The position numbers and the translations under genes were made by a program. From NCBI RefSeq assembly GCF_022549785.1, contig NZ_JAKZGO010000007.1, forward strand, positions 186,001 to 250,000: 64,000 bases of DNA, given 5' to 3'. The notes below the pieces were generated by a model. It worked only from the letters and a program-made list of their open reading frames with translations, had not been told where the DNA came from and did not search any database. This document shows, piece after piece, positions 1 to 64,000 of the stretch (positions are counted from its first letter, which is position 1; the number at the start of each line of letters is the position of its first letter). The stretch comes from Belliella alkalica. Lineage in GTDB: Bacteria; Bacteroidota; Bacteroidia; Cytophagales; Cyclobacteriaceae.

Positions 1-1312
1 ATTTAGCATTGAAATAATCAGTCCCCCCATCATAATAACCAGACTGAGTCATTACATGCAGATAAGGATTCTGACGCATAGCATTTGCCAATTGCTCAGC
101 AGTATTTTCATTGCTTCTATCCCAAGGGTTCACTGGACCAAATAGATTATAAGTCAAGTCTGTCTTGTAGTTTAATACATTTCTTGCATATAAATTGAAA
201 GCTGGAGCAAAAGCATGGTTCCAAGCAGTAAGTGCTGGATCAAAATCAGGACGTGCACCAGTACCAGCTTTATCTATCCCTTTGTATCTACTATCTAATC
301 TACCTATCGTCAAACCTTGATCTCTGAGTAATTCTTTCCAAAAAAAGTTCGTAGGAACAGCTAAGTTATGTTCAAGTATCACTTTCTCACTCAAGCCAGA
401 GTAATAAGCCATTTTTTTGGCTATTTCAATTCTTTTAGCTGGATCTATAGACCCACCTTTTGCCATAGCTGGCAGTACAATATCAATCGTGTAAGCTTCT
501 ACTTCTGGAAGAATATCATCCAAATCCCTTGCTTGCAAATCTGCTGGAAGCACTTTATGATACCAAGCAGTCGCAGCGTAATATGGTAAGTAGTTTGCAC
601 CTCCAAGTGGGCCACTTCTATCAAGTCCCATAGGCGTAGGAGAAACCAAAATCACACCATTGAAATACATCCAATGTGAGTTTTGTAGCTGGGAAACCAT
701 GCCCGCAACTCTAGTTGTACCATAACTTTCTCCAATCAAATACTTTGGCGAAGCCCATCTATTTTGTCTGGTCACAAAAGTATTTACCCAATCGGATAAA
801 TATCTGATATCAGAATTGATTCCAAAAAAGGTAGATCTAGGTGTGTCTTTGTTCACTATCCTAGAATAACCAGTATTGACAGGATCTACAAATACAATGT
901 CTGCTACATCAAGAATGGAATGTGGATTTTCGCTATATCCATACGGCTGCAAAGGATAGCCTTCATCATCAATATTCAATTTGTATGGACCTGTATAAGC
1001 TAGGTGCATCCATAATGATGCGGACCCTGGACCACCGTTAAATGAAATTACCAAAGGCCTATTTGCCTTGTCAGATATATCTGTCCTTTCGTAATATGTG
1101 TAAAAAAGTGAAGCAATAGGCTTGCCTTCATCATCCCATACTGGCATTGTACCAGCAGTAGCTTTGTAAGGGACTCTTTTGCCATTGATCGTAATCTCAT
1201 GGCGAGTTTCTTTTGCTGACTCTATTTCGATTTGTCTAGTTTCTTGTGCTTCTGCTATTGTCAAACAAAAAACCAACAAGAATACTCCCAGTAAATTTTT
1301 TTTCATCATCAT
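1..1312 (-). CDS. Secreted serine carboxypeptidase, peptidase family S10 (3' end cut by window edge)
   Basis: About 437 codons are visible; the C-terminus lies beyond position 1. The N-terminus is a signal peptide (MMMKKNLLGVFLLVF, then AEAQ), so the product is exported. Family S10 marks are GGPGSA near residue 92 (oxyanion region) and GESYG near residue 194, which holds the catalytic serine. S10 enzymes remove C-terminal residues from peptides. The catalytic Asp/His part is mostly outside the window. Three ATG codons in tandem (1312, 1309, 1306) leave the exact start open. No convincing Shine-Dalgarno site is seen. The gene reads out of the window and is flanked by a repeat tract on its 5' side. 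Confidence 0.88.
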   Translation of the reverse strand, partial: MMMKKNLLGVFLLVFCLTIAEAQETRQIEIESAKETRHEITINGKRVPYKATAGTMPVWDDEGKPIASLFYTYYERTDISDKANRPLVISFNGGPGSASLWMHLAYTGPYKLNIDDEGYPLQPYGYSENPHSILDVADIVFVDPVNTGYSRIVNKDTPRSTFFGINSDIRYLSDWVNTFVTRQNRWASPKYLIGESYGTTRVAGMVSQLQNSHWMYFNGVILVSPTPMGLDRSGPLGGANYLPYYAATAWYHKVLPADLQARDLDDILPEVEAYTIDIVLPAMAKGGSIDPAKRIEIAKKMAYYSGLSEKVILEHNLAVPTNFFWKELLRDQGLTIGRLDSRYKGIDKAGTGARPDFDPALTAWNHAFAPAFNLYARNVLNYKTDLTYNLFGPVNPWDRSNENTAEQLANAMRQNPYLHVMTQSGYYDGGTDYFNAK

Positions 1313-1430
1313 TATTTGGATTTAATTGTCACTAAATTAATTGAATATTTAAAACAGAATTTGGATTTTACACAAACCTTTGGAGATTTAGGTTGAACGG
1401 AGATATAATCAACTGCTTCATTAATACAAT

Positions 1431-1650
1431 TTGGATTGATATTGGATATTTAGAAGATATTGGATATTGGTGGATATTAGTTGATATTAGATATTGAGAG
1501 ATATTAGATATTAATGGATATTGGATATTGATGGATAATGGATATTAGTGGATATTGGATATTGGTGGATATTGGATCCGCCACTGGGGACAAGTTATTG
1601 GTTGATATTAGGTCTGACCTGGTGGATATGCTGTAAATTGATATTGGTTG
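1431..1650. repeat. Degenerate GGATATT / TTGATATT repeat tract
   Basis: The gene-free stretch 1313-1759 holds a low-complexity tract. From about 1431 to 1577 the heptamer GGATATT and variants (TTGATATT, TAGATATT) recur every 7-16 bp, as in GGATATTGGATATTGATGG. Sparser copies continue to about 1650. The period is irregular, so this is neither a clean microsatellite nor a CRISPR array. Short open frames here on both strands are by-products of the repeat. It lies between the divergent 5' end of the S10 gene and the 3' end of the ion-channel gene. Confidence 0.7.
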
Positions 1651-1759
1651 AATGGGGTTTGTGTGGATTGCGGGTGGTGGTATTGGTGTTTGTAGCATTT
1701 TTTTCAAGTCCATTAACCCGAGATTTGAGGTTAATTAAATAAAACGAAAAAGCACTCCA

Positions 1760-2434
1760 CTAATTCTCTTTTGCAGCATATGAAACCAATTTGGCTATCA
1801 CCACAGCGGGATATAGAATTCCTGAAGCCGAAAGAAAGACTGAAAGCATTTTTGTTGGAAGATTTGCGGGAAATACATCACCAAAACCCAAGGTACTGAT
1901 ACATGACAAACTGTAATAAATATATTCTCCATAATCGGCGTCAAGCCCACCCAAAGACTTATTACCTTCAAGGGATTCACCAGTGATCAAATGAATCACT
2001 TCAAAACCAAAAGCTCCGATCATCGCCAATAAGAGGTAAACATTTACTGAACCGATTATCCTATGGATATTCACTTCATTATTTCTAAATAACAAACTGA
2101 AATTGATAATGACCAAAGCGGTCAAATTTAATATTGCTACTACTCTTTCAAACAAATAAAACTCATATGGATTGTCTCCAAACCTAATCAATCTCAAGGA
2201 GATATGTAACAAAAAGAGTACTGAAGATAAAATCAAATAAGGTTTTTCATGGGAAGAAAAAATCCCAACAAAAAACAATAGGATCAACATGATGTTTAAA
2301 AAAAGAGTCGCATCTTTTTGATACTCAATAAAAACTGGGAGTACAAAAACTGTAAAAAAAAGCATTGTCAAAAGTGCAGGAAAACTTACATCAGATACCC
2401 AAAAACTATTAATTCTTTTGATAAAATTTCCCAT
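1760..2434 (-). CDS. Potassium-channel-like membrane protein (ion_trans_2 pore)
   Basis: A 224-residue protein made mostly of hydrophobic helices: about five segments from residue 18 to 150, a pore loop, then a final helix. The pore loop reads CISTLGFGDVFP. TLGFGD is a K+ selectivity-filter variant (usual TVGYGD), and this is the only family-specific motif visible. No cytoplasmic RCK domain follows; the protein ends about 40 residues after the filter. Family members conduct K+ across the inner membrane as tetramers. The downstream neighbour on the other strand is a K+/H+-type antiporter, which fits a K+ homeostasis role (inference). Confidence 0.75.
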   Translation of the reverse strand: MGNFIKRINSFWVSDVSFPALLTMLFFTVFVLPVFIEYQKDATLFLNIMLILLFFVGIFSSHEKPYLILSSVLFLLHISLRLIRFGDNPYEFYLFERVVAILNLTALVIINFSLLFRNNEVNIHRIIGSVNVYLLLAMIGAFGFEVIHLITGESLEGNKSLGGLDADYGEYIYYSLSCISTLGFGDVFPANLPTKMLSVFLSASGILYPAVVIAKLVSYAAKEN

Positions 2435-2507
2435 TTTTCAACTTTTTAATTCAACATTTAAAGATGCCTATTTTTTTTGATCTAGTAATTAAAAAATGCA
2501 AAATGTA

Positions 2508-2703
2508 CATCCCCTTTCTTACTAATAGCTAACCAAAATGATATATTTTATATGAGTATCCGCAATGTTGCACGTTGGGTAAGAAGTAGCTTTGTAAGTT
2601 GCGGATACTCATAATACTTTATGTCTATTGATTTACTAGTACCTAATCTACTAATAACCGAAAACGATTCTCCGCATGATTACATTGGAAAATTCAACTT
2701 CAG
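2508..2703. repeat. Noncoding intergenic element, copy 1 (homologous to 33495-33633)
   Basis: The gene-free stretch 2435-2866 contains a block that aligns to 33495-33633. I counted 20/24 identical bases (2527-2550 with 33511-33534), 28/36 (2623-2658 with 33535-33570) and 17/22 (2659-2680 with 33589-33610), all in the same order. The block ends with TCCGCATGAT followed by AAAATTCAACTT, both shared with the second copy apart from one base. This copy differs by an extra 72 bp (2551-2622) that carries an inverted repeat, and by lacking 18 bp. An imperfect inverted partner, ATTGCGGATAGT, sits at 2709-2720. No open frame is conserved between the copies. Confidence 0.7.
2551..2613. repeat. Palindromic element with perfect 15-bp inverted arms (TATCCGCAATG family)
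   Basis: Left arm TATGAGTATCCGCAA (2551-2565) and right arm TTGCGGATACTCATA (2599-2613) are perfect reverse complements separated by 33 bp. The pentamer TTTAT occurs at 2547-2551 and 2618-2622 and could be a target-site duplication. The left arm with its flank recurs at 44943-44965 (21/23 identical) and, inverted, at 51351-51370 (18/20 identical). The arrangement resembles paired REP sequences or a MITE. No transposase is seen in the window. Confidence 0.75.
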
Positions 2704-2866
2704 TTGCCATTGCGGATAGTCTTAAAATGCAATTTTAAAATCACTTCCCTACATTATTAACAAAACTCAAAACTGATTTTTTTGCAAGCTGATTTGATTT
2801 ACCACACAGGTACACTTGCAAATTTTGCCTATTTTTGAATTAGTTCGAATCAATCCACAATCATTC

Positions 2867-4348
2867 ATGTTCCTAACTATCGAAAACATCCTTTTTATAG
2901 GATCTATTTTGCTATTTCTAAGCATACTAGCCGGAAAGACTTCATACAAATTTGGTGTTCCAACATTGGTTTTGTTTCTTTTGATCGGAATGATTGCAGG
3001 TTCAGATGGCTTGGGAATTCAGTTTCATAATCCAGAAATAGCACAATTCATCGGAATCGTATCCCTCAATTTCATTCTTTTTTCAGGTGGTTTGGACACC
3101 AACTGGAAGTCAATCAAACCAGTTTTGGGACAAGGAATTGCATTATCCACTATTGGTGTATTGCTGACAGCTACTTCTCTTGGTGTTTTTGTATGGGCTA
3201 TTTCAGATTTCACGATTTATGAAGGACTTTTATTGGGTGCGATTGTATCATCCACGGATGCGGCGGCGGTTTTTTCGATTTTACGGTCAAAAAGCCTTGC
3301 CTTGAAATACAGATTAAGGTCAACACTTGAGTTGGAGAGTGGTAGTAATGACCCGATGGCTTATGTAATGACCATTGCATTTTTAGGATTGGTTCTCAAT
3401 CCAAATATGGGATTTAGATCACTTGTTATCCTATTTTTCCAGCAAATGCTGCTTGGTGCTGCTCTAGGTTTAGGCTTTGGTTGGCTGAGCAAACAAGCCG
3501 TCAATAGAATCAACCTTGGCTTTGAAGGACTTTACCCTGTCCTTGTGATTTCTCTGATGTTTATTACTTTTTCCTTCACAGATTTGGTCGGAGGAAATGG
3601 TTTCTTGGCAGTGTATCTTTGCGCTGTGTATTTGGGAAATCAGGAGTTGATACACAAAAACACCATTTTGAAAATGTTTGATGGAATCGCTTGGTTGATG
3701 CAGATTGTGCTCTTTTTGACCTTGGGACTTTTAGTGAATCCTACAGATATCATTCCTTTGCTTGGCTTAGGTTTGGCCGCATCTGGATTTTTGATATTTG
3801 TATCTAGACCTTTCGGTGTATTTTTGACTCTACTTCCTTTCAAGATGAAAAACCGAAGACGATGGTATATTTCATGGGTTGGCTTGAGAGGTGCTGTACC
3901 AATTGTATTTGCTACCTATCCTCTAATCGCTGGAATAGATAAAGCATCCACTATCTTCAACATTGTGTTTTTCATTTCCCTGACTTCTGTATTGGTGCAG
4001 GGTACGACTTTATCGGTGGTGGCAAACTGGCTAAAAGTGGCGTTACCAGAAAAGCTTAAACCAAAATCACCAGTCGATTACATCACAAATGAAGCTCCAA
4101 AAACAGCAATGGCAGAAATTGATATTCCAAAAGGACATCAAATTGTTGGAAAGAAAATACTTGATTTGGGATTTCCAAAAAATGCAATCATTGCAATGCT
4201 GCGAAGAGAAGGTGAATTCATAACTCCAAAAGGCACTACGGAAATCCTTGCAGATGATCAGCTTTTGGTACTTGCAGAAAATGAACTGAGTCTATCCGAC
4301 GTTTACAATACATTGCAAATTGCCAAACCTGAGATTGAGGAAGAATAA
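2867..4348 (+). CDS. nhaP2: Potassium/proton antiporter, NhaP2/CvrA type (CPA1) with TrkA_C domain
   Basis: A 493-residue inner-membrane antiporter. Residues 1-390 form about 12 transmembrane helices typical of CPA1 exchangers, with the ion-site region around STDAAAVFS and LESGSNDPMA. The last 80-90 residues (from about DIPKGHQIVG) match the cytoplasmic TrkA_C/RCK_C ligand-binding fold that separates NhaP2/CvrA from short NhaP. The family exchanges K+ (sometimes Na+) for H+. I chose the ATG at 2867. The open frame extends upstream only to a TTG at 2816, and the protein beginning MFLTIENILFIG is the expected length. The gene stands alone behind the palindromic intergenic element and ends at a shared terminator. 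Confidence 0.87.
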   Translation: MFLTIENILFIGSILLFLSILAGKTSYKFGVPTLVLFLLIGMIAGSDGLGIQFHNPEIAQFIGIVSLNFILFSGGLDTNWKSIKPVLGQGIALSTIGVLLTATSLGVFVWAISDFTIYEGLLLGAIVSSTDAAAVFSILRSKSLALKYRLRSTLELESGSNDPMAYVMTIAFLGLVLNPNMGFRSLVILFFQQMLLGAALGLGFGWLSKQAVNRINLGFEGLYPVLVISLMFITFSFTDLVGGNGFLAVYLCAVYLGNQELIHKNTILKMFDGIAWLMQIVLFLTLGLLVNPTDIIPLLGLGLAASGFLIFVSRPFGVFLTLLPFKMKNRRRWYISWVGLRGAVPIVFATYPLIAGIDKASTIFNIVFFISLTSVLVQGTTLSVVANWLKVALPEKLKPKSPVDYITNEAPKTAMAEIDIPKGHQIVGKKILDLGFPKNAIIAMLRREGEFITPKGTTEILADDQLLVLAENELSLSDVYNTLQIAKPEIEEE

Positions 4349-4355
4349 GAATACA

Positions 4356-4383
4356 AAAATCCCAGCCTTTCGACTGGGATTTT
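4356..4383. terminator. Bidirectional intrinsic terminator between nhaP2 and ppc
   Basis: A 10-bp perfect stem, AAAATCCCAG / CTGGGATTTT, with an 8-nt loop (CCTTTCGA). T-rich sequence follows on the + strand and A-rich sequence precedes it. It lies between two convergent genes and can serve both. Confidence 0.8.
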
Positions 4384-4393
4384 ATTATTTTAA

Positions 4394-6949
4394 TTAAGCT
4401 GCATTTCTAGCTGCATTGATGATTCCAAACATTGTCCGTAGGATCAACTTCTGAAGTACAGGATCATCCTCTCCAGTTTTTAGCATCGTTTGGATTGCAT
4501 ATTGCTGAATTGTAATCAGCGGCAATACAATTTTTTCTCTGATAGCAATTGACTCTTTCGAGGTAGGGTTGTCTTGAAGTAAATGCTCCATACCCGAAAC
4601 CTCCAAAATATACTGAAGTGTTCTTTGGTATTCAGTGAACATCAAATTCCATAAGTCCGCATATTTCGGATCATCTTTCAAATAAGCCGTAGACTTATAG
4701 AATGATTTGGCCAAAGACTGCATGGAGTTACCCAAAAGAGATCTAAAGAAAAGTGAGTCATTGTACAAAGCTTTTGCCTGATCAAATTTACCTTCATTTT
4801 TCAAGGCTTCCAAAGCTGCTCCCACTCCAAAGAAACCTGGGATATTTTGCTTCATCTGCGCCCAAGAGCCAACAAAAGGAATTGCTCTCAAATCATCAAA
4901 CTTCAAACCCGAATCTTTTCCTCTTTTCAATGGTCTAGAACCAATATTGACTTGCCCGAAATACTTCAATGGAGTCACATGTTCCAAATATGGTAAGAAT
5001 TGGGGATGGCTTTTGAAATCTTTGTAGAATTGGTAAGACACATCAGCCATTTTATTGATCAGCGCTCTTTGATCATTTGTCAGTGATTTTTCTGAAGATG
5101 GATAAAGCTCGTTTTCCACACCTGCACAGAGTAGTTGTTCAAGATTGTAGGTACAAGAAACCGGCTTTCCGTAGTTAGAAGAAATCGTCTGACCTTGGAT
5201 AGTAATCTGAATCTCTTCATTCTCAACTTGTGGTCCTAGAGATGCATAGAAGTTATGCATATTTCCACCACCCCTTGCAGGAGGTCCACCTCTCCCATCG
5301 AAGAAAACGACACTTACATCATAAAGTCTTGACACTTTAGTAAGTTCTTCTTTGGCTTGAAGAATAGACCAATTGGCTCTTATATAGCCACCATCCTTGG
5401 TTCCATCGGAGAAACCAAGCATGATGGTTTGCTTTTGCTTTCTAAATTTCATGTGTGCAGCATAATCTTTGTTCTTGTACAACTGCTCCATTATTTTGGG
5501 AGCTTGTGCAAGATCATCGATCGTTTCAAAAAGCGGCACAATATCAAGTGGTAATTCTCCTTCTTTGTGATCTATACTCAGTTTTGCCAATTTGAAAACT
5601 TCCAAAATATGTAATGCTGATTGGCAATTGGAGATGATGTAGCGGTGCAGTCCATCTTCACCATTTTCTTTTTGTACAGTTTGGATTGCATCAAAGCTTT
5701 TCAGCATTTCCTTATGGAAATCATCTTTGAGTTTTGATTCATTTGGAAGTTTTTTGATGTCAAACAAAAACTTGATTTTATCATCATCACTTAGCTTATG
5801 ATAAGCTTCAAGCTCTTTTTCTCCAAACTCCATTTCAATGACCTCATCCCAAAGACCATCATGTTTTCTACTATCCTGACGTACGTCCATATTGGCAAAA
5901 TGGAAACCGAATATTTTTACCTTGAGGATAAATTCGTCCAACTGCTCTAAGAAAAGTCCTTCATGATATTCTACAAGACATCTTCTTGCTTCCATCAGAT
6001 CATTCAACAAATCGTCTTTGGCATTATAGTAGCTTTTTTCTTCAAAAAGTGAATTGAAAAGACCATTTTCCACTTTCAACATTATTGGTTCTACATGCTT
6101 GAAAGTCAACCTTCTTCTAATAATTCTTATATCCCTGTAGTAGCATCTGAGGATCCATTTCTGAAGCCTCTCTGCAACTTTCACGGTAATATCATGTGTT
6201 ACGAATGGATTGCCATCTCTATCTCCTCCAGGCCAAAAACCCACTTTTAGCAATCCAGGATTGTCCCATTCGTGAAGCGGAATTTCGAGACTATTGAGCA
6301 ACCTCGTAAGGATATCGGGAATACTTTTATAAAATACATTTGTCAAAAACCAGATCAAACTTACTGCTTCATCTAATGGAGAAGGTTTTTCTTTATTGAT
6401 AAATCCAGTTTTCCCTAGCTGTTGCAATAAAAGGTTGATATTCCCCAAATCATTGTTTTTGATCGCAGTTTCCAAATCGGTGATGATTCCAAGAACATTA
6501 CCAGGGTAAAATTGCGTAGGGTGTGCCGTCAAGGTAAGTCTTACAGAAAAGTTTTTGAGCTTTTCTATCAAGGCTTCTCTCTTTCTATCATTATCTACTC
6601 TGGTAATAAGAGCGTTTACTGTCCCCTTACCTTTGGCATCATGGATTTTGTCAAATGCTGCATCTTCAATAGAATCAAAAAGCACAACTTGACGCTCTAC
6701 ATATTGCACCATTTTAAACAGTAAGTTATGGCGCTCGTCTTCTGAGTTTTTCGCCATCAATTCATCGAAAAAACCCCTTATAATTTCGCTTGGTGTTTTA
6801 TCTTTTTTATAGCCTTCTTCACATTTCGTTGCCAAGATCGGCAACAAAGTTCCAGTTCTATTGATATCACTAAATGGTAAGTCTAGAAAAAGACTATTGT
6901 AAATGGTGAATCTTTTGGCTACTTCGGTTTGATAATTATTCTTTGACAT
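4394..6949 (-). CDS. ppc: Phosphoenolpyruvate carboxylase
   Basis: An 851-residue PEP carboxylase, which forms oxaloacetate from PEP and bicarbonate to refill the TCA cycle. Visible signatures are TAHPTQF (catalytic His at residue 143), GFWPGGDRDGNPFVT, GFSDGTKDGGY near residue 510, the glycine loop FDGRGGPPARGGG near 546, and NIGSRPLKR. The protein is slightly shorter than the enterobacterial enzyme (883 residues), and the length is in the range I expect for Bacteroidota. The ATG at 6949 is the natural start. It is a single-gene unit, divergent from mrp, with a terminator directly after its stop. Confidence 0.96.
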   Translation of the reverse strand: MSKNNYQTEVAKRFTIYNSLFLDLPFSDINRTGTLLPILATKCEEGYKKDKTPSEIIRGFFDELMAKNSEDERHNLLFKMVQYVERQVVLFDSIEDAAFDKIHDAKGKGTVNALITRVDNDRKREALIEKLKNFSVRLTLTAHPTQFYPGNVLGIITDLETAIKNNDLGNINLLLQQLGKTGFINKEKPSPLDEAVSLIWFLTNVFYKSIPDILTRLLNSLEIPLHEWDNPGLLKVGFWPGGDRDGNPFVTHDITVKVAERLQKWILRCYYRDIRIIRRRLTFKHVEPIMLKVENGLFNSLFEEKSYYNAKDDLLNDLMEARRCLVEYHEGLFLEQLDEFILKVKIFGFHFANMDVRQDSRKHDGLWDEVIEMEFGEKELEAYHKLSDDDKIKFLFDIKKLPNESKLKDDFHKEMLKSFDAIQTVQKENGEDGLHRYIISNCQSALHILEVFKLAKLSIDHKEGELPLDIVPLFETIDDLAQAPKIMEQLYKNKDYAAHMKFRKQKQTIMLGFSDGTKDGGYIRANWSILQAKEELTKVSRLYDVSVVFFDGRGGPPARGGGNMHNFYASLGPQVENEEIQITIQGQTISSNYGKPVSCTYNLEQLLCAGVENELYPSSEKSLTNDQRALINKMADVSYQFYKDFKSHPQFLPYLEHVTPLKYFGQVNIGSRPLKRGKDSGLKFDDLRAIPFVGSWAQMKQNIPGFFGVGAALEALKNEGKFDQAKALYNDSLFFRSLLGNSMQSLAKSFYKSTAYLKDDPKYADLWNLMFTEYQRTLQYILEVSGMEHLLQDNPTSKESIAIREKIVLPLITIQQYAIQTMLKTGEDDPVLQKLILRTMFGIINAARNAA

Positions 6950-7153
6950 TTCTAGGTTTAATGGTTTGAGAATTGTGAAATTACATAAAATTTATATTTT
7001 TTTCAAAAATTGAATCCTATTTATAAATTATTATCATAAAAAGGAATATTTTCTTACTGATTCAATCATAAAAAACTAATATCATTGATGATCATTGAAA
7101 AAGAAATTACCCGATATTAAAATGAAAGTTGAAAATAGCTTCATCTTTTTTCG

Positions 7154-7177
7154 TAATTTAGGGTTTTTAACCCTAAA
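7154..7177 (+). promoter_or_regulatory. Candidate mrp promoter -7 box overlapped by a palindrome
   Basis: TAATTTAG (7154-7161) matches the Bacteroidota -7 box TAnnTTTG at 7 of 8 positions. It overlaps a perfect 9-bp inverted repeat: TTTAGGGTT (7157-7165), loop TTT, AACCCTAAA (7169-7177). The palindrome ends 17 nt before the mrpA ATG. It could be a repressor operator or an mRNA hairpin near the ribosome site. The palindrome is seen directly; its role is inference. Confidence 0.45.
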
Positions 7178-7194
7178 AGAAATTTCCATATTAC

Positions 7195-9501
7195 ATGATT
7201 GTAGCTATACTATCAGGTTTCATAGTCGCTTCTATGATTCCTATTTTGAGTAAATTAATCAAAGGCAAAGGATCGATACTTTTACCGTTTCTACCGTTAG
7301 CATTATTTGCTTATTTTATCAGTTTTCTTCCCCAAATAAGTAATGGGATTCCTATAGATAGATTCTATTCTTGGGTTCCTAGTTTTGGTATAGACTTATC
7401 CTTTCGCTTGGATGGCTTGTCCATGCTATTCGCCTTGTTAATAACGGGAATAGGAACCTTAGTGTTTTTCTATACTTTCAGTTATTTAAAAGGCCATCCA
7501 TATTTAGATAGATTTTATGGCTATCTAAGCATGTTCATGGCTTCGATGTTGGGATTAGTACTTTCTGACAATATAATTACGCTATTTATATTTTGGGAAT
7601 TGACTAGTATCAGTTCATTTTTCTTGATTGGATTCAACAATGATGATCCAAATTCAAGAAAGTCCGCATTGCTTGCTTTGAGTATTACTGGATTGGGTGG
7701 ATTATTTTTGTTGGCAGGCGTCCTGTTATTGGGCGCTACTGGTGGAACTTATTCTATCCAAGAGCTTCTTTCTCAATCAGAAGCTTTAAAGAGTTCTTCA
7801 AATTATAACTGGATCATATTCTTGCTGTTTATTGCAGCATTTACAAAGTCAGCACAATTTCCATTTCACTTCTGGCTACCTGGAGCTATGAAAGCCCCAA
7901 CACCTGTAAGTACTTATTTGCACTCTGCGACTATGGTAAAAGCAGGGATCTATTTATTGGCAAGGTTTACGCCAGTTTTGGGCGGGACTGTGGAATGGAA
8001 TACCACTTTGATCGTGGTGGGTGCTGTGACGATGACTTATGCTGCTATACATGCATTGTTCAGATTGGACATGAAGGGCATTTTGGCTTATTCTACTATA
8101 TCAGCTTTGGGGATTTTGGTTTTTCTCATAGGCTTGGGAACGGAGCAAGCGTTGTTAGCAGCTGGTGTTTTCATTTTGGTTCATGCGTTGTATAAGGCGA
8201 CTCTCTTCTTAGTGACAGGAATTGTAGATCATGAGACAGGTACTCGTGATGTGAGTGTGTTGTCAGGTTTGAGAAAAGTAATGATGCCTGTGGCCATTGC
8301 GGCATTTTTGGCAGCACTTTCCAATGCTGGAGCGCCACCATTTTTCGGATTTATTGGAAAAGATTTGATATATGAAGCCACTCTTCATTTGGGAGATTGG
8401 GCTTATGTGCTGACAGGGGCAGCTATTGTTACCAATGTTTGTTTGCTTTTCGCAGGGCTTCTTGCTGGTTACAAGCCATTTGTAGGAGCATTACCTGCTC
8501 AATTTGAAAAAGTGCATCTTCCCCACCCTACCATGTGGGTACCTCCATTGATTTTGGCTGGTTTGGGATTGATATTTGGTCTATTCCCTTCACTTATAGA
8601 AAAAAGCATCATACAGCCGGTATTTTCAAGTTTAGTAAACAATGATACTTTGATTCATATCAAGCTTTGGCATGGATTCAATATTGTATTGGGATTGAGT
8701 TTATTGACCCTGACGCTCGGTGCAATGTTATATTGGAAACTCAAACCATCGGAGAGTCTATTGAGTAAAACTTTAAGATTTGAAGTCATTTCCCCGAAGT
8801 CTTTGGCAGAAAAATTCAGGGCATTTTTCATTGTCTTAGCCCAATTTTGGACAGGTTTTTTCCAAAATGGTTATTTGAGAAATTATGTCATTACCATATT
8901 AGGGTTTCTCACATTGCTTTTGGGGTATAGGTTGTATCAAGGAGTAAATCTATACATAGATTTCGCTTCATTGACTGATTTGACAATTTATGAAGTTATT
9001 GTGGTCATCATCATGGCTGTATCTATCATATTTACAGTTTTCTCAAAATCCAGATTGGTAGCAGTCGCTTCTTTGGGGGTAATTGGGTATGCAATCTGTT
9101 TGATTTTCCTGTTTTATTCCGCCCCTGATTTGGCAATGACACAGTTTTCAATTGATACACTGACAGTCATCCTATTTGTATTGGTCATATATAACTTACC
9201 CAAATACAAAACATTTTCATCTATTGGAGTAAGGATTAGAGATGGGGTTTTGTCCATTTTCTTTGGAACATTGATAGCCATCTTGACTCTAGAAGTACTT
9301 TCAGAGCCGTTGAATAGAGAGACATCCATTTTCTACGCAGAAAGTGCCTATTTATTGGCAAAAGGAAAAAATGTGGTAAACGTCATCCTTGTGGACTTTA
9401 GAGGATTTGATACCATAGTTGAGATTACTGTTTTGGTGATTGCTGCTATTGGTGTTTTTAGTTTGTTGAAATTGAGATTGAAAAGTATAGAAAAAGAATA
9501 A
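7195..9501 (+). CDS. mrpA: Mrp antiporter subunit MrpA (NuoL-like)
   Basis: A 768-residue polytopic membrane protein and the largest subunit of the heteromeric Na+(K+)/H+ Mrp antiporter. It is homologous to complex I subunit NuoL. Seen: the proton-antiporter core with FIFWELTSISSFFLIGF (functional Glu) and LHSATMVKAGIYLLAR (functional Lys), then a C-terminal DUF4040-like helical domain around YSAPDLAMTQFSIDTLTVIL. MrpB is encoded separately, so this is the unfused form. It is the first gene of a seven-gene operon with gaps of 2 bp or less, or overlaps. The ATG at 7195 follows a palindrome. Confidence 0.95.
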   Translation: MIVAILSGFIVASMIPILSKLIKGKGSILLPFLPLALFAYFISFLPQISNGIPIDRFYSWVPSFGIDLSFRLDGLSMLFALLITGIGTLVFFYTFSYLKGHPYLDRFYGYLSMFMASMLGLVLSDNIITLFIFWELTSISSFFLIGFNNDDPNSRKSALLALSITGLGGLFLLAGVLLLGATGGTYSIQELLSQSEALKSSSNYNWIIFLLFIAAFTKSAQFPFHFWLPGAMKAPTPVSTYLHSATMVKAGIYLLARFTPVLGGTVEWNTTLIVVGAVTMTYAAIHALFRLDMKGILAYSTISALGILVFLIGLGTEQALLAAGVFILVHALYKATLFLVTGIVDHETGTRDVSVLSGLRKVMMPVAIAAFLAALSNAGAPPFFGFIGKDLIYEATLHLGDWAYVLTGAAIVTNVCLLFAGLLAGYKPFVGALPAQFEKVHLPHPTMWVPPLILAGLGLIFGLFPSLIEKSIIQPVFSSLVNNDTLIHIKLWHGFNIVLGLSLLTLTLGAMLYWKLKPSESLLSKTLRFEVISPKSLAEKFRAFFIVLAQFWTGFFQNGYLRNYVITILGFLTLLLGYRLYQGVNLYIDFASLTDLTIYEVIVVIIMAVSIIFTVFSKSRLVAVASLGVIGYAICLIFLFYSAPDLAMTQFSIDTLTVILFVLVIYNLPKYKTFSSIGVRIRDGVLSIFFGTLIAILTLEVLSEPLNRETSIFYAESAYLLAKGKNVVNVILVDFRGFDTIVEITVLVIAAIGVFSLLKLRLKSIEKE

Positions 9502-9502
9502 T

Positions 9503-9913
9503 ATGAAAACAATAATTTTTAAAACAGCATCAACATATTTGCTTCCCTTGTTGGTTTTGTTTTCAATATTTATCTTGCTTAGAGGGCATTATTTGCCTGG
9601 AGGTGGATTCGTAGGTGGTCTGATAGCGTCCATTGCTTTTGTAATCCATTCATTTGCAAATGGTATTGATCAAACAAAATCAATCATCAAATTCCATCCT
9701 GGATTTTTGATGCCGATAGGTTTGGCTATAGCATTGCTTAGTGGGGCTGCCCCTTTATTGATTGGAGAAAGCTTCATGACAGGACTTTGGTTCGAAGAAC
9801 CAGTTTCAGTAATTGGAATGGTGGGTTCTGCTTTGTTTTTTGACACAGGAGTGTATCTAGTTGTCATTGGGGTAACATTAACAATCATTTTCACAATCTC
9901 TGAAACACTTTAA
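9503..9913 (+). CDS. mrpB: Mrp antiporter subunit MrpB
   Basis: A 136-residue membrane protein with four predicted helices and an MnhB domain, recognised by [20 protein letters not shown] and the following [13 protein letters not shown]. It is a required small subunit of the Mrp complex and lies near the C-terminal part of MrpA in known complexes. The ATG is one base after the mrpA stop, so translation is probably coupled. The length is typical for the family. Confidence 0.93.
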
Positions 9914-9915
9914 CC

Positions 9916-10272
9916 ATGGAACTTTTATTAGTAATGCTTATCGGTCTTCTCTATGCTTCGGGCATCTATATGATGCTAAGAAGAAGTATGGTGAAACTGA
10001 TTATAGGTCTAATTTTGCTTGGAAACGGTGCCAATATGCTAATTTTCTTATTGGGAAGAATCGTGAAAGGTAAGCCTCCTATCATCGACTCTGCATCAAA
10101 AATGCTGACTGAAATATATGCAGATCCAGTTCCTCAAGCTCTGATTTTGACAGCTATCGTGATCAGCTTTGGTTTACAATCTTTTGCTATCATTCTTGTC
10201 AAAAGAGCTTACAAAATCACTGCTACTGACGATTTGGATGAATTGAATACTACTGACGAAATTTATGAATAA
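9916..10272 (+). CDS. mrpC: Mrp antiporter subunit MrpC (NuoK-like)
   Basis: A 118-residue, three-helix protein homologous to complex I NuoK. Conserved features are [16 protein letters not shown] in helix 2 and [17 protein letters not shown] before helix 3. Its 3' end overlaps mrpD by 8 bp. The family interacts with MrpD in the membrane arm. The length and position in the operon match the standard mrpABCDEFG order. Confidence 0.94.
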
Positions 10273-11788
10273 TCCATATATAGTTTTACCTGTTATTTTC
10301 CAACTTTTCACAGCAGTCTTGCTGATGTTTTTTTGGTTTAGGGTCAATGCACAACGCCTGATTACCATTATTTGTAGCCTTATCTCCGTTGGTATTGCCA
10401 TTTGGCTTTTCAATGAAGTCTATAATAGAGGCATACTCACCATGCAAGCAGGAGAATGGCAAGCACCTTTTGGTATTACATTCGTGGCAGATATATTCAG
10501 TGCTACAATGGTGCTTTTGACTGCAATTTCAGGAATGGCCGTTGCTGTATTTTCTACCGGAAGTATTAGAAATGCAAGGCTGAAATTTGGCTTTTTCCCA
10601 ATCCTCAACTTTTTGTTGATGGGACTCCAAGGAGCCTTTTTGACTGGAGACATTTTCAATCTTTATGTTTGGTTTGAAATCATCATCATTGCCTCATTTG
10701 TCTTGATAACCATTGGCGGAGAAAAAGCACAGATTGAAGGTGCTATGAAGTATGTCACCATGAACTTGCTTGCTTCGGCGATTTTTCTAACTGCCATTGC
10801 GATACTTTATGGTATGGCAGGAAGTCTAAACATGGCCGATCTATCAGGTCAAGTAGCGCAAATAGAGAATAGAGGTTTGGTCAATGTTGTGGCCATTTTG
10901 TTCTTGGTTGGGTTTGGAATCAAGTCAGCCGTCTTCCCTTTGTACTTTTGGCTTCCAGCCTCCTATCATACTCCACCACCTGCGATTTCTGCGATTTTTG
11001 GAGGCTTATTGACAAAGGTTGGTGTGTATGCATTGATTAGAATATTTACATTGATATTTATCCCAGATGAATTTCTAAGCAATCTATTGATTATTATGGC
11101 AGCTTTAACCATTCTTTCGGGAGGTTTGGGTGCGATCTTACAGGTGAATATGAGGAAGATTTTCTCATACCTTATCGTCTGCCATATAGGTTTTATGATC
11201 GCCGGTTTGGGGATTTATACTGAATTGGCAATTCTTGGTGCTATATTTTACCTGATTCATGATATCATTGTCAAAACAAACTTGTTCCTTATATCAGGAT
11301 TGATTTTTAAATTGAAAGGAACATTGAACATAGAGAAACTTGGAGGTATTTATAAAAAATACCCAAAATACTCCCTTTTGATTGCTATACCATTATTCTC
11401 ATTGGTTGGAATTCCGCCACTTTCTGGATTTTGGTCTAAGTTGTTTTTGATAGAAGGAGGATATTTGGAAGGGCAATATACTTTGGTAGGATTTATCTTA
11501 TTGGGTAGTTTCCTCACACTTTGGGTAATTGCGAAGTTATGGTCGGAAGTATTCTGGAAAGAATCTGTTGATTTACCGAAAAAAATCAATGTGAAATATT
11601 TCTATGAATTAAAACCCTTCAAACAATGGGCGATGATCATTCCAATTGTGATTTTGACAGTAATTTCTCTGTATATAGGGCTTGCAGCAGAACACATTAT
11701 CGTACTCAGCAAACAGATTTCTAGCGAACTGATGAATCCTTCCGCGTACATTGAAGCAGTTTTAGGAACGAAAACAGATATGCCATGA
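10265..11788 (+). CDS. mrpD: Mrp antiporter subunit MrpD (NuoM/N-like)
   Basis: A 507-residue membrane protein of about 14 helices, homologous to complex I antiporter-like subunits. Seen: [16 protein letters not shown] (functional Glu), [20 protein letters not shown] and a central [13 protein letters not shown] Lys segment. It forms the second ion-translocation module next to MrpA. The start codon overlaps the end of mrpC and the stop overlaps the mrpE start (ATGA), consistent with coupled translation. Confidence 0.95.
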
Positions 11789-12264
11789 TAAAGACGAGAT
11801 TTTTAAGTAACTTATTACTTTCCTTGATTTGGGTAGCTATCACTGGCAACTTTACGGCTGAGAATTTCTTCTTTGGATTTATTCTTAGTTTTTTTCTCCT
11901 GTGGATTATTTCTACAGATAGAAGAGAAAACAAATATTTCAATAGAGGACCAAAATTGATTGGCTTTATATTCTTCTTTTTATACGAACTCGTAAAAGCC
12001 AATATTGAAGTAGCATATGATGTAATCACACCTAGGCATTACATGGAGCCAGGGATTGTAAAGATTCCTCTGGATGCTAAGTCTGATATGGAAATTACCT
12101 TGTTGGCAAATTTGATTTCCCTTACTCCTGGAACATTGAGTCTTGATGTTTCTGATGACAGGAAAGTTCTTTATGTACATGCGATGTATGTAAAGGACAA
12201 AAAAGAGTTTATTGCCAGTATTAAAAATGGATTTGAAAAAAGATTACTAGACATACTAAGATGA
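11785..12264 (+). CDS. mrpE: Mrp antiporter subunit MrpE
   Basis: A 159-residue protein with two N-terminal membrane helices and a cytoplasmic C-terminal domain. The family pattern is LISLTPGTLSLDVSDD followed by LYVHAMYVKD. It is one of the small subunits needed for complex assembly. It overlaps mrpD and mrpF by 4 bp each (ATGA junctions). Confidence 0.93.
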   Translation: MIKTRFLSNLLLSLIWVAITGNFTAENFFFGFILSFFLLWIISTDRRENKYFNRGPKLIGFIFFFLYELVKANIEVAYDVITPRHYMEPGIVKIPLDAKSDMEITLLANLISLTPGTLSLDVSDDRKVLYVHAMYVKDKKEFIASIKNGFEKRLLDILR

Positions 12265-12536
12265 GTGTTTACGACTATTTATATTACATCATTTTACCGG
12301 TTTTGAGCATCTCGATCCTGATCATATTTATACGGTTTTTGATGGGGCCTAGACTCTCAGACCGTGTGGTGTCATTAGACCTCTTGCTAACTACTGGTAT
12401 TGGGATCATTGCTATTTACAGTATTCATACCAATCAGCCTGCATTTTTGGATATTGCTATGATATTGGCTTTGATAGCCTTTTTGGGCACAGTTGCATTT
12501 GCTTATTATTTAGAAAAAAGAGAGAAAAATGACTGA
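12261..12536 (+). CDS. mrpF: Mrp antiporter subunit MrpF
   Basis: A 91-residue, three-helix protein with the MrpF/PhaF pattern FLMGPRLSDRVVSLDLL and AFLDIAMILALIAFLGTVAF. The Asp in the second stretch is conserved in the family. It overlaps mrpE by 4 bp and mrpG by 8 bp. It is part of the Mrp Na+/H+ antiporter in the inner membrane. Confidence 0.94.
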   Translation: MSVYDYLYYIILPVLSISILIIFIRFLMGPRLSDRVVSLDLLLTTGIGIIAIYSIHTNQPAFLDIAMILALIAFLGTVAFAYYLEKREKND

Positions 12537-12936
12537 CATCATAATCATAACATTAAGTACTTTAGGTACACTGTTTATCCTTTTGGCTGCTATAGGGGTA
12601 GTAAAAATGCCTGACTTGTACTTGAGGATTTCAGTAACCACCAAAGCGGCGACACTTGGTATTGGGTTGATTTTGTTGGCTTCAGCATTTTACTTCAATG
12701 ATTCTGCAATAACAGCAAGGGTATTGGCAATTATTGTGTTTATGCTCCTAACTGCTCCTGTCGGTGCACACATGATAGGTAGAGCTTCCTATTTCACAGG
12801 AGTGAAAATGTGGAAAAAATCCAAAATCGATGAATTGGAAGGTCAGTATGACTACAAAACCCACAAACTCCACAGTGAAGATCAAAGATCTCGAGAAAAT
12901 GAGAAAATTGAGGGTAAAACCCAAAAAGAATCGTAA
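12529..12936 (+). CDS. mrpG: Mrp antiporter subunit MrpG
   Basis: A 135-residue MnhG/PhaG protein. Three helices carry GVVKMPDLYLRI and TAPVGAHMIGRASY. A charged cytoplasmic tail of about 40 residues, rich in Lys, Asp and Glu, is longer than in many family members. It is the last structural subunit of the operon, but its TAA stop shares its final A with the ATG of the following lactonase gene (TAATG), so the operon appears to continue. Confidence 0.93.
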   Translation: MTDIIIITLSTLGTLFILLAAIGVVKMPDLYLRISVTTKAATLGIGLILLASAFYFNDSAITARVLAIIVFMLLTAPVGAHMIGRASYFTGVKMWKKSKIDELEGQYDYKTHKLHSEDQRSRENEKIEGKTQKES

Positions 12937-14087
12937 TGACAAACCAAATTAAAAAAGTTTTTCTAGTTACTGTATTTTTCATAATGATCTTTGCATGTAA
13001 GCAAGAAAAATCTGAGCATATTTTGGAGGAAAATAATAGCTATAAATTTTTAATTGGATCCTATACAGATAAAGAAACTGATGGGATAGCTTTATTAGAG
13101 TTTGACTCTGTAAAGAATGCGATATCTATAGAAATCATTGGAAAAGGAGTGAAAAACCCTTCATTTTTAATTACGAATGAAGATCAAAGTATCCTTTTTG
13201 CAGTAGAAGAAACTGCCGGAGATAAAGGGGGAAAAGTGAAATCATTTGCTTTGGATAAAGAAGGAAAAACTTTGAGTTTGTTGAGCACTTTGGAAACCTA
13301 TGGTGATCATCCATGTCATCTAAGCTTGGATCCAAGTGAGAAATTTCTAGTAGTAAGCAATTATTCGGGAGGGAGTTTCTCGGTTTTCAAAAATGACTCT
13401 GGTGTATTATCCTATTTACAAACTGTTGAACACAAAGGGAAAAGTATCTCAAAATCCCGTCAGTCAAAACCGCATGTTCACAGTACTATTTTTCATCCGA
13501 ATGGCAAACAATTGCTAGTTGCAGATTTGGGGACTGACAAAATATATCTTTATAATTTTGATCCGGACAAACCAAAACCTATTCAAAAATCAGATGAACC
13601 ATATTTTCAAGTCAGTGCTGGTTCCGGCCCTAGACACTTTATCTTCAACAAAGAGGGAGACATGCTTTATCTTGTGCATGAGCTGACTGCTGAATTAGGG
13701 GTTTATTCATTTGAAAATGGGAAAATCCATAACCTTGAAACAAAACCACTTACCCACCCTATTTTTGATGGAAAAATCGGAGCAGCGGAAGTAAGACTTT
13801 CTAAGGATAGGAAATATATTTACGTTTCCAATCGTGGCGATGCAAATGAAATTTCAGTCTATGAAAAAGACCTCAGTAATCATTTGGTCCTTATTCAAAG
13901 AGTATCCACACAGGGAATTACACCTAGGAATTTCGATTTTAGTATTGATGGAAAATATTTGTTGGTTGGCAATCAAGACTCCAATGAAATTATAGTTTTT
14001 GAAGTTGATTCTAATACAGGTTTGATAAAAGAAAAAATACAGAAAGCTGAATTTAATAAACCTACCTATATCCTTCCTGTTAGATAG
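12936..14087 (+). CDS. Lactonase-family seven-bladed beta-propeller lipoprotein (6-phosphogluconolactonase-like)
   Basis: A 383-residue protein with a lipoprotein signal (hydrophobic stretch then IFACK, Cys near residue 21). The body matches the lactonase/YbhE beta-propeller family: HVHSTIFHPNGK, GSGPRHFIF, YVSNRGDANEISVY and ITPRNFDFSIDGKYLLVGNQ repeat at blade spacing. Cytoplasmic relatives hydrolyse 6-phosphogluconolactone. A lipid anchor puts this one outside the cytoplasm, so its substrate may be another lactone, or it may only bind. It is translationally coupled to mrpG by TAATG, and is followed by a candidate hairpin terminator. Confidence 0.85.
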   Translation: MTNQIKKVFLVTVFFIMIFACKQEKSEHILEENNSYKFLIGSYTDKETDGIALLEFDSVKNAISIEIIGKGVKNPSFLITNEDQSILFAVEETAGDKGGKVKSFALDKEGKTLSLLSTLETYGDHPCHLSLDPSEKFLVVSNYSGGSFSVFKNDSGVLSYLQTVEHKGKSISKSRQSKPHVHSTIFHPNGKQLLVADLGTDKIYLYNFDPDKPKPIQKSDEPYFQVSAGSGPRHFIFNKEGDMLYLVHELTAELGVYSFENGKIHNLETKPLTHPIFDGKIGAAEVRLSKDRKYIYVSNRGDANEISVYEKDLSNHLVLIQRVSTQGITPRNFDFSIDGKYLLVGNQDSNEIIVFEVDSNTGLIKEKIQKAEFNKPTYILPVR

Positions 14088-14097
14088 GTTTTTAATA
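14058..14097 (+). terminator. Probable terminator of the mrp-lactonase operon
   Basis: AAACCTA (14058-14064) and TAGGTTT (14085-14091) form a 7-bp stem around a 20-nt loop that includes the stop codon. A short T-rich stretch follows. The loop is long, so confidence is limited. Confidence 0.4.
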
Positions 14098-14156
14098 AGT
14101 TTTGTGCATTTTTTTCAATTTTTCACTAAAATAATTCGATATCATTATCATTTTTA

Positions 14157-14164
14157 TAGTTTTG
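14157..14164 (+). promoter_or_regulatory. Candidate asnA promoter -7 box
   Basis: TAGTTTTG is an exact match to the Bacteroidota -7 consensus TAnnTTTG, 31 nt before the asnA start codon. A -33 TTTG is not evident at the expected spacing. Confidence 0.4.
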
Positions 14165-14195
14165 TGATCTATTCATTTGAAATCACACAAACACT

Positions 14196-15230
14196 ATGAC
14201 AACAATTACCAAAACAACCTATCAAACCATTTTATCTAGAAGAGAGACAGAATTCGCTATTGATTTTATCAAAACCGAGTTTCCAAAAGTGCTTTCCCAA
14301 AAAATAAACCTATTCAAAATAAGCTGTCCGATAGCCATCATGGACGGTACAGGTATCAATGATGACTTGAACGGAGTAGAAAGGCCTGTAAGCTTCCCTA
14401 TAAAGAATCAAAATGATAAATCAGCAGTAGTAGTCCATTCTTTAGCAAAGTGGAAGAGATGGACCTTAAGTGAATTAAATTTCCCTATCGGGGAAGGAAT
14501 CATCACGGACATGCGTGCACTTAGACCTGATGAAGACTATTCGCCAATACATTCTTTATATGTAGATCAGTGGGATTGGGAAAAATCAATAGCTACAAAG
14601 GATCGAAATTTAAATTATTTGAAGAATACAGTCCGCGAAATTTACTCAGCAATCAAAACCATAGAGCAAGAGCTGTTTAAAATTTTCCCAAGTATAACTC
14701 CTACCCTTCCTGAATCTATTCACTTCATGCATGCTGAGGACTTGTTGCAAATATACCCAGAAATGACTCCAAAAGAGAGAGAGTTTCAAGCAGCCAAAAC
14801 TTATGGTGCTGTGTTTTTGATGGGGATCGGTGGCAAACTTTCCAATGGAGAGCCACACGATGGAAGAGCTCCTGACTATGATGATTGGAGCAGTGCTAAT
14901 GAAGATGGATACTTTGGTCTCAATGGTGATATATTGGTATGGAATCCTGAGTTGGAAAACTCATTTGAGATCAGCTCAATGGGAGTTCGTGTAGATTCCA
15001 AAAGCCTTGAAAATCAACTAAAAATAGCTCAAGCGGAAGACAGGAAAAAATTGTTATTCCACAAAACTTTATTGGAAGGGAAATTAACAGAAAGTATTGG
15101 CGGAGGTATTGGGCAGTCAAGATTATGCATGTTCTTACTGAAGAAAGTACATATTGGTGAAGTACAATCAGGTATTTGGTCAAAAGATGTTATTGAAAAT
15201 TGTAAGAAAAACGGTGTAGATTTGATATAA
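14196..15230 (+). CDS. asnA: Aspartate--ammonia ligase (asparagine synthetase A)
   Basis: A 344-residue ammonia-dependent asparagine synthetase, ATP + Asp + NH3 to Asn. It is related to class II aminoacyl-tRNA synthetases. Seen: DGTGINDDLNGVERPVSFP, AVVVHSLAKWKR, TDMRALRPDED, DQWDWEKSI and the C-terminal GGGIGQSRLCMFLL (motif 3-like). The length is close to the E. coli enzyme (330). It forms its own transcription unit with a -7 box upstream. Confidence 0.95.
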   Translation: MTTITKTTYQTILSRRETEFAIDFIKTEFPKVLSQKINLFKISCPIAIMDGTGINDDLNGVERPVSFPIKNQNDKSAVVVHSLAKWKRWTLSELNFPIGEGIITDMRALRPDEDYSPIHSLYVDQWDWEKSIATKDRNLNYLKNTVREIYSAIKTIEQELFKIFPSITPTLPESIHFMHAEDLLQIYPEMTPKEREFQAAKTYGAVFLMGIGGKLSNGEPHDGRAPDYDDWSSANEDGYFGLNGDILVWNPELENSFEISSMGVRVDSKSLENQLKIAQAEDRKKLLFHKTLLEGKLTESIGGGIGQSRLCMFLLKKVHIGEVQSGIWSKDVIENCKKNGVDLI

Positions 15231-15276
15231 ATTAATGCTTAACATTAAAATAACCGAAAAATATTTTCCATAATAG

Positions 15277-15306
15277 TTTTTATTGTGAAAAGTATGCTTA
15301 CCTTTG
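15277..15306 (+). promoter_or_regulatory. Candidate promoter of the cold-shock gene
   Basis: TACCTTTG (15299-15306) matches the -7 box TAnnTTTG exactly. TTTT (15277-15280) stands 18 bp upstream in the -33 position (3 of 4 to TTTG). Transcription would start near 15313, leaving a leader of about 26 nt. Confidence 0.45.
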
Positions 15307-15338
15307 AATCATTAAATAATCAATACAATTACAATATC

Positions 15339-15530
15339 ATGAACACAGGAAAAGTTAAATTTTTTAATGAGTCCAAAGGATTCGGTTTTATCGTAGACGA
15401 TGAATCTTCTAAAGAGTATTTTGTACACATCTCAGGATTAGTTGACGAAATTAGAGAAGACGACGAAGTAACTTTCGACCTTAAAGAAGGAAGAAAAGGT
15501 CTTAACGCTGTGAATGTAAAGTTAGCTTAA
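15339..15530 (+). CDS. Cold-shock domain protein (CspA family)
   Basis: A 63-residue single cold-shock domain. The RNA-binding motifs are visible: KGFGFIVDD (RNP1-like) and YFVHISGL (RNP2-like VFVHxS). The protein binds single-stranded RNA/DNA and acts as an RNA chaperone. I take the ATG at 15339 (MNTGKVKFF). The open frame extends upstream to a non-ATG codon at 15285, but those extra residues do not fit the family and would overlap the promoter. A strong terminator follows. Confidence 0.95.
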   Translation: MNTGKVKFFNESKGFGFIVDDESSKEYFVHISGLVDEIREDDEVTFDLKEGRKGLNAVNVKLA

Positions 15531-15550
15531 CATATAACATTGACAACCTC

Positions 15551-15588
15551 AAAAGTGGTTCAAACGAAAGTTTGAACCACTTTTTTTT
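15551..15588 (+). terminator. Strong intrinsic terminator after the cold-shock gene
   Basis: A perfect 15-bp stem (15551-15565 with 15570-15584) closed by a GAAA tetraloop and followed by a run of T. It carries AAGTGGTTCAAAC and its complement. Confidence 0.93.
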
Positions 15589-15693
15589 GTGCCCTATCCA
15601 AAAAATCTACTCAAAATCTGATGAAATCTGCCCAATCAGTGTCATCTGCGTTCAATTTAAAATTATGTGACATTGATCCTCTTCAAAAGAACA

Positions 15694-16530
15694 TTAGTCT
15701 TTGGTTAAGTTCACGTCCATAACATGGTTTGGCATTTCTATATTGTTTTCTTTAAGCTGTTCTATGACTTTGAGCATTACATCATTTTTAAGCTTTGAAT
15801 TTCTAGCTTGGGAACCCAAGAGAGAATACCAATAGGTGATCACCAACTGAACATGCCCATTATCGAAGTTCTTAATCGATACTGAAGGCTTTTTATTCTT
15901 TAGGAGGTTGGGTACTGCATTGAGGCTTAAAGTTAGCATTTTCATTACTTGCTTGATGTCATTATTATTGTTGATGGTAATTTCAAAACTCTCCCTCAAC
16001 TGATCATCGATCGTATAATTGATAAAATGCTTCTTGATGATATCCGAATTTGGAATATAGACATCCTTTCCATCTACTGTTTTTAAGGTAGTCTCCCTTA
16101 TCGAAATCCTTATAACTCTACCCACTTGCCCATCTATTTCGACCAAATCACCCATTTCAAAAGGCCTATCGAAAATCATCACAATCCCAGCAAGGAAATT
16201 TTCTCCAATATCCTTAAGTGCAAAACCAATAATAAAAGTCGTCAAGCCAGCAGCTCCAATGATAGTTTGTGTCAATGCACTCAATCCCAGAGTTCTAAAC
16301 ACAATAAATATCAAAATAATGTAAAATATAAAAACCACTATATCAGCTACAAACCTAGCTCCTACTGGATCCTTTGCTTTTGTTAGTATTCTTCTAATTA
16401 TGATCCTTTTTACACTTTTGATAAATACCAAGCCAATAATAAAAACCAACAAGGACATTAGTATAAAAGGAGTGACATCTACCAAGTCTGTGTAAAGCTC
16501 TCGAAAGCTATTCATAAAAGATTCTTGCAT
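15694..16530 (-). CDS. Small mechanosensitive channel (MscS family)
   Basis: A 278-residue protein, close to E. coli MscS (286). It has three N-terminal helices. The third, pore-lining helix is Gly/Ala rich (IIGAAGLTTFIIGFALKDI), followed by GENFLAGIVMIFDRPFEMGD and VDGKDVYIPNSDI of the beta domain, then the C-terminal alpha/beta cage. It opens under membrane tension to release solutes after hypo-osmotic shock. The gene is monocistronic and convergent with the cold-shock gene. Confidence 0.92.
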   Translation of the reverse strand: MQESFMNSFRELYTDLVDVTPFILMSLLVFIIGLVFIKSVKRIIIRRILTKAKDPVGARFVADIVVFIFYIILIFIVFRTLGLSALTQTIIGAAGLTTFIIGFALKDIGENFLAGIVMIFDRPFEMGDLVEIDGQVGRVIRISIRETTLKTVDGKDVYIPNSDIIKKHFINYTIDDQLRESFEITINNNNDIKQVMKMLTLSLNAVPNLLKNKKPSVSIKNFDNGHVQLVITYWYSLLGSQARNSKLKNDVMLKVIEQLKENNIEMPNHVMDVNLTKD

Positions 16531-16566
16531 CTGAAGGAGTGTTTAAAATAAATAAGGTAAAATAAA

Positions 16567-17652
16567 TCAAATTGCCCATTTTGTGTTTTGATCGTAAACC
16601 AAAGTTCCCGACTCAATTAACAACGGTGATTCAAAATTATTCGAATAGAGTTGTCCTGTCCCAAGACCTTGAGGCATTTCAGAATCAAAAGTAGCAGTAT
16701 ATTGAGCTATCGCATTCAGTCCAATATTACTTTCCAAAGCTGATGTAATCCACCAACCAATACCCAAACTCTCAGCCAAATTAATCCATTCGTCACAAGA
16801 TTTAAACCCTCCTACTAATGTTGGCTTCAAAATGATGTATTGAGGTCGAATAGTATTCAACAAACTTTCTTTGGATACTAAAGAATGGATTCCAATCAAC
16901 TCTTCATCCAATGCGATTGGTATGGGGGAATCAGCGCACAGTGCGGCCATCTCTTCAAACTGTCCTTGCCTGATAGGCTGCTCAATACTATGTAAATCAT
17001 ACTGAGAGAGTCTTTTTAACTTTTCTAATGCTACACTAGGAGCAAAAGCTCCATTTGCATCTACCCTTAGCGTGATTGTGTTTTGATCATAGTTACTTCT
17101 AATATAGCCCAACAACTCACATTCTTGATCAAAATCGATTGCTCCAATTTTCATTTTGATACAATCGTAACCTTCTTCCAACTTCTTATCTATCTGCTCC
17201 AACATAAACCCCCTATCTCCCATCCAAATCAAGCCATTGATCGGAATTGGTTTCCTCTGTCTAACAAACTCAGTATCGAAAACCATTCTTTCTCCACCAT
17301 GCAATAAATCAAGTAATGCAGTCTCAACTGCAAACCTTAAACTTGGTAAATTTTCAGGAATATGACTTTGGACAATTTCAAAGATCTTCTCTTTTGATAG
17401 AGAAATATTCTTTTGAGTCAATTCTTTACAAACAACCTTCAGTTTTTCTTCAAAATCTGAAATATCATCCAAACTGAGCTTTGGCAGGGGGCCAGCTTCC
17501 CCATATCCTACAATTTGAGGAAAAAGTTTTGAATAGGCTTTGACCAAATAGGTTTCTTTTTTCTTTAAAATTCCACGCGAAGTACCTGCATCGAATTTAA
17601 AATCCAACACATATTTTTCATATTCAAAAATGATATTTTCTAATTGTTTCAT
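16567..17652 (-). CDS. menC: o-Succinylbenzoate synthase (MenC-like, enolase superfamily)
   Basis: 361 residues. The N-terminal capping domain (TSRGILKKKETYLV, GYGEAGPLP) precedes the barrel, with CIKMKIG (KxK), LRVDANGAF (metal Asp), SIEQPI (metal Glu), IALDEEL (metal Asp/Glu) and IILKPTLVGG (catalytic Lys). MenC forms o-succinylbenzoate in menaquinone synthesis. Dipeptide epimerases share these motifs, so the assignment is by overall resemblance. The ATG at 17652 (MKQLENIIF) is chosen over an upstream TTG at 17694. No other men gene is in the window. Confidence 0.75.
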   Translation of the reverse strand: MKQLENIIFEYEKYVLDFKFDAGTSRGILKKKETYLVKAYSKLFPQIVGYGEAGPLPKLSLDDISDFEEKLKVVCKELTQKNISLSKEKIFEIVQSHIPENLPSLRFAVETALLDLLHGGERMVFDTEFVRQRKPIPINGLIWMGDRGFMLEQIDKKLEEGYDCIKMKIGAIDFDQECELLGYIRSNYDQNTITLRVDANGAFAPSVALEKLKRLSQYDLHSIEQPIRQGQFEEMAALCADSPIPIALDEELIGIHSLVSKESLLNTIRPQYIILKPTLVGGFKSCDEWINLAESLGIGWWITSALESNIGLNAIAQYTATFDSEMPQGLGTGQLYSNNFESPLLIESGTLVYDQNTKWAI

Positions 17653-17703
17653 AAGATTGATTGAGACCAAAAGCCTAACATGATTAATATTCAAGAGTTC
17701 AAA

Positions 17704-17733
17704 TTTCCTTTGACATAATAAGGTTTATATTTG
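17704..17733 (+). promoter_or_regulatory. Candidate queA promoter
   Basis: TATATTTG (17726-17733) is an exact TAnnTTTG -7 box, with TTTC 18 bp upstream (17704-17707) as an imperfect -33 box. The predicted start near 17740 leaves a leader of about 27 nt before queA. Confidence 0.45.
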
Positions 17734-17766
17734 CATTCTGAATCAAACAAAAGCCAATAGGATTTT

Positions 17767-18990
17767 ATGAATCTTTCGATACCAACAGCTGAACTCAAAT
17801 TATCAGATTACGAATATACCTTACCTGAGGAGAAAATAGCAAAATTCCCACTTCAAAATAGAGAAGACTCAAAACTTTTACATTTTAAAAATGGAACAAT
17901 AGAACATTTGAATTTCAGTAAAATTTCTGAGCTGATCCCTTCTGGTAGTTTGATGATTTTCAACAATACCAAGGTGATTCCTGCGAGATTACTTTTTCAG
18001 CGTAAAAGTGGTGCCAAAATCGAGATTTTTCTGTTAAAGCCTATTGAACCTACTTCTGTAATCAATGAAGTTATGATCAATACTGAGTCAGTTTCTTGGG
18101 AATGCATGATTGGAAATCTGAAGAAATGGAAAGCTGATGAAGTTCTCAGTGGAGAAGTAATCTATCAGGGTCAAAGCATCGAATTAAAGGCAGCTTTGAT
18201 TGACAAAGAAAAAAGAATAGTAAGGTTTACATGGGAAGAAAATATCCCATTTGTTTCTATTGTAGAAGCTTCAGGAGAAGTCCCACTGCCTCCTTATCTA
18301 AACAGAAAACCTACAGCAGAAGATAAACCAAGGTATCAAACTGTCTATTCCAAAAAAGAAGGCGCAGTAGCAGCTCCTACAGCTGGGCTCCATTTTACTG
18401 ACAGAATATTAGAAGAATTAAAGCAAAACGGTGTAGACGAAGATTTTTTGACACTTCATGTCAGTGCAGGTACATTTCAACCAATAAAATCAGAAAATGT
18501 AACTGAACACAATATGCACAGTGAGCAGGTAGTCGTAAATAAATCCGTAATCAAAAGAATAGCTTCCCAAACTGACAAAATCATTGCAGTAGGAACCACT
18601 TCGATGAGATCTTTAGAAAGTTTGTATTGGTTTGGTGTCCAGTTAATAACAGAGAATGTAAAGTTATTTCTCATTCCAAAGCTTTATGCTTACCAGGAAT
18701 TTGATTCATTACCTTCAAGACAAGAAAGTTTCATGAAGATTTTGGAATTCATGGATAAAAACGATCTTGAGGAAATAACTGGAAGTACAGAAATATTTAT
18801 AATGCCTGGGTATAAGTTTCAGGTTTGTGATGGGTTGATCACAAATTTTCACCAACCAGGTTCTACACTTATTCTATTAGTCGCTGCGTTTACAAAAGGA
18901 AGATGGGAAAATATCTATCGAGAAGCCTTGGAAAAGGATTACCGTTTTTTGAGTTATGGTGATAGCAGCTTACTTTGGGGTGACTCCTAG
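17767..18990 (+). CDS. queA: S-adenosylmethionine:tRNA ribosyltransferase-isomerase
   Basis: A 407-residue QueA, which transfers the ribosyl moiety of SAM to 7-aminomethyl-deazaguanine in tRNA to form epoxyqueuosine. Seen: LPEEKIAKFPLQNREDSKLL, FNNTKVIPARL, GAVAAPTAGLHFT, LHVSAGTFQPI, GTTSMRSLESL and ITNFHQPGSTLILLV. It is about 55 residues longer than E. coli QueA (356). The extra length lies in the SAKIEIFLLKP-to-TWEEN region and before ITNFHQP. The gene ends 3 bp from the convergent LytTR gene. Confidence 0.9.
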   Translation: MNLSIPTAELKLSDYEYTLPEEKIAKFPLQNREDSKLLHFKNGTIEHLNFSKISELIPSGSLMIFNNTKVIPARLLFQRKSGAKIEIFLLKPIEPTSVINEVMINTESVSWECMIGNLKKWKADEVLSGEVIYQGQSIELKAALIDKEKRIVRFTWEENIPFVSIVEASGEVPLPPYLNRKPTAEDKPRYQTVYSKKEGAVAAPTAGLHFTDRILEELKQNGVDEDFLTLHVSAGTFQPIKSENVTEHNMHSEQVVVNKSVIKRIASQTDKIIAVGTTSMRSLESLYWFGVQLITENVKLFLIPKLYAYQEFDSLPSRQESFMKILEFMDKNDLEEITGSTEIFIMPGYKFQVCDGLITNFHQPGSTLILLVAAFTKGRWENIYREALEKDYRFLSYGDSSLLWGDS

Positions 18991-18993
18991 CAA

Positions 18994-19410
18994 TTAATCA
19001 GAACTACCTGAACCTAGCCTGATTATACCTTTAGTAAGGTTTTGATAGTATGTTCTCCCTACGGGTACAAGGTCTTTGCCTACCATCAATTCCCTTGGAT
19101 TGATAGAGACAATCTCCTCTAGCCTCACAATATAACTTTTATGAATTCTCATAAAATCTGCCTCTGGAAGCACACTCTCAAAATCTTTTAAAATATTTCG
19201 TAGTGAATAGACACTCGTTCTAGTAACAAGGGTAGTGTAATTTCCATCCCCTTTCATCCAAAGAATATCTTCAAATTTTACCTTTACAAGGTTACCTTTG
19301 CTTCTTACAAAAATGGCATCTTTGATCAGCAAATCGGACTCCAATTCACTGAAATTTTCAAGAGAATTCCCATTGTTATCACTATTATAATTTTTTATTA
19401 ACTCTTTCAT
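18994..19410 (-). CDS. Stand-alone LytTR DNA-binding domain protein
   Basis: 138 residues. Residues about 38-135 form a LytTR domain: ILWMKGDGNYTTLVT, LKDFESVLPEADFMRIHKSYIV and VPVGRTYYQNL. LytTR domains usually follow a receiver domain in LytR/AlgR response regulators. Here the first 35 residues are polar and too short for a receiver, so phosphorylation by a partner kinase is unlikely through the usual route. No LytS-type kinase is adjacent. Confidence 0.85.
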   Translation of the reverse strand: MKELIKNYNSDNNGNSLENFSELESDLLIKDAIFVRSKGNLVKVKFEDILWMKGDGNYTTLVTRTSVYSLRNILKDFESVLPEADFMRIHKSYIVRLEEIVSINPRELMVGKDLVPVGRTYYQNLTKGIIRLGSGSSD

Positions 19411-19590
19411 TTGACCAAATTAACGATTGTTAGTTATTAGACCGTCATGAGCACTTTACAAGTACGAAATCTAATATATCAATAACAAGAAGTTTGGTTA
19501 TTAGTTTTGAAAAGTTTAAAGAAAACTTAAACCTAGTTTTCTTTAAACATAAAAATTTTCAAAAACTTTAGTGAGAGCTACAAAATAAAA

Positions 19591-19926
19591 TTACGCTTTC
19601 TTAACAAACTCAGATTTCAGAGCCATTGACCCAAACCCATCGATTTTGCAATCTATGTTATGGTCACCTTCTACCAATCTTATGCTTTTCACTTTAGTCC
19701 CAGCTTTGATCGGTTTTGGGGCACCTTTCACTGGCAAATCCTTGATAATAATAACAGCATCGCCATCGACCAAAATAGCCCCATTAGAATCTTTGACAAC
19801 CAAACCTTCTTCGATTTCCATTTCTTCGATTTTCCATTCAAAACCGCACTCTGGGCAAGTAAGTCCATTTTCTGTTTCGTATCCATAAGGTGAGTTACAC
19901 GCAGGACAAGGTGGTATATTTTCCAT
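19591..19926 (-). CDS. Zinc-ribbon protein YjdM (PhnA domain)
   Basis: A 111-residue protein with an N-terminal zinc ribbon ([21 protein letters not shown]; four Cys) and a C-terminal PhnA beta-barrel ([31 protein letters not shown]). It was once called alkylphosphonate uptake protein PhnA. E. coli YjdM has no proven phosphonate role and its function is unclear. The gene stands alone here, and no phn genes are nearby. The length matches the family (111). Confidence 0.9.
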
Positions 19927-19985
19927 GTCACGAAGGTAAATATTCTCAGGGTAAAAATAGCGTTAATATCAGAAATAGAAGTTTG

Positions 19986-21314
19986 TTATACTTTTGGTAA
20001 TTTCCAGCCATTATGGTATTCTGCTTTTATCAATTGATTTGCTTCTTTACTTGTAAATAAACCTTTGTCTGCATCCCAAAATATCTTTTCGCCTGTTTTG
20101 TACGCAATATTTCCCATATGGGCATTGATCGCTGCAACGCTTCCTGTCTCTACACCACAATTTAATTTTGAAGAATCATTATTTGTGATGGCATCAACGA
20201 AATTAACCATATGCAGGTCCAAAGCATTTCCTTGTGGCTTTACCCGTGATATAGCTTCTAACTTTGGCTTGTCACCTTCTTTTTCAGAGATTACTTCCCA
20301 ACCACCTCTGTTCACCACCAAAGTAGCATTGTTTCCTATAAATGCAATTCCTTCTGTATAGCCATAGTTTCCTCCGTCAATACCAGTAGCATGTTCCCAC
20401 AGCATGTTGAAACCATCATATTCATAGATGGTCTGCAAAGTGTCTGGTGTTTCTGATGCATCATCTGGGTAAGCCAATTTCCCACCTGAAGCCATTACTG
20501 ATTTAGGTGCAGATACTCCCATGGCAAAAAGTGCTATATCAATTTCATGTACTCCCCAATCAGTCATCAAACCTCCAGCATAATCCCAAAACCATCTAAA
20601 GTTAAAGTGAAACCTATTTTCATTGAAAGGCTTTTTTGGTGCTGGACCTAACCACATATCATAGTCAACACCCGATGGTACTGCACTATCGCTTTTGACA
20701 GGGACTGGATTCATCCATCCTTGATATGCCCAACATTTGACCAATCTGATATTTCCCAATTGGCCAGATTTGACAAAATCTATTGCTTCACTGTATTGAG
20801 AACCACTTCTCTGCCATTGACCCACTTGAACAAGCTTACCATATTTCTTTGTAGCCTCCACCATCAAATTGCACTCTTCTATTGAATTGGCAAGTGGTTT
20901 TTCTACATACACATGCTTGCCAGCGGAAAGACTATCTATTAAATTCAAACAATGCCAATGATCTGGAGTACCGATTACCACCACATCTATATCTTTGTTT
21001 TCAAGCATTTTTCTGTAATCCTTGTATAGCGTCGGTTTTTTGCCTCGAGCTTTGACAACATCAGCTGATCGCTGATTCAAAACACTTTCATCGATATCTG
21101 CCAATGCAATACAGTTCACTTGGGGAATCTTTAACAATGAATTAACATTTGACCACCCCATTCCTTTACATCCGATCAATCCTACATTGATCTGGTCATT
21201 GGGTCCGATTTTTTTTAAATCACTAAAAAATTGATCCGCTGTCACTACATTCGTAAAAGTGAGACCAGCTGTAGCTAAAAGGCTTTTGTGTAAAAATTTT
21301 CTTCTTGAATTCAT
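19986..21314 (-). CDS. Tat-exported Gfo/Idh/MocA family oxidoreductase
   Basis: 442 residues. The N-terminus SRRKFLHKSLLATAGL is a twin-arginine signal, so the folded cofactor-bound enzyme is probably exported to the periplasm. The Rossmann fold follows (GLIGCKGMGWSN), then IGTPDHWHCLN, VYVEKPLANSIEECN (EKP motif with catalytic Lys) and GGLMTDWGVHEIDIALF in the C-terminal half. Family members oxidise or rearrange sugar-like substrates with NAD(P). The substrate is not evident. It is monocistronic and divergent from a lipoprotein gene. Confidence 0.9.
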   Translation of the reverse strand: MNSRRKFLHKSLLATAGLTFTNVVTADQFFSDLKKIGPNDQINVGLIGCKGMGWSNVNSLLKIPQVNCIALADIDESVLNQRSADVVKARGKKPTLYKDYRKMLENKDIDVVVIGTPDHWHCLNLIDSLSAGKHVYVEKPLANSIEECNLMVEATKKYGKLVQVGQWQRSGSQYSEAIDFVKSGQLGNIRLVKCWAYQGWMNPVPVKSDSAVPSGVDYDMWLGPAPKKPFNENRFHFNFRWFWDYAGGLMTDWGVHEIDIALFAMGVSAPKSVMASGGKLAYPDDASETPDTLQTIYEYDGFNMLWEHATGIDGGNYGYTEGIAFIGNNATLVVNRGGWEVISEKEGDKPKLEAISRVKPQGNALDLHMVNFVDAITNNDSSKLNCGVETGSVAAINAHMGNIAYKTGEKIFWDADKGLFTSKEANQLIKAEYHNGWKLPKV

Positions 21315-21550
21315 AGGAATTTTGGTTTGAGATTATTGGGCTATTATTTACTTCAATCAATCAAATCATTTCGATTTACATTCAAGTGTTAATTAAACAC
21401 TTTATAATGACTTTTCAAAAAAAAATATTTGTATCAATTATACTGACAGTTTCATTCTACAACAAATAAAATTTTAAAACTAAAATTTAAATAATAATTT
21501 TGTTATCTTAAATTTATAATTCAAATTTTCTAACCAATTCAATAAAATTT

Positions 21551-22714
21551 ATGAAATATAAATATTTACTCTTTACCTTTTTTACAATTTTCTCTTGCGG
21601 AAAAAAGGAGGCAAATAATGTTTCAACAGACGGACTTTCTTATGAATTAGTCAAAATAGATTCATTTGCTGTAGATAATTTTACTAGAGTACAGATCACC
21701 GATTATAGTGATTCAGAGAATATTTTTCTAGGATTTAGTGAAGTTCAAAACGATGTTTTAGAAATCTCCCCTTCTGGTGAAATCCAAAAAAGAGTTAATT
21801 TGAGTGGAGATGGCCCCGGAAAACTTGGGAGATGGAACCCTCTAGGTTTAAGCTTTGGCCCTGAAGGAAAGAGAGTATTTCAATTGCCCTTTCAATTACT
21901 TACTTATGACAAGGATTACAATCAAATTGAAAATATTAGATTCATATCTCCTCTGCCTGTCCGAGCAAATTTACCATTAGGAAAAACAGCATATTTTATA
22001 GAGAATGGTAAGCCACAGTATTTAGTAGGACCTAGTACCTTTCTTTCAGCACATCTACTTATTTATAACGAACAAGGTCGAGACACCTTACAGAATTTTA
22101 TGCTGCTTTCCCCTGAAACTGGAAGTATAAGATCTATTGTGCCATACGAACCAAATTCATATTACAAAAAAACTGAAAACATTTATATGAATTTAATGCA
22201 TAAATCATTTTTTGTAGATGGAAAAAAGCTCGTTGTATTGCAAAATTTAGCGGAAAGTATTCAGATTTACAATACTGTTGACTTTTCATTGGAAAAGGAG
22301 ATTCCTATTGAACACAGTGAATTCATAAAATTCGACCCACTACCAATTGGTACTGCAATGGACGACCCTAGAACCAAAGAGCTGTCTTCTATGGCTGGAA
22401 GAAATCAATCTATTTACAACTTAAGTGAAGACATTTGGTTGGTAAACTACTATCAAGGTGTCACAAGATCTGAGTATGAATCTCGAAATACCGAGGAAAA
22501 ACCATTTTCAATTAGAGACTCGGCTAATGATAAGATCAAAATGCTGGTCATCAAAAAAGGAGTTCAGTTGAGTGGTGAAATCAGTCCACCTGAAGGGAAA
22601 ATTTCTTTTTCTTTGGGAAAAAACAGAATATTAGTCCAAGAAAATTCAGATGAAGATGTTGAGGAGGAGTTTACACGTTATAGCATTTATGAATTAAAGG
22701 AATCAAAACAATAA
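21551..22714 (+). CDS. Putative beta-propeller-like lipoprotein (DUF4221-like)
   Basis: A 387-residue lipoprotein: signal stretch then FTIFSCGKK, Cys at about residue 16. The body shows repeated short strands with motifs such as GLSFGPEGKRVFQLP and LLTYDKDYNQIENI, as in 6-bladed propeller or DUF4221 lipoproteins of Bacteroidota. I do not recognise a catalytic motif. The last codons form part of a perfect 16-bp inverted repeat that acts as a terminator. Function unknown. Confidence 0.65.
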   Translation: MKYKYLLFTFFTIFSCGKKEANNVSTDGLSYELVKIDSFAVDNFTRVQITDYSDSENIFLGFSEVQNDVLEISPSGEIQKRVNLSGDGPGKLGRWNPLGLSFGPEGKRVFQLPFQLLTYDKDYNQIENIRFISPLPVRANLPLGKTAYFIENGKPQYLVGPSTFLSAHLLIYNEQGRDTLQNFMLLSPETGSIRSIVPYEPNSYYKKTENIYMNLMHKSFFVDGKKLVVLQNLAESIQIYNTVDFSLEKEIPIEHSEFIKFDPLPIGTAMDDPRTKELSSMAGRNQSIYNLSEDIWLVNYYQGVTRSEYESRNTEEKPFSIRDSANDKIKMLVIKKGVQLSGEISPPEGKISFSLGKNRILVQENSDEDVEEEFTRYSIYELKESKQ

Positions 22715-22739
22715 CTAATTGTATTGATTCCTTTAATTC
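22691..22739. terminator. Bidirectional terminator overlapping the end of a coding region
   Basis: GAATTAAAGGAATCAA (22691-22706) pairs perfectly with TTGATTCCTTTAATTC (22724-22739), and an inner ACAAT/ATTGT pair extends the stem. The left arm encodes the last residues of the lipoprotein; the right arm ends 7 bp before the tenA stop. It serves both convergent genes. Flanking T-runs are weak. Confidence 0.6.
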
Positions 22740-22745
22740 AAGCAT

Positions 22746-23402
22746 TTAAATCTCCCATTTCTCCAATCTGTAAGCAGAATCCCAAAACATCCATTCCAAC
22801 TTGGTAGCCATCTCAAAAGCTTCCAACATTTCCTCTTGTAGTGCTTCGCTTGAGTTAGTGGCCAATTGATTGGTTATTTCTATAGCTTGCGCTACAGATT
22901 TCGCAAAATCTTCTCCTGCATAAGTGTCTATCCAATTTTTGTAAGGATTATCTACGATTCCAGTTTGCAGAGAATAAATATGATCTCCAACTAACTTGTA
23001 AATCCAAAAACAAGGCAAAACAGCTGCTACTGCTACTTCTACACTTGAATATGCAGATTTTGTCAAGAGAAAATTTGTATAAAGAAGACATGTTGGTGAA
23101 GGCTCTATTTGATCGGGAATCCCCAATATTTTGAAATATCCTTCATGTAGGGCACGCTCAACCACTATGGCTCCAGAAGCAAATTGGGAAAAAGCCAGGA
23201 CTTGATCCAAATCTCTCAACCTACCCGATATCGTACTCAAAGCCTTCCCAAATTCTCCCAAATAATACGCATCTTGAGCCATGTAAAACTTGAAGCTCTC
23301 TTTTGATAAACTACCATGAAGAAGCTCTTGGTTGAAAGGCAAGTCGATTATTTTTTCAAAATGTGGAGCTATTCGAGCCCATGCTTTATCAGTCCATTTC
23401 AT
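22746..23402 (-). CDS. tenA: Thiaminase II / aminopyrimidine aminohydrolase TenA
   Basis: A 218-residue all-helical TenA protein that regenerates the HMP pyrimidine from degraded thiamine. Seen: the N-terminal WARIAPHFEKIIDLPF with ELLHGSLS, FKFYMAQDAYYLGEF, and AVLPCFWIYKLVG (catalytic Cys). FWDSAYRLEKWEI lies near the C-terminus. It is the last gene of the riboswitch-controlled operon, and its start overlaps thiD by 14 bp, suggesting coupled translation. Its place fits a salvage pathway. Confidence 0.93.
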   Translation of the reverse strand: MKWTDKAWARIAPHFEKIIDLPFNQELLHGSLSKESFKFYMAQDAYYLGEFGKALSTISGRLRDLDQVLAFSQFASGAIVVERALHEGYFKILGIPDQIEPSPTCLLYTNFLLTKSAYSSVEVAVAAVLPCFWIYKLVGDHIYSLQTGIVDNPYKNWIDTYAGEDFAKSVAQAIEITNQLATNSSEALQEEMLEAFEMATKLEWMFWDSAYRLEKWEI

Positions 23403-24216
23403 TGATAATTTGTTTTTGGGGATTGAAGAAATGATTTAGTGGCCCATTTCCATTGCCAGTTTTTACATCTTTACCATAAAAAATAGCCTTGTTTACATAG
23501 TCTCTGCCAAAACAGACAGCATTCTCCATGTCTTTTCCCAAGGCTAATCCAACTGCTATTGCAGCAGAAAGAGAGCATCCTGTCCCATGCACATTTTGAG
23601 AGGTGATTTTTTCACTTTTGAAAATTTTCAGCCCATTTGATTTAGAATACAAAAGATCATGGATGACTGACTCTTTCAAATGCCCACCTTTGATTAAAAT
23701 TGCTTCTGGAAGCTCTTGGAGCAAAGAAGCTCCTGCTGCTTTCATTGATTCTATATCATTGACTTCCTTTCCGAACAAAATCGAAGTTTCGTCCATATTG
23801 GGTGTAAGTAAGGAAACTAAAGGAAAAAGCTTTTCTCTAATGGCTTTTATCGTTTCATCCTGTATCAACTTAAAGCCTGAAGTAGAAACCATAACAGGAT
23901 CAAATACTATTGGGATATCCGGAAAATCTATCAATATGCCAACCAACACGTCCACTACCTCAGGTCTATCAAGCATTCCGATTTTTATTGCTTTTGGTTT
24001 GATGTCATCCATGATGGCCAAAAGTTGTTCCTTTATATGAGCTGGAGGAATGCTATGGATAGCTGTCACTCCTTTGGTATTCTGGGCAGTCGTAGCGGTG
24101 ATTACTGTCATGCCATAGCATCCCAAAGCAGCAAAAGTCTTCAAATCTGCCTGAATACCTGCACCTCCACTGCTATCAGAACCTGCTATACTCAATACTG
24201 GAATATACTCTTTCAT
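23389..24216 (-). CDS. thiD: Hydroxymethylpyrimidine/phosphomethylpyrimidine kinase
   Basis: A 275-residue ribokinase-fold kinase that phosphorylates HMP and HMP-P. Motifs: SGGAGIQADLKTFAALGCYG at the N-terminus, DPVMVSTSG, ILIKGGHL, and VHGTGCSLSAAIAV (anion hole and catalytic region). It lies between thiE (2-bp gap) and tenA (14-bp overlap). The product HMP-PP is the pyrimidine substrate of ThiE. Confidence 0.95.
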   Translation of the reverse strand: MKEYIPVLSIAGSDSSGGAGIQADLKTFAALGCYGMTVITATTAQNTKGVTAIHSIPPAHIKEQLLAIMDDIKPKAIKIGMLDRPEVVDVLVGILIDFPDIPIVFDPVMVSTSGFKLIQDETIKAIREKLFPLVSLLTPNMDETSILFGKEVNDIESMKAAGASLLQELPEAILIKGGHLKESVIHDLLYSKSNGLKIFKSEKITSQNVHGTGCSLSAAIAVGLALGKDMENAVCFGRDYVNKAIFYGKDVKTGNGNGPLNHFFNPQKQIINEMD

Positions 24217-24218
24217 AA

Positions 24219-24863
24219 TTATCTAAACCTTAAACCATTTTCAATTTCCAACCTAAATTTTTCAGCAGATTTAGCAGGACTTGGAGCACTGCAAATCCCA
24301 GAAATCACAGCAAGACAATCTGCTCCAAATTTTATGATTTCTGTAGCATTTTGAGTTTTTACATTACCTATTGCCACCAACTTCTTTTCAGTCATTGATT
24401 TCAATTGCGCAAGTCCTTTCAATCCCCATTCGGAAATCGTATCTTCCTTTGTAGGGGTTGAAAAGACCGGGCTTACACCCAAATACCATGCTTTTGCAAT
24501 ATTTGGTTTTTTTAAATCTCCAAAAGTCTCTACTGACAATCCTACTGGATAACTGTCTCCCAATACTTCTCTAGCCTCATCCATAGGCATATCTGACTGC
24601 CCAATATGAATACCGTAAGACCCTACATGCTTAGCAACTTCAATATTGTCGTTGATAATCAATGGTACTTTATATCTGTCACATATTTCCTTCAGCTTTT
24701 CTGCCTTTTTGATAAATTGATCTAAAGAGAGCTTTTTTTCTCTCAGCTGAACAATATCTACCCCACCTTTCAAAGCTTCTTCTACTACCCAAAAAAAGTC
24801 TCTCCCCAAACAGGCTTTTTCGTCTGTAACCAAATAGAGTTTATATGGAAAATCTACCTCCAT
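24219..24863 (-). CDS. thiE: Thiamine-phosphate synthase
   Basis: A 214-residue TIM-barrel enzyme that joins HMP-PP to thiazole phosphate. Seen: VDIVQLREKKLSLDQF, LIINDNIEVAKHVGSYGIHIGQSDM, YLGVSPVFSTPTKED and VAIGNVKTQNATEI. The start codon shares a base with the thiM stop (TAATG). The C-terminus extends slightly past the typical end. Confidence 0.95.
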   Translation of the reverse strand: MEVDFPYKLYLVTDEKACLGRDFFWVVEEALKGGVDIVQLREKKLSLDQFIKKAEKLKEICDRYKVPLIINDNIEVAKHVGSYGIHIGQSDMPMDEAREVLGDSYPVGLSVETFGDLKKPNIAKAWYLGVSPVFSTPTKEDTISEWGLKGLAQLKSMTEKKLVAIGNVKTQNATEIIKFGADCLAVISGICSAPSPAKSAEKFRLEIENGLRFR

Positions 24864-25654
24864 TAGCTTTCAACTTTGATTCTTTCCATCAATTCTTCAC
24901 CATCCAAGTTGTACAAGGCATCATATAAATGCAATTGCAAAGTTCCAGGCCCTTTGGATTTTTCTGCTGCTATTTCCCCTGCAACCCCTAAAACTGCCAT
25001 AGCTGAAGTTGTTGCCAAAAACAGATCATTTTCTACTCCAGCAAAAGCCCCAACGATCGCAGAAGCTGTGCAACCCATACCAGTTACTTTTGCCATCATT
25101 GCATTTCCATTGGCCAAAGAGGACAACTTATCACCCTCCACTATATAATCTTTCTCACCCGATATACATACTACACATCCAATTTCTTTTGATAGGCTAA
25201 ATGCTGCCTGAATAGCCTCTTCAGAACCATGACTACTATCCACTCCCCTGCTCTGTATATTTACATCTGCCAAAGAAAGGATTTCTGATGCATTCCCTCT
25301 GATGATGCTTGGTTTATGTTTTAGCAATTCACTAATAGTCTCATTCCGATAACGAGTCGCACCAGCACCGACTGGATCCAAGACCCAAGGTTTGCCTAAT
25401 TGATTGGCTTTCTCCACTGCCATCAACATACTTTCAACCCAATATTCGTCTAAAGTTCCTATATTGATGACTAAGGCATTCACAATAGAAACCATATCCA
25501 TGACTTCAGACTTGGCATGCGCCATAATTGGGGATGCTCCTAAAGAAAGAAGTGCGTTTGCGGTATTGTTCATGACTACATAGTTTGTAATACTTTGAAC
25601 TAAGGGAGATTTTTCTCTTAAAGTTTTAAAAGATTGATTTATTGACTCTTTCAT
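24863..25654 (-). CDS. thiM: Hydroxyethylthiazole kinase
   Basis: A 263-residue kinase that salvages the thiazole moiety. Motifs: PLVQSITNYVVMNNTANALL, LDPVGAGATRYR and TGMGCTASAIVGAFA. I start at the ATG at 25654 (MKESINQSF). The frame remains open upstream to a TTG at 25720, but that would add 22 atypical residues in the leader after the riboswitch. It is the first gene of thiM-thiE-thiD-tenA. De novo thiC, thiG and thiS are not in this operon, so it looks like a salvage unit. Confidence 0.93.
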   Translation of the reverse strand: MKESINQSFKTLREKSPLVQSITNYVVMNNTANALLSLGASPIMAHAKSEVMDMVSIVNALVINIGTLDEYWVESMLMAVEKANQLGKPWVLDPVGAGATRYRNETISELLKHKPSIIRGNASEILSLADVNIQSRGVDSSHGSEEAIQAAFSLSKEIGCVVCISGEKDYIVEGDKLSSLANGNAMMAKVTGMGCTASAIVGAFAGVENDLFLATTSAMAVLGVAGEIAAEKSKGPGTLQLHLYDALYNLDGEELMERIKVES

Positions 25655-25748
25655 TTCGTAGTGTTTTAAGTTCGAAAACTTCAGAGTCCAACAATCAAAG
25701 TTGGTAAAGGAAAAGCTCAATCAATGCTGACACAAAGTTGAAATAACT

Positions 25749-25825
25749 TTTTCTTCCGCTGGTATCATCCAGGATCAAGTTCAAAGGGTATGATCTCAGC
25801 CTGAACAGGCACCCCTAAAGTTTCA
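25749..25825 (-). ncRNA. TPP riboswitch (THI element) upstream of thiM
   Basis: Read on the minus strand, the conserved THI-box pieces appear in order: AGGGGTGCC, GGCTGAGA, TACCC, GAACTTGATCCTGG, ATACC and AGCGGAAGAAAAA. They match the thiamine pyrophosphate aptamer. It lies about 95 nt before the thiM ATG. A small hairpin (CCAAC/GTTGG, 25688-25704) stands between, but no clear terminator with a U-run is visible. Control may therefore be on translation (inference). Confidence 0.95.
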
Positions 25826-25998
25826 TTTGCTAAATTATTGCTATTCTTGCTCAAAAAAAATTAATAAGGACATAAGTTTTGAGTTTTAATTATTTCATAA
25901 CAGTAATAATAAGAACAATTTAAGTTCTATATGTTACATTTATAAGCCTATTTAAATATAACACCCTTAAAAATTACTATTTATCTAATCCAATTTAC

Positions 25999-28900
25999 AT
26001 GAAACAATCTTTACAAAAGACATTATTGTTCGCTTGGCTATTTATGGGAATTTTTGCGCTAAATGCACAAACAGTCTCCATTGCAGGGTGGACATTTGGG
26101 ACCGTAGCAGGAGAAGAATCTACACTTGCGGACCAAGGTAACTCCAACAACCTCGGAGTACAACAAATCTCACTTGTAGGAGCTAATCCCTCAGGATACA
26201 TCGCAGGCTCTCCTGGAAGAGCTATCACATCAAATTCATGGGCAAGTACTGCTCCTGAAAATTATTGGCAATTCACATTAAATACTATTGGATTTGAAAA
26301 CCTTGCTATCTCTCTGAAGCAAAGAAGTTCAAACACTGGTCCAAGAGATTTCCAACTTCAATACAGCTTGGATGGCAATACTTGGATCAATGTAAATTCG
26401 GGTACAATCACAGTTGGAAATAACTTCACTTCTGGAGTTTTGAACAACTTGTCTTTACCATCAGCACTGAATAATTCTCCACTGATATACATCAGATCTT
26501 TATTGGTCTCTGATGTATCTGTAAATGGAGGCACCATTGCAAACACTGGAACTAGTGCTATTGATGAAATTTTCATCACTGGAACTGCATCTTCTTCCGA
26601 GCCACTTCCTCTTGCAGCGACACCACAAATCAATCCTGCTGGTGGAACATTCGTAGAAGCACAGTCAGTAACTCTAACTACCGCAACTGAAGATGCAACA
26701 ATATACTTCACTTTGGATGGAAGTATTCCAAATCTTGGAAGTCAGCAATATAATGCCCCACTTTTGATCGAAGAAAGCACAGTAATTTCAGCAATCGCGT
26801 TCAAAGAAGGATTTGACGTAAGCGAGATTGCATCGGCCACTTTTACGATTTCACTTCCACAAATACCAGCTAGTAGCATTCCATATAGTCAAGATTTTAC
26901 ACAATTTGTAAGTCTATCTAACCCAGTAACTAGCTTTGGAGCAGATGATGAATGGTCATTCGAGGGTGGTGCTTTGAACTACAATGGAGTTTTTGGGGCT
27001 GGAACAGCTGGTGGATTTAGAGGTGTTGATGTGCTAGGTTATCAACATACTGGATCTTCTGGAACTCTTGAAGCTAGACTGTCATTAAAAAATACAACTG
27101 GATCTGTAATCACCGAATTGGAAATCTCTTACGACGGAAAAGCAGGTAGAATAGACCAAACCAGATTCCCTGAGTGGACAGTTTCTATTGATGGTGTTGA
27201 GTTCGCTGAATTGTCTTACAGTACTGCAGATGGAATCGATAAGTCTGTTTCAGCACTTATCAGTGGGTTAAACATACTTCCTGAAGAGATATTCAATTTG
27301 ACATGGTCATCTGATAGAGGTTTTAATGCGGGCGGTGGAAGTCGTCAGATTGGTTTGACTAATTTGGAAATCTCTGTACCGGTTAGCCTTGACCCAATTG
27401 AGTTTGTCAATTGGGACTTCACAGGTCAACCTGGAAACCAAGTATTTACAGAAGGAAACACCCTAGCTCCAGGAGTGCTTGCAGGCAATTTTGGAAGAGG
27501 CACTGGAATCAACCCTACTTCCGCCGGAAACTCTATCAGTTCCAATGGCTGGAATACTGGAGAAAATAGGTATTTCAGTTTTGGATTTACGGTAGCACCT
27601 GACAAATTGGTTGATCTTTCAGCATTGCAATTGGGTTCAACATCTTCAAATACAGGACCAAGAGACTTAGCCTTGGTTTATAGCGGAGATGGTTACACTT
27701 CTAGATTAGCAGAATGGACGCATACCGGCTCTTTTGTCAACCAAATCATTGATCTTTCAGGGTTGCAAAACCTTTCAGGTGAAGTCGAGTTCAGGATTAT
27801 TTCTACAAGTGACGTATCAGCCAATGGCGGCACAGTGGCTGCTGGAGGGACACTGAGGGTTACGAACTATTTTTCCTCAGAAGGATCCCTTCCAGTTGCA
27901 TTTTCTGGTGTTATCAAAGACGCTGCTGGTGTAATTATACCTACATTGACAGTAGATCCAAATTCAATTGATTTTGGAATCGTGAGTTTGGCTGACGAAT
28001 CTCCAGTATTGAGCTATGAGTTATCAGGAAGTAACTTAGAAGGTGATGTTACTATAAGCAGTTCTTCTCCATTCAGTATTTCAAAAGATGGGGTGGCTTT
28101 CGCTAGTTCTTTAATTTTTACGTCTGAAGAATTGGCTTCATCACAAACTATATTCGTGAAAGTTGACAATTCCGTAGAAGGAGTTTTCAATAGCTCCATA
28201 ACACAACAAACCACTGGAACTTTGCCTGTTTCATTGACTGTATCTGCCAGTATTTTTGATCCATTCAATATTACTGAAGACTTCAATGCATCTTGTCCAA
28301 GCCTTCCATCAGGATGGTCAGCAATCAGTGTTTTGGGTGATCAAGTATGGGCTTGCACTACTTTCGGACGAGCTGGAACCACGCCTACAGCATCTGCACC
28401 TTCAGGACTTCAGATTAACGGATTCGCAGGAGGAGCAGTTCTCAATGAGGATTGGATCATTACCCCAAGCTATGATTTGACAGGCTTCAATATCCCATTG
28501 ATGTCATTCTGGAGTAGAGTTGCATTCCAAGGACCAAGATTGAAATTATTGATTTCTACAGATTATGAAAATGGAAATCCAAATACCGCAACTTGGACTG
28601 AACTGAGTGATAGATTTGCCAATTCGGATCAGTGGACTTACTCTGGTGAAATCGATCTTTCAGCTTATTTGGGTCAGAATATCAGAATTGCATTTGTTTA
28701 CAATTCCTCTCCAGAGACTGGTGCTGCAAGATGGACTTTGGATGATTTTGAACTATTCAGCTCAGACATTCCAGCTTCTCCTTTCTTCACTAATAGCATT
28801 GGTAATGTGGATTACTATCATTTTGGCATCACAGCAGTGAGCACAGCTTCTGTAATTACTAGAACATTCAATTTCAGTTTGTCAAATGCTGTAGATAATT

Positions 28901-30744
28901 TGACAATCTCTGCGAATGAGGCCTTTGAATTTTCTAAGAATGGAAATGATTTCTCAAATAGTTTGACATATACTCCTGAAGAATCGGCAAACCTGAACAC
29001 TGTGACGATCAGATTCAGACCAACACAAGAAGGAGCATTTGCAAGTCCTATCAATTTTGTAAGTGAAAGTGGTGATATCAATGAATCCAGAGGGTACTTG
29101 ACAGGAGCAACAATAGAAAAAGACAAGACATTTGATGTAGTCAATTGGAATGTGGAATGGTTCGGATCATCCAATTCTGGACAAGGGCCTACAAATGTGG
29201 ACCTTCAACTTCAAAATGTCAAAACAATCATCGAAGACCTAGATGCAGATGTGTACGCTTTTCAAGAGATTACCAATCTTGACAAATTCTATGAATTAGC
29301 AGATGCACTTCCAGGTTATAGAGGCTTCAATTCACCGGCTGTTTCTCAAGCTGGAGACTTTAGCCAAGCTCAAAAGCTCACATATCTATACAAAACAGCC
29401 ACAGTCGATTCTGTAACTACAAGAGTTCTTCTTCAAGATGTGAATCCTGCAGATTTGGTTGGATACCCTTCTGGTGCAGACAGATTCTGGGCTAGCGGAA
29501 GACTCCCATATCTATTTGAGATACGTACAAACATCAATGGCGTCCAGAAAAACATCAATTTGATCAATGTACATACAAGATCAAATGGTGGCGGAGAGAG
29601 TGCTGCCAACCCTAGGTATGCCATGAGAAAGTATGATGTCAATGTATTGAAAGATTCACTTGATGTGTATTACAAAGATGTTCCTTTGATAATTTTGGGT
29701 GATTTCAATGATGATTTGGATGAAACTGTAGCTGATCAGAATGCGCCAACTGTAAATACTTCTGAGACTTCTTTTATCAACTACATCAATGATTCAGAAA
29801 ATTACATCCCGATCACAATCAGCCTAAGCAATGCAGGACTTCGTACATTCCCTTCATTTGAAAATGTGATTGATCATCAAATCATCTCCAATGAATTGCT
29901 TGTTAATTGGATCGTAAATTCCGAAAGAATTGTAGCTCCGTATGACTTGATCCCGAACTTTGACAATACAACTTCTGACCATTTACCTATCAAAACAAGG
30001 TTTACGTTCAAATGTGATCTTGTTTCTGCATCAATAATCGCTTCTGCATCAGAAGTATGTCCAGGTAATAACAGCGTCAGCTTTGAATTGTCTGGTGGTA
30101 TATATGATAGTGTAGTGGGTTGGGAAATATCTACTGATGAAGGTGCCACATGGAATTTGATTTCTGGTACAGCGGAATTACTTAGTATAACGCTAGAGGA
30201 TATTGAAGAAAACTCCTTAGTCAGAGCTATATTGGATTCCAATATTTGTGAGCCTATAGCTACGGAATCTGTTGCTGTAGATATCACAAGCTTAGCAACT
30301 CCTTTGATTGCTTTTGAAAGTAGCAGGCTATTCACTTTCTCGGGTGGAGTTTCCTACGTTTGGTTCAAAAACGGAAAACAAGTAGCAGTCACGACCACCA
30401 ATGAAACTAGAATCCAGGGCGCTGGCACATACACTGTGATTATCACTGATGCAAATGGCTGTAGTGTAGAATCTGAGCCATTTTCCTTCCCAGTAAAAGG
30501 CAATCAAAATAAGATTAAAGTATTCCCTAATCCGACAAATAGTTTTGTAAATATAGAGTTGAAACGTGCAGAAGGTTTACAGAATGTTGAATTAAGAAGT
30601 GCTAATGGAGTTTTGCTCCAATCAATGCTAACAAATGGAGGAACTGTTCAATTTGATGTAAGCAGAGCCGCCAAAGGGGTGTATCTGATCGTCATTACTG
30701 ACAGATTCGGAAACTCAACAATTGAGCGTCTGATAGTTAGGTAA
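25999..30744 (+). CDS. T9SS-exported multidomain protein with endonuclease/exonuclease/phosphatase domain
   Basis: A 1581-residue secreted protein. Signal peptide 1-23 (cut after LNA). Two copies of a domain with SSNTGPRD (near 110 and 549) and SDVS-NGGT cover about 25-195 and 467-640. A chitobiase C-terminal-like segment (ATIYFTLDGSIP) is near 207-285. Ig-like repeats with PFSISKDG / FEFSKNG lie near 650-750 and 925-1040, flanking a choice-of-anchor J domain (755-920). The EEP nuclease domain spans 1045-1335: NWNVEWFG, ADVYAFQEI, ILGDFNDDLD and SDHLPI are metal/catalytic motifs. A T9SS type A sorting domain (VFPNPTNSFVNIEL, GVYLIVI) fills about 1505-1581. It probably acts on extracellular DNA or a phosphoester; the substrate is inference. 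Confidence 0.9.
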   Translation: MKQSLQKTLLFAWLFMGIFALNAQTVSIAGWTFGTVAGEESTLADQGNSNNLGVQQISLVGANPSGYIAGSPGRAITSNSWASTAPENYWQFTLNTIGFENLAISLKQRSSNTGPRDFQLQYSLDGNTWINVNSGTITVGNNFTSGVLNNLSLPSALNNSPLIYIRSLLVSDVSVNGGTIANTGTSAIDEIFITGTASSSEPLPLAATPQINPAGGTFVEAQSVTLTTATEDATIYFTLDGSIPNLGSQQYNAPLLIEESTVISAIAFKEGFDVSEIASATFTISLPQIPASSIPYSQDFTQFVSLSNPVTSFGADDEWSFEGGALNYNGVFGAGTAGGFRGVDVLGYQHTGSSGTLEARLSLKNTTGSVITELEISYDGKAGRIDQTRFPEWTVSIDGVEFAELSYSTADGIDKSVSALISGLNILPEEIFNLTWSSDRGFNAGGGSRQIGLTNLEISVPVSLDPIEFVNWDFTGQPGNQVFTEGNTLAPGVLAGNFGRGTGINPTSAGNSISSNGWNTGENRYFSFGFTVAPDKLVDLSALQLGSTSSNTGPRDLALVYSGDGYTSRLAEWTHTGSFVNQIIDLSGLQNLSGEVEFRIISTSDVSANGGTVAAGGTLRVTNYFSSEGSLPVAFSGVIKDAAGVIIPTLTVDPNSIDFGIVSLADESPVLSYELSGSNLEGDVTISSSSPFSISKDGVAFASSLIFTSEELASSQTIFVKVDNSVEGVFNSSITQQTTGTLPVSLTVSASIFDPFNITEDFNASCPSLPSGWSAISVLGDQVWACTTFGRAGTTPTASAPSGLQINGFAGGAVLNEDWIITPSYDLTGFNIPLMSFWSRVAFQGPRLKLLISTDYENGNPNTATWTELSDRFANSDQWTYSGEIDLSAYLGQNIRIAFVYNSSPETGAARWTLDDFELFSSDIPASPFFTNSIGNVDYYHFGITAVSTASVITRTFNFSLSNAVDNLTISANEAFEFSKNGNDFSNSLTYTPEESANLNTVTIRFRPTQEGAFASPINFVSESGDINESRGYLTGATIEKDKTFDVVNWNVEWFGSSNSGQGPTNVDLQLQNVKTIIEDLDADVYAFQEITNLDKFYELADALPGYRGFNSPAVSQAGDFSQAQKLTYLYKTATVDSVTTRVLLQDVNPADLVGYPSGADRFWASGRLPYLFEIRTNINGVQKNINLINVHTRSNGGGESAANPRYAMRKYDVNVLKDSLDVYYKDVPLIILGDFNDDLDETVADQNAPTVNTSETSFINYINDSENYIPITISLSNAGLRTFPSFENVIDHQIISNELLVNWIVNSERIVAPYDLIPNFDNTTSDHLPIKTRFTFKCDLVSASIIASASEVCPGNNSVSFELSGGIYDSVVGWEISTDEGATWNLISGTAELLSITLEDIEENSLVRAILDSNICEPIATESVAVDITSLATPLIAFESSRLFTFSGGVSYVWFKNGKQVAVTTTNETRIQGAGTYTVIITDANGCSVESEPFSFPVKGNQNKIKVFPNPTNSFVNIELKRAEGLQNVELRSANGVLLQSMLTNGGTVQFDVSRAAKGVYLIVITDRFGNSTIERLIVR

Positions 30745-30762
30745 ATCATTTTATTGTATTTT

Positions 30763-30798
30763 AATAGGCCAATTCTTATAGAATTGGCCTATTTTTTT
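30763..30798 (+). terminator. Intrinsic terminator after the T9SS nuclease gene
   Basis: A perfect 13-bp stem AATAGGCCAATTC / GAATTGGCCTATT with a TTATA loop, followed by a T-run. Confidence 0.92.
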
Positions 30799-30921
30799 CT
30801 ATAGTACATAAATTCACCTACCCAAAATTCGAAAATCTAATTCATTCTATGCCTACATTCTTAATTTAACACATCCTTTCACCAATTTTTTGTTTATTTG
30901 CACTGCACAAATAAGAAAAGC

Positions 30922-32046
30922 ATGTCACCTTTTGAAGAAATTAGACCTTTTTACGATACAGAAGTAAATGATGCCATCAAGGAGATCATTGACCATCCTA
31001 TGCTGAAAGCGATGATGAACTTTACTTTTCCTGACGCTCCTGATGATTATTGGAAAGACTTAATGCTTCATTGTCATTCGATTAGAGATTTCCAAATCAA
31101 TTTTATTTATCCTGCAGTTCAGAAGGTATTGGAGAAAAGCTCAGAAGGATTAACTACATCCGGGTTTGGAAAATTAGAAAAGAATCAATCATATTTGTTT
31201 ATTTCAAATCACCGAGATATCATTCTAGACACATCACTTTTTAATGCTTGTCTGTATGAAAACGGACTGTCTATGACTACAACAGCCATTGGAGACAATT
31301 TGGTCAAAAAACCTTTTTTAAACTCACTTTCTAGGATGACGAGAAACTTTACTATAAAGCGAGGGCTTCCAGCGAGGGAATTGTTAGAAAGCTCAAAAGT
31401 AACTTCAGCTTATATCAAAAATTCTTTACTTAGAGAAAACAGATCTGTTTGGATAGCGCAAAGAGAAGGCAGGACTAAAGATGGTAATGACGAAACACAT
31501 AAAGGTGTCTTGAAGATGGTTTCTATGGCCTCTGATGAAGAAAGTATTATCAAGTATTTCAAGAAAATAAACATTGTACCTATTTCAATCTCCTACGAAT
31601 ATGACCCTACGGATGTATTAAAAATGCCTGAACTATTGGCAAAAGCAAAATCTGAAACCTATATCAAAGGAGAAAACGAAGATTTCTTAACCCTTCTAAA
31701 TGGAATTATGGGCCAGAAGAAAAGGATCCACATCCACGTTGGAAATATCCTGAATGATGAAATTGAAAAGATTGGAGTTGAGGAAACTAATTCAAATAAG
31801 CAGTTTCAAGCCATCGCTGACTTGATTGATCAGAATATCTTGTCAGGGTACAAACTTTGGCCCACAAACTATATAGCCCATGATTTGCTCTATGGTGACA
31901 ATGAATACCAAAACATGTACACAGACCATGAGAAAGAAGTTTTCGAAAAGCGTTTCCGAAAGGGAGTAGATCTCAATGATCCAATGGCTGTAAAAAGTTT
32001 TCTGGCAATGTATGCTAATCCAGTAAATAATCAAAAAAAGTATTGA
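30922..32046 (+). CDS. Putative glycerol-3-phosphate/lysophospholipid acyltransferase
   Basis: A 374-residue PlsC-domain protein. Seen: FISNHRDIILDTSLF (acyltransferase block 1), ITIKRG-like FTIKRGLPAREL (block 2), WIAQREGRTKDGND (block 3, as in the EGxxR pattern) and VPISISYEYDP (block 4). The block 1 spacing is His-x5-Asp, or His-x-Asp, rather than the usual His-x4-Asp. It is longer than PlsC and resembles a Bacteroidota-specific group. The ATG at 30922 (MSPFEEIRPF) is preferred over an upstream TTG at 30898. It probably acylates glycerophospholipid precursors (inference). Confidence 0.75.
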   Translation: MSPFEEIRPFYDTEVNDAIKEIIDHPMLKAMMNFTFPDAPDDYWKDLMLHCHSIRDFQINFIYPAVQKVLEKSSEGLTTSGFGKLEKNQSYLFISNHRDIILDTSLFNACLYENGLSMTTTAIGDNLVKKPFLNSLSRMTRNFTIKRGLPARELLESSKVTSAYIKNSLLRENRSVWIAQREGRTKDGNDETHKGVLKMVSMASDEESIIKYFKKINIVPISISYEYDPTDVLKMPELLAKAKSETYIKGENEDFLTLLNGIMGQKKRIHIHVGNILNDEIEKIGVEETNSNKQFQAIADLIDQNILSGYKLWPTNYIAHDLLYGDNEYQNMYTDHEKEVFEKRFRKGVDLNDPMAVKSFLAMYANPVNNQKKY

Positions 32047-32073
32047 AGGAGATCAATGAATGATCTCCTTTTT
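32046..32073. terminator. Terminator after the acyltransferase gene
   Basis: AAGGAGATCA / TGATCTCCTT, a perfect 10-bp stem with an ATGAA loop and a following T-run. It lies between convergent genes, so it may also serve the histidine kinase gene. Confidence 0.85.
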
Positions 32074-32089
32074 CAAAAACATATTAATC

Positions 32090-33307
32090 TTAAACAGGTA
32101 ATTTCACAATAAATTTTGTTCCTTGGTTTTCTGAAGAGTCTATAGCTATTTCACCATTGATTTTGTCTATGAGATGTTTTACCAAAGTCAAACCAAAGCC
32201 AAAGCCTTTTTCTCCACCTGTGCCTAAGGTTGAATTTGCAGTTCCTTCTAAGATTTCATTTATCTTTTCAACCGAAATCCCAACTCCAGAATCTTCTACG
32301 ATGATTACCAAACTTTTGGAATTTTCCGATTCATTCAAATCTAGTTTTACATCTACTGAACCATAATCAGGTGTGAATTTAATGGCATTGGAAACCAAAT
32401 TACCAACAATCTGCAATAATTTGTTTTTAGGAAAGGGCACATGGTGTTTGCCATCTTTATTGGATACAGAGAACTTTACATTTTTTTGGACAGCCTGTAC
32501 ACTGTACATGTCCACCAGCTTTTCTTTTAATGTCTCTAGACTAAACTCCACAGAATGGTTGATTGATGTCTTCTCAGATTCTGGTTTTGCATAGTCTTGG
32601 GAAAGTATCTCATCTGCAAGTTCCAGTACTGAAGAACCACTTTTCTGAATCAGGTTAATAAATTCAAGTACTTCTTCCAATTGGTTCTGATTTCCTTGAT
32701 CTTGGATCACTTTGGCCAATCCTATGATTCCGCCTATTGGTCCTCGTATATCATGCGCGACCTTTTTCTGGTTTTCTTTAATCTCAAGCATGCGGCCTTT
32801 GAGGTCATGCACTGCTTTTAAAATCTTTAGACGGTTTACTATTTCATCGGCAATGATTTTCATCAATTCAATTTTTTCTTGGGATAGACTTTTGATTTCT
32901 GTATCCAAGACACATAGTGCACCGAGATTGTTCCCTTCTGCCGTAGTCAAAGGAACACCAAAATAATATCTCAAATTTGGATCATCCTTCACAAAAAACT
33001 TATCCAAGAATCTTTCATCCCCTGACAAATCATTGATTTCCAAATGATCATTACTCATTATTGTATATTGACAAACAGAGTCTTCTCTTGGAATCTGGGT
33101 AGTAGGAAAACCATAAGCAGAAACAGACCATTGAGTAAATGAATCAATAATATTTACCAAAGAAATGTCCGTTCCGGCTACGCGAGCTGCCAACTTGGTC
33201 AAATCTTTGAATTGATGATCTAAATCGGTATAATCTAGATCGTATTCACTTAATTGCAAAAGTCTCTCGAACTCTTTTTCGGGTATTGGGGTGGTGTAAA
33301 CTTTCAT
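32090..33307 (-). CDS. Orphan cytoplasmic sensor histidine kinase with GAF domain
   Basis: 405 residues with no membrane helix. Residues about 20-165 form a GAF domain (ISLVNIIDSFTQWSVSAYG, YYFGVPLTTAEGNNLGALCVLD). A HisKA H-box reads KKVAHDIRGPIGGIIGLAKV. The HATPase part has N-box LVSNAIKFTPDYG, G1 VEDSGVGIS and G2 GEKGFGFGLTLVKHL. The H-box Gly-Pro (R-G-P) replaces the more common R-N/T-P. The ATG at 33307 is used; an upstream TTG would add four residues. No response regulator is adjacent, so its partner is unknown. Confidence 0.9.
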   Translation of the reverse strand: MKVYTTPIPEKEFERLLQLSEYDLDYTDLDHQFKDLTKLAARVAGTDISLVNIIDSFTQWSVSAYGFPTTQIPREDSVCQYTIMSNDHLEINDLSGDERFLDKFFVKDDPNLRYYFGVPLTTAEGNNLGALCVLDTEIKSLSQEKIELMKIIADEIVNRLKILKAVHDLKGRMLEIKENQKKVAHDIRGPIGGIIGLAKVIQDQGNQNQLEEVLEFINLIQKSGSSVLELADEILSQDYAKPESEKTSINHSVEFSLETLKEKLVDMYSVQAVQKNVKFSVSNKDGKHHVPFPKNKLLQIVGNLVSNAIKFTPDYGSVDVKLDLNESENSKSLVIIVEDSGVGISVEKINEILEGTANSTLGTGGEKGFGFGLTLVKHLIDKINGEIAIDSSENQGTKFIVKLPV

Positions 33308-33494
33308 TGTTATTGACAATATTTAATACAAATAGAAAATAAAATATATGAATTATCTCACTATAATCTATTTATTTTTTATAATAATAATAAAACACAA
33401 AATAATAAGTATAAAATACATTTAAATGCTAACAGAGATTTTATAAAAATAAAAGACTAGTTAATATTGAAAAAATAATAAAGAATATGGGTAT

Positions 33495-33633
33495 TTTCCT
33501 TCTTAACAAAAGCTAAATAAATTGATATATTATAGTCAATTGATACACTAATTGCTAATCAACCAATAACACTTGTACAGCGTGTCGTAAATAACGACTA
33601 TCCGCATGATATTTATCGTAAAATTCAGCTTTT
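33495..33633. repeat. Noncoding intergenic element, copy 2 (homologous to 2508-2703)
   Basis: The gene-free stretch 33308-33692 is AT rich and contains a second copy of the element near 2.5 kb. It has AGCTAA and GATATATT, then TCAATTGAT, then ACGACTATCCGCATGAT and AAAATTCAGCTT, in the same order. It lacks the 72-bp palindromic insertion found in copy 1 but has 18 bp more before the TATCCGCATG core. Nothing coding is visible. Confidence 0.7.
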
Positions 33634-33692
33634 TAATTTCATTTACTGTTTGTCATGTATAAGGAACAGTTCACATCAAAAAAAACACTATT

Positions 33693-34838
33693 TCAACTCT
33701 TTATCAAAAACCCTAAACCCAAATTCTGAATAATCCTATCTTTAATTTCTTTGTTTAATTCCAAATGACCTGTGTAGATATCAGTGATTTTTTCACAATA
33801 TCTTTGACCATTTGATTTCATCAAATAGTTTCTAATTGTCTTTTGATTGTAAAATAAATGCGCCAAGTAACCAGCAAATTTCAATTCTGGTAAAAGCCTT
33901 TCATTCAAACTTTCAATGTACTCAGTTGCAGCTCGATCTTCGTTGGCAAAATTATTTGCTATTGCTTTACCAGCTAGCCCTCCCGAATAAAGTGAATTGG
34001 TAATTCCCTCAGCTGTCAATGGATCAGCAAATCCCGCAGAGTCTCCAGTGAGAAAAACATTTTTCTTCACAAACCCATCTGTCCTTGGCGAAATCGGCAC
34101 TTGAAATCCATGGGCTTCTTCTGATACAATTTTATCTATTCCCAATACTTTTAGATAACTTTGATAGTGTTCCCTCAGATTGATCTTGCGTTTTTTGAAG
34201 GTCCCTACCCCTATTGAAAGGTGGTTTTTCTTTGGAAAACACCAACCATATCCCTTGGGAATAACGTCTATGTCAAATCGCGCCTCTTTGGCAAGACGGC
34301 TATAAGTATCCTCATCTACCTCTACTTCATACTCCAATGCCGGAATCAACTGCCTTGTTTCAGACCAGCCAGCCAATTTGGCTGTTGGCCCCAAAACTCC
34401 ATCTGCGGCAATTACATACTTAGCTGAAAGTTCACCTTGAGAAGTGATAAGTATAATATTTTCGGAAAATTCAATTTTTTTGAGTTGATGATTTTCAAGT
34501 AGCACCGCACCTTCATTCTTTGCTTCTTCAACGATCATTTTATCAAATTTATCACGCATCACCATTGTGACTATCGGATAATCCCTCTTTGCAAACAGAG
34601 GTTCATTCAGGTAATCGAAGTAAATAAACAAATCATCATATTCCTTTTCGATTACAGCCGAAAGATCAAAAGGAAGCATTTCCCTTCCTCTGAATACAAG
34701 ACCACCTCCACAGGTTTTATATCTTGGTAAGGTTTCTTTTTCCAGAATTGCGACTTTCAGTCCTGCCTTTGAAGCTTCATAAGCTGCCATACCACCAGCG
34801 GGGCCAGATCCTACCACTACCACGTCGAAATGTTTCAT
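33693..34838 (-). CDS. Geranylgeranyl reductase family FAD-dependent oxidoreductase
   Basis: A 381-residue flavoprotein. An N-terminal dinucleotide site (VVVVGSGPAGGMAAYEASKAG, then ILEKE) is followed by the family motif YKTCGGGLVFRG, and by VFLTGDSAGFADPLTAEGITNSLYSG for FAD pyrophosphate binding. The family reduces isoprenoid double bonds (chlorophyll, archaeal lipids, possibly menaquinone side chains), but the substrate is not defined here. I chose the ATG at 34838 (MKHFDVVVV); the open frame continues 19 residues upstream. The terminator of the upstream susCD operon lies between them. Confidence 0.85.
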   Translation of the reverse strand: MKHFDVVVVGSGPAGGMAAYEASKAGLKVAILEKETLPRYKTCGGGLVFRGREMLPFDLSAVIEKEYDDLFIYFDYLNEPLFAKRDYPIVTMVMRDKFDKMIVEEAKNEGAVLLENHQLKKIEFSENIILITSQGELSAKYVIAADGVLGPTAKLAGWSETRQLIPALEYEVEVDEDTYSRLAKEARFDIDVIPKGYGWCFPKKNHLSIGVGTFKKRKINLREHYQSYLKVLGIDKIVSEEAHGFQVPISPRTDGFVKKNVFLTGDSAGFADPLTAEGITNSLYSGGLAGKAIANNFANEDRAATEYIESLNERLLPELKFAGYLAHLFYNQKTIRNYLMKSNGQRYCEKITDIYTGHLELNKEIKDRIIQNLGLGFLIKS

Positions 34839-34897
34839 GTCGAAAGATATGAAAGTATTGGATTGGGAAAAAGATGAATTTTTCAAAAAATACATTA

Positions 34898-34933
34898 CAA
34901 AAAAATGAGCTAACCACGAGGTTAGCTCATTTT
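34898..34933 (-). terminator. Terminator of the susCD operon
   Basis: On the minus strand a perfect 14-bp stem (AAAATGAGCTAACC / GGTTAGCTCATTTT) with a 4-nt loop is followed by a T-run, about 130 nt after the susD stop. Confidence 0.85.
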
Positions 34934-35065
34934 GATTTTTAACTGTTTGTTTTTCTAGGATTTGAAAGCATCAAACCTAAAATCGTCTTTTTTCATTTTT
35001 TTTAAAAAGTATTTAAGATATAGAACATCAAAACACTTTTTCTCAATATAAAAACAATAAGTAAC

Positions 35066-36484
35066 TTAATTATCCCACCAAAGCGGTGTAAATAAAGGCA
35101 CTTCGTCAGGCACGTTTGATCCGTTCTTCGATAATTCACCTACTGGATACGCAACCCTTCTGATAAATTGATCGAATTCAGCATTCAATGGCAACCTAAA
35201 ATCCTTGTATTGATAGTTGTGTCTTCTTGCATCATTCCATGCTTCTGCATTCAAGTATGTAGTCACATACTTTTCTTTGAAGATAAGATCAATAGTCAAA
35301 TTCGATTCGCCAACGCTCACTATCGGATCATTTATGTATGCTTGGGCTTTAGCTGGATCAACGAGCAATTTTTGCATGTTTGCGTTAATTCCTGCCAAGT
35401 AAGCTGCATAAGCACGAGGTCTATTATTAGCCCTCAATGCTGCTTCAGCTTCAATAAATTTCAGTTCCGCATAGGTTACAATCCAAAGTTTTGATTCTCT
35501 ATTTGTCCATGGTGAGTTGACACTAATGTAACATTCATCTTTGATTGTATTAGCACCTGGACCTCTATTTCCTTCTCCATTTCGAGTTCCAACATAAACG
35601 CCATTTACAGTCAAATCAGTTATTTGTTCTATTCTTGGATCAAACAATCCATATGTTTCACCATTTAAATGATTAACAAAATTTTCTGAAAGCCAACCCC
35701 CTAACAATGCATTTGCGTTACTAATAGCTACTTGCGCCCAAGGGTTTACTGCTATAAATGTACCCATTCCTGCATCATCATTATTTGATGTATAGGAATT
35801 ATCCAAAGCAGCCAAAACCGACTGAGGGTTATAGTTAGGCTTCTTTGAAATCTTATTGAGTAATCTTGCTTGAAACGCATAAGCTGTTTTCAACCATGCT
35901 TCACGGCTGCCACCATGAATTAGATCTTCATTTGCACCTAACCTAACAGCCGAGTCAGTTTTACGAAGTTCTACAATTGCTTCAGATAATAAAGAAAGGG
36001 CTTCATTGTAAACTGATTCCTCTGAATCATAAATTGGGTTTAATACTCCTCCAAAAGCCTCGGAATATGGTACGCTACCAAAAACATCCGCTACCAAACC
36101 CAAATTATATGCTAATAAAACATTTGCAACTCCAAGATGTTCCGATGAATTTACATTGATAGCATTCATTTTGAAATCATAAATGTCTGCCATTGCGAGA
36201 TATATCTGATCCCAAACACCCGTAGCGTCTGTAATCTGATATGTATCCAATGGAGAGCTAGCTACAGGACTTGCTAAGTATTGTGTATAGTTACTTACAG
36301 TATTGGCCATACTCCTACTAGTCAATCCTGATTTATGCGTAGCTGTTGACAACAATGCATTGATTGGTGGTGCTTGAACTAAATTAGGATTATCATTGAG
36401 GTCAAAATAATCATCACATCCCTGTAAGTAAACCAACGCAAACGTGAGAATGCAAAGCCTGAATAATTTATTGAAATTTTTCAT
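35066..36484 (-). CDS. SusD/RagB family outer-membrane lipoprotein
   Basis: A 472-residue surface lipoprotein (lipobox YLQGC, Cys near residue 23). SusD-like_2 features: DYFDLNDNPNLVQAPPIN, GLVADVFGSVPYSEAF, LIHGGSREAWLKTAYAFQARL (TPR-like helices) and AELKFIEAEAALR. SusD proteins capture oligosaccharides or peptides and lid the SusC transporter. The gene begins 2 bp after the susC stop. No glycoside hydrolase or protease lies beside it, so the ligand is unknown. Confidence 0.93.
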   Translation of the reverse strand: MKNFNKLFRLCILTFALVYLQGCDDYFDLNDNPNLVQAPPINALLSTATHKSGLTSRSMANTVSNYTQYLASPVASSPLDTYQITDATGVWDQIYLAMADIYDFKMNAINVNSSEHLGVANVLLAYNLGLVADVFGSVPYSEAFGGVLNPIYDSEESVYNEALSLLSEAIVELRKTDSAVRLGANEDLIHGGSREAWLKTAYAFQARLLNKISKKPNYNPQSVLAALDNSYTSNNDDAGMGTFIAVNPWAQVAISNANALLGGWLSENFVNHLNGETYGLFDPRIEQITDLTVNGVYVGTRNGEGNRGPGANTIKDECYISVNSPWTNRESKLWIVTYAELKFIEAEAALRANNRPRAYAAYLAGINANMQKLLVDPAKAQAYINDPIVSVGESNLTIDLIFKEKYVTTYLNAEAWNDARRHNYQYKDFRLPLNAEFDQFIRRVAYPVGELSKNGSNVPDEVPLFTPLWWDN

Positions 36485-36486
36485 AA

Positions 36487-39400
36487 TTAAAATCCTAAAT
36501 TAAGTGTAAACAAAAAGCTTCTTACGCCAGGATAAGTAAAACCAGCGAAACCATCAATATTTGAACCAGCTGCAAATGAAGAGCTTTCAGGATCAAAACC
36601 AGAGTACTTGGTTAGTAATATTAAGTTATTTCCTGTAACACTGATATTGGCATTTTTAACAAACTTACCACCAAAAACTGCTGCTGGAAGATTATAACTT
36701 ACAGAAAGAGATCTTAACCTTACCCATGATGCATCTTCTACAAAGTTTTCTGATACTCCTCTATAGTGCAACCTGTAATAGCCATCTCCATAATTTCTAC
36801 CTGAAATAGGGTCCACACCTTGACCTAACCAAACTTCTTGAGTATTTGGTGTACCATCTGCTAAGACTCCATCAAATACTACATAATCATTTCTGTTTTC
36901 TGTAATTTTTGAAATACCAAAAGCAGAATAGAAATTAGCCAATTGATTATATCTATATTGACCAACTCTAGCATCGATGAGAGTAGTCAAAGAGAAGTCA
37001 CCATACGTGAAAGTATTAGACCAACCTCCAATCCATCGAGGCTGAGCATTTCCTAGGATCTTTTGAACAGAAACTGGCTGTCTAACTGGAAAACCGTTTG
37101 CACCTATGATTATTGGTCTTGACTTATCTACTCTAATCGGATCTGGAGTGTCATCTCCATAAAACCTATCGAAAACAGTTCCATATAACGCTCCAAAAGG
37201 CTCTCCTGGTATCAATTTCATTGTGACTGTAGCACCCACATAGCCAGATTGTGATGCCAGCACTATTTCACTCAAATCATCTCTTATCTCCAACACTTTG
37301 TTTCTGTTCGCTGCATAATTCACTTGAGTAGACCAAGAAAATTTCCCTCTTTGTATGGGAGTTCCTGACAAGGTAACTTCTATACCTCTATTTCTCATTG
37401 AACCGGCATTTACAGCTGCATTAATATATCCTGTAGCTGTCGAAACGGGAACTCTAATAATTTGATCTTTACTTACAGCATTATAGTATGTCACATCTAC
37501 ATTTAATCTGTTTTTAAAGAATCCTAATTCCATCCCTGTCTCAACAGTCTCTGTAAATTCAGGGCGCAAGTTAGGATCTCCCAACAATGCTGGTCTTGTA
37601 AATCCTGTAATTCCTGTAGGCAATCCTGTGTATGCCGCAAAGCCTCCGCTAGTGGAATATTCTGCAGCATCTTTACCCATTTCTGCATAAGAAAACTTGA
37701 ACCTACCCTTACTAATAAAACTTGGCAACTCAATATTTTCAGAAAATACATAACTCATACTTGCAGATGGATAGAAAAAGGAATTATTTGGAGCCATAAG
37801 TGATGACGTAATATCATTTCTTCCTGTAAATGTCAAATAGATGATATCTTTATAATCTAAAGTTAGTTCACCAAATGTACCCATTAATCTATACTCACTA
37901 TTATTCTGTACAGCTTGAAGGATGTTTGAGTTTCCAATGTTGAACCAATCAGGAACAGTTAAATCAGCACCCTCGACTCCTACATTTGAAATCCTTCTGT
38001 CATAAAGCTCTTGACCTAATCTAAAAGTACCTGTTATTCCATTTTTAAACGAATGGTTAAAGCTTGCTATAAAGGTTGAATTAATAGTCCTAAATCTCGA
38101 ATTGTAATCAAAAACAAAGCCTCTCCCTACTGCTCCAAAAGCCCCATTCTCTGACACCAATCGCTCCCCATCCAATCCTCTGAATCCAGGTGCAGTTCTA
38201 ATTCTATTTTCAGCATAAGTATCTACACCAGTCCTAAAACTTAGATCCAACCATTCGGTTGGTTTGTAATTCAAATTAAATGCACCAATAAACCTATTTA
38301 CATTGTCATTCAACAAGTTAGTATTTGCTACATAAATAGGATTATTAGTACCACCATATGATCTCATCGTACCGTTATCTTCTAAATAATCTCGGATGTT
38401 ATGTCTTGGTGACCAGTAAGTCAATTGCTCATTGTATCTATTAGCATTATATCTTTGACCACCTGAATTTGTAAAACTCATGTTTAATCCTCCCGAAAGT
38501 TTATCACTAAACTTCATATTGGTATTTAGCCTAGCTGAATAATTTTTAAAATCAGTTCCAGGCAACATCCCTTTTTGATCCAACTGTGAAAGAGAAGCCA
38601 TGAAGGTGATTGCTTCAGAACCACCTGAAAATGAAACGTTATTTCTGATCTGTGCTCCTGTACCAAATGCATCTTCAACATGTCTATACAATCTTTCTGG
38701 ATGTGTGGGGTCCAAAATACGAGCTTCAGCAACTGTCGGTCCCCATGAAGGCCAAAAACTCTCTGGGTCATATTCATTTCTCCATCCTTGTGTATAAGTG
38801 TCTTGGATATCTGGAAACTTATTCACATTCTCAAATCCATAAGTACTAGTGAAATTTACTCTAACTGCTCCAGCCTTACCCCTCTTTGTAGTAATTACAA
38901 CTACTCCATTGGCACCTCTTAATCCGTAAAGTGCGGTTGCTGCTCCTCCTTTCAAAACATTTATTGATTCAATATCATCCGGATTGATATCTGCTGCCCT
39001 ATTACTCATCCCTCTCAAACCTGCTCCAGATCCAAAATTAGAAGTACTATTATCCATCAATACGCCGTCAATTACGAATAATGGTTGGTTGTCTCTAGAG
39101 GGATCTATTGAATTGACACCCCTAATTTGGATGTTTGAACCTTGCCCAGGCGCACCACCTGTACTGTTGATGGACACACCTGCAATTTTACCCTGAAGTG
39201 CGTTTACGACATTTACCTCTCGATTGACATTCAAAAGGGCATTATCTACTTTTTGGGTAGAGTAGCCTAGTGATTGCTCGCTTTTCTCAATCCCCATGGC
39301 AGTAACCACGACTTCAGAAAGCTGTGAATCACTCATAGACATCACTACGTCAATCTGATTCCTGTTTCTAACAGAAATAGTCTGTTTTTCAAAACCTATG

Positions 39401-39636
39401 TATGAAAACTCAAGTGTCCCATTTCCAGTAGAAAGCTGAATTGTATAAAATCCATCCAAGTCCGTAACAGCCCCTATAGTCGTCCCTGGAACTAAAATAC
39501 TAACTCCTGGAAGTGAGAGACCATCTTCCTTTGAAGTCACCTTGCCTTTTACTATAAACTGTTGGGCTTGTAAGTTCCCAACCCCAAGAAATAGTAAAAG
39601 AAAGAATACGCCTTTAATTGTACATTTTTTTATCAT
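36487..39636 (-). CDS. SusC/RagA family TonB-linked outer-membrane transporter
   Basis: A 1049-residue TonB-dependent receptor. Signal peptide up to about residue 25 (VGNLQAQQ), then a carboxypeptidase-regulatory-like domain (about 28-110, LPGVSILVPGTTIG). The plug shows LSEVVVTAMGIEKSEQSLGY, ITSTGGAPGQGSNIQIRG-like SINSTGGAPGQG and QPLFVIDGVLMDN (SusC signature). The C-terminal beta-barrel ends in Phe (FLFTLNLGF), needed for outer-membrane assembly. It imports a ligand handed over by SusD. No anti-sigma or sigma gene is adjacent, so regulation is not visible. Confidence 0.95.
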   Translation of the reverse strand: MIKKCTIKGVFFLLLFLGVGNLQAQQFIVKGKVTSKEDGLSLPGVSILVPGTTIGAVTDLDGFYTIQLSTGNGTLEFSYIGFEKQTISVRNRNQIDVVMSMSDSQLSEVVVTAMGIEKSEQSLGYSTQKVDNALLNVNREVNVVNALQGKIAGVSINSTGGAPGQGSNIQIRGVNSIDPSRDNQPLFVIDGVLMDNSTSNFGSGAGLRGMSNRAADINPDDIESINVLKGGAATALYGLRGANGVVVITTKRGKAGAVRVNFTSTYGFENVNKFPDIQDTYTQGWRNEYDPESFWPSWGPTVAEARILDPTHPERLYRHVEDAFGTGAQIRNNVSFSGGSEAITFMASLSQLDQKGMLPGTDFKNYSARLNTNMKFSDKLSGGLNMSFTNSGGQRYNANRYNEQLTYWSPRHNIRDYLEDNGTMRSYGGTNNPIYVANTNLLNDNVNRFIGAFNLNYKPTEWLDLSFRTGVDTYAENRIRTAPGFRGLDGERLVSENGAFGAVGRGFVFDYNSRFRTINSTFIASFNHSFKNGITGTFRLGQELYDRRISNVGVEGADLTVPDWFNIGNSNILQAVQNNSEYRLMGTFGELTLDYKDIIYLTFTGRNDITSSLMAPNNSFFYPSASMSYVFSENIELPSFISKGRFKFSYAEMGKDAAEYSTSGGFAAYTGLPTGITGFTRPALLGDPNLRPEFTETVETGMELGFFKNRLNVDVTYYNAVSKDQIIRVPVSTATGYINAAVNAGSMRNRGIEVTLSGTPIQRGKFSWSTQVNYAANRNKVLEIRDDLSEIVLASQSGYVGATVTMKLIPGEPFGALYGTVFDRFYGDDTPDPIRVDKSRPIIIGANGFPVRQPVSVQKILGNAQPRWIGGWSNTFTYGDFSLTTLIDARVGQYRYNQLANFYSAFGISKITENRNDYVVFDGVLADGTPNTQEVWLGQGVDPISGRNYGDGYYRLHYRGVSENFVEDASWVRLRSLSVSYNLPAAVFGGKFVKNANISVTGNNLILLTKYSGFDPESSSFAAGSNIDGFAGFTYPGVRSFLFTLNLGF

Positions 39637-40185
39637 GTAAGTTTAATTTATGGTTTAATAATAAGGTTAATAAAAAAACCAAAAACATATTGATTTTGGA
39701 CCGACAGCAAATGGTATTCAAATATGATTACTAAATAAAATAGCCTTTATTTAAATAAATTTTTACTAAAACCTCAATGATTCTAAAAGTTTGAATTCAA
39801 TTTCTGATAAAAAACAGGCTTGTATACAGAAGAAAACACTCACTTATGAACCATTACTTTATTTATTAATTCTAATTAAGTTCAAAATATAACCAATATC
39901 AAATTAATAAACGAAATATTTTTCTATTCCATTTAAAAAAAAAGCAGTAACAAAAAAAATTATGAATATGAGTTAAAAAGGTGCTTTAGAGAAGGCTAAT
40001 CATTTTTTATAAAAAAATCTATAGACAAGCTACATTAATGTAAAAGTCAAAGGGAAAAGACAAAACCTTAGTTTTTTATCTTTTCCCTATGCATGTTCAA
40101 ATGCCAAGCTACTTTTGAAAATCAGAAAATTGTGATTTAAATTCAAGAAGTAAACTTTGGATAAATACTCTTTTGGTCTTAGAAA
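39637..40185. other. AT-rich noncoding interval between hppA and susC
   Basis: 549 bp without a supported gene. It should hold the susC promoter (minus strand), but I find no exact TAnnTTTG box there. The only structure seen is the hairpin at 40051-40088, listed separately. No repeat of the TATCCGC family is present. Confidence 0.5.
40051..40088 (-). terminator. Possible hppA terminator hairpin
   Basis: AGGGAAAAGA / TCTTTTCCCT forms a perfect 10-bp stem, with an inner AAAAC/GTTTT pair around CTTA. On the minus strand it is followed only by a modest T-rich stretch, about 100 nt after the hppA stop. Confidence 0.4.
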
Positions 40186-42411
40186 TTAATCCCCAAAATC
40201 ATTCACAGCTACTATTTCTATTTTTAATGGGTCAATGATAGCTATTTCCTTATTTACTCCTTCATGATCTAAAGAAGTGACAATACCGTGAGGAGTCTCA
40301 GAAATATGTGGAGCAATTACCAACGCTACTATGGAAGTCAACTTGATCAAGATATTCATAGAAGGACCAGATGTATCTTTGAATGGATCACCGACAGTAT
40401 CACCTGTTACTGAAGCTTTGTGCGCATCAGAACCTTTGTACTGCATCACCCCATCGATCATTACTCCTTTTTCAAACGACTTTTTAGCATTGTCCCATGC
40501 ACCTCCTGCATTGTTTTGAAATATACCCATCAACACACCCGACACTGTAATTCCTGCAAGCAAACCACCCAATACTTCTGGTCCAAAAAGAAAACCTACG
40601 ATGATAGGTGACAAGATCGCAATAGCACCTGGTGCTACCATCTCTCTAATGGATGCTTTGGTCGAAATCTCTACACACTTCTCATACTCTGGCTTGGCTT
40701 TGTATTCCATGATTCCAGGGATTTCCCTGAATTGCCTTCTCACTTCATTAACCATATCCATTGCAGCTCTACCAACAGCTGCGATAGCCAAAGAAGAGAA
40801 AATAAATGGTATCATGGCACCAACAAACAATCCAGAAAGCACATCTGCTTTGTAGATATCAATGGAACTAATCCCTGCCAATCCTACATATGCAGCAAAT
40901 AAAGCCAAGGCTGTCAAAGCTGCTGAAGCAATCGCAAAACCTTTTCCTGCCGCAGCAGTCGTATTCCCTACAGCATCCAAAATATCAGTTCGCTCTCGAA
41001 CTTCCTTAGGCAATCCAGACATTTCAGCAATACCACCCGCATTATCTGCAATTGGTCCAAAAGCGTCTATTGCCAACTGCATCGCTGTGGTTGCCATCAT
41101 CCCTGCTGCAGCTATTGCCACACCATAAAGTCCCGCAGCCATAAACGAACCATAAATACCTCCTGCCAAAACCAATATTGGCAAAACGGTAGATTCCATC
41201 CCAACAGAAAGTCCGCCAATGATATTGGTAGCATGGCCTGTAGATGATTGTTTGATTATGGAATTAACTGGACGCTTACCCATAGATGTATAATATTCTG
41301 TAATAACACTCATCAGAAAACCAACAATCAAACCTATAACTACAGCTCCGAAAACACCCATTTTAGTAAAGGAAATTGACCCTCCTCTCGACAGCACTAG
41401 TTCACCGTCAGGCAGCATATAATCTATTAAGAAAAACGATGCTCCTACAGTCAACAAGATCGAAATCCAGTTTCCTTTATTCAAGGCTGCCTGAACACTA
41501 TCCGTATCTTTTGAAATCTTCACAAAAAACGTCCCAGCAATAGAGAACATTAACCCCATCCCAGCGATTACCAAGGGTAATAAAATAGGTGCAATACCTC
41601 CAAAATTATCATTGGATACGATTTCTCTACCCAACACCATAGATGCCAATATCGTAGCTACATAAGACCCAAATAAGTCTGCCCCCATACCTGCTACATC
41701 ACCTACGTTGTCCCCAACATTATCAGCAATAGTAGCTGGGTTTCTAACATCATCTTCAGGAATACCTGCTTCTACTTTTCCAACCAAATCAGCTCCCACA
41801 TCAGCAGCTTTTGTATAGATCCCTCCACCTACTCTTGCAAAAAGCGCAATTGATTCTGCGCCAAGTGAAAAGCCTGCCAAAACCTCCAATGCAGTTGCCA
41901 TGGCATCTCCATTAACATCTCCACTAGTGGAAACTACAAACATATTATAAAATACTATAAATAATGATCCCATTCCTAGTACTGCCAAACCAGCTACTCC
42001 AATACCCATGACCGATCCGCCTGTAAATGAAACACTCAGGGCTTTCTTTAAACTCGTCTTGGCTGCTTGGGTAGTTCTCACATTTGCTTTTGTAGCGATG
42101 TTCATTCCCAAATACCCTGCAAATGCAGATAAAAATGCTCCAATCACAAATGAGATTGCGATGATCCAGCTTGAGTTGGCAACCAAGGTTCCTGACCATC
42201 CTAAAATAATTCCTGCAATTACTACAAAATAGAAAAGTACCTTCCATTCTGCTTTTAGAAATGCCATGGCACCTTTGGCTATATGACCGGCCAACTCTAC
42301 CATATTTGCATCTCCTGTTTCCTGCTTGGTTACCCATGCAGATTTGATAGCCATCACAATCAGGCCAACGATCCCCAAGACGGGGACTAAGTAAATTAAT
42401 ACTTGTTCCAT
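40186..42411 (-). CDS. hppA: Membrane pyrophosphatase, ion-pumping, K+-dependent type
   Basis: A 741-residue protein with about 16 helices. It hydrolyses PPi and pumps H+ and/or Na+ across the inner membrane. Signature: [20 protein letters not shown] followed by [20 protein letters not shown] (substrate-binding Asp cluster). [10 protein letters not shown] has Ala where K+-independent enzymes have Lys, indicating K+ dependence. Characterised Bacteroidota relatives can pump Na+ and H+; which ion this one moves cannot be read with certainty. A promoter-like box precedes it. Divergent from a Crp-family gene. Confidence 0.95.
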
Positions 42412-42448
42412 AAGCTTATTTTGGTTTATTGTTTTTAAATCTATCTAA

Positions 42449-42479
42449 CAAATATATTATTATTCACTTAGCAAGCAAT
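42449..42479 (-). promoter_or_regulatory. Candidate hppA promoter
   Basis: On the minus strand TATATTTG (plus-strand 42456-42449) is an exact TAnnTTTG box, with ATTG 19 bp upstream (42479-42476; 3 of 4 to TTTG). The predicted leader is about 30 nt. Confidence 0.5.
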
Positions 42480-42535
42480 ATTCGGCAAATATTCTTTGGA
42501 TGTATACTATTCAAAATTGGAGAGGATAAATTTGA

Positions 42536-42630
42536 TATAACTCGTTTGCCTTGGCGGATTTGAAATTTAAAAGTTATAAGAAAATACAGATGATCAAGTT
42601 ATATTTGAAGTATAGCTGTTTTAAGTTATA
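42536..42630. repeat. Three direct AAGTTATA repeats in the hppA-crp intergenic region
   Basis: AAGTTATA occurs at 42571-42578, 42596-42603 and 42623-42630 (spacings of 25 and 27 bp), with an inverted TATAACT at 42536-42542. The 312-bp divergent interval otherwise shows only the hppA promoter. The spacing suggests sites on about the same DNA face every two to three turns, but chance in AT-rich DNA is possible. Confidence 0.4.
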
Positions 42631-42723
42631 AATTGTTGATGTTTATACCCCACCTAGCTCTGCTAAAAAAAATTGTGACCTTCATACATGTAAAATATTA
42701 TTCTATTAAACTTTACGACTCAA

Positions 42724-43302
42724 ATGAAAGATTTGGCGAATTTGATACAGGAACATTTTGGTGTATTCAGCCCGCAAGAATTGAAAATAATCCAAACTTA
42801 CTTTGAGGAAGTAAAGCTCAAAAAGAATGATTTTTTCACGAAAACCGGAAAAACTTGTGACAAACTGGGTTTTGTTAAATCTGGAATACTGAGAGTTTAT
42901 ACTCTCTCAGAAGGTAAAGAAATAACACAATGGATCTCAACTGAAAACTATCTGATCACTGAAGTCATGGGCTTTTTTTTCAACCAACCAAATCGTTGGA
43001 CAATTCAAGCGCTTACTGAAACTGATTTGCTTCTTATCTCAAAGGAAAACTATTCAAAACTCTGCGCAGAATTACCGAAGTGGGTTGATGTAGAGAAAGG
43101 ATTCATCATGAAATGCTTTGCGATGCTGGAAGACAGGGTATTTACACATTTGTCAATGACAGCAGATGAAAGGTTTGAGCTGTATTTTTCACAAAATCCT
43201 AAGCTGTTCAATCAAGTTCCCTTACACTATATCGCTTCTTTACTTGGAATGAGTGCCGAAACTTTTAGTAGAGTAAGGAAAAGGCTAACCGAAAAATCTT
43301 GA
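42724..43302 (+). CDS. Crp/Fnr family transcriptional regulator
   Basis: A 192-residue regulator. The N-terminal cyclic-nucleotide-binding-like barrel (LKKNDFFTKTGKTCDKLGFV, SGILRVYTLSEGKEITQWI) lacks a convincing cAMP phosphate-binding cassette. A long dimer helix follows. The C-terminal helix-turn-helix reads VPLHYIASLLGMSAETFSRVRKRL. No Cys cluster for an Fe-S centre is seen. In Bacteroidota this subgroup often sits beside small membrane proteins; here DUF4260 follows 61 bp downstream and may be a target or co-transcribed gene. Confidence 0.9.
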   Translation: MKDLANLIQEHFGVFSPQELKIIQTYFEEVKLKKNDFFTKTGKTCDKLGFVKSGILRVYTLSEGKEITQWISTENYLITEVMGFFFNQPNRWTIQALTETDLLLISKENYSKLCAELPKWVDVEKGFIMKCFAMLEDRVFTHLSMTADERFELYFSQNPKLFNQVPLHYIASLLGMSAETFSRVRKRLTEKS

Positions 43303-43363
43303 TTTATGTCAAGAGTATTGAAATCAAAATACCCAATCTTTGTGTGGTGAAAAAATCAAACAC

Positions 43364-43720
43364 ATGAAGAACCTTCTCAAACTAGAAGAATTGGGGCAAT
43401 TTATATTATCAATACTACTTTTTGTACAACTTGATTATGTATGGTGGCTCTTTCCTGCATGTCTCCTACTCCCAGATCTTTCAATGATTGGATATTTACT
43501 CAATCCAAAAATCGGAGCTAGACTTTATAATTTATTTCATCATAAATTGGTAGCAATAATTATTTTGGTCATAGGATTTTTCCTTGAAAATCAACTTATG
43601 GAATTGTCTGGAATCATATTATTTGGACATGCGGCCATGGATAGAATATTTGGATATGGACTCAAGTTTGACGATAATTTTAAAAACACACATCAGGGAT
43701 GGATTCAAAATAATCATTGA
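43364..43720 (+). CDS. DUF4260 small membrane protein
   Basis: 118 residues with about four hydrophobic segments. The DUF4260 pattern is LPDLSMIGYL, GARLYNLFHHK, LFGHAAMDRIFGYGLKF and a terminal HQGWI. Function unknown in the family. The ATG at 43364 is preferred; the frame opens at a TTG eight codons earlier. It lies directly behind the Crp/Fnr gene on the same strand, which suggests a functional pair. Confidence 0.85.
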   Translation: MKNLLKLEELGQFILSILLFVQLDYVWWLFPACLLLPDLSMIGYLLNPKIGARLYNLFHHKLVAIIILVIGFFLENQLMELSGIILFGHAAMDRIFGYGLKFDDNFKNTHQGWIQNNH

Positions 43721-43825
43721 CAAAAGTTTTCAAAACAAGTATCTCTAGATTTACATCAATTGGAGACTTAATGTAATAAAAGTAAATAAGTACGCTTCAT
43801 AATGTGTTAAACCTAAAAATGTTGA

Positions 43826-43859
43826 ATGAAGGATAGGCTAATATTTGGCTATCCTTCAT
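43826..43859. terminator. Hairpin between DUF4260 and HIT genes
   Basis: ATGAAGGATAG / CTATCCTTCAT is a perfect 11-bp stem with a 12-nt loop between convergent genes. On the minus strand a T-rich stretch follows, so it fits best as the HIT gene terminator. Confidence 0.5.
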
Positions 43860-43887
43860 AATTCAGAGAATTCTAACTCAAACTAAA

Positions 43888-44280
43888 TCAAAAACCTGCT
43901 CTAATCTTATCCGCTATCTCCTTCAACTCTTCAGAAGTCAATTTAAGTTTCGCTCTGGTAAAATTAATATCATCCATCGTTCTCAAAGGAACCAAATGAA
44001 CATGAACATGGGGAACTTCCAAACCAATCACTGCTACACCTACCCTGGTGCATTTGATGGTTTTATCAATTGCCTGTGCTACTTTTTTTGCAAAAACATG
44101 TAATCCAGCCAATACATCATCCTCTAGGTTAAAAATGTAATCTACTTCTTTTTTGGGAACGACAAGTACATGCCCTTTTACCAAAGGCATAATGTCAAGA
44201 AATGCAATAAAATTTTCATCCTCGGCAATTATTTCTGCAGGGATTTCTCGGTTGATGATTTTTGTGAAGATTGTAGCCAT
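43888..44280 (-). CDS. HIT family nucleotide-binding protein
   Basis: A 130-residue HIT protein (HINT-like branch). It has an N-terminal IFTKIINREIPAEII and the histidine triad EVPHVHVHLVPL, whose central His is the nucleophile. Members hydrolyse purine nucleotide phosphoramidates or dinucleoside polyphosphates. It lies just downstream of greA, separated by a terminator hairpin, so its own promoter is expected in that 50-bp gap or it depends on read-through. Confidence 0.93.
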   Translation of the reverse strand: MATIFTKIINREIPAEIIAEDENFIAFLDIMPLVKGHVLVVPKKEVDYIFNLEDDVLAGLHVFAKKVAQAIDKTIKCTRVGVAVIGLEVPHVHVHLVPLRTMDDINFTRAKLKLTSEELKEIADKIRAGF

Positions 44281-44291
44281 AGTCCAAAAAT

Positions 44292-44320
44292 AAAAAATCC
44301 CGAGGCAAAACCATCGGGAT
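44292..44320 (-). terminator. Intrinsic terminator of greA
   Basis: On the minus strand ATCCCGA / TCGGGAT with a 10-nt loop is followed directly by a T-run, 9 bp after the greA stop. Confidence 0.75.
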
Positions 44321-44328
44321 AAATATAA

Positions 44329-44802
44329 TTAATAAGAAATATCTAAGATTTCGAATTCCAATACGCCTGCTGGAGCATTGATCTGGGCAATATCACCTAC
44401 TGCTTTTCCATTCAATCCCTTACCAAAAGGTGAAGCCAATGAAATTTTTCCAGCTTTCAAATCAGCTTCTTCTTCAGACACAAGTGTATAAGTTACTGTC
44501 ATGCCATTCTTGACATTCTTGATTTTGACAGTGCTAAGAATACCTACTTTGGAAGCATCCATTTTAGAACTATCCATTACGCGCGCATTTCCTACAACGC
44601 CCTCTAGTTTGGCGATTTTAAGTTCCAGTAAACCTTGAGCATCTTTGGCTGCATCATACTCTGCATTTTCGCTCAAATCACCTTTATCTCTCGCCTCAGC
44701 AATCTGCTTGGCGATATCTTGTCTTCCTTTTGTTTTTAGTTCTTGAAGTTCATCCTTCAATTTCTTCAAACCTTCTTCTGTGTAGTATTGTATAGTTCCC
44801 AT
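44329..44802 (-). CDS. greA: Transcription elongation factor GreA
   Basis: A 157-residue factor that rescues backtracked RNA polymerase by stimulating transcript cleavage. The N-terminal coiled coil carries YYTEEGLKKLKDELQELK and the acidic tip GDLSENAEYDAAKD. The C-terminal FKBP-like domain has SPFGKGLNGKAVGD. The length matches E. coli GreA (158). A hairpin followed by T-rich sequence lies 38 nt before its start codon. Confidence 0.96.
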   Translation of the reverse strand: MGTIQYYTEEGLKKLKDELQELKTKGRQDIAKQIAEARDKGDLSENAEYDAAKDAQGLLELKIAKLEGVVGNARVMDSSKMDASKVGILSTVKIKNVKNGMTVTYTLVSEEEADLKAGKISLASPFGKGLNGKAVGDIAQINAPAGVLEFEILDISY

Positions 44803-44830
44803 TTCATTAAATTTTACTATGGCTATGAAA

Positions 44831-44861
44831 AATAAAAGAACGGTCTCATTTCTGAAACCGT
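44831..44861 (-). promoter_or_regulatory. Candidate attenuator hairpin in the greA leader
   Basis: On the minus strand ACGGTTTCA (44861-44853), loop GAAA, TGAGACCGT (44848-44840) form a 9-bp stem with one mismatch, followed by TCTTTTATTTTTC. This has the form of an intrinsic terminator just before the greA ATG. It could attenuate greA or stop read-through from upstream. Confidence 0.45.
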
Positions 44862-44942
44862 TTCTCCTATGCTGTTTTCGCTATGTATATTGCAAAGATA
44901 TAAATATTGCGTAGAGAAAACAATTTTAAGATAAAAAGAAAA

Positions 44943-44965
44943 TATTAGTATCCGCAATGTTACAC
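44943..44965 (+). repeat. TATCCGCAATG-family element, solo arm
   Basis: 21 of 23 bases match 2551-2573 (shared core AGTATCCGCAATGTT). No inverted partner is nearby. It is in the gene-free stretch 44803-45122, which otherwise holds the greA leader hairpin and a long hairpin at 45033-45085. Confidence 0.6.
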
Positions 44966-45032
44966 TATCTGGTTTTGGAGGCAATAATAGAATCTGAACT
45001 TGTCAATAAAAGTGCGGTGACGAAGTCAAATA

Positions 45033-45085
45033 TTGGGAAAAGGGTTAACCGCTTTATGATAAAAGTTGACCGGCCTATTTCCCAA
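45033..45085 (-). terminator. Long hairpin downstream of the 2-hydroxyacid dehydrogenase gene
   Basis: TTGGGAAA (45033-45040) and TTTCCCAA (45078-45085) are perfect complements. An inner GGTTAAC / GTTGACC pair extends the stem with one mismatch. It lies 38 bp after the stop of the minus-strand gene, without a clear T-run, so a processing or terminator role is uncertain. Confidence 0.35.
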
Positions 45086-45122
45086 ACCAAGAAGCTTATA
45101 AATTGCTTTTTAATGAAGTCAA

Positions 45123-46058
45123 TCACTTCTTTTGACTAATCTTCTCTACCAATACCTGATTGATTTTTTCATAGGATTGAAATGTCCATCCAGCGACATG
45201 GGGACTGAAAAGGACATTATTTCTACCTGTTAGTTTTTCGAATTCTTCTTTTTGCGATGTTGTAAATGTTTTGAATTTTTCATTCTCCAAGACATCCAAA
45301 ACTGCGCCCTTCAGAATCCCAAGGTCCAAAGCTTTGTTTAGAGTCTCAAAGGAAATCACTTCTCCTCTAGCGGTATTGATCAAATAGATGGGTTTAGAAA
45401 ACTTTTGGAGTAAATCAAGGGTGAAATAATTTCGGGTCTCAGCTGTCAAGGGAACATGAATACTCAAAACATCTGCTTCATCCAATATTTGTTCAAAGGC
45501 TACTTCCTCTACAAAATCAAATTCAATTCCCTTTTTGTATTTATCATAAGCCAAAATTTTGACATCAAAACCCCTTAGTTTCTTTGCAAAAGCCTGTCCC
45601 ATGTTCCCAAAACCAAATATACCTACTGTCTTTCCTGCCAATTCTTCCCCTCGATTACCTTCCCTATCCCAGACACCCTTTCGAACCTGCCCATCAGCAC
45701 GGTTAATATGGTTAAACAATGACAACAAACCTCCTATCGCATGTTCTCCTACTGCATCCCTATTTCCTTCGGGAGCATTATGCAATTGAATTGCTTTTTC
45801 TTCCAAAAACTCCAAATCAATCTGATCCAAACCTGCTCCTGCTCTACCTATAAACTTCAGATTCACAGCTTTCTCCAAAAGCGCTCTATCCATTGGGGTT
45901 TTGGAACGGATGATCAAGCCAATATAATCAGACACAATTGTCAAAATTTCTTCTCTTTTGATCTCAGGCCTGTAATTCACAACAAAACCTTCCGCTTCCA
46001 ACAATGGAATGATCGAAAGGTGCATTTCATCAATTATTAAGACTTTGTTTTGAGTCAT
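45123..46058 (-). CDS. NAD-dependent D-2-hydroxyacid dehydrogenase (SerA-like)
   Basis: A 311-residue enzyme. Seen: FIGRAGAGLDQIDL (substrate Arg), GKTVGIFGFGNMGQAFAKKL (NAD site), INTARGEVI (catalytic Arg region), GAVLDVLENE (Glu) and LFSPHVAGWT (catalytic His). It matches phosphoglycerate dehydrogenase-like enzymes but lacks the C-terminal ACT domain of long SerA. Serine biosynthesis is plausible; no serC or serB is nearby to confirm it. Confidence 0.87.
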   Translation of the reverse strand: MTQNKVLIIDEMHLSIIPLLEAEGFVVNYRPEIKREEILTIVSDYIGLIIRSKTPMDRALLEKAVNLKFIGRAGAGLDQIDLEFLEEKAIQLHNAPEGNRDAVGEHAIGGLLSLFNHINRADGQVRKGVWDREGNRGEELAGKTVGIFGFGNMGQAFAKKLRGFDVKILAYDKYKKGIEFDFVEEVAFEQILDEADVLSIHVPLTAETRNYFTLDLLQKFSKPIYLINTARGEVISFETLNKALDLGILKGAVLDVLENEKFKTFTTSQKEEFEKLTGRNNVLFSPHVAGWTFQSYEKINQVLVEKISQKK

Positions 46059-46397
46059 TCTTTTTTGGTGGTTGGATTAGTTAAATTGGAAAGTTGGGAA
46101 TGTTAAAATATTGGAAAGTTATCAGTCTATTGAGTTAATATGGTCAAAAGATTGTTGTTAATCAATTGCTTTTATACTTGAGATATGTTTTTGCCTTTCC
46201 TTATTCATCTATTAATGTTTGATATTCGACATTATTAAGATTTAGGATTCCGAATAACAAATCAAATTTCGACCTACTATTATTTATAAGGCATGATGTT
46301 TATCCTTCTTTTCTTTCGTTTTATATGTCTGTTCTCTTATTAGGTCTAAATGCCATTCAAATTCTCCTTCAGTCTATTTCTTTATTGCACTTGGCGT

Positions 46398-46519
46398 CTA
46401 TTGAAATTAGTTCAACCACTTCGTGGTTGTTATCCTTATCTTTCATCTTTATTCCCCACATTTCAAACGGGGCTATTGAAAATTCAACCCTGCCTGTAGC
46501 AGGCAGGCACTTCGTGGTT
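46398..46519. repeat. Duplicated sequence, second copy interrupted by a 19-bp palindrome
   Basis: Copy 1 (46398-46428) reads CTATTGAAA...TTCAACC directly followed by ACTTCGTGGTT. Copy 2 (46473-46519) has the same words, but CTGCCTGTAGCAGGCAGGC (46490-46508) lies between TTCAACC and ACTTCGTGGTT. Copy 1 therefore looks like the empty site. The insert forms a perfect 8-bp stem with its flanking bases (46489-46507). Confidence 0.65.
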
Positions 46520-46699
46520 TCTCACGTCATTTTATGATTCTTGCTTCTTAGCCTCCTTTTTCGCATCTCTTTAACATTTACTTAGCGTAACTTTGCAGCT
46601 TTGCATCCTTTAAAAATGTCGCTTCCTGAAATTACTTGACACTTTTTTCAAACTTCACCTCTCGTTTTATAGGCAAGTCATTTCGACTAAAGGAGCCTG

Positions 46700-46717
46700 C
46701 CCCGTAGAATTACGGGG
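46700..46717. repeat. CCCCGTA/TACGGGG palindrome within a second intergenic word
   Basis: A perfect 7-bp stem with a GAAT loop. It is preceded by CATTTCGACTAAAGGAG and followed by AGAAATCTCATACTGAA. It may be another small palindromic insertion; no empty copy is present in this window. Confidence 0.5.
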
Positions 46718-46990
46718 AGAAATCTCATACTGAATTTCACACTGCAACTTCAATTTTAACTTTCCAGTTTCAAATAAAGAAGAGACCTTTCATGAATGTT
46801 TTCGGGAGAGAGATGACATTGTAGTATCTCACATCTCACCTCTAGAGTGTCGCGTTTCTCATTTCTAACTTCCTAATCCCTCAATAACTAATCAACTGAT
46901 AACTTTCTATCAGAAACCATTCTAAATCTTAATTTTAAAATCTACAATCATAATTCTTAATAACTCACGTATCACACCTCAAATCTTTCC

Positions 46991-48358
46991 CTAAAGATTC
47001 AAAAACCACATTGCTATTCCAAAATAGATTGCCAATCCAAGAAGGTCATTTGCTGTTGTAATAAAAGGCCCAGAAGCTATGGCTGGGTTGATACCAAACT
47101 TATCCAATACAAGTGGGGTTACAGTCCCCATAAAGGAAGCCATCAGTACTACACAAAACATTGCAAAGCCAATTGTGAGTCCAAAAATACTTTCATTTCC
47201 CAATACAAAAACAACGACCAGGTACACAAAAACCCCCAAGACGACTCCATTCAATAATGCTATTAGGAAACCTTTGATAAACCGCTGCCAAGGAGTATCA
47301 TCGAATACCGACTTTGTGGCCAATGTCTGGACTACGAGTGAAGATGATTGAATCCCAACATTTCCTCCTGTGGCCGCTACCAAAGGAATAAATGCTGCCA
47401 ATGTTACATATTTCTGTAAACCCTCTTCGAAAACTTCAATAATCTGAGACCCCATCAGTCCACCAATTACACCTATCAACAACCATGGTAGCCTTGCTTT
47501 TGAAATCTTAAAAATACTATCTGATTCTTCGACATCAGAAGATATACCTGTCATAGCTTGTATATCTTCTTCTGATTGCTCCCTAATCACATCCAAAATA
47601 TCATCTACTGTAATTCTCCCAACCAATTTATTTTTGGCATTGACTACAGGAATGGATTCCAAATCATACTTCCGCATAATTTCAGCTACTTCCTCTTCGT
47701 CCATGTGTGTTGGAACTGAAATGACTTCAGGTTCATAAATATCTGCGATTTTGGTATCAGAGGAGGCCAATATTATTTTCTTCAAAGCAACCCTACCCAG
47801 TAGATGTTGTCTATTGTCCACTACATATATAGAATAAATCTTCTCAACTTTCTCAGCTTGTCTTCTAATCTCTTCGATGGTTTGTATGACATTCCAGTTC
47901 TGATTGGCTTTTATAAATTCCTTTGCCATCAAGCCCCCTGCACTATCCTCATCGTAGCGCAATAGATCAAGAATATGTGCGGACTTCTCCTTTTCCTGCA
48001 GGTAGCTGATGATATCCTCACGCTCTCTTACAGAGAAAAGATTCAAAATATCCACCCCATCATCAGAATCCATTTGATCAATGTACAGTGCAAGTTCTGA
48101 GGCTTCCATTTCCTTGACCACTTTGATCAGAGAGTCTTCTTCGAGTTCGATCAGAATATCAGCAGCAATATCGGCTGACAATAAGCGCAACACATAAAGC
48201 GCTTCCTCCATGTTGAGTTCATCAAGGAGCGCAGCAATATCTGCTTCTTTGACTCCTTCCAATGATTCTTTGATGAAGGCATTATCCTCTAGCTCGATTG
48301 CTTCCCGGAGGCTTTCCAGGTATTCTTTCGATAACTCAAATATTTTTATTGGTTCCAA
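46991..48358 (-). CDS. mgtE: Magnesium transporter MgtE
   Basis: A 455-residue Mg2+ channel. The N-domain (about 1-130; VREREDIISYLQ, DEDSAGGLMAKEFI) is followed by two CBS domains (YVVDNRQHLLGRV, ESIPVVNAKNKLVGRIT), then five helices (from about 285) with TGGNVGIQSSSLVVQTL and TANDLLGLAIYFGIA. The latter has the conserved Mg2+-binding Asp. The start must be the TTG at 48358: an in-frame stop lies 12 nt upstream and no ATG occurs until about codon 50. It overlaps rsmA by 13 bp, so the two genes form an operon. Confidence 0.95.
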   Translation of the reverse strand: MEPIKIFELSKEYLESLREAIELEDNAFIKESLEGVKEADIAALLDELNMEEALYVLRLLSADIAADILIELEEDSLIKVVKEMEASELALYIDQMDSDDGVDILNLFSVREREDIISYLQEKEKSAHILDLLRYDEDSAGGLMAKEFIKANQNWNVIQTIEEIRRQAEKVEKIYSIYVVDNRQHLLGRVALKKIILASSDTKIADIYEPEVISVPTHMDEEEVAEIMRKYDLESIPVVNAKNKLVGRITVDDILDVIREQSEEDIQAMTGISSDVEESDSIFKISKARLPWLLIGVIGGLMGSQIIEVFEEGLQKYVTLAAFIPLVAATGGNVGIQSSSLVVQTLATKSVFDDTPWQRFIKGFLIALLNGVVLGVFVYLVVVFVLGNESIFGLTIGFAMFCVVLMASFMGTVTPLVLDKFGINPAIASGPFITTANDLLGLAIYFGIAMWFLNL

Positions 48359-49128
48359 GATTTCTGAATTTTATTGGTTAATGCGACAAAATCTTCCACT
48401 CCAAGTTGTTCTGCTCTCAAATCCAAAATCGGATCCTCCTTAAGCTCATCTGAGATCCCCATGCTTTTGATGGCATTTCTCAATGTTTTTCGACGTGTAC
48501 TAAAACCTTGCTTCACTACTCTGAAGAAGAGTTTTTCGTCGCAATCTAATTTATTTGTAGTATTCCTTACGAGTCTTATCACTCCAGAATTGACCTTCGG
48601 TGGTGGGTTGAATACTCCCGGAGGTACAGTGAAAAGATACTCTATTTCATAGAATGCCTGTAGCAAAACAGATAATATCCCATAGCTTTTGTTCCCTTTG
48701 GGCGATGCGATTCTCTCTGCTACTTCTTTCTGCAACATACATACCACTTCTGTCACTTGATTTCTTACCTCCAATATTTTGAAAAATATCTGGGAAGAAA
48801 TATTGTAGGGGAAGTTTCCTGCCACTGCATAAGGCCCATCCATGATAGGTTCAAAATTTTCCTTCAAATAATCCCCATCAATAATCTTATCTTCAAGCTG
48901 GGGATACTTTTTGTTCAGATATGCAATAGATTCCTTGTCAATATCCACCAGATACAAATCCCAATTTTGAACCAAAAGGAAATCAGTCAAAACGCCCATA
49001 CCTGGACCAATTTCGAGGACTTTTTTCACTCCTCCATGACCAGTGACTGCCTTGGCAATATTCTCTGCTATACTCAGATCAGTAAGAAAATGCTGACCAA
49101 GGTGTTTTTTAGGTTTGACTTTTTCCAT
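48346..49128 (-). CDS. rsmA: 16S rRNA dimethyladenosine transferase RsmA (KsgA)
   Basis: A 260-residue SAM-dependent enzyme that dimethylates two adjacent adenosines near the 3' end of 16S rRNA. Motifs: KKHLGQHFLTD, VLEIGPGMGVLTDFLL (SAM site), VAGNFPYNISSQIFFK (NFPY catalytic motif) and VPPGVFNPPPKVNSGVIRL. It is the first gene of rsmA-mgtE. A TAnnTTTG box lies upstream. Confidence 0.96.
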   Translation of the reverse strand: MEKVKPKKHLGQHFLTDLSIAENIAKAVTGHGGVKKVLEIGPGMGVLTDFLLVQNWDLYLVDIDKESIAYLNKKYPQLEDKIIDGDYLKENFEPIMDGPYAVAGNFPYNISSQIFFKILEVRNQVTEVVCMLQKEVAERIASPKGNKSYGILSVLLQAFYEIEYLFTVPPGVFNPPPKVNSGVIRLVRNTTNKLDCDEKLFFRVVKQGFSTRRKTLRNAIKSMGISDELKEDPILDLRAEQLGVEDFVALTNKIQKSWNQ

Positions 49129-49163
49129 GCGCTATCTCTAATATTTTTATATAAATTGCAGGT

Positions 49164-49171
49164 CAAAAATA
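49164..49171 (-). promoter_or_regulatory. Candidate rsmA-mgtE -7 box
   Basis: On the minus strand TATTTTTG is an exact TAnnTTTG match, 35 nt before the rsmA ATG. A -33 TTTG is not found at the preferred spacing. Confidence 0.35.
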
Positions 49172-49267
49172 AGACAATAATCACAAAGGTCTAAAATTAT
49201 TTAAATGCAGACCCTTTGTAAGCATGGTCGAATGTAGGAATTATTAAATAAGGCAAGCCTCGAATTG

Positions 49268-50290
49268 ATGAATCAAAGAAAAAATAAACCTGTCATAGGA
49301 ATCAGTATTGGAGATATAAACGGCATCGGTGCAGAAGTCACCATGAAAGCCCTTCTTGACAATAGAGTACAAAAATTGATCACTCCAGTAATCTATGCAC
49401 ATGGGAAAGCTATGACTTTTTACAGAAAACAGCTGGAAATGGAAGATTTCAACTTCATGCAGATCAAATCCATCGACGAAGTTCATCACAAAAAAATAAA
49501 CTTGATCAATGTGGTAGATGAAAGCCCTGAAGTACTTCCAGGGGTGGAAACCCAAGAAGCAGGCCGCTTAGCCTTGGCTGCTTTGGACCATGCCATACAA
49601 GACTTAAAAGCAAATAAGATTGAAGCATTGGTAACTGCTCCGCTCAACAAAAACAATATCAATTCGGAAGAATTAAAATTTGTAGGCCATACAGAATACT
49701 TGACTGCTGCCTTTGAAGCAAATGATAGCTTGATGTTTTTGGTATCTGAAGATATTCGAGTGGGCGTGGTCACAGGACATATTCCGCTAAAAGATGTTGC
49801 AAAAAAAGTAACTAGCGAAAACATCCGTAAGAAATTAAACTTAATGCTAAGATCATTGACAGATGATTTTGCGATCAGCAAACCGAGAATAGCAGTTCTT
49901 GGGCTTAACCCACATGCTGGCGAAGATGGCTTGCTTGGCGATGAAGAGATCAATATTATTCAGCCTGTAATCCGTGAATTCAAAGACAAAGGCCATCTGG
50001 TTTTCGGGCCATATTCAGCTGATGGATTCTTTGGAATGATGCATCAGAAGAAATTTGATGGTGTTTTGGCAATGTATCATGACCAAGGATTGATTCCTTT
50101 CAAATCTTTGGCCTTTGAAACGGGAGTCAATTTTACAGCTGGACTTCCAATCATTAGAACTTCCCCTGACCATGGTACAGCCTATAATATTGCTGGCAAA
50201 AAAATGGCCGATGAAGGTTCAATGAGAGCTGCTATTTTGCAGGCATATGACATCATCAGAAACAAAGGTAATTGGGACGAAGAAGATTAG
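49268..50290 (+). CDS. pdxA: 4-Hydroxythreonine-4-phosphate dehydrogenase
   Basis: A 340-residue PdxA, the NAD-dependent step of the DXP-dependent vitamin B6 pathway. Seen: IGISIGDINGIGAEVTMKAL, VTAPLNKNNIN, FVGHTEYL (metal His), GLNPHAGEDGLLGDEE (second metal His) and AMYHDQGLIPFKSL (third). The ATG at 49268 is used; the frame also allows a TTG three bases earlier. It precedes DUF177-rpmF by 78 bp, and a promoter candidate lies between. Confidence 0.95.
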   Translation: MNQRKNKPVIGISIGDINGIGAEVTMKALLDNRVQKLITPVIYAHGKAMTFYRKQLEMEDFNFMQIKSIDEVHHKKINLINVVDESPEVLPGVETQEAGRLALAALDHAIQDLKANKIEALVTAPLNKNNINSEELKFVGHTEYLTAAFEANDSLMFLVSEDIRVGVVTGHIPLKDVAKKVTSENIRKKLNLMLRSLTDDFAISKPRIAVLGLNPHAGEDGLLGDEEINIIQPVIREFKDKGHLVFGPYSADGFFGMMHQKKFDGVLAMYHDQGLIPFKSLAFETGVNFTAGLPIIRTSPDHGTAYNIAGKKMADEGSMRAAILQAYDIIRNKGNWDEED

Positions 50291-50311
50291 TGAAAATAAT
50301 TCTTCACCAAA

Positions 50312-50343
50312 TTTCATATTTCTAAAAGGATTCCCTAAATTTG
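50312..50343 (+). promoter_or_regulatory. Candidate promoter of the DUF177-rpmF genes
   Basis: TAAATTTG (50336-50343) is an exact -7 box, with TTTC 20 bp upstream (50312-50315; 3 of 4). The leader would be about 20 nt, ending in a clear Shine-Dalgarno AGGGGAGG before the ATG at 50369. Confidence 0.5.
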
Positions 50344-50368
50344 CGGTCTTGAAATAAGGGGAGGTCAG

Positions 50369-50944
50369 ATGAAATTCTTGAAAAACTATAATATAGACGT
50401 CATCAAACTTAAAGAAGGTAAGCATGAATTTACCTTTCCAGTTGACAGAGAGTTTTTCGAACATTTCGAAGCAGCTGAATTTTTGCATGGAGGAAAGCTC
50501 CAAGCAACGATTCATCTCAACAAGCTTACCTCACTAATGGAAGCTACATTTGAAATACAAGGTGAAGTGACTTTGACTTGTGATAGGAGTTTGGAAGAGT
50601 TTGATTTTCCACTCTACACAGATGAAAAGATCATATATAAATACGGACTTGAGGAGGCAGAAATCACCGAAGATGTATTTATGATCACGAGAGATACCCC
50701 TAGTATCAATGTAGCACAGTTGATATATGAATTTATCTTGCTTGCAATTCCGGCAAAGAAAATTCATCCTGATTTTGTAGAAGAGATGGATGAAGAAGAT
50801 TTTGAAGGAGAAGGTGAGTTAGTATATATTTCAGATGAAAAATTTGAAGAAGAGTCCACTGAAGAGGATGATTCTTCAAACGAAGCAGATGAAAGCACAG
50901 ATCCCAGATGGGAAATATTAAAAAAATTAAAGAAAAAAGATTAA
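50369..50944 (+). CDS. DUF177 (YceD-like) protein
   Basis: A 191-residue protein with the DUF177 fold: a beta-rich N-terminal part, then [22 protein letters not shown] and [20 protein letters not shown]. The C-terminal 60 residues are highly acidic ([10 protein letters not shown]...), then a short basic end. In many bacteria the gene lies just before rpmF and is co-expressed with it; plant and E. coli homologues affect 23S rRNA/50S maturation. The start has a strong AGGGGAGG site, unusual in this window. rpmF follows after 16 bp. Confidence 0.88.
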
Positions 50945-50960
50945 TCTAAATTACATAGAG

Positions 50961-51152
50961 ATGGCGCATCCTAAACGAAAAATTTCGAAAACCAGAAGAG
51001 ACAAGAGAAGAACTCACTATAAGTTAACTGCTCCTGCATTAGCTCAGTGTCCTACTACTGGAGAATTCCATTTACCTCACAGAGCTTTTTGGCTTGATGG
51101 TAAACTTTATTACAAAGGACAAGTAATCATGGAGAAGGAAGTTCTCGCATAA
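50961..51152 (+). CDS. rpmF: 50S ribosomal protein L32 (zinc-free form)
   Basis: A 63-residue L32 with the typical N-terminus [17 protein letters not shown]. The zinc-ribbon form carries four Cys (CxxC...CxxC). Here only one remains ([14 protein letters not shown]), so the protein is the C-minus type and cannot bind zinc in the usual way. It sits 16 bp after DUF177 and is followed by a strong terminator. Confidence 0.95.
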
Positions 51153-51181
51153 GCATAAAATTATATAAAAGGCCTTTTACA

Positions 51182-51219
51182 AAAAATCCATCCCAATATT
51201 TTGGGATGGATTTTTTTTT
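51182..51219 (+). terminator. Strong intrinsic terminator after rpmF
   Basis: A perfect 15-bp stem (51182-51196 with 51201-51215) with a TATT loop and a run of T. It separates DUF177-rpmF from fabH. Confidence 0.93.
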
Positions 51220-51350
51220 CATGGCTAATCGCTACTTTGGCAGTAGCCATTCAAAAAAAATTCTCAATACAATTAGAGCAATCTGTGGGCTTTCCTATGT
51301 GGAAAGTTGACAAATATCTGCGATAATTAATTTGTCTAGTTGAATTAATG

Positions 51351-51370
51351 GCATCATTGCGGATAATCAT
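51351..51370 (-). repeat. TATCCGCAATG-family element, inverted solo arm
   Basis: Read on the minus strand, 18 of 20 bases match 2552-2571, and the following CATTAATTCAACT resembles the continuation at 2682-2699. It lies in the 445-bp gap between rpmF and fabH. That gap also has the terminator, a small hairpin (GCTACT/AGTAGC, 51231-51247) and the fabH promoter. Confidence 0.55.
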
Positions 51371-51450
51371 TTTTTTTTATTTAATGAGAAGATATCTTCT
51401 TGATTTTAAGTGAATAATTAAAGGAATAGCCAATTCTAATCTCAAAAAGC

Positions 51451-51482
51451 TTTGGTGGTACAGCACATTTTAAATATTTTTG
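51451..51482 (+). promoter_or_regulatory. fabH promoter (-33/-7)
   Basis: TTTG (51451-51454), 20 bp, TATTTTTG (51475-51482): both boxes and the spacing match the Bacteroidota sigma-ABfr consensus. The leader would be about 110 nt, which is long and may hold control sequence. It should drive fabH-efp and possibly accB-accC. Confidence 0.6.
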
Positions 51483-51597
51483 AAATCTTAAACTGAACAA
51501 GAATGTCTTGAAAAGCCTCTAAAGAGGAGACAATCACTTGTAAGTCAATCAAATGACTAGTAAAACGGATCATTTGATTGCCTAAACCAAACACTTA

Positions 51598-52596
51598 ATG
51601 AAAAAAACGAGAGCAGTAATTACCGGAGTTCATGGTTGGGTACCGGAATATGTCCTTACCAATCAAGAATTGGAAACTATGGTGGACACCAATGATGAGT
51701 GGATTGTCAGCCGTACAGGAATCAAAGAAAGACGTATTTTGAAAGGTGAAAACCAAGGTACATCCGTGATTGGCACAGAGGCAGTGAAAGGCCTGCTGAA
51801 AAAGACCAATACCGACCCCAATGACATAGACCTCATCATTTGTGCTACCGTCACTCCTGACATGCCCTTCCCTGCAACAGCCAATATCATTGCTGACAAT
51901 GTAGGTGCAAAAAAAAGCTTTAGCTTTGATATCTCTGCTGCTTGTTCTGGGTTCCTATACGCATTGACCATGGGCAGTCAGTTTATTGAGACTGGCATGC
52001 ATAAAAAAGTTATCATTGTAGGAGCAGACAAAATGTCCTCTATCATTGACTATACAGATAGGGCAACTTGTATTATTTTTGGAGATGGAGGCGGTGCTGT
52101 TTTGTTAGAGTCTACCACCGAAGAAGTTGGAGTCATGGATAGCTTGCTACATTCTGATGGATCAGGAGCACCTTATCTACACATGAAAGCAGGTGGGAGT
52201 AGAAAACCTGCGACAATAGAAACTGTCAATGCAAGAGAACATTTTGCATTTCAGGAAGGCTCCACAGTTTTCAAATTTGCTGTTACAAATATGGCTGAAG
52301 TCAGTGCCAAAATCATGGAACGAAATGGCTTGAAATCTGACGAGATTGCTTGGCTTGTACCTCATCAAGCAAACAAAAGAATCATTGATGCTACTGCAAA
52401 CAGGATGGGAGTAGGTCCTGAAAGAGTCATGATGAATATCGAAAAGTATGGAAATACCACAGCAGGTACACTTCCACTTTGCCTTTGGGATTATGAATCT
52501 CAATTGAAAAAAGGAGACAATATTGTCCTAGCTGCCTTCGGAGGCGGATTCACTTGGGGTTCTATCTACCTTAAGTGGGGATATGACCCAAAATAA
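51598..52596 (+). CDS. fabH: 3-oxoacyl-ACP synthase III (FabH)
   Basis: A 332-residue thiolase-fold enzyme that condenses acetyl-CoA (or branched acyl-CoA) with malonyl-ACP to start fatty-acid synthesis. Catalytic residues: Cys116 ([11 protein letters not shown]), His256 (VPHQANKR) and Asn286 (YGNTTAG). The N-terminal [15 protein letters not shown] is typical. It is first in fabH-efp-accB-accC (gaps 26, 100 and 30 bp), linking chain initiation with the biotin and carboxylase subunits that supply malonyl-CoA. Confidence 0.96.
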
Positions 52597-52622
52597 TTTC
52601 AAAACAATTTAGACAATTAATA

Positions 52623-53186
52623 ATGGCAAGTACCGCAGATTTTAAAAATGGATTGTGTCTGGAATTTAACCACGACATCTACACCATCACAGAATTTCAG
52701 CACGTGAAACCAGGTAAAGGTGCTGCATTTGTCAGAACCAAAATGAAAAGCCTTACCAATGGAAAAGTGTTGGACAAGACTTTCAATGCCGGTGAAAAAG
52801 TAACTACTGCTCGTGTAGAAAAAAGATCCCATCAATACTTATATGCAGACGATATGGGACTTCATTTCATGGACAATGACACTTTCGAACAAATCAGAAT
52901 TGATGAAAAATTGATCGAAAGAGCTAATTTGATGAAAGAAGGTCAAATGGTAGATGTGCTTATCCATGCAGAAACTGAGACTCCTTTGACTGTAGAGCTC
53001 CCTCCTTTCGTAGAATTGATGATTACATATACAGAACCTGGAATCAAAGGTGATACCGCAACGAATGCATTGAAACCAGCTACTGTAGAAACTGGCGCAA
53101 CAGTAATGGTTCCGCTTTTTGTAGAACAAGATATTTTGATCAAAGTGGATACAAGAGATGGTTCTTATTCCGAAAGAGTAAAATAA
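52623..53186 (+). CDS. efp: Elongation factor P
   Basis: A 187-residue EF-P that relieves ribosome stalling at polyproline. It has three beta-barrel domains: a KOW-like N-terminus, an OB domain with [12 protein letters not shown], and a C-terminal domain ending [14 protein letters not shown]. The tip loop [12 protein letters not shown] has Lys32 at the position lysylated by EpmA in E. coli; whether it is modified here is unknown, and no epmA is in the window. Confidence 0.95.
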
Positions 53187-53286
53187 TTTCGTAAAACTGT
53201 TTGATTTAATTAAATTACATAGAATTACGATTTTTAACCCAATAAAAATGGAAACTAACATGTGGTTTCCGCAAAAATAATAACTT

Positions 53287-53763
53287 ATGAAAGCAAAAGA
53301 AATTCAAGATTTAATAGATTTTATTTCAAATTCAGGCTTAGCCGAGGTGAAAATTGAGACAGATGAGTTCAAGCTCTCTATCAAAAAAAATAGTGAAACA
53401 CAGTACGTCTCTACTTCACCTACTCCTGCTCCTGCTGCTCCAGCTTCCACACCAGTTCCTGCTCCTGCTGCCACTCCTTCGGTTCCAGCTGCTGCACCAA
53501 AAGAAGACGACACTTCAAAATACTTGGAAATCAAATCCCCAATGATCGGGACTTTCTACAGAACTCCAAACCCTGATTCAGACAATTTTGTCAATGTAGG
53601 AGATGTGGTAAAAGCTGGTCAGACAGTTTGTATCATAGAAGCGATGAAGCTTTTTAATGAAATCGAATCTGAGATTTCAGGTAAAATCGTAAAAGTATTG
53701 GTTGACAATGCTACTCCAGTAGAATATGATCAGCCATTGTTTTTGGTAGATCCTGCAGGATAA
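53287..53763 (+). CDS. accB: Acetyl-CoA carboxylase biotin carboxyl carrier protein
   Basis: A 158-residue BCCP. A short N-terminal domain is followed by a Pro/Ala-rich flexible linker (about 45-70) and the biotinyl domain with [15 protein letters not shown], in which Lys121 is the biotinylation site. It carries CO2 from AccC to the carboxyltransferase. It sits 30 bp before accC in the usual order. Confidence 0.96.
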
Positions 53764-53793
53764 TTTCTTTTTGTTTCACAAAACTGATTTGAT

Positions 53794-55143
53794 GTGTTTA
53801 AAAAAATATTAATAGCCAATAGAGGCGAAATTGCACTCAGAATAATCCGTACCTGTAAAGAGATGGGGATAAAAACTGTAGCGGTATATTCTACGGCAGA
53901 TAAAGACAGTTTGCATGTAAGGTTTGCTGACGAAGCTGTATGCATTGGTCCTGCCCCAAGTAGAGAGTCTTACCTCAATATCCCAAGAATAATCGCGGCA
54001 GCTGAAATCACCAATGCCGATGCAATCCATCCTGGTTATGGATTTCTTTCAGAAAACGCTGAGTTTTCCAGAATTTGTGAAGAATACAACATCAAATTCA
54101 TAGGTGCTAGCCCGGACATGATCAATAGAATGGGCGATAAAGCTACGGCTAAAGCAACCATGAAAGAGGCTGGCGTACCTACTATCCCCGGTTCTGAAGG
54201 ACTATTGGAATCGATAGAACAGGGCGTAAAGTTAGCCAATGAAATGGGCTACCCAGTCATACTCAAAGCTACCGCCGGAGGTGGTGGACGTGGTATGAGA
54301 ATCGTAAAGCAAGAAAGTGAATTCAAGAAAGCTTGGGATGATGCGCGTCAAGAATCAGGTGCTGCTTTTGGAAATGACGGTCTCTATTTGGAGAAATTCG
54401 TAGAAGAACCAAGACATATCGAAATCCAAATAGTTGGTGACAGTAATGGTAAGGCTTGTCACTTATCTGAAAGGGATTGTTCTATCCAAAGAAGACACCA
54501 AAAACTAGTAGAAGAAACACCTTCTCCATTTATTACAGATGAGTTGAGAGAAGCTATGGGCGCTGCTGCTATCAAAGGTGCGGAAGCTATCGGCTACGAA
54601 GGTGCTGGAACTATAGAATTTTTGGTTGATAAAAACCGAAATTTCTACTTCATGGAAATGAACACTAGAATTCAGGTAGAGCATCCGATTACCGAAGAGG
54701 TGACAGATTTTGATTTGATCAAAGAACAAATCAAAGTAGCCGCTGGTGAAAAAATATCTGGCAAAAACTATTTTCCAAAGCTCTATGCTATGGAATGTAG
54801 AATCAATGCAGAAGATCCTGCAAATGGATTCAGACCTAGTCCTGGTAAAATCGTAAACCTTCATCTACCTGGTGGTAGAGGTGTAAGGATCGATAGCCAT
54901 GTTTACGCAGGCTATGTCATTCCTCCAAACTATGATTCCATGATCGCTAAACTTATCGTAAGTGGTCAATCTAGGGAAGAGGTAATTGTCAGAATGAAAA
55001 GAGCATTGGAAGAATTTGTTATTGATGGAATCAAGACTACAATCCCTTTCCATATCGCTTTGTTGAATGATGAAAAATTCAAAGCTGGAGACTTCACTAC
55101 CAAATTCTTGGAAGATTTTGATTTCTCTGTTATCAAAAAGTAA
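53794..55143 (+). CDS. accC: Acetyl-CoA carboxylase biotin carboxylase subunit
   Basis: A 449-residue ATP-grasp enzyme that carboxylates biotin on AccB. Motifs: [51 protein letters not shown] (ATP loop), [19 protein letters not shown] and [17 protein letters not shown] (active site). The start is a GTG at 53794; an ATG two bases upstream is out of frame. accA and accD are elsewhere. A terminator follows the stop. Confidence 0.96.
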
Positions 55144-55163
55144 AACCTTATACAATACATATT

Positions 55164-55195
55164 AAAAAGACTGCCGCTGTGGCAGTCTTTTTTTA
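55164..55195 (+). terminator. Intrinsic terminator after accC
   Basis: AAAAAGACTGCC / GGCAGTCTTTTT, a perfect 12-bp stem with a GCTGT loop and T-run. Confidence 0.92.
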
Positions 55196-55220
55196 TAAAA
55201 CTAAATTTATTGGTTGACAA

Positions 55221-55592
55221 ATGCATGAGTTTCAATCGATCTACCAAGCTTTAGGTGAGGAGAAAATCAAAAGTTTAGTACATCATTTCTACTTAGGAGT
55301 AGCCAATACCCCTAGTTTGTTGGCATTATATCCAGAGGATTTAGCTCCTGCAGAAGAGCGATTATTTTTGTTTTTGCAGCAGGTTTTCGGAGGACCGCAG
55401 ACCTATTCTGACCAAAGAGGCCATCCAATGCTCCGCAAAAGGCATTTTCAATGGGAAATCGATGGAAATATGAGAAATAGTTGGCTCAATTGTATGTTTG
55501 CAGCTATGGAAAAAATAGAAATAGACCAAAATACAAAAGAAGCGATGATGCGTTATTTTGTACAAGTTGCCAACCACATGATCAATAAATAA
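55221..55592 (+). CDS. Truncated hemoglobin, group II-like
   Basis: A 123-residue globin on the compact 2/2 fold. Seen: LVHHFYLGVANTPSLLALYP (helices B-E), the loop FGGPQTYSDQRGHPMLRKRH (with probable proximal His F8) and helices G/H with MRNSWLNCMFAAMEKI. Group II proteins bind O2 or NO and may protect from nitrosative stress. It starts a four-gene run with plsC, gatC and a large membrane protein (gaps of 1 and 7 bp, then an overlap). Confidence 0.9.
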   Translation: MHEFQSIYQALGEEKIKSLVHHFYLGVANTPSLLALYPEDLAPAEERLFLFLQQVFGGPQTYSDQRGHPMLRKRHFQWEIDGNMRNSWLNCMFAAMEKIEIDQNTKEAMMRYFVQVANHMINK

Positions 55593-55593
55593 G

Positions 55594-56337
55594 ATGGTTC
55601 TTCTGAGAGGTCTCTACACAGTTTATGCTTTCATCGTTTTTTGCTTGAGTTTTATCCTCTTGTTTCCGCTGCTATTAATTACCATTTGGATACCAGGTCA
55701 GCAGAAATATGGAAGAAAAATAAACAGGTTTTGGGCAAACCTTTACTTTATATTGATTGGTCTTCCTGTGAGATTTGAAGGGAAAAAGCATGTCAAAATG
55801 GGGACACCCTACATATTCATAGCGAATCATTTTTCATATATCGATATCGCAATGATGGGGTTTGTCCCGGGAGATGTAGTTTTTATCGGAAAAAGTTCGC
55901 TAAGAAATATCCCATTGTTTGGATACTATTTCAAGAACCTTCACATTGCCGTCAATCGAGAAAGTGTGAGAAGTCGTGGAGAGGTCTTGGTCAGGGCAAA
56001 AAAAGCCATTGACAATGGTAGTAGTATTGTTATTTTTCCCGAAGGGGGAATCACTTCTACTCAGCCACCTCTCCTCAACAGATTCAAGGATGGAGCATTT
56101 AGTTTGGCAATTGACAAACAAATCCCTATAATTCCTGTAACTTTATCTTATAATCATTTAATTTTGCCAGATGAAAAATATCCCCTATTGAATTTCAAGT
56201 CAGGGAAAATCGTTTTTCACGAACCAATTTCAACCAAAGGTCTGACCACAAAAGATGTACCGATGATACGACAGCAAGCGCATCAAATCATTCAAAACCA
56301 ACTTTGGGAAGACAATAAAACAGAAAAAAAAGCTTAA
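55594..56337 (+). CDS. plsC: 1-acyl-sn-glycerol-3-phosphate acyltransferase
   Basis: A 247-residue PlsC that makes phosphatidic acid from lysophosphatidic acid at the inner membrane. An N-terminal helix (FIVFCLSFILLFPLLL) is followed by IANHFSYIDIAM (His-x4-Asp catalytic block), HIAVNRESVRSRG, IVIFPEGGITST (substrate block) and IPIIPVTLSY. It begins 1 bp after the globin stop. Confidence 0.93.
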   Translation: MVLLRGLYTVYAFIVFCLSFILLFPLLLITIWIPGQQKYGRKINRFWANLYFILIGLPVRFEGKKHVKMGTPYIFIANHFSYIDIAMMGFVPGDVVFIGKSSLRNIPLFGYYFKNLHIAVNRESVRSRGEVLVRAKKAIDNGSSIVIFPEGGITSTQPPLLNRFKDGAFSLAIDKQIPIIPVTLSYNHLILPDEKYPLLNFKSGKIVFHEPISTKGLTTKDVPMIRQQAHQIIQNQLWEDNKTEKKA

Positions 56338-56344
56338 TAGACTT

Positions 56345-56632
56345 ATGAAAATAGATGTAAATTCACTCAAAAAAATCGCACATCTTGCAAGATTAGAATT
56401 TGATGAAAAGAGTGCTGAAAAAATGACTCAAGACATGACCCAAATCCTTGATTGGGTGGAGCAATTGAATGAATTGGATACTGATAATATAGAACCAATC
56501 ACAACTATGTCATCTGAAGTGAATGTTTTGAGGGAAGATAAAGTTGGTGAGCATCTTTCTCACGAAAGTGGATTAAAAAATGCCCCACAACGTGACTCGG
56601 ACTATTTCAGAGTTCCAAAGGTAATGGAGTAA
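56345..56632 (+). CDS. gatC: Glutamyl/aspartyl-tRNA amidotransferase subunit C
   Basis: A 95-residue GatC, a wrapper subunit of GatCAB that amidates misacylated Glu-tRNA(Gln) or Asp-tRNA(Asn). Pattern: VNSLKKIAHLARLEFDEKS, ILDWVEQLNELDTDNIEPI and the C-terminal RDSDYFRVPKVM. gatA and gatB are not adjacent. Its final base pair is shared with the next gene (ATG inside the TAATG junction). Confidence 0.95.
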   Translation: MKIDVNSLKKIAHLARLEFDEKSAEKMTQDMTQILDWVEQLNELDTDNIEPITTMSSEVNVLREDKVGEHLSHESGLKNAPQRDSDYFRVPKVME

Positions 56633-59442
56633 TGTCAGTTAAAACTTTCAGGAATTTAGAAATCTTATTATTCAAAGGCCTTCCCAGTTTCATAGCTTTA
56701 TTGGGGGGGCTTTTCCTATTATTGAGTCTTTTTGTATGGGATACGCCAACCATGCCAATACTCCCGGGGGTATTTGCGGAAAGCATAAGTGTGCCTTTAC
56801 ATTTTTATAAACTAGGAACAGAAATAATCAACCTTGACATAGATAACTTTTTAGTTTTTCAAAACTTCGAGTCTTTGCCCCCTATCTTGAATACTGAATT
56901 CAGCTTGTTTTTCGGTATATTGGTTATATTGTTCTTGTGCTTTGGCTTGACGTTGATCAGCACATTGAAGAAAATGTACTTTATCGCAGGAAGTGCTGGA
57001 GCGATTTTCTTCTTTACTTTCTCTGGAATCAATGGTCTCAATATCGGTGGACTTTCCACCAATTTCCCATTGATCATCTTGCTTTTGGGAGCTTTGACTC
57101 CAGTGGCTATCATTCATTTCTTTTTAGAAAACTGGAGCTTGAGCAAGCGCTTCTTTCTCGTATCTACAAGCTTGATTGCCACCATTTTTCTACTAACCCA
57201 AATTACAGAAATAGAAGCTTCACCACTCTATTTGTCGGAAAACATCACTTTGCCTGTTGCATTTCTCGCAGTGATTTTCATGTTGCATATAGGCCATGCG
57301 GTAATTTCAAGTGCCAGCATCTTTTTGATCAAACTCAACCAAGGGGTGAAACTCAAGATCACTTGGCATATTACCATTATTTCCATCGTCTATTTCTTGC
57401 TTGTACTCTTTACACTTTTTGATACTATGGGAGAAATAAACCTTCCCTTCCCTACCCTTCCACCATTGGTGATTATGCTAGTTGCTGGCGTTTTGGGGTA
57501 CTATGTATTGGACTATAAAATAACCCAAACACCTCAAGCATTTGATCAGCCACTTATTGGGAAATCATTTTATCTAATAGGTCTTGGAGCTACTACTTGG
57601 ATTTGGGGTAAAGCTATCTATACCTACAACCAACCTTTGATCGAATTCTTCAACCACACTTTTCTTTATGGACAGATCGCTCTTTCTTTATTGTTTTTTG
57701 CCTATTTATTGACAAATTTCTCGAGTATTCTTAACAATGGAGAGCCTTTGGAAAAAGTGATCTTCAAGCCACAATTTTTTGCTTACTTCCACATGAGGAT
57801 TGGTTCGATCATGTTTTTGGTGATTTTAGTGATTTTTGCCGATGCAGTCATCGCAGTACAATTGAAATCCGCATCGCTAAATTTATCTGCCGATTATTAC
57901 TATCAAACCGATCGTCCACAGCATGCGAGAATCCTTTATGAGAATTCATGGGAAAATTATTTTAAAAATGACAGAGCAAAAAATTCCGTTGCCCACTTGT
58001 ACCTTCAAGACAAGCAACAAAACATGGCAATTAGGCATCTAGAGGAAAGTTTCGATTTTGCCCCGAATGTTCCAAACATCCTCTTGCTCAGTTCAAGATT
58101 ACATCAGGCTGATAAAATCGTGGAAGCTGTTTTCTATTTAGAAAAAGGTTTAGAATTTTTCCCTGAAAACCCAAAACTGTTGAATAATTTGGCATTGCTA
58201 TATTCAAAAATCAATCAGCCTATCAAAGCAATAGAAGTTCTTAACTCCACGAAAAATGATCAAAAAACCATAATAGCTAACAAACTAGCCTTAGAAGTTA
58301 AGCATAATATAGAAAGCAAAGAAATCCAAAACCCATCTAAAGATCAAATCCGCCAAATTAATCATCTAGCAAAAGCCAATAAGCTAGGAAACTACACTGA
58401 TTTCATCTTAGATACGGATAATCTTCCTGATCAATTTGTGTTGAAATCCTCTGGTTTGAGAAATCAATTCACGAATCAGACTGCTACAAGTTATGATAGT
58501 GACTTAACTATTCTCAATAACTTAATAAATATCCAACAATCAAGTTATGAAGAAAGAAACTATTGGGAAACAAGGGTTGTCCGAGCATTTCAAGACCAAA
58601 GGATAAATGAAACTTTGAAATTCTTGTCAGGAGCATCATTTTCTTTTCCCAACCATGCAGTAAAATACAATGTAATGTCAGCGGAAATCCTAGCTAGCCA
58701 ATTGGATTTTGAAAAAGCCGCTTTGGAACTAACTGTAGCAGCGGTAGATGGCTTTCTAAGTTTCAAGCCCCACCATTTGGCAATTCTTTATTTCAGTGGA
58801 AAAACTGAAGAAGCGAAAGCTTTACAACAAAATCAAGGGGTGAACTTTCCTAACTGGATGGGATGGGATGATAGAGGGGAATTGTTGGAAAATGACCAAA
58901 CAAAGTTCTATGAAATCCTCAGTACTTTCCATCAAAGTACAAAAGAAAAGTTGATGTTAAATCTTGAAGAGTTGATCACTGAAAACTTCAAGAGTGATTT
59001 GGCGAATTACCTAATGCTATATAAATCACATTGGTTAGAAAAAGAGGATTTTGATTATTTGGAAAAACTGTTGACGCAAGGTGTAAATGCAATTTGGACA
59101 AAAGAGGAATTTGAAGAATTGAAAGAAGTTTTGGGAAAAGGTAAAGGCCAAATACAATCTGAAAAAATAAAGAAAATGCTGAAGCCGGAAATTTCAAAAA
59201 CAAAGAATGCTTATGTAACTCCTTTGATTTTTCAAGCTTTGGCAAATGAAAAAGAAGCTTTGAAAAGATATGAAATTCTTCAGGAATCAATTCAATTCAA
59301 CAAAGATCCCATTCTTTGGATGGCCTATGTAAAAGAAAGTAGAAATAATGGACTGGGGAATTATGGTACAAAAGCAATAGAAGACATGTCAAAATGGCTC
59401 TCTTTTGAAGAATTAGAAAAATTAATGATTGAAAACTTGTAA
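56632..59442 (+). CDS. Unrecognised 936-residue membrane protein with TPR-like C-terminal half
   Basis: I do not recognise a named family. Residues 1-430 hold about ten hydrophobic helices (e.g. [38 protein letters not shown]). After the last helix ([18 protein letters not shown]) a soluble helical region begins, with TPR-like repeats: [40 protein letters not shown] and [20 protein letters not shown]. The far C-terminus is Lys/Glu-rich helix. It starts on the gatC stop codon, in a run with trHb and plsC. A scaffold in the inner membrane is plausible; function unknown. Confidence 0.8.
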
Positions 59443-59519
59443 AATTTAACACCGTTAATCAAATTAATTTTTCCTTTTTGATCAATTCAACTAAATTCAG
59501 GAATTCAAAACAATTGACC

Positions 59520-60242
59520 ATGAAAAAAATAATAGAAACATCCGATATTCAAAAGACATATAAAATGGGGGCTGAAGAAGTTAGAGCTTTGAAATCAGTA
59601 TCTATTTCGGTCAATAAAGGTGAATATGTGGCATTTATGGGACCTTCAGGTTCTGGAAAGTCCACATTGATGAATATTATTGGCTGCTTGGATACTCCTT
59701 CAGCAGGAACTTACATATTAAATGAAAAGGATGTGAGTGACATGTCCGAAAATGAATTGGCTGAAATCAGGAACAAAGAAATTGGGTTTGTATTCCAAAC
59801 ATTCAACCTACTTCCTAGGGCAAGTTGTCTTGAAAATGTAGCCCTACCTTTGATTTATGCTGGATATAATAAGTCAGATAGAGAAGATAAAGCTTTCATA
59901 GCTCTGAAAAACGTAGGTTTAGCTGACCGTGTTCATCATAAACCAAACGAACTTTCTGGTGGTCAAAGACAAAGAGTAGCCATTGCAAGGGCACTTGTAA
60001 ATGATCCAAGTATTATCTTAGCAGATGAACCAACCGGAAACTTGGATACCAAAACCTCTTACAGTATTATGGAGCTTTTTCATGAATTGCATCAAAAGGG
60101 AAATACCATCATCATGGTAACACATGAAGATGATATCGCACACTATGCACATAGAGTCATTAGGCTTCGTGATGGTTTGGTAGAATCAGACGAGATCAAC
60201 CTTAACCCTACTAGAGCAGTAACCGTAGAATTAGACGAGTAA
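59520..60242 (+). CDS. ABC transporter ATP-binding protein (LolD/MacB-like)
   Basis: A 240-residue ATPase: Walker [11 protein letters not shown]-loop [11 protein letters not shown], signature [15 protein letters not shown], Walker [13 protein letters not shown] and switch His MVTHEDD. It resembles the LolD/MacB group that works with FtsX-like permeases in lipoprotein release or efflux. No permease gene is adjacent, so its partner must be encoded elsewhere. The ATG at 59520 is preferred over an in-frame TTG at 59478. Confidence 0.9.
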
Positions 60243-60244
60243 AA

Positions 60245-60309
60245 AAGCATCTTTTTATAAATAGATTCTTACTTTTGTAAGAAGGTACATTTTTACCTTC
60301 AGGATGCTT
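60245..60309 (+). promoter_or_regulatory. Nested inverted repeats in the leader of the cobalamin adenosyltransferase gene
   Basis: Outer arms AAGCATC (60245-60251) and GATGCTT (60303-60309) enclose two hairpins: TTCTTAC/GTAAGAA (60266-60283, loop TTTT) and GAAGGTA/TACCTTC (60281-60300, loop CATTTT). The inner hairpins share three bases, so they could compete or switch. No cobalamin-riboswitch B12 box is seen. It ends 14 nt before the ATG. Confidence 0.45.
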
Positions 60310-60323
60310 ATCTAGCGTAATAA

Positions 60324-60872
60324 ATGAAAATTTATACTAAGACCGGTGATACCGGAACCACATCTCTTCTTGGTGGAAAAAGAGTGTCCAAAGGACATAT
60401 CAAGATAGATGCATACGGAACTGTTGATGAACTGAATTCTTACATAGGATTACTTAGAGACCAAGAGGTCAACAAAAGTCGTGAAGTAATTCTTAAAGAA
60501 ATCCAAGACAGATTATTTACTTTAGGTGCTACTTTGGCTACAGAAGTAGGCAAATCAAATATAAAAAAACCTGATCTCCATCAGGAAGATATTGAGCTGC
60601 TTGAAAAAGAGATTGACCTGATGGAAGAAAAACTTCCTCCACTCCGTAATTTTATTCTTCCAGGTGGTCATCAGGCAATATCTTTTTGTCATTTAGCCAG
60701 AACGGTCTGTCGTAGAACCGAAAGATGCGTTATACTTTTGATGGAAATAGAACCTGTTGATCAAATTATTTTAAGTTATTTAAACAGACTTTCAGACTAC
60801 CTATTTGTATTGGGACGTCTTATGGCGATAGATCTAGAAGTAGAAGAAGTAACCTGGAAACCAAGAGCATAA
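60324..60872 (+). CDS. Cob(I)yrinic acid a,c-diamide adenosyltransferase, PduO type
   Basis: A 182-residue PduO-type ATP:corrinoid adenosyltransferase that makes adenosylcobalamin. Seen: YTKTGDTGTTSLLGGKRVSK (ATP-binding N-terminus), DAYGTVDELNSYIGLLRD, FILPGGHQAISFCHLARTVC and RRTERCVI (ATP/corrin contacts). It implies B12 salvage rather than de novo synthesis, since no other cob genes are here. ilvE follows after 3 bp, so they may be co-transcribed. A structured leader precedes it. Confidence 0.93.
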   Translation: MKIYTKTGDTGTTSLLGGKRVSKGHIKIDAYGTVDELNSYIGLLRDQEVNKSREVILKEIQDRLFTLGATLATEVGKSNIKKPDLHQEDIELLEKEIDLMEEKLPPLRNFILPGGHQAISFCHLARTVCRRTERCVILLMEIEPVDQIILSYLNRLSDYLFVLGRLMAIDLEVEEVTWKPRA

Positions 60873-60875
60873 ATC

Positions 60876-61946
60876 ATGATGAATACTACTTTAAACATAG
60901 AAATCAACAAAACAAAAGTATCAAAATTACCTCAGACGAATTTTGATGATTTAAAATTTGGTCAAACTATCAGTGATCACATGTTTGTGGCGGATTTTGA
61001 AAACGGAGAATGGGGAAATTTCCGAATCGAACCTTATGCTCCACTACAGTTAAATCCTGCTAATGCAACCTTGCATTATGGCCAATCTGTGTTCGAGGGG
61101 ATGAAAGCCTATAAAAACGAAAATGGCGAGGCTTTGATTTTTAGAGCTGATGCAAACCAAAAGAGGCTGAATGAATCAGCCAAAAGAATGTGCATTCCAG
61201 AAGTTCCTGAGCAACTTTTTATGGACGGACTCACTCAATTGTTAGAAGTTGATAAAGATTGGATTCCCAATAAACCTGGTTGCTCACTTTACATCAGACC
61301 TTTTGTATTCGCTACGGATGATTACTTGGGGATAAGACCTTCGGAAAAGTATAAATTCATGATTTTTACCTGTCCTGTTGGGAATTATTATTCCAAACCA
61401 GTTTCTGTGAAAGTCGAATGTCAATATACAAGAGCTGCTGAAGGCGGCACAGGCTTTGCGAAAGCTGCTGGTAACTATGCAGGCTCACTCTATCCTGCAT
61501 TGCAAGCCCAGAAGCAAGGCTATGATCAATTACTATGGACAGATGGAAAATCTCATCAGCACATAGAAGAAAGTGGAACGATGAACGTAATGTTTATGAT
61601 CAATGCTTCACTGATCACCGCTCCTACCACTACAGGTACTATCCTGAAAGGTATCACAAGAGATAGCGTTTTGACACTTGCCAGAGAGATGGGCGTGAAG
61701 GTAGAAGAGAGATTCTTAAGAGTAACAGAGCTTGAGGATGCTTTGAGAAGCGGAACTTTAGTAGAAGCTTTTGGTACAGGGACTGCAGCCACGATAGCAC
61801 ATATTGCAAAAATTCATATCAATGGAAATGACTATGAACTGCCCCAGAAAGATAGCTCAGCCTTTAGCAATATCATCTTAGAAACATTAGATGGTATCAA
61901 ATATGGTAAACTAGAAGATAAACATAATTGGATCATTAAGATTTGA
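60876..61946 (+). CDS. ilvE: Branched-chain amino-acid aminotransferase
   Basis: A 356-residue class IV PLP transaminase that interconverts Leu/Ile/Val and their 2-oxo acids. Seen: LNPANATLHYGQSVFEGMKAY (conserved N-terminal domain), CSLYIRPFVFATDDYLGI, GFAKAAGNYAGSLYPA (PLP Lys in FAKAAGNY) and GTGTAATIAHI. It belongs to the large BCAT group II, as eukaryotic and many Bacteroidota enzymes do. Two ATG codons in tandem begin the gene. Confidence 0.95.
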   Translation: MMNTTLNIEINKTKVSKLPQTNFDDLKFGQTISDHMFVADFENGEWGNFRIEPYAPLQLNPANATLHYGQSVFEGMKAYKNENGEALIFRADANQKRLNESAKRMCIPEVPEQLFMDGLTQLLEVDKDWIPNKPGCSLYIRPFVFATDDYLGIRPSEKYKFMIFTCPVGNYYSKPVSVKVECQYTRAAEGGTGFAKAAGNYAGSLYPALQAQKQGYDQLLWTDGKSHQHIEESGTMNVMFMINASLITAPTTTGTILKGITRDSVLTLAREMGVKVEERFLRVTELEDALRSGTLVEAFGTGTAATIAHIAKIHINGNDYELPQKDSSAFSNIILETLDGIKYGKLEDKHNWIIKI

Positions 61947-61967
61947 TCACTAAATATTTCTACTGAG

Positions 61968-61999
61968 AAAGTGTCAAAGTAAATCTTGACACTTTTTTT
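61968..61999 (+). terminator. Intrinsic terminator after ilvE
   Basis: AAAGTGTCAA / TTGACACTTT, a perfect 10-bp stem with an 8-nt loop and T-run. Confidence 0.9.
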
Positions 62000-62093
62000 A
62001 TGTTTAAGAATAAAATAGGAGTCAAACTAAACTTAGAATTACCCAAATTTTGAAAATATTTTGATATCTTGAATTTAAATCAACTAAGTAATA

Positions 62094-62612
62094 ATGAAGT
62101 ATTATATTTTTAAAATTTCTGCATGCATCTTTCTTTTATCTATCATCAATCTTGGTGATGCTTTTGCCCAAAAGTTTATTTTGCTACAAAAAGGTACAAA
62201 TCAAAAAAGTAGATTGAAATATGAGGTTGGCGAGACTTTTACATACAAAAGTAAAAAAAATGATTACTACATCACGGATGTAATCAAAGACATACAAACT
62301 GATATAATTGTCCTTTCAGAAAACATTTTGAGACCAGAAGACATAACCTCTGTGGAAATTCTTCACAAGGACCATAGGAACAGCACAATTAAAAATCTCT
62401 CAACATTAAGCTATGGAGCTGGATTGATTTTAGTTACAGCAGAATCAATCAACTCACTCTATCACGATGGTTCTTTTGGGATTAGTTCAGGAGGATTGAT
62501 TACAGCTGGAGCTCTATTCGGAACGGGATTCACACTTTCCAAAGTCAGGTACAGGCATTTCAAAAATACCAAAAGAAACAAAATTCAATTGGTGATCTTG
62601 TATGGAGATTAG
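62094..62612 (+). CDS. Exported hypothetical protein
   Basis: 172 residues with a signal peptide (CIFLLSIINLGDAFAQ, cut likely after AFA). The mature part begins with beta-strand-like segments (FILLQKGTNQKSRLKYEVGE, YYITDVIKDIQTDIIVL), then a hydrophobic Gly-rich stretch (GGLITAGALFGTGFTLSKV) and a basic tail. The mature half-domain resembles small Cytophagales proteins with an SH3-like start. I do not recognise a function. It is monocistronic, between ilvE and prfB. Confidence 0.65.
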   Translation: MKYYIFKISACIFLLSIINLGDAFAQKFILLQKGTNQKSRLKYEVGETFTYKSKKNDYYITDVIKDIQTDIIVLSENILRPEDITSVEILHKDHRNSTIKNLSTLSYGAGLILVTAESINSLYHDGSFGISSGGLITAGALFGTGFTLSKVRYRHFKNTKRNKIQLVILYGD

Positions 62613-62673
62613 CAAATGAATAGGTTTCTAGTATAATTTTTACGATTTTTGCATTCGAAAACTAAATAAATTT

Positions 62674-63775
62674 ATGACATCAGACCAGTTGAAAGACTTG
62701 AAAGCCCGCGTTTCGGCTTTGAGGAGGTATCTTTGACTACGATCGTAAGATTGAAGAAATAGAAGATCTCGAGGCCGTGTCTGCGCAAGCAGACTTTTGG
62801 AATAATCCAGACGAGGCCGAAAAAACAATGAAAGTAATTCAAGGAAAAAAATCCTGGACCAACGCCTATGAAAAAGTAGCGACCGGGATTCAAGACTTGG
62901 AAGTTCTATATGAATTTTACTCAATGGATGAAGTTTCTGAAGAGGAACTAAAAGCTGAATTCAGCAAAGTCTATCAGAATGTAGAGGAGTTAGAACTTAA
63001 AAAAATGCTAAGTAGTGAGGAAGATCAGCTTAGCGCACTCATGGAAATCAATCCTGGAGCAGGTGGAACAGAAAGCAATGACTGGGCATCTATTTTGATG
63101 AGGATGTATATCATGTGGGGAGAAAAAAACGGATATAAAGTTCGTGAAGTCGATCTACAAGAAGGTGAAGTTGCCGGAATCAAATCTGTGACTTTGGAAT
63201 TTGATGGTCCTCTAGCCTATGGGTTTTTGAAATCTGAAATAGGTGTACACAGATTGGTCAGGATTTCTCCATTTGACAGTAGTGGGAGAAGACACACCTC
63301 TTTTGCTTCGATTTATGTGTATCCAGTGATAGACGATACCATTGAAATCGAAATCAATCCAAGTGATGTAGAGCTCCACACTTCAAGATCAGGAGGTGCT
63401 GGTGGACAGAATGTCAACAAAGTGGAAACAAAAGTTCAGCTTACACACAAGCCAACAGGTATTGTCGTGGTCTGTCAAATCGAAAGATCACAACTAGCAA
63501 ACAGGGAGAAAGCCATGCAAATGCTTAAATCCCGACTTTACCAATTGGAAATGGAAAAGAGGAATGCTGAGCGTGCAAAAGTAGAATCTGGTAAAATGCG
63601 GATTGACTTTGGTTCCCAAATTAGAAACTATGTCCTACATCCATACAAACTAGTAAAAGACGCAAGAACAGGCCATGAAACATCTGATGCTCAATCGGTA
63701 TTGGACGGAAATGTAAATGAATTCATTAAGGCATTCTTATTGGCACAAAGCGAAGAAGAAGCCAACAAAGAGTAA
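62674..63775 (+). CDS. prfB: Peptide chain release factor 2, with programmed +1 frameshift
   Basis: RF2 ends translation at UGA and UAA. The first 20 codons run from the ATG at 62674 to CTT (62731-62733), then an in-frame TGA (62734-62736). A +1 shift at CTT-T gives GAC TAC GAT and continues to 63775, for 366 residues, as expected for RF2. Reading from only the downstream frame would give a truncated protein. Domain motifs: [33 protein letters not shown] (SPF codon recognition) and [16 protein letters not shown] (GGQ, peptidyl-tRNA hydrolysis). RF2 itself recognises the internal UGA, giving autoregulation. Confidence 0.96.
62722..62737 (+). promoter_or_regulatory. prfB programmed +1 frameshift site
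   Basis: AGGAGGTATCTTTGAC: an internal Shine-Dalgarno (AGGAGG) 3 nt before the slippery CTT-TGA-C. This matches the classical RF2 site, including the C after the stop and the spacing. Low RF2 lets the ribosome slip +1 from CTT. Confidence 0.95.
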
Positions 63776-63796
63776 AGTTTATAGTTAATTCTTGGC

Positions 63797-63860
63797 AAAC
63801 CTCTCAGGAAATTTTTGGTATAAAAAGTATCAATGTTTACTCCCTGAGAGGTTTCTTTAT
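63797..63860 (+). terminator. Long-loop hairpin after prfB
   Basis: AAACCTCTCAGG (63797-63808) and CCTGAGAGGTTT (63843-63854) are perfect 12-bp arms separated by 34 nt, followed by CTTTATTT. The right arm with its T-rich tail looks like a terminator. The long loop is unusual. Confidence 0.6.
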
Positions 63861-63891
63861 TTAAAACTGAATTCAAGTCAATAAATTTGTA

Positions 63892-64000
63892 ATGCATAGG
63901 TTTATCCCACCCTTTTTTACGCTAAATTTTTTTACTCTATGTTTGAGTTCATTCTTATTTTTTGCAAGTTTCAATATGATCATTCCGGAACTTCCCTCCT
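63892..64000 (+). CDS. Start of an MFS transporter gene (cut by window edge)
   Basis: 36 codons are visible, beginning ATG CAT AGG. The encoded stretch has TLCLSSFLFFASFNMIIPEL at the first helix, the N-terminus typical of major facilitator superfamily drug/metabolite exporters in Bacteroidota. No other domain is in the window, so the substrate is unknown. Confidence 0.65.
   Translation, partial: MHRFIPPFFTLNFFTLCLSSFLFFASFNMIIPELPS

Follow-up and report, generated by a model that had tools for sequence, protein, structure and literature searches.

A CCTG-tagged palindrome in the right arm of a Belliella three-hairpin repeat as a candidate separable module

The very small mobile repeats of cyanobacteria treated by Elhai et al. 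in 2008 are reportedly units of ~24 bp inserted in other repeats, with empty sites. A REP sequence is defined, in the parts of PMC6006769 and PMC3733652 available to us, by a 5′ tetranucleotide, GTAG/GTGG or CGTC, at the foot of a hairpin. The same portion of PMC3733652 describes tagged palindromes lying within larger palindromes, with hundreds of target copies for T. roseum, and lists CGTC repeats for Bacteroidetes, with no CCTG family named there.

We analysed a stretch of 64,000 nucleotides from Belliella alkalica (contig NZ_JAKZGO010000007.1, positions 186,001–250,000; hereafter the window), in which an earlier note had described two nearby copies of one sequence, the second interrupted by a 19-bp palindrome, and had taken them for an insertion beside its own empty site. 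The observation was real, but its geometry was misread. In the reading that we prefer, with a probability of about 0.58, positions 46410–46519 are a member of a three-hairpin repeat, and the 19-mer is a separate, smaller, CCTG-tagged module in its right arm, after AACC.

Organization of the interval and its repeat family

The element region sits between a dehydrogenase-like gene and mgtE, with the following features.

45123–46058, minus strand: D-2-hydroxyacid dehydrogenase-like gene, resembling several families under their cut-offs (profile search)
46398–46406 and 46473–46481: word CTATTGAAA (read from the sequence)
46411–46428: left stretch, TTCAACC (46411–46417) directly joined to ACTTCGTGGTT (46418–46428) (read from the sequence)
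46483–46519: right stretch, TTCAACC (46483–46489), CTGCCTGTAGCAGGCAGGC (46490–46508), ACTTCGTGGTT (46509–46519) (read from the sequence)
46410–46429, plus strand: left arm, leader GTT and hairpin CAACCAC-TTC-GTGGTTG (46413–46429), without inner palindrome (sequence, DNA fold z −4.75, alignment with 20 other copies)
46454–46472, plus strand: central hairpin CCCC..GGGG, a degenerate form of CCCCGCATTTCATACGGGG (sequence and other copies; the fold is weak here, z −0.80)
46473–46485, plus strand: link CTATTGAAAATTC from central hairpin to right arm, mostly CTATTCAAAGTTT or similar in other copies (copy comparison)
46486–46519, plus strand: right arm, foot AACC (46486–46489) and GGTT (46516–46519), palindrome-filled, with tip hairpin CAC-TTC-GTG (46508–46516) (sequence, copy comparison, fold z −3.16)
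46489–46507, no strand assigned: perfect 19-bp palindrome CCTGCCTG-TAG-CAGGCAGG within the right arm (sequence, genome searches, fold)
46624–46649, plus strand: leader-like piece (GTCCTGAAATTACTTGACACTTTTTT), found ahead of the left arm in many full copies but standing apart from any arm here (comparison by eye)
46677–46726, plus strand: second host repeat GTCATTTCGA..AGAAATCTC, filled here (sequence, comparison with filled and empty forms)
46696–46717, plus strand: second CCTG-tagged palindrome of the interval, CCTG and CCCCGTAGAATTACGGGG, within the GTCATTTCGA..AGAAATCTC repeat (sequence, module scan)
46991–48358, minus strand: mgtE, TIGR00400 above cut-off (profile search)

The words and the palindrome lie where the earlier note had placed them, TTCAACC being joined to ACTTCGTGGTT in the left stretch and split from it by CTGCCTGTAGCAGGCAGGC in the right one, with the upstream word CTATTGAAA common to both; the offset, given there as 75 bp, is 72 bp for TTCAACC and 91 bp for ACTTCGTGGTT. 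The boundary of the insertion is ambiguous by one C, and as this C is present at both sides of the junction, the insert can be written equally as CTGCCTGTAGCAGGCAGGC or as CCTGCCTG-TAG-CAGGCAGG. Read on the minus strand, the palindrome is CCTG followed by a hairpin. The whole 121-nt interval was predicted to fold as ssDNA better than its shuffles (z −4.99), the predicted fold of the right arm being two adjacent hairpins with the foot AACC/GGTT unpaired.

At up to three mismatches the 19-mer had a single occurrence in the window and none in 100 shuffles, and AACCACTTCGTGGTT at up to two mismatches occurred twice in the window compared with 0.06 expected. Chance does not explain the pattern, but the stretches belong to a single repeat as its two arms. 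Genome-wide, the 19-mer was found once exactly and at four further places with one or two mismatches. Uniqueness, which would have told against the proposed mobility, thus applies to the exact sequence but not to its type, since these places and the similar palindromes in other arms and genomes rule out a unique type. A known Rfam RNA at the palindrome was rejected, the sole match over the gathering score in the window being a TPP riboswitch elsewhere (25734–25826, minus strand, 70.2 bits). Integron attC sites, suggested by the GTTYAAC words, were also rejected, as the complementary box was a misfit by eye.

Searches of the whole genome to which the window belongs (G000, 4.95 Mb) found the palindrome at 5 places, CACTTCGTGGTT at 12 and the link GGGGTTATTTAAAGTTTAAC at 14, and the reversed control patterns gave 0, 1 and 6 respectively. 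Most of the places found share one architecture. A leader GTCCTGAAAATAGTTGACACTTTTT.. often comes first; the left arm GTTCAACC..GGTTG precedes a central hairpin (e.g. CCCCGGGTTGCGACCCGGGG or CCCCGCATTTCATACGGGG), which the link CTATTCAAAGTTTAACC connects to a right arm with GGTT at its end. By this comparison, 46410–46519 reads as one divergent member of a dispersed Belliella repeat consisting of left arm, centre and right arm. Each stretch corresponds to a different arm in the other full copies read; the left arm is therefore no empty site of the right one, and a duplication with an empty site is ruled out. As CTATTGAAA is similar to both the leader and the link of the family, the two arms may be old paralogues; the full copies read carry both.

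A covariance model of the element minus its right arm (R1) was made from 17 sequences and, having an automatic structure of just 6 pairs, was used for detection alone. At E≤0.01, with 150 first-look candidates scored per genome so that all counts are lower bounds, it matched at least 38 times in G000 and at least 68 times in the genome of a sister species (G004), and at least 33, 20, 12, 9, 2 and 1 times in the six remaining genomes of the genus, and was present in 8/8 genomes. Whole elements also differ between the two species: one at G000 C2:356k is without counterpart in G004, and one at G004 C22:512.9k, lying between GTCATT and TCGA of another repeat, is absent from G000.

Filled and empty arms in two species

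The orthologous place was sought via the neighbouring dehydrogenase gene in eight genomes of the genus, the window's own included. One of the seven other genomes, G004 (dehydrogenase 95% identical at the protein level), has the same intergenic region and the same three-hairpin element, and the other six have a different upstream sequence and, by eye, no such element at the place. As in the window, the G004 ortholog combines an empty left arm (AACCCGCTTCGGGGTT) with a filled right one (AACC CTGCCTGACGTCAGGCAGGC CCATTCGGGGTT). From this one ortholog, the palindrome is probably ancestral at the window site, and the direct trace of mobility that the earlier note had seen at this locus is not supported. 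The loop, tip and spacers differ much between the two palindromes, which may have had independent histories.

Arms were then counted in 60 regions around the R1 matches listed, 20 from G000 and 40 from G004 (the sample leaves out G000 C10:93k, C18:287k and C2:363k, four weak G004 matches and R1 matches outside the listing), by a search for [AG]TT[CT]AACC followed by GGTT within 60 bases. There were 84 empty arms (30 in G000, 54 in G004) and 36 filled ones (9 in G000, 27 in G004), the filled count being 38 rows minus L143, a chance match, and the minus-strand row of L109, which repeats a counted row as its reverse complement, with six ‘other’ rows excluded. In 34 of the 36 filled arms the insert begins right after AACC and is one of two palindrome types, type A (CTGYCTG..CAGGCAGGC-like; 21 arms) or type B (TCCC..CGG..CAGGC-like, some degenerate or longer-cored; 13 arms); L116 and L154 carry a different insert (CGTCATCCGTCGGGACAGG). 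The tip that remains is that of some empty arm in 23/36 filled arms, with a boundary free to slide by a few bases. No constant target duplication was noticed on reading the filled and empty forms. Two GAC..GTC arms near a Y1 gene hold a module off this position, on the 3′ side (L004; L042 near 1950).

The A subtype CTGTCTGACGC.. accounts for 10 of the 27 filled arms of G004 and 0 of the 9 of G000; by context five are left and five right arms, with 7 tips in all, and as far as the sample goes this subtype appears to have been amplified in one species. Modules and tips are also linked, CTGCCTGYAGCAGGC.. occurring with the tip ACTTCGT in 7/10 arms and with ACTTTGT in 2 more. The tip TCTTCGG is found with a B-type module in L115 and L113 and in 0/84 empty arms, a pattern that copying from arm to arm would predict. 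On the reverse strand of L120 (G004 C47), four filled B-type arms at 228, 565, 903 and 1241 are spaced by 337–338 nt, perhaps a tandem array of units of about 338 nt, each with its own module, and repeated AATCGTTAAGCGT..AACGTTGAACGATT pieces with 84-nt spacing lie near the arm pair of L102 (81–480, reverse strand).

Modules were not confined to these arms. A scan of 949 kb for a hairpin followed by (C/T)AGGC gave 101 rows, mostly judged chance, but hosts recur, namely the AACC arms, AATTGCC^..TTTTCAGGGC, GTCATTTCGA..^AGAAATCT and AAATCAAGC^..ATGACGAA, and empty forms stand beside filled ones for the AATTGCC host (AATTGCCCTTTCAGGGC) and the GTCATTTCGA host (GTCATTTCGATGGAAGGAGAAATCT and two others). 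The pattern TCCCG N4-12 CGGGACAGGC was present in 45/118 family genomes, 69 times in one, with 0–1 matches per genome and strand for reversed controls, and CTGCCTG N2-6 CAGGCAGGC in 26/198 genomes of the phylum. On the other strand, the constant part of the module is the tag CCTG ahead of the hairpin. Stem pairs 1–5 are fixed by the search pattern; beyond them, and with relatedness ignored, pair 6 was Watson–Crick in 51/61 distinct B units compared with 32.8 expected from composition, with all four pair types, and pair 7 in 14/25 compared with 6.7, and pair 8 showed no excess (3/12 compared with 3.0). The module thus appears to be a palindromic core with a varying, covarying stem.

Comparison of 28 orthologous arms of G000 and G004, two of which (L102/L121) rest on one-sided flank similarity, showed 20 empty in both species, 6 filled in both and 2 that differ. 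The clean difference is L113/L136, where G000 reads AACC TCCCGATTTTCGGAACAAGC TCTTCGGGGTT and G004 reads AACCCCTTCGGGGTT, the 600-base flanks being 98% and 97% identical, with a net 20 nt and one extra base differing alongside. This is a precise empty site in the sister genome for one small module, whether by gain or by loss. The other pair, L099/L126 (AACC^CACTTCGG compared with AACC TCCCGAAATTATCGGAACAGG CACTTTGG), is weaker, with the repeats around it rearranged and ~30 nt of leader before it shared. A further case lies beside the C22:512.9k element in the GTCATTTCGA host, where G004 has CCTGCCCCGTAGAATTACGTGG and G000 has TCGATGGAAGGAGAAATCTC; as 6–8 adjacent bases also differ and the large element starts alongside, it can be supportive only, and among the three presence/absence cases only L113/L136 is clean. 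In an unselective survey of 159 kb of G000–G004 alignment, none of the 38 indels of 12–120 nt within alignments was by reading a clean module gain; a module scan of the same alignments showed a single A-type module in G004, facing a larger gap on the G000 side. Because 26/28 orthologous arms agree and no clean module was among the 38 indels, module turnover appears slow.

The search for many insertions with orthologous empty sites that the earlier note had proposed was borne out in part: filled and empty arms are many and one clean empty site was found, but the window site itself is filled in its ortholog. A palindrome in place at the orthologous site, which by the earlier note would make it ancestral and refute the insertion, was found for the window locus in its one ortholog.

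Candidate movers and alternative explanations

Five Y1 (IS200-like) matches were found in G000. The protein of the gene at C1:81489–81833 matched PF01797, has HIH and YIKNQEEHH motifs by reading, and scored 69.4 with NF033573 IS200 (cut-off 55, passed) and 21.1 with NF047646 REP_Tyr_transpos (cut-off 80, below). R1 matches lie on one side of this gene (C1:81291–81375 and 79326–79410), and arms of similar architecture with the foot GACC/GATC flank it on both sides, a REPtron-like setting. Because of these flanking arms, we infer that this gene is the best candidate mover of the large repeat. Small modules lie nearby at 1/5 Y1 loci (read by eye; scan of L117). Another Y1 transposase gene (YIQNQHQHH by reading) lies in L041 (720–2700) within a dense ACCCTTTCAGGGT hairpin array alternating with CGATGGGTTTTACCCATCG, and L040 and L043 hold other arrays; the motif in L041 resembles that of subclass 1.2, for which the table of PMC6006769, the part of that paper used here, gives no REP.

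A different setting was found at C84:79 kb of G000 (L239 1350–2520), where two intact tRNA-Asp genes are accompanied by a tandem series of five tRNA-Asp-like copies in which a longer hairpin, CCTGTCCCGA..TCGGGA, takes the place of the anticodon arm CCTGCCTGTCACGCAGG, with one base changed in two copies. The array adjoins a small GIY-YIG gene (around C84:79015–79224), followed by one more tRNA-Asp-like piece. This tRNA-borne pattern occurred at 24 places in 11/118 family genomes. With a GIY-YIG profile from 9 seeds, a frame was found in 18 of the 20 tRNA-borne loci fetched (roughly 3-kb loci from the 11 genomes, several overlapping), covering 10/11 genomes, compared with 0/30 three-hairpin-repeat loci, 3/30 dispersed B loci and 0/11 A loci. 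In relatives there are loci where tRNA-Asp-like copies occur with several GIY-YIG frames (3 in L250, 6 in L255 and 9 in L262). In L242 (1382–1760) and L240 (1373–1720), small GIY-YIG genes start straight after a tRNA gene (tRNA-Arg and tRNA-Met respectively); after the gene in L242, inspection by eye shows the tRNA start again as a partial copy. Among 29 family GIY-YIG loci fetched, a predicted tRNA was present in 10, in 9 of them no more than about 150 bases from the matched gene and in L268 farther away.

In the preferred reading, the 19-mer on its minus strand would be the constant tag CCTG and a variable palindrome, resembling the modules that other arms carry at this position and those lodged in unrelated repeats. 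The large repeat would be moved by an IS200-like HuH (Y1) enzyme, and hairpin stems in their single-stranded state may receive copies of the small module, through a Y1-like enzyme or through template switching in replication. The layout, the recurring position, the filled and empty forms and one clean presence/absence difference between two species are established, and we interpret the 19-mer as a separable hairpin module, tagged with CCTG, that turns over slowly. Mobility of the module is supported by the variation but not demonstrated. Of the mobile small palindromic unit that the earlier note had proposed, presence and absence in arms, one clean and one weaker orthologous difference among 28 arms, a subtype seen in filled arms of one species only and the occurrence in other host repeats stand, but transposition, an enzyme and a target duplication do not. 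Counting against the preferred reading are the window site filled in both species, the agreement of 26/28 orthologous arms, the absence of a clean module gain from the 38 indels within alignments, the lack of a noticeable constant target duplication, the dependence between tips and modules, the off-AACC positions near the Y1 gene, the lack of excess at stem pair 8 and the presence of modules near 1/5 Y1 loci only.

It is possible, although we consider it rather unlikely, that no small unit is mobile at all: the filled and empty states would be long-standing alleles within a single repeat family, and a site would switch between them through gene conversion over short tracts or through template switching from copy to copy. 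The linked combinations of module and tip, the unchanged state of most orthologous arms and intergenic regions that look like repeat mosaics differing in blocks between species would all fit such an exchange; however, L113/L136 keeps its locus-specific spacers on both sides, which would confine the conversion tract to about 40 nt or less, the CTGTCTGACGC.. subtype occurs with 7 different tips in left and right arms, and modules are also present in repeats without AACC arms. Much less probable is a selected, immobile hairpin that terminates or processes the mgtE transcript. The minus strand is terminator-like, with 8 pairs followed by GTTGAATTTT (a pattern match; 3 in the region compared with 0.6 expected), and mgtE (46991–48358, minus strand) points towards the palindrome, but the palindrome lies about 480 bp past the gene and similar modules occur at many unrelated places.

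Compatible with the other readings, but in our view unlikely, is an origin of the modules from the tRNA-Asp anticodon arm (CCTGCCTGTCACGCAGG), from which they would have spread out of GIY-YIG/tRNA arrays. The CCTG start and the preceding G are the same in tRNA-Asp, in five tandem G000 copies CCTGTCCCGA..TCGGGA, or a variant of it with one base changed, stands instead of the arm, and such pieces in 11/118 family genomes are accompanied by a GIY-YIG frame in 18/20 loci and in 0/30 controls; yet such a frame lies near just 3/30 dispersed B-type and 0/11 A-type loci, and the stretch of similarity is short and could reflect chance or an insertion that entered tRNA-Asp later. The broader proposal that CCTG-tagged modules of ~20 nt settle in hairpin stems across Cyclobacteriaceae (REP-like arms, other repeats and the tRNA-Asp-like anticodon arm), with the adjacent small GIY-YIG nuclease gene as their source or motor, is one that we regard as doubtful and offer as speculation.

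Comparison with known systems

If the 20-nt hairpin spreads alone between stems, it would amount to a dispersing DNA unit of very small size. If this is true, it would offer a simple system for comparing filled and empty sites between sister strains, and would show a route by which REP-like repeats gain length and subtype diversity. The analysis also points to a GIY-YIG gene set tied to altered tRNA-Asp copies. Literature searches at listing level found nothing relevant on GIY-YIG with tRNA genes, pseudo-tRNA or palindromes, nor on REP in Flavobacteria/Cytophaga, Belliella repeats, small dispersed repeats or nested palindromes.

The cyanobacterial small mobile repeats of Elhai et al. 2008 differ from the Belliella module in phylum and in sequence. 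With REP/BIME/REPIN sequences and their RAYT/TnpA-REP (REPtrons), Belliella shares short intergenic repeats made of a tag and a hairpin, and its three-hairpin repeats resemble the sequences around the Y1 transposase gene of G000. However, the tag of the small module is CCTG, compared with the REP tag GTAG/GTGG in the part of PMC6006769 available to us, and is neither GTAG/GTGG nor CGTC. The motif YIKNQEEHH of the Y1 protein is close to the signature Y---Q--HH of subclass 1.2, which is a no-REP row in the table of that paper. Closest in form are the GTAG-/CGTC-tagged palindromes within larger palindromes of PMC3733652, which likewise are small tagged palindromes inside longer palindromic sequences. 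Unlike that system, as far as the available part of the paper describes it, Belliella has another tag, several tip variants, modules in both arms and in other host repeats, and differences between species. What stands, within the same bounds of that source, is that the CCTG-tagged module, lying within an arm of a larger repeat, is a variant of the known theme of a tagged palindrome within a palindrome (PMC3733652).
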